The notes below the pieces were generated by a model. That model ran no database searches. It saw only the letters and a list, made by a program, of their open reading frames with translations, and had not been told where the DNA came from. DNA of 23,947 nt from assembly GCA_017542695.1 (NCBI GenBank), contig JAFXWT010000091.1:1-23947 (forward strand), written 5' to 3'. Source of the stretch: Clostridia bacterium (lineage in GTDB: Bacteria > Bacillota_A > Clostridia > Oscillospirales > CAG-272). The translations under genes and the position numbers were made by a program. Below, piece after piece: positions 1 to 23,947 of the stretch (its first letter is position 1; each line of letters starts with the position of its first letter).

Positions 1-1265
1 ACCGACGGTACCTGAAATACGGAGTAGTTATAGATCACCTCTTTCAGCCGCTTGCTCTTCGGGCAGAAAACGGTGACGCTGTGACCGCGTTTTGTCATTT
101 CGCGGGCGTATGCGTCCATCGTCCTTACCACGCCGTCGACGGACGGGAAGAATATATCGTTGAAAAGCGCGATGCTAATGGGTGCGTCCGTCGGCACCGG
201 CTTTTTCTTTTTGACATGATTTGAAATGGCGTTGCCTGTGACGACGATGACGCCGATGATTATCCATGAGTAGTAAACGAACGCGCGCCACAATATCATC
301 GCCCAGAAGAGAAGACCTCCATTCAGCGATGAGAATACAAGCGAGAACGAAACCTCGGCGGCGACGGAGTTGCCGGGCGTCGGGATTATCGTTATCGCCG
401 CGTAGATGAACACCGTCATCGAGAAGATGTTCCACCACGAGCCGCTGCCGCCGAACGCGCGTATCATGAAGAACGGGATGGAGAGGATCGCCATCTGATA
501 TATAAGCGAGATGAAGATGAGTTTCAGCGTGAAAAACGGGCGCTTGTTCATCTCGCGGATGCTCGTGACGTATTCGTTCATCACGGCGTTGACCGATTCG
601 GTTTTTTTCGCGGCGCTCTTGATGATGCGCATTTTTTCAAGCAGGCGCAGCACTCCGCCGACGATGGAGTTGAACGCTTTGGGCAGGAACGCGAACAGGA
701 TTATCGCGGCGGGGATCACCATATAGAATACAAGTCCCACGTATGGCGCGACGAGCATTTCGGGGCGGCCGCTGACGACTCTGCCGTTGGCGATGAACAC
801 GATAACGGCGATGATGATGAACGCTATCTGCTGGGAGAGAAACCCCGCGACGGGAACGGCGCCCGCTGTTCCGGACGAGTAGCCGCGCTTATGGAGGTAG
901 TGGATCTGGAACGGCTGACCGCCTGCGCCGAAAGGCGTGACGTTGTCGGTGTATTTGCCGAGCATCGCAACGTGGAACGCGCCGCGCGGATCGTATTTTC
1001 CGGCGCTCGTCATTATCATTTTTTTGTATTTTACGTACTCCGTCCACATGGCGACGCCGAAGCACAGCGCTCCGAAAATGAGGAAATACGGGCTCATATC
1101 GGAGAGAGATATCGAACGGGGCTCGTTTTTGTTCGTTATTATTTCCTTTACGACGAAAAAGCCGACGACGGCGACGTTGAGCAGTATCGTCAGTATGAGA
1201 TACAGCTTGCGCTTTTTCGGCTTGACTCCTTCGCCTGTCGCGTCTTTTTTGCCCGCTTCGTTCAT
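1..1265 (-). CDS. Flippase (YbhN/UPF0104-type) fused to GT4 glycosyltransferase, 3' end cut by window edge
   Basis: Reading the minus strand from the ATG at 1265 gives one open frame of 421 codons that runs off the window. Residues about 20-345 are a polytopic membrane domain of the lysylphosphatidylglycerol synthase TM / YbhN flippase family, including the stretch GKYTDNVTPFGAGGQPFQ typical of that family and a late IPTPGN motif. After a basic linker (VKKKKP, about 351-356) the frame continues without a stop into a typical GT4 N-terminus: ISIALFNDIFFPSVDGVV, then GHSVTVFCP at about 384-392. Such a protein could pair transfer of a sugar to a lipid with its movement across the membrane; this is inferred. 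The start is supported by GAGGAGGG about 6-8 nt upstream. It is transcribed divergently from the sulfatase gene at 1638. The GT catalytic half lies outside the window, so nucleotide-sugar specificity cannot be read. Confidence 0.87.
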   Translation of the reverse strand, partial: MNEAGKKDATGEGVKPKKRKLYLILTILLNVAVVGFFVVKEIITNKNEPRSISLSDMSPYFLIFGALCFGVAMWTEYVKYKKMIMTSAGKYDPRGAFHVAMLGKYTDNVTPFGAGGQPFQIHYLHKRGYSSGTAGAVPVAGFLSQQIAFIIIAVIVFIANGRVVSGRPEMLVAPYVGLVFYMVIPAAIILFAFLPKAFNSIVGGVLRLLEKMRIIKSAAKKTESVNAVMNEYVTSIREMNKRPFFTLKLIFISLIYQMAILSIPFFMIRAFGGSGSWWNIFSMTVFIYAAITIIPTPGNSVAAEVSFSLVFSSLNGGLLFWAMILWRAFVYYSWIIIGVIVVTGNAISNHVKKKKPVPTDAPISIALFNDIFFPSVDGVVRTMDAYAREMTKRGHSVTVFCPKSKRLKEVIYNYSVFQVPS

Positions 1266-1330
1266 TATATCCCTCCTCTCCGTTGGTTTTTCAAGTTAAT
1301 AAGCGGCGCACCGTATGCGCGTGTTTTTTC

Positions 1331-1359
1331 ATTATAACACAAAAGGAAAACGTTTTCAA
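1331..1359 (-). promoter_or_regulatory. Sigma-A promoter of the flippase-glycosyltransferase gene
   Basis: Read on the minus strand: TTGAAA (plus 1354-1359), a 17-nt spacer, then TATAAT (plus 1331-1336). The -10 box lies about 65 nt upstream of the ATG at 1265. A cre-like palindrome overlaps the -35 box and spacer (separate entry), so repression is likely. Confidence 0.8.
1345..1359. promoter_or_regulatory. cre-like / LacI-family operator palindrome
   Basis: The sequence contains the palindrome GAAAACGTTTTC. Read on the minus strand, TTGAAAACGTTTTCC matches the CcpA cre consensus WTGNAANCGNWNNCW at every constrained position except the last. It sits on the -35 box and spacer of the promoter for the flippase-glycosyltransferase gene, a classic position for repression. 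It could bind CcpA or another LacI-family regulator; the regulator itself is not in this window. Confidence 0.55.
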
Positions 1360-1428
1360 TATATTTTGTGAATTTGTTGGTGGGCGGGGAAATGAGTCGG
1401 CGGGCAAACAAAACCGCCCATACGATAA

Positions 1429-1481
1429 CTCCTCAATCAGCTGACGCTGACAACTTCCCTTGCGCAGAGAGAACCAAACGA
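1429..1481. repeat. Degenerate copy of a dispersed intergenic hairpin repeat
   Basis: The gap at 1266-1637 has no convincing gene. Its middle carries TCAGC-TGAC-GCTGA followed by AACTTCCCTTGCGCAGAGAG. This resembles, from memory, the worn intergenic repeat (CTCAGTCAG..CTGACAGCTCCCTC..) common in gut Firmicutes. The rest of the gap is the two divergent promoters and an AT-rich leader (1551-1637). Confidence 0.35.
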
Positions 1482-1515
1482 CCTTTTCGCGTCTCGATTT
1501 TCTCTTTTTGCGGTA

Positions 1516-1544
1516 TTGACTTTTCTTATATTATGGAGTATTAT
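1516..1544 (+). promoter_or_regulatory. Sigma-A promoter of the sulfatase / YidC-fusion operon
   Basis: TTGACT (1516-1521), 17-nt spacer, TATTAT (1539-1544). It would give a leader of roughly 85 nt before the ATG at 1638. It points away from the flippase-glycosyltransferase promoter at 1331-1359. Confidence 0.65.
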
Positions 1545-1637
1545 ATAAACAATGCGAAAATATTTCAAAAAATCAATGAGATAATTTCAAACATTGTTCG
1601 ACTAATAGATAAAATTCACGGAACGGAAATATAAATC

Positions 1638-3386
1638 ATGGAAACAAGCACAAACAACGGATATTTCGGCGGAGTAACAAAAAGATTGCCGCGGGCGCTG
1701 CTTTCGGGCTTTTGTGCGGGGCTGACGTTCTTCTTTTTCGGAATACTCGACATCTTCGCGTCGAACAGGAAAGAATTACTTTTTTCCTTTTCCGATTTCG
1801 GCGGTCATATAGCTTTGATATCACTTGGCGTTTCGCTCCTGCTCGCCGCGCTTGTCGCGTTTCTGCCCGGCAAAGCTTCCGACGTCGCGTTCGGCGTGAT
1901 CGTCTGGCTCTGCCTGATGGGATACGTGCAGGCGATGTTTCTCAACGGCGCGGGCTCGCTGACGGGCGACACGGGAGGCACGGAGAGCGTCGCGCTCGCC
2001 GTTATCGACGCGGCGATCTGGCTCGTCGTCGGAGCGCTTTGTATCATGGGGGCATTGACAATGCAAAAAAAGAGCATAATAAAAACGGTATCGTCGATAC
2101 TGCTCGTCGTACTCATCGCCATGCAGGCGACGGGATGCGCGATGCGGGCAAACGAGATATCACGCTCGCCGTTTGAAACGACGAAAGAAGAGCCATCTGC
2201 CGAAAACCCGACTCCGAGCGACTACATCGAAAAGGCATACCTCACTTACGAGGGGCTGAACGAAGTCTCGGCGGGGAAGAACATAATCATTTTCGTCGTC
2301 GACCGCTTTGACGTTTCGTACCTTTACGACGTGATGAACAAAACGCCCGATTTCTTCGACAGATTGACCGGTTTTACGCTTTTTGACGACAATGTCTCGC
2401 TATACTCTCGCACGTATCCGGGACTTACTTCGATGATAACGGGCATCGAAAACGATTTTTCGGGCACCGCCGCCGACTATTTCAAAAAGGCATACTCTAC
2501 GTCGGATTTTCTCCGCGACCTCAAAGCGAACAATTATAAGATCAAGCTATACACGGCGAATTATTATGCCTACACCGACGGTTCGCAGCTTTACGGCGTT
2601 GCGGACAACCTTTCCGTCGCCACCGACTACGCCGTGACGGACACGGGCGCTCTCGTCGGCAATATGCTCGCGCTGTCCGCTTACAAATATCTGCCGACGG
2701 CGCTGAAGAGCACCGTGAGCATCTCGTCGGCGTCGTTTACGGGTATTGTCGAATACAACGGAGACGCGCCGCTTTACGAGCTCGATGACCCGAAGGTCTA
2801 CGATATCATACACGAAAACGGGCTGACGCTTGACGACAGCGAAAACTCATATATTCTGATACACCTCAGCGGATGTCACGATCCGTATATTATGGACGAG
2901 GACGGCAGCCGCATCGAAAAGGGCTCGGCGGAAGCGCAGCTCCGCGGCAATTTCAAGCTCATTTACGAATACATCGACGAGCTGAAGCGCCTCGGCGTTT
3001 ACGATAACTCGACGATAGTCATAACGGGCGACCATCCGCGCGCCCGCGACGACGCCGAGATCCCGAGTCAGCCGCGGCTGACGACGCTGTTCGTCAAGCC
3101 GGCGGGCTCGACGGTAAAAGGAATGTCGTATTCATACGCTCAGGTGAGCCAGGCGAATCTCATCCCGACGCTTGTGAGATATTCCGGCATCGAAACGGAA
3201 AAAGATTACGGCAAGACGTATTTTGACATAATGCCGGGCGAACCGAACGAAAGATATCACAAATTCGAGCTTTACGTCAAAGGCGAGAGCGATCTCATCG
3301 TCACGTTCAAAGTGACTGGCGCGGGCGGCGATTTCTCAAATTGGGAGCTTTACTCGTCCGACCCCGTCGGCATGATCTACAAATAA
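1638..3386 (+). CDS. Membrane-anchored sulfatase / LTA synthase-like phosphotransferase
   Basis: The 582-residue protein has about five N-terminal membrane helices (about 21-42, 57-76, 83-103, 118-141, 147-168) followed by an outside-facing alkaline phosphatase/sulfatase-fold domain, the LtaS layout. Visible family motifs are the metal-binding Asp in FVVDRFD (D222), a Thr-containing segment SRTYPGLTSMITG (candidate nucleophile T259), HLSGCHDP (H414) and VITGDH (D465, H466). Family members transfer phosphoglycerol or phosphoethanolamine, or hydrolyse phosphate or sulfate esters, at the outer membrane face. With a glycerophosphotransferase-like domain encoded next, transfer of a phospho-alcohol to a surface glycan is the likeliest role, but the substrate is inferred. 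Only a weak Shine-Dalgarno (CGGAA) precedes the ATG. It lies 22 nt upstream of the YidC fusion and is probably co-transcribed from the promoter at 1516. Confidence 0.85.
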   Translation: METSTNNGYFGGVTKRLPRALLSGFCAGLTFFFFGILDIFASNRKELLFSFSDFGGHIALISLGVSLLLAALVAFLPGKASDVAFGVIVWLCLMGYVQAMFLNGAGSLTGDTGGTESVALAVIDAAIWLVVGALCIMGALTMQKKSIIKTVSSILLVVLIAMQATGCAMRANEISRSPFETTKEEPSAENPTPSDYIEKAYLTYEGLNEVSAGKNIIIFVVDRFDVSYLYDVMNKTPDFFDRLTGFTLFDDNVSLYSRTYPGLTSMITGIENDFSGTAADYFKKAYSTSDFLRDLKANNYKIKLYTANYYAYTDGSQLYGVADNLSVATDYAVTDTGALVGNMLALSAYKYLPTALKSTVSISSASFTGIVEYNGDAPLYELDDPKVYDIIHENGLTLDDSENSYILIHLSGCHDPYIMDEDGSRIEKGSAEAQLRGNFKLIYEYIDELKRLGVYDNSTIVITGDHPRARDDAEIPSQPRLTTLFVKPAGSTVKGMSYSYAQVSQANLIPTLVRYSGIETEKDYGKTYFDIMPGEPNERYHKFELYVKGESDLIVTFKVTGAGGDFSNWELYSSDPVGMIYK

Positions 3387-3408
3387 ACGAAACTGACAGA
3401 GGAATGAC

Positions 3409-5472
3409 ATGGAATATATCTGCTATCCGTTCGGCTATCTTATGAAGCTGTGTCACGACATCGTGGGCAACTACGGCGTGGCGATAATACTGTTTACCCT
3501 GCTTACGAAGATAGTTATGCTCCCGTTGTCGATATGGGTGCATAAGAATTCCATAAAGATGGTGAAGATACAGCCGGAGGTAAATTTCATAAAGGCGAAA
3601 TTCTTCGGCGACAGGGAGAGGATCACCGAGGAAGAGGCAAAGCTCCACAAGAGAGAAAAATACAACCCGCTCATTTCGATAATACCGTTGGCGGTGCAGA
3701 TCGTGCTGTTGCTTGCGGTAGTGCAGATAATCAAGGCGCCGCTGACTCACATCCTACGCATTGACGCCGACGTGTGCAGGACGCTTGCCGACGCGATCGG
3801 CGTCAGCTTTAAGGACGAGCAGCTCTCCGTCGTGCGCGCCGTGCTTGACGGCACGCTCCGCCCCGATATGTTCACGGGCGCAGCGAGCGACGCGGTAAGT
3901 CTTATCTCGACGCTGAAACTCGATTTTCTCGGCTTTTCGCTCGATCTCATACCGAGCGAGGTGTGGGGACTTTACATTGTCGTTCCCGTGATCGCCGCCG
4001 TTTCGTCGTACCTGCTCTGCTACGTGCAGAACGCGGCGAACGTCATTCAGGCGGAACAGTCGAAGGTGAACAAATACGGCATGACGGCGCTCTCCGTCGG
4101 GCTGTCGCTCTATCTCGGATTTTTCGTATACACGGGCGTCGCGCTCTATTGGGTGGCGAGCAACGTCATGGCGATAATCCAGCAGTTTATCCTGAACGCC
4201 GCGATAAGTCCGAAGAAATACGTCGATTACGACGCTCTTGAAAAGAGCCGCGCGGAGCTTAAAAAGATCGAAGAGCTCGACGGCGGCAAAAAAGACGCCG
4301 AGCACCGCGCAAACGCAAAGCGCGAAAAAGAGGACTATAAGCGGTTTTTCAAGATCGTCAACAAGCACCTCGTGATCTACTCCGAGCGGAGCGGATTCTA
4401 CAAGTATTTTGAGGCGCTGATCGACGGATTGCTGAAAAGATCGAACATAATCATCCACTATGTCACAAACGACGCGCACGACGCGATATTTGAAACGGCA
4501 AAGACGGAGCCGCGCATTCGCCCGTATTACATCGGGCAGAAGAAGCTGATCACGCTGATGATGCGTATGGACGCCGACATCGTCGTGATGACGACGCCCG
4601 ACCTGCAAACGTACTACATCAAGCGCTCGCTTGTGCGCCGCGACGTCGAATACATTTACGCGCCGCACGACATGATGAGCGTACACATGGGATTCCGCAA
4701 GGGCGCGCTCGATAATTTCGACACTGTTTTTGCGACGGGCGCTCACGTGGAGCGTGAGGTCAGGGCGACGGAAAAGGTCTACGGTCTGCCCGAAAAGACG
4801 ATAGTCAAGTTCGGATATCCGCTCGCGGAAAAGCTCGAGGCGGCAGCCGCGTCGCTTGCCGACGTGAAAAACGAAAAGAAGGAAATACTGATCGCGCCGT
4901 CGTGGCAGGATGACAACCTGCTCGACAGCTGCGTTGACAAGCTGATCGAGGGGCTCATGGCTGACGACACGCACATCACGGTGCGCCCGCACCCCGAATA
5001 CTCGAAGCGCTATCCCGAAAAACTGACGTTGCTGACCGAAAAATACAAGGACGTGCCGACGGAAAAACTGACGTTCGAGCTTGATTTCACGACGAACAAG
5101 TCGATCTATTCGTCCGATCTGCTCGTGACCGACTGGTCGGGCATCGCGTATGAATTTGCGTTTGCGACAAAGAAGCCCGTGCTTTTCATCAACACGAAGA
5201 TGAAAGTGGAAAACCCCGAGTGGCAGGCGATAGGCGAAACTCCGGCGGAGATATATCTGCGGTCGGAGGTCGGCACGGCGCTTGAAAAAGACGCGCTCGA
5301 CGGCGTGAAAGCCGCGGCGGACGAGCTTCTTTCAAGCGGCGAAAAGTACCGCGAGAAGATAAACGCGCTTAAACTCGAACATCTCTATTCATACGGATCG
5401 AACGGCGCCGAGGGCGTGAAATACATTCTGCACCGCCTTTCCGAAAAACAAAAAGAAAATAAAAATAAATGA
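3409..5472 (+). CDS. YidC/Oxa1 insertase fused to CDP-glycerol glycerophosphotransferase-like domain
   Basis: One uninterrupted 687-codon frame. Residues 1-268 are a Gram-positive-type YidC/Oxa1 domain: NYGVAIILFTLLTKIVMLPL with Lys34 where the groove Arg usually lies, then the IQPE segment, a hairpin of charged residues, KYNPLISIIPL, a long insert (about 111-180) and the last helices to about 263. Residues 270-312 form a highly charged, probably helical linker. Residues about 315-680 match the Glyphos_transf (TagB/TagF) family, with APHD (H420), RPHPE (526-530) and LLVTDWSGIAYEFA (571-584). TagF-type domains transfer glycerol or ribitol phosphate from a CDP precursor on the cytoplasmic side. 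The YidC part may anchor that domain or couple polymer synthesis to membrane insertion; this is inference. The ATG follows GAGGAATGAC. The long spurious frame on the opposite strand reflects codon bias. Confidence 0.88.
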   Translation: MEYICYPFGYLMKLCHDIVGNYGVAIILFTLLTKIVMLPLSIWVHKNSIKMVKIQPEVNFIKAKFFGDRERITEEEAKLHKREKYNPLISIIPLAVQIVLLLAVVQIIKAPLTHILRIDADVCRTLADAIGVSFKDEQLSVVRAVLDGTLRPDMFTGAASDAVSLISTLKLDFLGFSLDLIPSEVWGLYIVVPVIAAVSSYLLCYVQNAANVIQAEQSKVNKYGMTALSVGLSLYLGFFVYTGVALYWVASNVMAIIQQFILNAAISPKKYVDYDALEKSRAELKKIEELDGGKKDAEHRANAKREKEDYKRFFKIVNKHLVIYSERSGFYKYFEALIDGLLKRSNIIIHYVTNDAHDAIFETAKTEPRIRPYYIGQKKLITLMMRMDADIVVMTTPDLQTYYIKRSLVRRDVEYIYAPHDMMSVHMGFRKGALDNFDTVFATGAHVEREVRATEKVYGLPEKTIVKFGYPLAEKLEAAAASLADVKNEKKEILIAPSWQDDNLLDSCVDKLIEGLMADDTHITVRPHPEYSKRYPEKLTLLTEKYKDVPTEKLTFELDFTTNKSIYSSDLLVTDWSGIAYEFAFATKKPVLFINTKMKVENPEWQAIGETPAEIYLRSEVGTALEKDALDGVKAAADELLSSGEKYREKINALKLEHLYSYGSNGAEGVKYILHRLSEKQKENKNK

Positions 5473-5476
5473 TAGT

Positions 5477-5481
5477 GGAGG
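5477..5481 (+). promoter_or_regulatory. Ribosome binding site deciding the GH10 start
   Basis: GGAGG lies 4 nt before an ATG at 5486 and 7 nt before the next in-frame ATG at 5489. The 7-nt spacing favours 5489 as the start. Confidence 0.6.
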
Positions 5482-5488
5482 ATATATG

Positions 5489-6817
5489 ATGTCCAGATAC
5501 GACACGGTCATGAAATACTTTCTTGAACAGAAAGCGGAGAATGATAAGAGAACAAGCGAAAATATCGAGAAGTACCGCAAGGGAAACTGCGAACTTAGAT
5601 TTGTTTTCGGCGACAACGTTCCTTCGGAAGCCACGGCGGTGATCAGACAAAAAAAGCACAAATTTAGATTCGGCGCAAATCTTTTCATGCTCGACGAATT
5701 TGAAACCGAAGAAAAGAACAGAATATACAGAGAAAAATTCCCCGAATTGTTCAACCTTGCCACACTTCCGTTTTACTGGGACACAACAGAACCGCAGGAA
5801 GGTCATTTCAGATTCGACAAAAACTGCGAGAGAATATACAGAAGACCGTCGATCGACCTTTGCATGGAATACTGCAAAGAGCACGGCATTGAGCCGAAAT
5901 GCCACTGTCTGAATTATGATACCCTTGTTCCGGAATGGACAAAGAATCTTCCGACCGATGTGCTGAAAGAAAAGCTTGAAAACAGATTCAGACAGATTTC
6001 GGAGAGATATTCAAAAGACATACCGAGCTTTGAAGTGACAAACGAGACGCTTCAGGTGCTTCACAATACCGCTTTCTTTATGGAAGACGACTATCTTGAT
6101 TGGAGTTATCTCACAGCGGACAAGTATTTTAAAAACAACGAGCTCATTATCAACGACTACAACATCTGGGATCCCTTTGAATTCAACAGAAACTACTATT
6201 TTATGCAGATAGAAAGACTGCTCGGAAAAGGAATAAAGCATCTTGATACGATAGGATTGCAGTTCCACTGCTTTTTCCCCGAAGACAGGGAGTGGCAGCA
6301 CGCCAAACAGAAATTCAATCCGGAAAGACTCTATGCTCTTTTGGATTTGTTTGCAAAACTCGGTAAAGAAGAGCAGATCACCGAAATGACGATCCCCGCA
6401 AGGAGCAACGGAGAGGAAGACGAACTTGTCCAGGCTGACCTGACGGAGAATCTTTACAGACTGTTCTTCTCACATCCGAATATGAACGGCATAATTTACT
6501 GGAATCTCGTAGACGGATACGGATACAATGCCGAACCCGGCGACATGACTGCCGGAGAAAACATATACTACGGAGGTTTTCTCAGATTCGATATGTCCGA
6601 AAAGCCGGTATACAAGAAACTGAAACGCCTCATCAACGAAGAGTGGAATACAAAACAAACCCTCGCGCTGAAAAACGGGACCGCGTCGTTCAGAGGATTC
6701 TTCGGAGAATACGAAGCGGAACTGCACTGCGACAACAAAGTCAAAAAGTTTGACTTTTACCTTGACAAAAAGCAGTGCTCCGATTTTGAAAACAAAAAAA
6801 TATTAATTGCTGATTAG
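5489..6817 (+). CDS. Cytoplasmic GH10-family glycoside hydrolase (xylanase-like)
   Basis: 442 residues with no signal peptide or membrane span, so it should act inside the cell, perhaps on short imported or endogenous glycans. GH10 signatures in order are YWDTTEPQEGHFRFD (about 96-110, like the family's KWDATEP..G.F.F block), KCHCLNYD at the HTLVWH position, EVTNETL with acid/base Glu186, and ITEMTI with nucleophile Glu299, then IIYWNLVDG. The second His and the Trp of HTLVWH are replaced by Asp and Tyr, so substrate choice may differ from classical xylanases. Codon use is foreign: of 24 Arg codons 20 are AGA, 2 AGG and 2 CGC, whereas flanking genes favour CGC, and it is visibly more AT-rich. 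It sits between the YidC fusion and the small membrane protein, and its TAG overlaps that gene's TAGGAG binding site. Confidence 0.82.
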   Translation: MSRYDTVMKYFLEQKAENDKRTSENIEKYRKGNCELRFVFGDNVPSEATAVIRQKKHKFRFGANLFMLDEFETEEKNRIYREKFPELFNLATLPFYWDTTEPQEGHFRFDKNCERIYRRPSIDLCMEYCKEHGIEPKCHCLNYDTLVPEWTKNLPTDVLKEKLENRFRQISERYSKDIPSFEVTNETLQVLHNTAFFMEDDYLDWSYLTADKYFKNNELIINDYNIWDPFEFNRNYYFMQIERLLGKGIKHLDTIGLQFHCFFPEDREWQHAKQKFNPERLYALLDLFAKLGKEEQITEMTIPARSNGEEDELVQADLTENLYRLFFSHPNMNGIIYWNLVDGYGYNAEPGDMTAGENIYYGGFLRFDMSEKPVYKKLKRLINEEWNTKQTLALKNGTASFRGFFGEYEAELHCDNKVKKFDFYLDKKQCSDFENKKILIAD

Positions 6818-6827
6818 GAGAAATATT

Positions 6828-7094
6828 ATGAAAGCATACATTGACATAAGCTCGGTATCATACGTTCTTCCGATAGTCGTCGGTATCGCCGTTGCGATCG
6901 GATCGTGGGTGTATATCCATTTCCGCCGCGCGAAATCGAAGATCTCGAAAACGCTGGGCATTGACGAGAATGCCGGTAAAGAGGTCGAGGAAGATATCGT
7001 GATCAGCGACGAGGAGACGGACGAAATGTCCGATGAGAGCGAGAACATCGCGGTCGTCGAGGAAAACGTCGAAGAAGAAAAGAAAGACGAGTGA
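6828..7094 (+). CDS. Small single-span membrane protein with acidic tail
   Basis: 88 residues: a short YIDISSVSY start, one hydrophobic helix (about 13-31, VLPIVVGIAVAIGSWVYI), a basic patch (HFRRAKSKISK) that predicts a cytoplasmic C-terminus, then a tail of about 40 residues rich in Asp and Glu. The ATG at 6828 is preceded by TAGGAG, which includes the stop codon of the GH10 gene; a longer in-frame reading from 6807 would remove this site and is less likely. From memory, small proteins with a similar Y-I-D-P-x-T-x-Y start and single helix lie next to sulfatases and capsule or teichoic acid enzymes in Clostridia; this is recollection, not a search result. No biochemical function is known to me. 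It may be a membrane scaffold for the polymer enzymes of this operon. Confidence 0.8.
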   Translation: MKAYIDISSVSYVLPIVVGIAVAIGSWVYIHFRRAKSKISKTLGIDENAGKEVEEDIVISDEETDEMSDESENIAVVEENVEEEKKDE

Positions 7095-7120
7095 CGGTTT
7101 GATCGAAAATCCGATATGCG

Positions 7121-7147
7121 AAAAGCGCGGCAACGACCGCGCTTTTT
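7121..7147 (+). terminator. Rho-independent terminator of the envelope operon
   Basis: A perfect 10-bp stem AAAAGCGCGG / CCGCGCTTTT (7121-7130 with 7137-7146), 6-nt loop and T-run. It follows the small membrane protein gene by 26 nt. Confidence 0.9.
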
Positions 7148-7151
7148 GGGA

Positions 7152-7169
7152 TTTATACAGATGTATAAA
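7152..7169. repeat. TTTATAC-N4-GTATAAA palindrome, copy 1
   Basis: Perfect 7-4-7 inverted repeat TTTATAC-AGAT-GTATAAA, 5 nt after a terminator. The same element with the same 4-nt gap recurs at 9621-9640 and 15370-15389. Confidence 0.7.
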
Positions 7170-7171
7170 GC

Positions 7172-7195
7172 GGCGGGCGGCCATCGGTCGTCCGC
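7172..7195. repeat. Dispersed GGGCGRCCATCGGTCGTCCG hairpin repeat, copy 1
   Basis: Positions 7175-7194 match 19928-19947 at 19 of 20 bases. The unit folds on itself (GCGGGCGGCC / GGTCGTCCGC with two G-U pairs). It belongs to a dispersed non-coding family rather than to a gene. The rest of 7148-7246 shows nothing else I can assign. Confidence 0.6.
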
Positions 7196-7246
7196 GCATC
7201 TTCCGCCGAACGCTTACGGCGCCGCACGAAAGTTTTTCAAAAAAAA

Positions 7247-7266
7247 CGAAAAAACGCGTTTTTTCG
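7247..7266. promoter_or_regulatory. 20-bp perfect palindrome upstream of PHP gene promoter
   Basis: CGAAAAAACGCGTTTTTTCG is perfectly self-complementary and ends one base before the -35 box at 7268. It could be an operator for a dimeric regulator; with only a 4-nt GC centre it is a poor transcription terminator. Confidence 0.4.
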
Positions 7267-7267
7267 C

Positions 7268-7296
7268 TTTACTTAACGGCGGGCACGTGATATAAT
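7268..7296 (+). promoter_or_regulatory. Sigma-A promoter of the PHP phosphoesterase gene
   Basis: TTTACT (7268-7273), 17-nt spacer, perfect TATAAT (7291-7296), about 39 nt upstream of the ATG. AAGGAG at 7320-7325 supplies the ribosome binding site. Confidence 0.8.
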
Positions 7297-7334
7297 GTGA
7301 TAAAGCGAAAAATCTTTTTTAAGGAGATCACAAT

Positions 7335-8390
7335 ATGAAAAACTGGCTTCTTCCCGAAAGCGGGAAATACTTCAAGGCGAATATGCACTGCCACAGCGTT
7401 CTCTCCGACGGATCATTGACCGTCGAGCAGCTCAAGGAGGTCTACAAGCGTCACGGTTACTCGATAATCGCGTTCACCGATCACAACGTGCTCATCGACC
7501 ACTCCGACCTCAACGACGAGAACTTCATGGCGATCACGGGATATGAAATGGACGTCAACGACGTGCCGGGAGACAGAGCGTGGAACCACACGCCGTGCAC
7601 GCACATCTGCTTTTACGCAAAAGACGCGCACAACACGGTGATGCCGTGCTTCAATCCGAAATACATCCCCGACAATCACGCCGATCTGCGCGCGGCACAG
7701 AAATATTCGGGCACGCCCGACTATGAAAGAGTATATTCCAAAGTCAGCGATATGATAGATCAGACGTGCAAAGAGGGCTTCCTTGCTTGCTACAACCACC
7801 CGACGTGGTCGGAGCAGGACATGGCGGATTATCTTGACATCAAGGGCGTTTTTGCAATGGAGATATACAATCACAGCTGCGTTGTCGGCGGGTATCCCGA
7901 ATTCAACGAGAGAGTTTACGACGACATGCTCCGCCGCGGCAACAAGATCTATTGCATAGCATCCGACGACAACCACGACAGATTCCCCGAGGGCAGCCCG
8001 CGCTGGGACAGCTGCGGCGGATTCATCATGATCAAGGCGGAAAAGCTCGAATACGGCGCTATAATGCAGGCGCTCGAAAACGGCGATTTCTACGCTTCGA
8101 CGGGACCCGAGATATACGATCTCTGGACGGAGGGCGAGGAAGTGCACATCAAGTGCTCGCCGGTCGAGAGGATTAGCTACACGACGTACGGACGCCACGC
8201 TGTCGTGACGACGGGCGAGAAAACGGGCGACAAGATCACCGAGGCGGTGTTCAAAGTGTCCGGACTTTACGACAGGTACGGCCGCGTCACGATCTATGAC
8301 GGTGCGGGACACTACGCATGGACGCGCGCGTACTTCGATTTCTGCAAGATGGAAAACGGAAGATACGATCCTCAGCCGTTCAGAAAGTGA
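7335..8390 (+). CDS. PHP-domain metal-dependent phosphoesterase
   Basis: 351 residues, soluble, no signal peptide. The polymerase-and-histidinol-phosphatase (PHP) fold is shown by MHCHSVLSDGSLT (about 17-29), AFTDHN (about 50-55), a later Glu in TGYEMDV, NHPTWSE (about 154-160) and IASDDNHD (about 213-220), the series of His and Asp residues that bind a metal cluster. It resembles stand-alone PHP proteins of the TrpH/YciV group that hydrolyse phosphate esters of nucleotides or sugars; the substrate cannot be told from sequence. It has its own promoter at 7268 and its own terminator at 8412, so it is a single-gene unit. A 350-codon open frame on the other strand is a codon-bias shadow. Confidence 0.87.
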   Translation: MKNWLLPESGKYFKANMHCHSVLSDGSLTVEQLKEVYKRHGYSIIAFTDHNVLIDHSDLNDENFMAITGYEMDVNDVPGDRAWNHTPCTHICFYAKDAHNTVMPCFNPKYIPDNHADLRAAQKYSGTPDYERVYSKVSDMIDQTCKEGFLACYNHPTWSEQDMADYLDIKGVFAMEIYNHSCVVGGYPEFNERVYDDMLRRGNKIYCIASDDNHDRFPEGSPRWDSCGGFIMIKAEKLEYGAIMQALENGDFYASTGPEIYDLWTEGEEVHIKCSPVERISYTTYGRHAVVTTGEKTGDKITEAVFKVSGLYDRYGRVTIYDGAGHYAWTRAYFDFCKMENGRYDPQPFRK

Positions 8391-8411
8391 TCGACATACG
8401 GACATAAAAAG

Positions 8412-8436
8412 AAAAAGCGTCTGCGGACGCTTTTTT
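8412..8436 (+). terminator. Terminator of the PHP gene
   Basis: 10-bp stem AAAAAGCGTC / GACGCTTTTT with a TGCG loop and a 6-T run. Confidence 0.9.
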
Positions 8437-8458
8437 GCTTTTTGAATCGGGAAAACGA

Positions 8459-8487
8459 TTGACAAATCGCGGTAAAAAATATATAAT
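8459..8487 (+). promoter_or_regulatory. Consensus sigma-A promoter with no gene directly behind it
   Basis: TTGACA (8459-8464), exactly 17 nt, TATAAT (8482-8487): a full consensus match. The -35 box is centred in CGATT-GACA-AATCG, a small palindrome. The next plus-strand gene, rsmA, starts about 240 nt later, and the complement of tRNA-Thr lies in between. It either drives rsmA through a long leader antisense to the tRNA, or makes a small RNA. Confidence 0.75.
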
Positions 8488-8530
8488 TGATTTATTAATA
8501 TTACTTCTTTGCGCGCCGGCGTATCCGCTC

Positions 8531-8577
8531 AAAAAAGAAAAGTCCGAAAACCTGCGCAAGGCCTGTTTTTCGGGCTT
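8531..8577 (-). terminator. Probable terminator of tRNA-Thr
   Basis: Read on the minus strand, AAGCCCGAAAA pairs with TTTTCGGACTT (one mismatch) around an internal 15-nt segment and is followed by TTCTTTTTTG. It lies just past the CCA end of the tRNA. On the plus strand the same stem has a G-U pair but no T-run. Confidence 0.45.
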
Positions 8578-8582
8578 ATCAA

Positions 8583-8658
8583 TGGAGCTGGTGAAAAGAC
8601 TCGAACTTTCGACCTGTTGATTACGAATCAACTGCACTACCGACTGTGCTACACCAGC
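8583..8658 (-). tRNA. tRNA-Thr, anticodon CGT
   Basis: The minus strand folds as a full cloverleaf: acceptor GCTGGTG / CACCAGC, D arm GCAC..GTGC, anticodon stem GTTGA / TCAAC with the 7-nt loop TTCGTAA (anticodon CGT, reading ACG), 5-nt variable loop, T arm GAAAG-TTCGAGT-CTTTT, discriminator T and an encoded CCA at 8583-8585. It is a single tRNA with its own promoter. Its complement produces the well-known false protein containing KTRTFDLLITNQLHYRL. Confidence 0.95.
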
Positions 8659-8668
8659 GACAAAACGT

Positions 8669-8697
8669 ATTTTATCACAGAAATTACGATTTGTCAA
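8669..8697 (-). promoter_or_regulatory. Promoter of tRNA-Thr
   Basis: On the minus strand: TTGACA (plus 8692-8697), 17-nt spacer, TAAAAT (plus 8669-8674). The tRNA begins about 10 nt past the -10 box, a normal distance. Confidence 0.85.
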
Positions 8698-8733
8698 TAA
8701 CTAATTTCAATAAATTTCAAAAACGGAGAACAA

Positions 8734-9573
8734 ATGCGACTTACAGACATTTCATACGCTCACGCCGTGATGAGAAGTCACGGTATCAACTCGCAAAAGC
8801 GGTTTGGGCAGAACTTTCTGACAAGTTCCGTCGTCGTCGACACGATAGCGGACGCCTGCGCCGACGGGGACTGCGGGATAATAGAGATCGGTCCCGGCAT
8901 CGGGACGCTTACCGAGGCGCTTGCCGAGCGGTACAAAAAGGTCGTGGCGATAGAGATCGACCGCGGGCTGATACCTGTGCTTGACGATACGCTGTCGAGA
9001 TTTCATAACGTCGTCATCATCGAGGGCGACGCGATGAAAACCGATTTCGCGGCGCTTTGCCGCGAGCATTTTGGCGGGATGCGTGTGTGCGTCTGCGCGA
9101 ATTTACCGTACTACATCACCTCTCCCATAATAATGAAACTGCTTGAAGAGGGCGGCGGGCTGTTCGAGTCGCTGATCGTGATGATACAAAAGGAGGTCGC
9201 GGACAGGTTCACGGCCGAAGCGGGCACGTCGGATTACGGCGCGATTACGCTTGCGGTCAACTACCGCGCCGTCATCGAGAAGATCATGAACGTCGCGCCG
9301 GGCAACTTCATCCCGCCGCCGAAAGTCACGTCGACTGTAATAAAAATGGACATATTGAAGAAGCCGCCTGTCGCTTGTCGGGACGAAAAGAAGATGTTTG
9401 AGATAATTCGGCTCGCGTTTTGTCAGCGGCGCAAGACGCTATCGAACGCGCTCTCGTCGGCGTATGAAAAGGAGCGCACGGAGGCGGCGCTGGAAGCGCT
9501 CGGACTGCCGCGTGACGTGCGCGGCGAGCGGCTGACGCTATCCGATTTTGCGGCGCTGACGGATGCTATCTGA
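8734..9573 (+). CDS. rsmA: 16S rRNA (adenine(1518)-N6/adenine(1519)-N6)-dimethyltransferase RsmA (KsgA)
   Basis: 279 residues, the usual length for RsmA/KsgA. It dimethylates two adjacent adenines in helix 45 of 16S rRNA late in small-subunit assembly; loss in other bacteria gives kasugamycin resistance. Visible are the entry motif KRFGQNFL (about 27-34), the SAM-binding EIGPGIGTLTE (about 52-62), the acidic end of strand 2 (AIEID), and the catalytic NLPYYITSP (about 125-133). The RNA-binding C-terminal domain is complete, including LAFCQRRKTLSNAL. GGAG lies about 8 nt before the ATG. The likely promoter is the consensus pair at 8459. murD follows after 66 nt without a clear terminator, so they may share a transcript. 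Confidence 0.96.
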   Translation: MRLTDISYAHAVMRSHGINSQKRFGQNFLTSSVVVDTIADACADGDCGIIEIGPGIGTLTEALAERYKKVVAIEIDRGLIPVLDDTLSRFHNVVIIEGDAMKTDFAALCREHFGGMRVCVCANLPYYITSPIIMKLLEEGGGLFESLIVMIQKEVADRFTAEAGTSDYGAITLAVNYRAVIEKIMNVAPGNFIPPPKVTSTVIKMDILKKPPVACRDEKKMFEIIRLAFCQRRKTLSNALSSAYEKERTEAALEALGLPRDVRGERLTLSDFAALTDAI

Positions 9574-9620
9574 TAAATTCACCAAAATCCGAAAAGGCGC
9601 ATAGAATATAGAAAAATCAA

Positions 9621-9640
9621 TTTTATACAACGGTGTAAAA
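9621..9640. repeat. TTTTATAC-N4-GTATAAAA palindrome, copy 2
   Basis: TTTTATAC-AACG-GTGTAAAA: same 8-4-8 geometry as the copies at 7152 and 15370, with one G-U-type mismatch. Its last base is the A of the murD start codon, so it covers the region where a ribosome binding site should be. Confidence 0.55.
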
Positions 9641-10986
9641 TGAACGAAAAGCTCGAAAAATTCAAAACGGCGATGCGCGGGAAAACAGCCGCGCTTGTCG
9701 GCTTCGGTGTGTCGAATCGCGCGGCCGCGCGGTTCCTTATATCCGTCGGGATGGCGGTGGTGGCCTACGATGCGAAGGCAACGGACGAGGCAAAATCGGC
9801 GGCGCGCGAAATCGGCGCCGAGCTCTTCGAGCGAGAAAAATTTGAAAAAATCGACGCCGATCTCATCCTTCGCACGCCCGGCGTACGTCCCGACGCGATC
9901 TCGGTCACAAGAGGGGAGTTGACGAGCGAAATGGAGCTTTTTTGCTCGCTTTGCCCGTGTCCGATATACGCCGTTTCGGGCAGCGACGGAAAAACGACGA
10001 CGACGACGATCATATCGAAGATGCTCGGCGAGGAATTTGCGGGTACGGAACGGCGAGTGTGGCTCGGCGGCAACATCGGAACGCCGCTTCTGCCCGAGAT
10101 CGAAAACATAAAATCCGACGATTTTTGCGTGCTTGAATTGTCAAGTTTTCAGCTCATGACGATGGATTTTTCGCCGCGCGTCGCGGTCGTGACGAACGTC
10201 AGCCCGAACCATCTCAACTGGCACACGTCGATGAGCGAATACGTCGCGGCGAAGAGGCGGATATTTGTCGGTCAGACGGCGGGGTGTCGCCTTGTGACAA
10301 ACGCGGAAAACGAGATAACGCGGAATTTTGCCGCCGAGGCGCGATGTGAAGCGCGACTTTTTTCATCAAAAAACAGCGCCGACGGCGAGATACGCGGCGG
10401 GGCGATTTTCATAGGCGGCAGGCGGATAATTGCTCTTTCTGATATAGTGATACCGGGCGTTCACAACGCTGAAAACATGATGGCGGCGATGCTAGCCGTC
10501 GACGGCGTCGTTTCGGACGAAAATATGTATAAAGTCGCGTCTACGTTCCGCGGAGTGCCGCACCGCGCCGAGCTTGTGCTTGAACGCGGCGGCGTGAAAT
10601 TTTACAACAGCTCGATCGACACGTCGCCGACGCGGACGATCGCCGCGCTGTCATCGTTCAAAGAAAAAGTGATAATCATTATCGGCGGCTACGACAAGCA
10701 CATCCCGCCGGAGCCGCTCATCGTGCCGCTTTGCGAAAAAACGAAAAAGATCTTCTGCACGGGCGGCACGGGGCGCGCCGTTTACGATATGATGACGGGC
10801 GCGGGATATGGCGGGGAGATATGCTACGTCCCGGATTTTGACGAGGCCGTGGCGCGCGCGGCGCGAAGCGCCGGGAGCGGCGACGTCGTGCTGCTGTCGC
10901 CCGCGGCGGCGAGCTTCGATCGCTTCCGGAACTTTGAGGAGCGCGGCGAGAGATTCAAACAAATATTGAAAGATATAAATATATGA
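9640..10986 (+). CDS. murD: UDP-N-acetylmuramoyl-L-alanine--D-glutamate ligase MurD
   Basis: 448 residues, the family's length. MurD adds D-Glu to UDP-MurNAc-L-Ala in the cytoplasm. An N-terminal nucleotide-sugar domain (VGFGVSNRAAARFL; ILRTPGV) is followed by the ATP loop GSDGKTTTTT (about 114-123), the LELSSFQL block (about 165-172), TNVSPNHLNWH (about 183-193), and AAKRRIF with the Lys that is carbamylated in this family. The C-terminal domain has GVPHRAE and GGYDKH. Two places differ from textbook MurD: HLNWH for HLDRH, and NSSIDTSPTRT where NDSKATN is usual; both fit the Clostridial branch as I remember it. Only a weak GGTG lies before the ATG, inside the palindrome at 9621-9640. An M42 peptidase follows 15 nt later. 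Confidence 0.94.
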   Translation: MNEKLEKFKTAMRGKTAALVGFGVSNRAAARFLISVGMAVVAYDAKATDEAKSAAREIGAELFEREKFEKIDADLILRTPGVRPDAISVTRGELTSEMELFCSLCPCPIYAVSGSDGKTTTTTIISKMLGEEFAGTERRVWLGGNIGTPLLPEIENIKSDDFCVLELSSFQLMTMDFSPRVAVVTNVSPNHLNWHTSMSEYVAAKRRIFVGQTAGCRLVTNAENEITRNFAAEARCEARLFSSKNSADGEIRGGAIFIGGRRIIALSDIVIPGVHNAENMMAAMLAVDGVVSDENMYKVASTFRGVPHRAELVLERGGVKFYNSSIDTSPTRTIAALSSFKEKVIIIIGGYDKHIPPEPLIVPLCEKTKKIFCTGGTGRAVYDMMTGAGYGGEICYVPDFDEAVARAARSAGSGDVVLLSPAAASFDRFRNFEERGERFKQILKDINI

Positions 10987-11001
10987 ATATAAGGAGACGA
11001 A

Positions 11002-12033
11002 ATGGAAACAAAACAACTGATATATGACGTATGCTCTCTCATGTCGATAAACGGATATGAGTACGAATGCAGCGAACAGCTCGAAAAGATCGTCATGCCT
11101 TATTTCGACGAGTGCGAAAAGGACAACGTCGGGAACCACATTTTTATCAAAAAATGCGGTAGACCGAATGCGAAAAAGCTTTTTGTCGACACGCATTTCG
11201 ACGAGATCGGGTTGATGGTCAAGGGCATTACCGACGAAGGATTTTTGCGCGTGTGTTCGATCGGCGGCGTCGACGCGCGCCTTTTGCCATGTGCGGAAAT
11301 GACCGTTTACGGAAAAGGCAAAACGTTTCGCGGCGTTGCGTTGGACAAGCCGGGGTGCATCCGCAAGGACGATGAAAAAGGCAAGCTCACGCCCGTTACA
11401 GACATACTTATCGACACGGGGCTCGACAAAGCCGAAATATCGAAATACGTCGATATAGGAACTCCCGTCGGTTTCGCTCCCGTTTACGGAGAGCTCGGCG
11501 ACGGATATTATTACGGAAAGGCGCTCGACGACAAGCTCTGTTCCGTCGCCGTGATCAAGGCGATGGAGTATCTCGACAAAGAAAAACTCGCCTGCGACAT
11601 ATATTTTTCGATGTCGTGCCGCGAGGAAGTCGGTCACCGCGCCGTCAGCTCGGCGGCGTTCCGCGTCGAACCCGACGCGGCGATCGTCCTCGATGTGACG
11701 TTCGGACTCGGACCGGACGGGAAGAAGGGCGCGGATATGAAAACGGGCGGCGGGGCGGTCGTTTCGCTCTCCGTGATACTCGACAAAAAACTCACCGACA
11801 AGATAATCGACACGGCAAAGGAAAAGGAGATACCGTATCAGATCTGCCTTGAAGGCGTCGGCACGGGGACTCACGCTGACGACGTGGCGTTCGTCGGGCG
11901 CGGCATACCGACGGCGCTGCTCGGAATACCTGTCTTTTTCATGCATACGCCCGTCGAAACAACGAAGATCGACGATGTGGAATCGACGGCGAAGCTCATC
12001 GCCGCGTGTCTCGAAAAGGAGGATCTGATATGA
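11002..12033 (+). CDS. M42-family metallopeptidase (glutamyl aminopeptidase/TET type), copy A
   Basis: 343 residues. M42 enzymes are cytoplasmic di-metal aminopeptidases that form large tetrahedral particles and finish off short peptides. The active-site set is present: THFDEIG (first His and Asp), KALDDKL with the bridging Asp, CREEVGH with the general base and metal Glu pair, VLDVTFG with the next Asp, and FMHTPVE with the last His. The ATG has AAGGAG 5 nt upstream and lies 15 nt past murD. Its stop overlaps the start of copy B by 4 nt (ATGA), so translational coupling is likely. It is one of three tandem paralogues with low mutual similarity, so the duplications look old. Confidence 0.9.
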   Translation: METKQLIYDVCSLMSINGYEYECSEQLEKIVMPYFDECEKDNVGNHIFIKKCGRPNAKKLFVDTHFDEIGLMVKGITDEGFLRVCSIGGVDARLLPCAEMTVYGKGKTFRGVALDKPGCIRKDDEKGKLTPVTDILIDTGLDKAEISKYVDIGTPVGFAPVYGELGDGYYYGKALDDKLCSVAVIKAMEYLDKEKLACDIYFSMSCREEVGHRAVSSAAFRVEPDAAIVLDVTFGLGPDGKKGADMKTGGGAVVSLSVILDKKLTDKIIDTAKEKEIPYQICLEGVGTGTHADDVAFVGRGIPTALLGIPVFFMHTPVETTKIDDVESTAKLIAACLEKEDLI

Positions 12034-13070
12034 AGCTGAAAGGTATAGAACTGATTAAGGCGCTTTCCGACGTTTTCGCTCCTTCGGGATGCGAGGACAA
12101 AGCGGCGGAGCTGATTATCGGGCAGATCGGCAAGGACGCGGGAACGTCCGTCGACCGCGTCGGAAACGTGGTGGCTTACGTGCAATCAGGCAAAAAAGGC
12201 GCGCCGCGCGTCATGCTGACGGCGCACATGGATGAGCCGGGCTTTCTTGTCAAAGACGTGGACGGTGACGGCAAGGTCTGGATGAAGTTTTACGGCGGCG
12301 TGCCGACGGAACGCATTTCGGGTCGGCTCGGCGTGATAAACGGCACTGAAAAATGTATCTTCTCGGCAAAGCCGATACATCAGCTGTCCGGCGACGAACG
12401 TTCAAAGCCGACGGCGGCGGACAGGATATACGCCGAGCTCGGTTTTAAGGATAAGGAAGCCGCCGACGCGAAGATCAAGGTCGGAGACTACGGCGCGTTC
12501 GCTCCGTCTTTTGCCGAAATCGGCGGGTATTATAAGGGAAAATCGCTCGGATCGCGCGCCGCGTGCGCTCTTCTGATCGAGATGATCCGCGAGCTGAAAG
12601 CGGCGAAAAAGCCGCTTGACGTCGACGTTTATTTCGTGTTCACGACGCGCGGCGAGGTCGGCAACATGGGCGCGGAAGTGGCGGCGAACGTCATCGCGCC
12701 CGATTTTGCGATAGCTCTCGACGGCATACAGGCGTTCGACACGCCCGACGTGCCGGACGAGCTGAAGATCACGACGCTCGGCGGCGGCGCGGCGGTGCTC
12801 GGCATCGACGCAAAGACGGTGTTCCACCCCGCTAAAACAGATGAGATCATGCGTCTTGCCGAGGAGTGCGGAATAAAGTATCAATACGTCGTGCGTCAGT
12901 CGCAGATAGGCGAGGGCGCTGTGACGCAAAGGGCGCTCGGCGGGCGCGTATGCGTCGGGATCGCAATACCGACGAGGTACAGAAAGAGCGCGTCGGAGAT
13001 GATATCGGTCGCAGACTGCGACGCGGCAAAGGCGCTTATAAAAGAGATAATTATTCGGGAGGGTAAATAA
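12030..13070 (+). CDS. M42-family peptidase homologue lacking key active-site residues, copy B
   Basis: 346 residues from the ATG at 12030, which has AAGGAGG upstream inside copy A and overlaps its stop codon; a longer reading from 12006 would place that site inside the gene. The fold-level M42 features remain (AHMDEPGFLV, ALDG, IPTRY), but compared with copies A and C three catalytic positions have changed: the bridging Asp in x-L-D-D-R is Gly (SLGSR), the general-base Glu of QEEVG is Gly (TRGEVG), and the final metal His of RYGHSE is Lys (RYRKSA). It should therefore bind metal poorly and not hydrolyse peptides. Its intact frame and place inside the operon argue for a retained non-catalytic job, for example as a subunit of a mixed particle with A or C; that is inference. 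Confidence 0.88.
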   Translation: MKLKGIELIKALSDVFAPSGCEDKAAELIIGQIGKDAGTSVDRVGNVVAYVQSGKKGAPRVMLTAHMDEPGFLVKDVDGDGKVWMKFYGGVPTERISGRLGVINGTEKCIFSAKPIHQLSGDERSKPTAADRIYAELGFKDKEAADAKIKVGDYGAFAPSFAEIGGYYKGKSLGSRAACALLIEMIRELKAAKKPLDVDVYFVFTTRGEVGNMGAEVAANVIAPDFAIALDGIQAFDTPDVPDELKITTLGGGAAVLGIDAKTVFHPAKTDEIMRLAEECGIKYQYVVRQSQIGEGAVTQRALGGRVCVGIAIPTRYRKSASEMISVADCDAAKALIKEIIIREGK

Positions 13071-13071
13071 A

Positions 13072-14073
13072 ATGGCAGAGATAGAATACTTACGCAAATT
13101 CATGCTCGCGCAGGGCGTTTCGGGCGACGAGGGCGACGTTGCGGCTATTATCGCAAAGGAGATAGCTCCCTACGTGGACGATGTATACACTGACGCGATG
13201 GGTTCGCTCATCGCTCACAAAAAGGGCAGAGAGGGCGCAAAAAAGCTGATGTTCGCCGCTCACATGGACGAAATCGGCTTCATGGTCAATTACATCACGG
13301 ACGAGGGGTATCTTCGCGTATCTAAAATGGGCGGGATAAACTTCACGGCGGCGTCGTTCTCGCACGTTGTGTTCAAGAGCGGTCTGCGCGGCGTTCTCGT
13401 TCCCGAGGCGCGCACGGCGGTGCAGAATTATTCGCCAGAAAAGGTCTACGTTGACATCGGCGCAAAGAACAAAAAGGACGCGGAGCGCCGCGTCAAAATC
13501 GGCGATACTTGCAGCGTCGTTTCGGGGCTTTATCACCTGATGGGCAGTCGTGTGTGCGGGCGGCCGATCGACAACCGCATCGGATGCTATATGCTTTACG
13601 AGGTCGCAAAGCGGCTGACCAAGTGCGAAAACGACACGTATTTCGTGTTCACGTGTCAGGAAGAGGTCGGCGTTCGCGGCGCGAAGACGAGCGCTTACGC
13701 GATAAATCCCGATTACGGCTGCGCCGTTGACATCGGCGGTTCGGGCGACGTTATCAATTCCGCGCCGTTTGAGGTGGTGCTCGGAAAAGGGCCGGCTATT
13801 AAAATCAAAGACGGAATGGTCATCTGCCACAGGGAAGTTGTCGAGATGATGAAGGAGATCGCCGACGAAAAGAAAATAAAATATCAGCTTGAAGTTCTCG
13901 AATCAAGCGGCACCGACACGTGCATGATCCAACAGGCGCGCGGCGGCGCAAAGGCGGGCGCGATATCGGTTCCGACGCGATACGGTCACAGCGAGGTCGA
14001 GACGATCGACATGAACGATGTCGAGGGCGGCATTGAAATAATGAAAGGAATGTGCGAGAGGGTTCTCGCGTAA
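13072..14073 (+). CDS. M42-family metallopeptidase, copy C
   Basis: 333 residues. It carries all M42 active-site groups in standard form: AAHMDEIGFMV, RPIDNRIG (bridging Asp), CQEEVGVRG (base and metal Glu), AVDIGG (Asp) and VPTRYGHSE (last His), so it is likely an active cobalt- or zinc-dependent aminopeptidase in a TET-like complex. It is the most typical of the three copies. GGGAGGG lies about 8 nt before the ATG, which begins 1 nt after the copy B stop. Within the gene end, GCGAGA-GGGT-TCTCGC (14054-14069) forms a small hairpin just before the next start codon. Confidence 0.93.
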   Translation: MAEIEYLRKFMLAQGVSGDEGDVAAIIAKEIAPYVDDVYTDAMGSLIAHKKGREGAKKLMFAAHMDEIGFMVNYITDEGYLRVSKMGGINFTAASFSHVVFKSGLRGVLVPEARTAVQNYSPEKVYVDIGAKNKKDAERRVKIGDTCSVVSGLYHLMGSRVCGRPIDNRIGCYMLYEVAKRLTKCENDTYFVFTCQEEVGVRGAKTSAYAINPDYGCAVDIGGSGDVINSAPFEVVLGKGPAIKIKDGMVICHREVVEMMKEIADEKKIKYQLEVLESSGTDTCMIQQARGGAKAGAISVPTRYGHSEVETIDMNDVEGGIEIMKGMCERVLA

Positions 14074-14076
14074 GAT

Positions 14077-15321
14077 ATGGAGTTTTCCGAAAAACTGCGC
14101 GGCATTGCCGCGGAAGCGGAGCGGGCGCTGTCTCCCGCTTTCGCGGGATTTGACAAAATATCGGAAGAGAACACGGCGAGGGTGCTCGATGCGTTCCGTC
14201 GCCACCGCGTCAGCGAGGCGATGCTCGGCGGAACGACGGGTTACGGATACGGCGACATCGGGCGCGACGCGCTCGAAGCGATATACGCCGACGTTTTCGG
14301 CGCGGAGGACGCGATCGTTCGTCACAACATAGTCAACGGTACGCAGGCGCTGACGATAGGGTTGTTCGGCCTGCTTCGCCCGGGGGATGTGATGCTGTCG
14401 ATAACCGGCGCGCCGTACGACACGCTCGCCGAGGTGATCGGCGACAAGTATCAAAGCGGCGACGGGTCCCTCGCCGATTTCGGTGTGAAGTACGACGAGA
14501 TCGGACTTTCAGGCGGCAAAATCGACGCGGAAGCGGTGAAGGCAAAGATCGCACAGCACGGCGACGCGCTGAAGGTCGTGTTCATTCAGCGGTCGAAAGG
14601 GTATCAGAACCGCCCGACGCTTTCTCCGGAGGAAATAGGCGAGGCGGCGGCGCTCGTCCATGCGCTGTCGCGTGCTTATGTTGTCGTTGACAACTGCTAC
14701 GGCGAGTTCTGCGATGTGACGGAGCCGACGCATCACGGCGCGGACATGATCATCGGATCGCTCATTAAAAATCCGGGCGGCGGCATCGCCGAAACGGGCG
14801 GATACATCGCCGGAACGAAGCGCGCCGTCGAGCTTGCGTCGTATCGGCTGACGAGCGTCGGGATAGGCAAGGAATGCGGCGCGACGCTCTCTGAAAATCG
14901 CAAGATGTTCAAGGGATTTTTCTTCGCGCCGCACGTCGTCGCTCAGGCGAAAAAGACGGCGGCGTTCGCGGCTTATGTATTCGAGAAGCTCGGTTATCCC
15001 GTCGAGCCGTCGTGGGACAGCGAGCGGCACGACATAATCCAGACGGTCAGACTCGGCTCGCCTGAGGCGCTTTGCGCCTTTTGCCGCGGGATACAGGCGG
15101 GCTCGCCCGTCGATTCATTCGTTACGCCCGAGCCGTGGGATATGCCGGGGTACGAGGACAAGGTCATCATGGCGGCGGGAACGTTCACGTCGGGCGCGTC
15201 GATAGAGATATCGGCCGACGGGCCGCTCCGCGCGCCGTTCACGGCGTTTTTTCAAGGCGGACTGACATACGAAAGCGGCAAGTACGCCGTTCTCTCCGCC
15301 GCGGAAGAAACGATGAAATGA
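14077..15321 (+). CDS. Methionine gamma-lyase family PLP enzyme (aluminium-resistance protein family)
   Basis: 414 residues, a fold-type I PLP enzyme of the family annotated as methionine gamma-lyase family or aluminium resistance protein. Family blocks include GTTGYGYGD (about 47-55), the cofactor region NGTQALTIGL (about 88-97), VVDNCYGEF with the Asp that holds the PLP ring (about 205-213), and SLIKNPGGGIAETGGYIAG (about 228-246) with the probable Schiff-base Lys. The true reaction is unknown in most members; C-S lyase activity is the usual guess. The start is 3 nt after copy C with no good binding site, so translation is probably coupled to copy C. In many Clostridia this gene lies near miaB or hfq; here it closes the murD-M42 unit, followed by a terminator. 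Confidence 0.9.
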   Translation: MEFSEKLRGIAAEAERALSPAFAGFDKISEENTARVLDAFRRHRVSEAMLGGTTGYGYGDIGRDALEAIYADVFGAEDAIVRHNIVNGTQALTIGLFGLLRPGDVMLSITGAPYDTLAEVIGDKYQSGDGSLADFGVKYDEIGLSGGKIDAEAVKAKIAQHGDALKVVFIQRSKGYQNRPTLSPEEIGEAAALVHALSRAYVVVDNCYGEFCDVTEPTHHGADMIIGSLIKNPGGGIAETGGYIAGTKRAVELASYRLTSVGIGKECGATLSENRKMFKGFFFAPHVVAQAKKTAAFAAYVFEKLGYPVEPSWDSERHDIIQTVRLGSPEALCAFCRGIQAGSPVDSFVTPEPWDMPGYEDKVIMAAGTFTSGASIEISADGPLRAPFTAFFQGGLTYESGKYAVLSAAEETMK

Positions 15322-15344
15322 TAAAATCTGAAATTCGGAAAATG

Positions 15345-15365
15345 CCCTGCGAGAGCAGGGTTTTT
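15345..15365 (+). terminator. Terminator of the murD-M42-PLP operon
   Basis: CCCTGC-GAGA-GCAGGG stem with a GNRA-type loop followed by TTTTT. Flanking GGAAAA and TTTTTCC can lengthen the stem. Confidence 0.85.
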
Positions 15366-15369
15366 CCCA

Positions 15370-15389
15370 TTTTATACATTAGTATAAAA
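15370..15389. repeat. TTTTATAC-N4-GTATAAAA palindrome, copy 3
   Basis: A perfect 8-4-8 inverted repeat TTTTATAC-ATTA-GTATAAAA placed between two terminators. Same geometry as copies at 7152 and 9621. Confidence 0.7.
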
Positions 15390-15391
15390 CG

Positions 15392-15427
15392 GAAAAACCT
15401 CGGCACCGCCGAGGTTTTTCTTTTTTT
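15392..15427. terminator. Bidirectional terminator between convergent genes
   Basis: A perfect 13-bp stem GAAAAACCTCGGC / GCCGAGGTTTTTC with loop ACC. T-runs occur on both strands, so it can stop the plus-strand PLP gene unit and the minus-strand sigma/anti-sigma unit. Confidence 0.92.
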
Positions 15428-15440
15428 GAGTATGATTTGA

Positions 15441-16931
15441 TTATCTTCTGAACGAGACTGTCTCGCCCGTGTCTTTTTGTTCGATCAAAGCGCCCAACAG
15501 GTCGAACGAATATCTGTAGACCTTGCAGGTGCCGCCGACCGAAAACGAGCTTGTGAAAGGGGAGAAGAACACGTTAACGATCGAATGCACGTTCCATTCG
15601 AGCCGTCCGTCGACGACTTGAAGCTCGGCGCCGAGAGACGATCTGACGGAATAGAACGTCGTCGGCTCGTAGCTTTCCGTGTCGCAAACAAGCAGCACCG
15701 CCGTGTAATTATCCCGAACGAGCGGCGTTATTTCCTCGACGGAAACATTCATAAGGTCGTCCTTGTGGTTTTCCCAAATGTATTTTAAGACATTCGCGAT
15801 CTCGTCGCGGCCTCCCGCGTCCGTCTGCGCCGCGACGGCGTATGCGGAGAGGTAAATTTTGCCGCCGAACTCCGCCATGTCGGTGATGTAATAATTGACG
15901 CCGTCTTCCTCATAAGTGAAGTTGTCGAGAACGTTCCCCCAGCGGTCGAGCTTTACGAGGCGTGCCGTGTGGCGCACGTTGCCGAGGACGTTTCCGAGCT
16001 GAACGAGATATCCGTCTCCGAGTTTCGCGGTGACGCCGATGCCCAAGTTACCGATCTCCGTCATTTTTGACGAAAGCTCGTTTCCGTCAACGTCAAATCG
16101 GCTGAGGCAGAGAAGGTTTCCTTCGCAGCGGCTGATGACCGCCCACGTTCCGTCTCCGTTGTCGATCACCGAGGCGATAAGTTCGCGATCAAAACCGTGG
16201 TCGAGCTTTTTTTTCCAAATCATGTTTCCGTCGTCATCGAAGCGGGCGAGCCAACCGGTCAATGACGTATTGGATAAAGTGAAATAGCTATGCCCCCACA
16301 CCACCGTGCCTTTTGACGTGTGCACGGCGCCGTATATATAAAAGTCGCCGCGCTCCGCTTTCCACAAAAGATTTCCGTCAAGGTAACATTCGAGAACGCT
16401 TACGTCAAATCCATAGAACACGCGCTGACCGTTTTTGTCGGCGTACGAATCTATTATTCTAATGCGATAATCGTACCCCTTTTCAGAAATCACGTTTTCT
16501 TTTGAGTTGTTGTTCCAAAGCTCCGCGAGTTTCTCAGGCGTCGGCTCTGCCTGCATTATTTCATATCCCAAGACGGATCGGCTCATCACGTCCGCCGTTT
16601 TGCCGTAGGAGAAGCGATTTGTCGTGATGTCGCGGTAGACCTCCTTGATCTCGGTGCGGGTGAGTCTGCTTGTCGAAAGCCCGTTTTCATTGAAAAACTC
16701 GACGGCGGCGTTATACTCCCGCGCTTCCGCGGCGACGGCGAATGAGACCGAGCCGGCGATCATAACAAGTGCGAGGCACGCCGCGAGAACGCCCCACCTG
16801 ACATGGCGAGTGCGCGTTTTCGGCACTGTATTTAAGGGCTGTGTGTCTTTTTCAGCGGAAAATGACATCGCTTCGTCTGTATATTTTTCGTCTATCATAC
16901 CGATGGCGTCGGATATCTTTTCTTTTTTCAC
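15441..16931 (-). CDS. Membrane anti-sigma-like protein with propeller-like outer domain
   Basis: 496 residues. A soluble N-terminus of about 44 residues, starting IGMIDEKYTDEAM, is followed by one membrane helix (about 46-66) and a large outer domain. It is encoded directly after an ECF sigma factor with a 4-nt overlap (GTGA), the usual place of a cognate anti-sigma factor, so the short inner segment probably holds the sigma factor. The outer part contains repeats of the type L-x-R-F-D-x-x-G-N: YLDGNLLWKAERGD (about 173), LARFDDDGNMIWKKKLD (about 218), LSRFDVDGNELSSK (about 266) and LVKLDRWGNVLDN (about 315), which look like blades of a PQQ/WD-type beta-propeller. A propeller would fit ligand sensing. 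The GTG start at 16931 is fixed by the overlap. The ligand is unknown. Confidence 0.8.
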   Translation of the reverse strand: MKKEKISDAIGMIDEKYTDEAMSFSAEKDTQPLNTVPKTRTRHVRWGVLAACLALVMIAGSVSFAVAAEAREYNAAVEFFNENGLSTSRLTRTEIKEVYRDITTNRFSYGKTADVMSRSVLGYEIMQAEPTPEKLAELWNNNSKENVISEKGYDYRIRIIDSYADKNGQRVFYGFDVSVLECYLDGNLLWKAERGDFYIYGAVHTSKGTVVWGHSYFTLSNTSLTGWLARFDDDGNMIWKKKLDHGFDRELIASVIDNGDGTWAVISRCEGNLLCLSRFDVDGNELSSKMTEIGNLGIGVTAKLGDGYLVQLGNVLGNVRHTARLVKLDRWGNVLDNFTYEEDGVNYYITDMAEFGGKIYLSAYAVAAQTDAGGRDEIANVLKYIWENHKDDLMNVSVEEITPLVRDNYTAVLLVCDTESYEPTTFYSVRSSLGAELQVVDGRLEWNVHSIVNVFFSPFTSSFSVGGTCKVYRYSFDLLGALIEQKDTGETVSFRR

Positions 16932-17485
16932 ATGAATACTCCTTCCTTTATCAAATACTTTTTCAGTTTTTTTCTGATACGGAAAAGTCTGACCGAAACG
17001 GCGTGTTCGCCGATCCCGTAAAGGCGCGCGATGTCAAAAACCGATTCCGAATAATAATATCGCTTGACGAACATGACGCGGCTTTGTGGGTCGAGCGAGG
17101 CGAGGAAGCCGTTTATTTTGTCCGCGAGCTCGCGCGCCTCGAGCTCGTCCTCGACGGACGACGGAGACGGGATGAATTCTTCGATCTCATCAAGCGCGAC
17201 ATCGTATTCGCCGTTACGCTTTGACGCCGTGTTCGAGTGATATTTTTTCAAAGCGAGATTGCGGACGACGCGGCAGACGTAACTGCCGAGGTGTTCCGGT
17301 CTTTGAGGCGGGATCGCGTTCCAAACGGCGAGATACGCGTCGTTTACGCATTCTTCCTCGTCGTCGACGCTATTCAGTATATTGAATGCGATCTTGCCGC
17401 ATAGGGGACCGTATTTTTTTGACAGTTCGATGATCGCCTGTTCCGAGCGCTCAAAAAACAATTCAATTATCTTACTATCATCCAA
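16928..17485 (-). CDS. ECF-type sigma-70 family RNA polymerase sigma factor
   Basis: 185 residues from a TTG at 17485. Region 2 is seen in DDEEECVNDAYLAVWNAIPP and YVCRVVRNLALKKY, region 4 in LASLDPQSRVMFVKRYYYSES and a helix-turn-helix DIARLYGIGEHAVSVRLFRIRKKL. The start MDDSKIIELFFERSEQAI matches the normal beginning of this sigma group as I recall it, and the strong site AGGAAGG lies 8 nt upstream. An ATG at 17515 would add ten residues with no ribosome binding site and hide the good one. It directs RNA polymerase to a small regulon when released by the membrane protein encoded next. The pair has its own promoter, is divergent from spoIIGA and ends at the bidirectional terminator. Confidence 0.9.
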   Translation of the reverse strand: MDDSKIIELFFERSEQAIIELSKKYGPLCGKIAFNILNSVDDEEECVNDAYLAVWNAIPPQRPEHLGSYVCRVVRNLALKKYHSNTASKRNGEYDVALDEIEEFIPSPSSVEDELEARELADKINGFLASLDPQSRVMFVKRYYYSESVFDIARLYGIGEHAVSVRLFRIRKKLKKYLIKEGVFM

Positions 17486-17493
17486 ATGCTTTA

Positions 17494-17500
17494 CCTTCCT
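17494..17500 (-). promoter_or_regulatory. Ribosome binding site that selects the TTG start of the sigma factor
   Basis: AGGAAGG on the minus strand, 8 nt before the TTG at 17485. No comparable site precedes the ATG at 17515. Confidence 0.7.
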
Positions 17501-17555
17501 TTCCGCCTCACCCATATAGTACGGTTTTTACGGGAAATATCTCACATTTGATATC

Positions 17556-17584
17556 ATTTTATCAAAAAAATCATCAGATTGCAA
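17556..17584 (-). promoter_or_regulatory. Sigma-A-like promoter of the sigma/anti-sigma operon
   Basis: Minus strand: TTGCAA (plus 17579-17584), 17-nt spacer, TAAAAT (plus 17556-17561). The leader to the TTG start is about 65 nt. A separate self-regulated promoter may exist but its consensus is unknown. No clear plus-strand promoter for spoIIGA was seen in 17585-17655. Confidence 0.65.
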
Positions 17585-17668
17585 TTTTGAATTTTATTTT
17601 TCCGTTCCCATATTCCGACCGAGTTTGCGCGGCGGGCGTATTACAATATATAAAAAAAGGAGGCGCGC

Positions 17669-18487
17669 ATGACGGAATACGTTTACGGGGACGTTTTGTT
17701 CATCATCGACTTTTCGATGGATTTTCTTTGTCTGTTCGTGGCGGGGAAGCTCTCGCACGAGAGGATGAGAACGTGGCGCGTCGTGCTTGGAGCTGTGCTC
17801 GGCGCGCTTTACGGCGTGACGTCGCTCATGTATTCACTGCCGACGCTTTTCGGGATCTTGATCGAGATCGCCGCGGCGTTTGTCGTCGTCGCCGTCGCGC
17901 TGTGGCGGGGGAGGGCTGTGCGATGGCTCTTACAGACGGCGCTGTTTTACGGCGCGTCGGTGCTTCTCGGCGGCGCGATGACGCTGATATACTCGAAGCT
18001 CGGAAAGTACAGAACTTACATCGATGTGGGCGGGAGCGTGCAAACGGCTCTCGGCGACGTGCCGATCTGGGTGTTCGCGCTCGCCGCCGTCGCGTCGGCG
18101 GTGATGACGAAGCTTTTGTCGATGCTGTTGAAGCGGAAGAACGCCGTTTGCACCTGCGCGCTTGAAATGGTGCTCGACGGCAAGAGGTACGAGCTGTCGG
18201 GGCTCGTCGACAGCGGAAACGTATGCGTTGAGCCGATCTCGGAGACGCCGGTGATATTTCTTTCGTCGCGGCTCGGGGTGGATACGGGAACGGCGGGGCT
18301 TGAAAGGGGCGTTTTTGCCGTTCCCGTCTCGACGGCCGCGGGAGGCGGGATAGTGTTTGCGAAAAAGCCCGAATCGCTCGCCGTTAAGACGAGGCGCGGA
18401 TTTGAGAAGCGGCGCGCGCTTGTGGCGGTCGGCGAGCGTGATGACTACGACGGGTGCGACGCGCTCGTGCCGCTCGATCTTATTTGA
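17669..18487 (+). CDS. spoIIGA: Sporulation sigma-E factor processing peptidase SpoIIGA
   Basis: 272 residues. The N-terminal half has about five membrane helices, starting [19 protein letters not shown]; the C-terminal half is an aspartic-protease-like domain with the signature LVDSGN (about 181-186) followed by [11 protein letters not shown], which fits the family. In Bacillus SpoIIGA sits in the sporulation septum and removes the pro-sequence of sigma-E after a signal from SpoIIR in the forespore. GGAGG precedes the ATG by 5 nt. sigE starts 13 nt downstream, the conserved order. No clear Spo0A box or sigma-A promoter could be read upstream. This gene and sigE are the main evidence that the host forms endospores. 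Confidence 0.93.
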
Positions 18488-18500
18488 TTCGGAGGTGGAT

Positions 18501-19211
18501 ATGAAAAGATTTTTTGCGAAAATTCGTCTTTGGATTTGCCGTCTGTGGCTGAAGTTTTCATTCGGCGGGGCGTATTACGTCACGGGCGCGGAGTTGCTCC
18601 CACCGCCGATGACTCCCGAGGAGGAGGCGGACGTACTCGAGCACATCGACGAATATCCGGACGCGAGGCGGCGGCTCGTGGAGCGGAATTTACGGCTTGT
18701 CGTCTACATTGCCAAAAAATTCGAGAACACGGGAGTTGGGCTTGAAGATCTCGTCTCGATCGGAACGATCGGGCTGATCAAGGCGGCGAACACGTTCCGC
18801 GCGGACAAGAACATCAAGCTCGCTACATACGCCTCACGGTGCATCGAAAACGAGATACTTATGTACATCAGAAAGACGGGGAACGCGCGGACGGAGATAT
18901 CGTTCGACGAGCCGCTCAACATCGACTGCGACGGGAACGAGCTGCTCCTTTCCGACGTCGTCAGCTCGGAGGATGACAGCGTGAGCCGCCGCATCGAGGA
19001 CGCGGAGGAGAAGCGGATAATCATGGAAGCGGTGGCAAAGCTCGACGCGCGCGAGCGCGAGATCGTCGAGCTTCGCTTCGGTCTATGCGGGCGGCGGGAG
19101 TACACGCAGAAGGAGGTCGCCGACATGCTCGGAATATCGCAGTCGTATATTTCGCGGCTCGAAAAGCGGATTATCGAGCGACTGCGCGCGGAAATAGCGG
19201 GGAAATTGTGA
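18501..19211 (+). CDS. sigE: RNA polymerase sporulation sigma factor SigE (pro-sigma-E)
   Basis: 236 residues, close to the 239 of Bacillus SigE. The basic and hydrophobic N-terminus ([19 protein letters not shown]) with [16 protein letters not shown] after it is the pro-sequence that SpoIIGA removes. Region 2 reads [28 protein letters not shown] and [15 protein letters not shown]; region 4 reads [15 protein letters not shown] and the helix-turn-helix [22 protein letters not shown]. It controls the early mother-cell programme of sporulation. GGAGGTGG lies 5 nt before the ATG at 18501; a longer upstream reading would overlap the end of spoIIGA in another frame and is not supported. sigG, next in Bacillus, is absent here. 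Confidence 0.96.
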
Positions 19212-19213
19212 CG

Positions 19214-19236
19214 AGGGGCGCTTTTGTCGCCCTTTT
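19214..19236 (+). terminator. Probable terminator after sigE
   Basis: AGGGGCG / CGCCCTT stem (one G-U pair) with a CTTTTGT loop and a short TTTT run, starting 3 nt after the stop codon. The T-run is short. Confidence 0.55.
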
Positions 19237-19267
19237 CGGAAAAAAATAAAAAAAATTCAAAAAACTC

Positions 19268-19296
19268 TTGCAAAATCGGTTTTTATGTGATATAAT
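19268..19296 (+). promoter_or_regulatory. Promoter of rpmE
   Basis: TTGCAA (19268-19273), 17-nt spacer, TATAAT (19291-19296), about 40 nt before the ATG. GGGAGG at 19321-19326 is the ribosome binding site. Confidence 0.85.
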
Positions 19297-19335
19297 GTCC
19301 GTTGCATAAAAATCAGCAGAGGGAGGTAAAGTGAA

Positions 19336-19539
19336 ATGAAAGAGGGAATCCACCCGAATTACGTTGACGCAACGATCACATGTGCTTGCGGCGAGGTTAT
19401 CCATACAAAGTCTACAAAAGGCGATTTCAAGGTTGAAATTTGCTCGAAGTGCCACCCTTTCTATACCGGCAAGCAGAAGTTTGTCGATGCCGGCGGTCGC
19501 GTTGATAAATTCAAAAAGCGTCTTGAGGGAAGAAAATAA
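19336..19539 (+). CDS. rpmE: 50S ribosomal protein L31 (zinc-binding form)
   Basis: 67 residues, the usual length. L31 sits at the subunit interface of the ribosome. The starting KEGIHPNY block and four Cys in two pairs (CAC at 16-18, CSKC at 36-39) identify the zinc-containing C+ type; [20 protein letters not shown] is the conserved family end. The gene stands alone with a strong promoter and strong terminator. In many Clostridia it lies next to rho or prfA, which are not here. Codon use is ordinary for the host. Confidence 0.98.
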
Positions 19540-19552
19540 TTTGACTTTGAAT

Positions 19553-19590
19553 GAGTGGGAATGCGTCGCATTCTCACTCTTTTTCTTTTT
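19553..19590 (+). terminator. Terminator of rpmE
   Basis: GAGTGGGAATGC / GCATTCTCACTC 12-bp stem (one G-U) with loop GTC and a TTTTTCTTTTT run. Its right arm can instead pair with a further downstream arm (see next entry). Confidence 0.9.
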
Positions 19591-19618
19591 CTCGCCGAAT
19601 GGTGAGAATGCGTTTTTT
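19567..19618 (+). terminator. Second, overlapping hairpin and T-run after rpmE
   Basis: CGCATTCTCAC (19567-19577) is perfectly complementary to GTGAGAATGCG (19602-19612), followed by TTTTTT. Forming it breaks the first rpmE terminator, since both use the same middle arm. Confidence 0.6.
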
Positions 19619-19634
19619 GCTTAATATTTTTTTG

Positions 19635-19664
19635 CCCTTTTCTTTTTTGGGAAAAAGAAAAGGG
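19635..19664. repeat. Dispersed CCCTTTTCTTTTT hairpin
   Basis: A perfect 13-bp stem CCCTTTTCTTTTT / AAAAAGAAAAGGG with loop TGGG. It opens a gene-free stretch (19619-20160) that looks like a patchwork of dispersed repeats; similar hairpins followed by CTCGCTGCGGCTCGG are known to me from other gut Clostridia. Confidence 0.6.
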
Positions 19665-19694
19665 TCTCGCTGCGGCTCGGTCACCGCTCGGCTC

Positions 19695-19715
19695 TGACAG
19701 CCATTTAGGCTGTCA
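19695..19715. repeat. Short hairpin in the repeat patchwork
   Basis: TGACAGCC-ATTTA-GGCTGTCA, a perfect 8-bp stem. It probably belongs to the same dispersed element as the hairpin at 19635, ending near CTTCGCTACACAAAAG (19734). I see no gene in 19740-19919, only further repeat-like sequence. Confidence 0.5.
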
Positions 19716-19919
19716 TTCACTCCCTCGCGGCCGCTTCGCTACACAAAAGAAAAAACTACAGCGTATGTCTGCCTGCTCGGCTCAAACGTGCTTCCGTCGC
19801 CTACGGCGTACGGTTCACGTTAATCCTGCCGAAGATTTACGACATCAAGACAGAACGGGAGTCCCGCGCGGCGGGGTACGTGTTGCTCTGCGTTGACGGC
19901 GGCGCATACCTTACCGTCT

Positions 19920-20106
19920 GTTTGTAGGGGCGACCATCGGTCGTCCGAAAGCCTTCTCCTGACGGATAAGGTGTTGAGCGAAAGCGAAACGGATGATGAG
20001 ATAACGTATGATTTCGGCTATATCGTATGGGCGAACTTTACTCGTCCGAAGCTCTCCCGCTGATCGCGGGAGATGCGGGCGGCCACGCAATGCCGCTCCT
20101 ACAAAC
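19920..20106. mobile_element. MITE-like element with inverted GTTTGTAGG ends
   Basis: The left end reads GTTTGTAGGGGCG (19920-19932); the right end, inverted, reads GTTTGTAGGAGCG (20094-20106), 12 of 13 bases alike. Just inside the left end is the dispersed unit GGGCGACCATCGGTCGTCCG, and inside the right end GGGCGGCC. An internal CTCCCGC-TGATC-GCGGGAG hairpin (20053-20071) is present. No transposase is encoded; the 65-codon frame inside is not a real gene. No clear target duplication was found. Confidence 0.5.
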
Positions 20107-20167
20107 AAACGCTACCCGCCAAGCGCGTGGAAGACATAAATTGAGAATTTAAAAGGGTAGAAAGTAT

Positions 20168-20632
20168 ATGTCAAAAATAAGAGAAGACATTATGTCTGTA
20201 ATTAAAAACAATTATACTTCAATAATTAAAACATCTCTTTGCATTAATTCAAATAAAGGACCGTGTTCATCCGAAGAAATATCAAAAATGCTTTCGGTTA
20301 ATTGCACTGAAAGCCGAAAAAAAGAAGATTTTCCGAAGTGTTCCATTGATGCCGGAGTAGCACATAATGAGTGGATATACGAGATCGTTTATGAGGAAAC
20401 CGACAAAACAGGTTTGATTCAATACGAGATCGACAAACTTGAAATGATTTTCGGCGGAAAAATCAAAGAGATAAAAGAGATCTGCCAAAAATATGACGCG
20501 GAAGTATTGGTAAATATATCTGTTTATGAAAACGAACTTGACGATGTATTTCTCGGATTGACAAGAAACAATTTGCGCTTTTTGAATGAAATAAACGCAG
20601 AGATCAATTTAGCGGTAAACAACATCGAATAA
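20168..20632 (+). CDS. DUF4279-like small protein (possible orphan immunity protein)
   Basis: 154 residues, soluble, no signal. The N-terminal strand with Cys (TSLCINSNKGPCSSEEISKMLSV) and the ending FLNEINAEINLAV resemble DUF4279 domains, which often finish with LNEINAEID; many such proteins are found in toxin-immunity neighbourhoods, but no function is established. The centre has an acidic helix and KIKEIKEICQKYDAEVLVNISVY. Codon use is AT-rich and unlike hflX next to it, and a repeat element lies just upstream, so acquisition by transfer is likely. The start at 20168 follows AAAGGGTAGAAAG; a second in-frame ATG at 20192 is possible. No toxin gene is nearby. It ends 34 nt before hflX. Confidence 0.65.
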   Translation: MSKIREDIMSVIKNNYTSIIKTSLCINSNKGPCSSEEISKMLSVNCTESRKKEDFPKCSIDAGVAHNEWIYEIVYEETDKTGLIQYEIDKLEMIFGGKIKEIKEICQKYDAEVLVNISVYENELDDVFLGLTRNNLRFLNEINAEINLAVNNIE

Positions 20633-20666
20633 TTGATTTGACACATGCGCCTTGGGAGGTGATATT

Positions 20667-21938
20667 ATGCAGCAAATATTTGATAAAACGGAAAAGGCGG
20701 TGTGCGTGCTCGTATCGGTCGTGCCGAAGGGCGCGAACGAGAGCGAGTACGAAGCGTCTCTTGAAGAGCTTGCGCGTCTTGCCGACACGGCGGGTGCGGA
20801 GGTATACGCGAAAATGGTACAGCAGAAGGAGAACCCCGACCCCGCAACGTATATCGGAAGCGGCAAGCTCGAGGAGCTGAAAACGCTATGCGACGGCGGA
20901 GACGTGAACACGGTCATTTTCGATTGCGAGCTGTCGCCGTCGCAGATCAAAAACATCGAGCAGGGACTGGGCGACCGTGTGAGCGTCATTGACAGAAGTA
21001 TGCTCATTCTCGATATTTTCGCGCTGCACGCGGTGAGCGCGGAGGGAAAACTCCAGGTCGAGCTTGCGCAGCTGAAATACACCGTGCCGCGCCTTGTCGG
21101 CAAGGGCGCGGAGATGTCGCGTCTCGGCGGCGGCATCGGCACGCGAGGACCGGGCGAAAGTCAGCTTGAGACAGACCGCCGCCACGTCAAGCGGCGCATG
21201 GACGCGCTCGAAGCACAGCTGCGCGAGCTTGAATCCAACAGGGAAACGCAGCGCGCGGCGCGTGACCGCTCGGGGTTGTTCAAATTCGCAATCGCGGGCT
21301 ACACGAACGCGGGAAAATCGACGCTGCTGAACTACTTAACGGGCGCGGGTATCCTCGCCGAGGACAAGCTGTTCGCAACGCTCGACCCGACGACGCGCAA
21401 ATACGATCTGCCGTCGGGCGCGGCGGTACTCCTCACCGACACGGTCGGATTCATCAGAAATCTTCCGCACCACCTGATCAAAGCGTTCCGCTCGACACTC
21501 GACGAAGTTGTCTACGCAGACGCGATACTCGTCGTCATCGACGCATCCGACGAGGACGCGGGCGCGCAGCTCGACGTGACGAGGGGGCTCATCGACGAGC
21601 TCGGCGCGGGATCGAAGCCGATACTTTACGTGTGCAACAAGTGCGACGCGGCAAAGATAGCGCCGCTCGGCACAAAGTCGGACGATACGGTGTTTATCTC
21701 CGCGAAAACGGGTGAGGGAGTCAACATGCTGATCGGGGCGATGGAAAAGATCGTCGCCGCGCGGCGCAGGAAACTGAAATTCGTATTCCCGCTCGATAAA
21801 AGCGGACTGCTCAATCGGCTTTACACGGGTGCGGGAACGAACGTGATATCGGTCGATTACACGGAGAGCGGCGCTGTCGCCGTCGCCGTTTGCGACGAAA
21901 AGACGGCGGGGCAGCTTTCGGAATTTATAAGGGAATGA
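20667..21938 (+). CDS. hflX: Ribosome-associated GTPase HflX
   Basis: 423 residues. HflX binds the 50S subunit and splits stalled or stressed ribosomes. The N-terminal domain has ATYIGSGKLEEL (about 48-59); a middle segment has the glycine-rich SRLGGGIGTRGPGESQLETDRR (about 149-170) and a coiled helix; the GTPase domain has the P-loop GYTNAGKSTLLN, the DPTTR switch, DTVGFI and NKCD. The ATG at 20667 has a near-perfect site GGGAGGTGAT upstream; a TTG at 20652 would include that site and is rejected. The next gene overlaps the same transcript (2 nt gap). No convincing promoter of its own was found. Confidence 0.96.
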   Translation: MQQIFDKTEKAVCVLVSVVPKGANESEYEASLEELARLADTAGAEVYAKMVQQKENPDPATYIGSGKLEELKTLCDGGDVNTVIFDCELSPSQIKNIEQGLGDRVSVIDRSMLILDIFALHAVSAEGKLQVELAQLKYTVPRLVGKGAEMSRLGGGIGTRGPGESQLETDRRHVKRRMDALEAQLRELESNRETQRAARDRSGLFKFAIAGYTNAGKSTLLNYLTGAGILAEDKLFATLDPTTRKYDLPSGAAVLLTDTVGFIRNLPHHLIKAFRSTLDEVVYADAILVVIDASDEDAGAQLDVTRGLIDELGAGSKPILYVCNKCDAAKIAPLGTKSDDTVFISAKTGEGVNMLIGAMEKIVAARRRKLKFVFPLDKSGLLNRLYTGAGTNVISVDYTESGAVAVAVCDEKTAGQLSEFIRE

Positions 21939-21940
21939 TT

Positions 21941-22558
21941 ATGGACAAGATCAAAACCGTAGGCAAGGCGGCGAGCGCGGAGCTTACCGAGAAAAAGTCG
22001 GTGTTCATTGGATACGCCGCGCCCGTTTCGAGCGAGAGCGAGGCGCGGGAGTTTGTCGCGTCGATCAAGAAAAAGCACGCGGACGCGCGGCACAATGTGT
22101 CGGCTTACGTGCTGTCGGGAGGGATAATGCACTCGTCCGACGACGGAGAGCCGAGCGGAACGGCGGGCGTACCCGTGCTCGAAGTGATAAAGAAGAGCGG
22201 CGTCACGAACACCGCCGTCGTCGTCACGCGCTATTTCGGCGGGATTCTGCTCGGCGCGGGCGGGCTTGTCCGCGCATATTCGGCGGCGGCAAAGGCGGCG
22301 ATCGACGCGGCGGGCATTGTGACTTACGAGAAGTTCGACGAGTGCCGCATCGTGTGCGCTTACGGCGATTACAACGACGTTTTGTATCGGCTGGGGAGCT
22401 TTACCGCGAAGATAGGCGAGGCGACGTTCGGCGCGGATGTTTGCGTGAATTTTGCGGTGCTTCATGATGAGCGCGGGCGGCTCGACGATGAGATCGCCGC
22501 GCGGTTCGACGGGCGCTACTCGGTCGAAACGACAGGCGAGAGGTACGATATAAGATAA
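21941..22558 (+). CDS. yigZ: YigZ/IMPACT family protein (UPF0029)
   Basis: 205 residues, the normal length for bacterial YigZ. The N-terminal domain carries the family signature: KKSVFIGYAAPV, KHADARHNVSAYVL, SSDDGEPSGTAGVPVLEV (about 66-83) and VVTRYFGGILLGAGGLVRAYS (in two blocks, about 94-114); the C-terminal domain is ferredoxin-like. The biochemical role is unsettled; the eukaryotic relative acts on translation control through GCN1. It starts 2 nt after hflX; an ATG at 21935 overlaps the hflX stop but leaves no room for the ribosome site AAGGGA, so 21941 is preferred. It is followed by a strong terminator. Confidence 0.93.
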   Translation: MDKIKTVGKAASAELTEKKSVFIGYAAPVSSESEAREFVASIKKKHADARHNVSAYVLSGGIMHSSDDGEPSGTAGVPVLEVIKKSGVTNTAVVVTRYFGGILLGAGGLVRAYSAAAKAAIDAAGIVTYEKFDECRIVCAYGDYNDVLYRLGSFTAKIGEATFGADVCVNFAVLHDERGRLDDEIAARFDGRYSVETTGERYDIR

Positions 22559-22603
22559 AAAGCCGATTTGGGCGGCGCACCGCCCTTGTCGGCTTTTCTT
22601 TTT
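22557..22603 (+). terminator. Two-tier terminator of the hflX-yigZ unit
   Basis: Outer stem AAAAGCCGA / TCGGCTTTT encloses an inner GGGCGG-CGCA-CCGCCC hairpin and is followed by CTTTTTG. It starts at the last bases of the yigZ stop codon. Confidence 0.88.
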
Positions 22604-22654
22604 GTTATATACGCGACAAAACGCCGATCTTTGTACGTAAATTCGTATTTGTTC

Positions 22655-22679
22655 AAAAAATCGGTCTCGTCGATTTTTT
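22655..22679 (-). terminator. Terminator-like hairpin at the end of the regulator remnant
   Basis: AAAAAATCG / CGATTTTTT 9-bp stem with a 7-nt loop, overlapping the remnant's stop codon. The stem is AT-rich, so termination would be modest. Confidence 0.4.
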
Positions 22680-22876
22680 GCCGAATTTCTTGTGTGCGTC
22701 ATATACGGAAAAGGCAGTCGGCTCGCGGGAAAAAGTGGCGATGTCGCCGATGTCGCAGTTCAACGCTTCGCAAATTCCGGCGAGCGTGTCGGTCGTTACC
22801 GACTCGTTTTTTGAGAGTTTGGCCATCGTTCTGCTGCCGACGCCCGCTGCGTTGCAGACGTCTTTTATCGTAATCC

Positions 22877-22905
22877 TTGACTTTTTGCAGATTTTCGGAT
22901 ATAAT
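22877..22905 (+). promoter_or_regulatory. Sigma-A promoter of the lipoprotein gene
   Basis: TTGACT (22877-22882), 17-nt spacer, TATAAT (22900-22905), 29 nt before the ATG at 22935. It lies inside the 5' part of the minus-strand regulator remnant. Confidence 0.85.
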
Positions 22906-22934
22906 GTAATTAACCAAAAAAATCGGAGGACATT

Positions 22935-23567
22935 ATGAAAAAAATAATTGCACTTTTATTTTGCGTTATCATCGCGGCATCCCTTGTTTCCTGCGTGACG
23001 GTCGTCGATCCCACGGATAAAGATCCGATCGACCCGAGCTCGATCAAGACTCTCGGCGATTACTTCGCGCTCGACAAAGAGAGCGATAGCTGGGGTTACG
23101 GAGAGGACAATTTCATCGCAGTATTCAGGTACGGCGAAAAGATGTATCGCGTAGCGGCAAATCTTACGACGGACATTTACAACAAGATGGAAGAAATCGA
23201 CTTTTTTGACGATAAGAGAGACGAAAAGCTCCAAGCTATCCTGAAAGACGTTGAAGTGTCCGTTTCGGAAGACATGGAAAAATACATCCCGACGGATGCT
23301 GATCTCAAAGCTTTCGAAGGAAAGACGGGACAGCAGCTTCTCGACGACGGATTTTATGAGACGGGATATGTTCTTTGGGATGAGCAGTATTTCTATATGT
23401 CTCATGGCATGATCGAATACAAGATCTTCTTCAACGAGAAAGTCACGGTCGTTGACGGCGAAGACCTCGACGTTGAAGAGACGATCAAAAACATGACGGT
23501 CAAGAAAGCGGAGTTTAACGATTTCACAGACGGCGCGACAGACCCCGAAACGCTCCCGCAGAACTGA
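22935..23567 (+). CDS. Putative lipoprotein of unknown function
   Basis: 210 residues. A lipoprotein signal peptide is clear: two Lys, a hydrophobic core (IIALLFCVIIAASL) and the lipobox LVSC with the modified Cys at 20, so the mature protein is tethered to the outer face of the membrane. The remainder is acidic, soluble and mixed alpha/beta, without a family I recognise; VLWDEQYFYMSHGMIEYKIFF near residue 146-166 looks like a beta-sheet. GGAGG lies 5 nt before the ATG. It is a single-gene unit with its own promoter (22877) and terminator (23588). The regulator remnant beside it may once have controlled it. Confidence 0.85.
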   Translation: MKKIIALLFCVIIAASLVSCVTVVDPTDKDPIDPSSIKTLGDYFALDKESDSWGYGEDNFIAVFRYGEKMYRVAANLTTDIYNKMEEIDFFDDKRDEKLQAILKDVEVSVSEDMEKYIPTDADLKAFEGKTGQQLLDDGFYETGYVLWDEQYFYMSHGMIEYKIFFNEKVTVVDGEDLDVEETIKNMTVKKAEFNDFTDGATDPETLPQN

Positions 23568-23587
23568 GAATAAACAAATCAAACACG

Positions 23588-23612
23588 AACCCTCCCGCAC
23601 GGGAGGGTTTTT
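23588..23612 (+). terminator. Terminator of the lipoprotein gene
   Basis: AACCCTCCC / GGGAGGGTT stem, loop GCAC, then a T-run. Confidence 0.9.
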
Positions 23613-23668
23613 GTGTAAAACGGCTTACGATAACGGAAAAATCAATGTAATACATATTTTATTAAAAT

Positions 23669-23694
23669 AAAAATCCTCAAAAAAGAGGATTTTT
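23669..23694. terminator. Second, bidirectional-type terminator
   Basis: AAAAATCCTC / GAGGATTTTT 10-bp stem with an AAAAAA loop. It insulates the dGTPase gene that starts 52 nt later. 23613-23668 is AT-rich with nothing else assignable. Confidence 0.75.
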
Positions 23695-23745
23695 CGTTTT
23701 TTTGTCGTATATTAAGAGTGAAATAACATTTTTGGGGGAAATAAT

Positions 23746-23947
23746 TTGAATATTGTTGATATGATCTACAAAAGAGAGGATGAGTTCTTCTCCGAGTTCG
23801 CTTTCAAAAGCCGCGACACGAAGGGGCGCGACTTCCCGATCGAGCCCGACGGTATGCGCACCGATTTTCAGCGAGACCGCGACAAGATAACACATTCAAA
23901 ATCGTTCCGCCGTCTTATGCACAAGACACAGGTGTTCCTCTCTCCCG
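23746..23947 (+). CDS. dgt: Deoxyguanosinetriphosphate triphosphohydrolase (dGTPase), 5' part only
   Basis: Open from the TTG at 23746 to the window edge (67 codons). The segment [20 protein letters not shown] followed by MHKTQVF is the characteristic N-terminal block of dGTPase-type HD-domain hydrolases, which split dNTPs into nucleoside and triphosphate; the HD residues lie beyond the window. GGGGGAA is 7 nt before the TTG; an ATG at 23761 is in frame but poorly spaced from that site, so TTG is preferred. A weak promoter TTGTCG-16 nt-TAACAT (23702-23729) may serve it. In Clostridia dgt is often upstream of dnaG and the primary sigma factor gene; that cannot be checked here. Confidence 0.9.

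Follow-up and report, generated by a model that had tools for sequence, protein, structure and literature searches.

A YidC-like module fused to a PF04464-type transferase suggests recruitment of an insertase fold to envelope chemistry in uncultured gut Clostridia

Results

A single gene encodes a YidC-like module and a PF04464-type transferase

The window analyzed here is the whole stretch of 23,947 nucleotides of contig JAFXWT010000091.1 (assembly GCA_017542695.1, Clostridia bacterium), and its features are collected in Table 1. The gene under study begins 22 nt after the end of a gene encoding a sulfatase-fold protein, and its ATG is preceded by the ribosome-binding-like sequence AGAGGA. 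A sequence-only reading of this DNA had described one open frame joining a YidC domain to a TagF/TagB-like glycerophosphotransferase domain. The joined architecture was confirmed: all 687 codons are open, and the protein passes the Pfam cut-offs of both PF02096 (60KD_IMP; residues 22 to 263, E = 5.7e-31, 108 bits against a cut-off of 35) and PF04464 (Glyphos_transf; residues 314 to 594, E = 1.4e-14, 54.3 bits against a cut-off of 22.1). The NCBIfam model TIGR03592 (yidC_oxa1_cterm) also exceeds its cut-off (105.6 versus 84.3), and the motifs RPHPE (residues 526 to 530) and TDWSGIAYEF (residues 574 to 583) lie where they had been read.

Table 1. Features of the window around the fusion gene
Feature	Coordinates	Strand	Evidence or context
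LPG_synthase_TM flippase-like domain and beginning of a GT4-like domain, truncated at the window edge	3..1265	-	PF03706 E 1.8e-27, weak PF13439
Sulfatase-fold (alkaline-phosphatase superfamily, LtaS-like) partner, hydrophobic N-terminus	1638..3386	+	PF00884 E 7.4e-9
YidC-PF04464 fusion gene, 687 aa	3409..5472	+	Open frame, Pfam and NCBIfam matches
YidC/Oxa1-like membrane module, residues 1-268	3409..4212	+	PF02096 22-263; alignment to solved YidC
Groove position K34	3508-3510	+	YidC module
Charged linker, residues 269-313	4213..4347	+	Sequence; alignment A1
PF04464-type cytosolic transferase module, residues 314-687	4348..5472	+	PF04464 314-594; conserved residues
H420	4666-4668	+	Transferase module
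RPHPE, residues 526-530	4984-4998	+	Transferase module
TDWSG, from residue 574	5128-5142	+	Transferase module
GH10 family gene, next after the fusion	5486..6817	+	PF00331 E 7.7e-29

The same architecture recurs in relatives. PF02096 and PF04464 were both found in all of the best 120 of 6231 homologous proteins, which show 67 to 95% identity and are 674 to 697 aa long, and 57 diverse full-length fusions aligned end to end at 47 to 78% identity to the window protein. Across these 57 fusions 78 columns are invariant, 26 of which fall in residues 1 to 268. The presence of both domains in the best 120 homologues, together with the end-to-end alignment, excludes an assembly artefact, and the fusion is therefore real. 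Scanning genome contigs yielded 52 loci, most of which come, to judge by their titles, from uncultured gut or rumen Clostridia. In the open-access literature we found no paper on this fusion or on the YidC-sulfatase fusion described below. Among the best 120 of 6231 homologues, two NCBI-named fusions are labelled "membrane protein insertase YidC", and users of such annotations should be aware that fusions can carry this plain name.

The fusion is an additional copy of YidC

Residues 3 to 108 of the YidC module aligned to the solved YidC proteins 3wvf and 5mg3 (E about 5e-16). By profile, the module thus shares its fold family with the YidC/Oxa1/SpoIIIJ insertases and passes the TIGR03592 cut-off; it differs from them in its added transferase, in forming a clade of its own apart from the stand-alone YidCs compared (support 100) and in lying at a site other than rnpA-jag. 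The sequence-only reading had proposed looking for a separate YidC gene beside rnpA. In our host set of 26 relatives' genomes, which are related drafts and all contain the fusion (with a broken frame in G024), a separate YidC was present in every genome, the profile match being in two pieces in four of them. Thirteen further genomes likewise hold a separate YidC of 354 to 456 aa. Inspection of seven hosts by eye placed the separate YidC at the rnpA-jag site in all of them and showed yidD in six; Pfam confirmed this placement for one host of the seven. Among the window genes, inspected with Pfam, neither rnpA nor jag lies beside the fusion. The fusion is an additional YidC copy in these relatives, not the sole insertase.

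Two features that had been read as signs of a changed role, the lysine at the groove position and the long insert at residues 111 to 180, proved to be non-diagnostic, and we rejected the deduction drawn from them. At the groove position (K34), 51 of the 57 fusions have K and the other 6 have R, so that the residue is always basic. However, lysine also predominates in the ordinary stand-alone YidCs of the relatives (14 of the 21 read by eye of 22 extracted, against Y in 3, E in 3 and N in 1), and since 7 of these 21 have no basic residue there, a basic groove does not discriminate between the groups. The insert lies in the loop between YidC helices two and three. The same stretch is long in the hosts' stand-alone YidCs, for example in L064, whose PF02096 match spans residues 27 to 313, and in L053; it is much shorter in the 635-aa fusion L040 (PF02096 match 22 to 211).

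A sulfatase-fold gene accompanies the fusion

The gene upstream of the fusion encodes a protein with a PF00884 match of 36 bits, over the cut-off. Its best solved relatives are LtaS 2w5q and 2w5r (E = 6e-5, 25 bits), and residues D222, T259, H409, H414, D465 and H466 are conserved in at least 93% of a 44-member alignment. The partner thus shares PF00884 with LtaS, its nearest relative among solved proteins, but differs in its low scores, in falling far under the cut-off of the NCBIfam LtaS equivalog (18.1 versus 970 bits) and in being fused to YidC in the second layout described below. Of 46 loci, counting the window, 42 have a sulfatase-fold gene on the same strand at most 2.3 kb upstream of the fusion, and 44 have one when both sides are searched to 8 kb; the 37 directly adjacent genes lie 8 to 231 nt upstream of the match start. 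Neither of the other flanking genes in Table 1, the divergent gene at 3-1265 and the GH10 gene at 5486-6817, belongs to a neighbor cluster common to at least three of the loci examined. Neighbor cluster 6, considered as a counterpart that would make the divergent gene a conserved partner, was rejected: it lacks real similarity to that gene and is a sodium:alanine symporter (two members tested).

The transferase module keeps conserved histidines and is distant from TagF and TarL

Residues H420, R526, H528, D575, W576, S577 and E582 are identical in all 57 fusions, and the H420 and H528 columns are also invariant in an alignment that includes 14 stand-alone transferase homologues. Two conserved histidines are essential in TagF, and we take H420 and H528 to be their counterparts; the motifs around them align with the PF04464 protein of host G025 in a profile comparison. 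The sequence-only reading had raised the loss of conserved catalytic residues across homologues as a possibility, and we found these two histidines kept throughout. Judged by these residues, the C-terminal domain is predicted to keep a transferase-like active site. PF04464 is matched by all 11 members of alignment A3. Although the fusion passes the PF04464 cut-off, it is very distant from TagF and TarL: solved TarL is matched only marginally (E = 0.027 and 0.044), the PF04464 match ends at profile position 292 of 367, leaving the C-terminal part of the profile uncovered, and the module is fused to YidC.

TagD (TIGR01518) was over its cut-off in 2 of 26 hosts, G013 and G025, and CDP-glycerol is therefore an unlikely substrate of the fusion. 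The fusion is the sole PF04464 match over the cut-off in 23 of the 26 hosts. LicD is a usual consumer of CDP-choline-type donors, and genome searches did not find it in 19 of the 26 hosts. The CDP-alcohol phosphatidyltransferase family PF01066 has exactly one match in 12 hosts and none in one. In seven hosts (G001, G006, G014, G016, G018, G022 and G026) a LicC/NTP-type gene is present with a single PF01066 gene, and LicD and further PF04464 matches were not found; the fusion is thus the clearest candidate consumer of the activated head group in those seven genomes, as far as draft genomes permit.

Activation and phosphonate genes lie near the fusion in many relatives

Neighbor counts were made by tblastn on 47 loci plus the window (48 in total). 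Loci L047, L049 and L050 were left out since contig ends cut them, as were L048, whose frame is broken (in its genome, G024, each half has a frame of its own), and L051, which has the YidC part only. L051 was also considered, and rejected, as a natural stand-alone YidC partner: its 229-aa frame overlaps, by eye, a transposase-like frame at 10605-11330, so that it looks like a truncated copy.

A LicC/NTP-transferase-type gene lies at most 6 kb from the fusion in 19 of the 26 host genomes, compared with about 0.9% per genome for random placement among what are related genomes (both values use the 34 strongest of 60 LicC/NTP matches). A close HTH-LicC homologue (56 to 100% identity) is present in 17 of the 26, in 12 of which it lies at most 6 kb from the fusion, and a genome search of G008 gave no convincing LicC relative. 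Within 8 kb, LicC-, NTP- or PEP-mutase-type genes were detected in 27 of all 48 loci and in 23 of the 33 loci flanked on each side by 3 kb or more, and were absent in the remaining 10 of these 33; the weak NTP matches may include sugar nucleotidyltransferases, given the breadth of the nucleotidyltransferase superfamily. No activation gene was present in the window, in which 3.4 kb upstream and 18.5 kb downstream of the fusion were searched. In its close relatives L001 and L012, LicC and a permease follow the fusion directly.

The LicC-like genes best match solved LicC (1jyk; E = 3.5e-25 and 1.3e-26), followed by PntC (6pd1). A specificity residue has been described as D105 in LicC and E104 in PntC (PMC6697681). 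At this position, mapped through an alignment, 16 of 18 LicC-like proteins carry Glu; at the second LicC specificity position the residue varies (D in 11, E in 5, Y in 1 and A in 1).

Three supply routes were observed around the fusion. One is HTH-LicC with an AEP-type transporter or amino-acid-permease gene; PhnS/PhnU-like (AEP-type) transporter genes occur at 13 of 48 loci as best NCBIfam matches that fall below cut-offs. Another is a nucleotidyltransferase fused to a CobD-like PLP enzyme, the nearest solved relative of which is 6oux, which we take to be SMUL_1544. For this CobD homologue of S. multivorans, a role in ethanolamine phosphate synthesis has been suggested (PMC4585668). The third, seen at three loci, consists of phosphonate synthesis genes. 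L046 has genes for phosphonopyruvate decarboxylase, PEP mutase and a PsrA-type dehydrogenase (under its cut-off), L010 for the decarboxylase, PEP mutase and AEP transaminase, and L041 for PEP mutase. At L046 the longest phosphonopyruvate decarboxylase frame shares 11 nt with the end of the fusion gene. Besides loci L010 and L041, PEP mutase was over its cut-off in 3 of 26 hosts, with one further match below it, and was not found in 22 of 26, so that most hosts would import AEP or use phosphoethanolamine or choline.

In many relatives, LicC/PntC-like cytidylyltransferases near the fusion recall the Pnt and Lic pathways, as at some loci do PEP mutase, phosphonopyruvate decarboxylase and AEP transaminase. 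In contrast, the published neighborhoods name LicD-like transferases (PMC6697681), which the genome searches mostly did not find in the fusion hosts. The terms YidC and glycerophosphotransferase have 0 occurrences in the main text of that article.

In a second layout, YidC is fused to the sulfatase-fold enzyme

Among 391 genomes sampled across the class, five contain the full YidC-transferase fusion. Stand-alone transferase homologues were found in 10 genomes and a YidC-sulfatase fusion in 11, with an overlap of 10; the eleventh genome with the YidC-sulfatase fusion is G266. The hypergeometric probability of this co-occurrence is 5e-19, a figure that overstates independence because the profiles were built from side-by-side genes of the same genomes, and absences in these searches are less certain because only a few first-look candidates were scored per genome. 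All 10 YidC-sulfatase proteins tested with Pfam match PF02096 and PF00884, the latter under the cut-off of 25 bits in two (23.0 and 24.8). Genome G228 holds both layouts.

Compared by profile, the two layouts have related transferase halves (358 aligned columns, E = 5e-49) and sulfatase parts (436 columns, E = 1.5e-23), with the YidC parts more distant (197 columns, E = 8e-10). Each of the 16 stand-alone transferase genes has on its contig, at about 5 kb or less, a PF02096 gene (a frame of 847 to 943 aa), and in 14 cases the distance is about 50 nt or less; distances were estimated from frame lengths, and the sulfatase part of the neighbor was tested for 14 of the 16. The stand-alone transferases carry a short conserved hydrophobic N-terminus of their own (LYIDPGTGSMLFTI). 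All 14 second-layout YidCs have N, Q, S or T at the groove position, which is a weak point given that 7 of 21 ordinary YidCs also have no basic residue there. The YidC group of each layout forms one clade (support 100). We do not claim two independent recruitments of YidC, as a single common clade was not rejected (p-AU 0.64) and long branches meet.

Of the 13 regions read, 6 combine the second layout with phosphonate or activation genes (L099, L105, L106, L107, L108 and L109). In L105, the immediate neighbors of the second layout are relatives of LicC, AEP transaminase, PEP mutase and phosphonopyruvate decarboxylase. L104 has a LicC-like gene 4 kb away, and such genes were not seen in the other six regions. 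That the transferase stands alone where YidC is fused to the sulfatase-fold enzyme indicates that the YidC-like module, the CDP-X transferase and the outer-face transferase are three modules that belong together.

Discussion

On balance we lean toward the view that the fusion is part of a three-module envelope-tailoring system that passes phosphonate or phospho-alcohol head groups. In such a system, the cytosolic PF04464-type domain would move a head group from its CMP- or CDP-activated form onto a membrane-embedded acceptor, the YidC-like module would grip that acceptor in its lipid-facing groove and may aid the modified lipid across the bilayer, and the upstream sulfatase-fold enzyme would finish the transfer to a surface molecule at the outer face. 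Since YidC is welded either to the cytosolic transferase or to the outer-face enzyme, a relay across the membrane with a central YidC module is the simplest mechanism. E. coli YidC and other Oxa1-family insertases have been described as scrambling lipids in vitro (PMC10491306, a preprint), which makes the passage of lipid through the YidC module plausible. We infer the substrate and acceptor of the transferase, the direction of the relay and the movement of lipid by the YidC module. Gene context, the residue patterns of the LicC-like proteins and elimination point to aminoethylphosphonate or phosphoethanolamine as the most likely substrate.

The sequence-only reading had assigned the C-terminal domain to TagF/TagB-type glycerol phosphate polymerization and had proposed the YidC domain as an anchor or groove for a lipid-linked polymer. 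It is reasonable to see in this domain an anchor or groove for an acceptor bound to the membrane, because the fusion is real, is extra to the normal YidC and keeps its histidines; the synthesis of a glycerol phosphate polymer was not upheld. A teichoic-acid-type enzyme, anchored by YidC, would take glycerol or ribitol phosphate from CDP-glycerol and act with LtaS-like synthesis outside. It would account for the PF04464 assignment, the weak profile match to solved TarL (E = 0.027), the proximity of the partner to LtaS among solved proteins and the TagD genes of G013 and G025. However, TagD is missing over its cut-off from all hosts but these two, the fusion is in most hosts the only PF04464 match over the cut-off, a fifth of that profile is left unmatched at its end (292 of 367), and the neighbors in relatives supply other CMP/CDP-alcohols, that is, aminoalcohols or phosphonates. 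We consider this explanation improbable and rejected teichoic acid polymerization as the main reading, TagD being mostly absent.

The two other alternatives concern the YidC module. It may be a plain membrane anchor for the transferase that handles neither lipid nor substrate, and the LYIDPGTGSMLFTI N-terminus of the stand-alone transferases indicates that a simple anchor can suffice in the second layout. Yet that layout keeps a YidC module on the sulfatase-fold partner (10 of 10 proteins tested and 10 of 10 genomes), and a third of the invariant columns of the fusions (26 of 78) lie within the module; an anchoring role alone is conceivable but, in our view, rather unlikely. A true second insertase, whose fused transferase modifies inserted membrane proteins such as the sulfatase-fold partner, would fit the recognizable PF02096 domain and the basic groove residue in all 57 fusions. 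Against it, all 26 hosts examined possess a normal YidC, the annotated recurrent neighbors belong to head-group metabolism and transport rather than translation or secretion, and the second-layout groove is N, Q, S or T in all 14 cases, the last being weak evidence since ordinary YidCs can also lack the basic residue. We regard this explanation as very improbable. The head-group relay set out above is the reading that we prefer. An extension of it, that a YidC/Oxa1 branch left protein insertion and took over the membrane step in a relay for lipid-linked tailoring, with cytosolic loading from CMP/CDP-X, carriage in the groove and unloading outside by the sulfatase-fold enzyme, is offered tentatively and is, as a whole, less probable than its contrary.

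The later steps of bacterial phosphonate tailoring were called enigmatic in 2019 (PMC6697681). The fusion and the sulfatase-fold enzyme provide a concrete, testable candidate pair of transferases for bringing CMP-activated phosphonates to the surface, and the lipid-relay reading would, if true, supply the missing transferase step in these hosts. By linking a YidC-family module to glycan or lipid chemistry instead of protein insertion, the swapped fusions are relevant to a recent proposal according to which insertases in general scramble lipids. These observations suggest that an insertase fold has been recruited to envelope chemistry in uncultured gut Clostridia.

Fused proteins and neighboring genes in related loci

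In the second layout, PF02096 and PF00884 are joined in one protein of 840 to 940 aa in several loci; the table gives three examples of this YidC-sulfatase fusion, and further loci have one. Stand-alone PF04464-like genes adjoin the YidC-sulfatase fusion genes, and searches of an open-access library turned up no published description of this fusion. In L104, a relative's contig region, the YidC-sulfatase/transferase pair lies near a LicC-like gene (37%), which adjoins BCCT transporter-like and MttB-type methyltransferase-like frames recognized by eye (7370-12199).

Enzymes of probable head-group supply are also fused. A nucleotidyltransferase and a CobD/HisC-like PLP enzyme form one protein in three loci, which could possibly convert phosphoserine to CDP-ethanolamine by itself. 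In two others, single proteins of ~670 aa unite PEP mutase with both an NTP transferase and a CTP_transf_like domain.

Positions of fused proteins and recurrent neighbors (local to each relative's contig region)
Feature	Location	Basis or orientation
YidC-sulfatase fusion	L102:7613-10141	PF02096 + PF00884
YidC-sulfatase fusion	L105:3623-6361	PF02096 + PF00884
YidC-sulfatase fusion	L097:7832-10600	PF02096 + PF00884
Nucleotidyltransferase-CobD/HisC-like fusion	L040:6485-8317	
Nucleotidyltransferase-CobD/HisC-like fusion	L039:13688-15496	
Nucleotidyltransferase-CobD/HisC-like fusion	L109:7093-9009	
NTP transferase/CTP_transf_like/PEP mutase	L041:2840-4852	Pfam
NTP transferase/CTP_transf_like/PEP mutase	L099:9961-11976	similarity
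Cluster 26 member	L039:9024-9926	
Cluster 26 member	L046:8630-9895	
Cluster 26 member	L052:8998-9879	
Cluster 6 sodium:alanine symporter	L003:6697-7983	divergent
Cluster 6 sodium:alanine symporter	L008:6525-7829	divergent

Around the YidC-transferase fusion, three loci have a cluster 26 gene in the interval that separates a sulfatase-like gene from the fusion (no Pfam match for the L039 member, the one searched). A divergent gene for a sodium:alanine symporter (cluster 6, 10 loci) recurs in relatives upstream of the sulfatase-fold gene. A YidC-only frame overlapping a transposase-like frame (L051:9950-11330) is probably a fusion copy cut off by an insertion sequence.

Other genes of the window

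Three mutually related M42-type aminopeptidase-like frames were seen by eye in a row at 11002-14073. Two further frames, which by eye resemble SpoIIGA and a sporulation sigma factor (17669-19211), suggest that the host is a spore-former.
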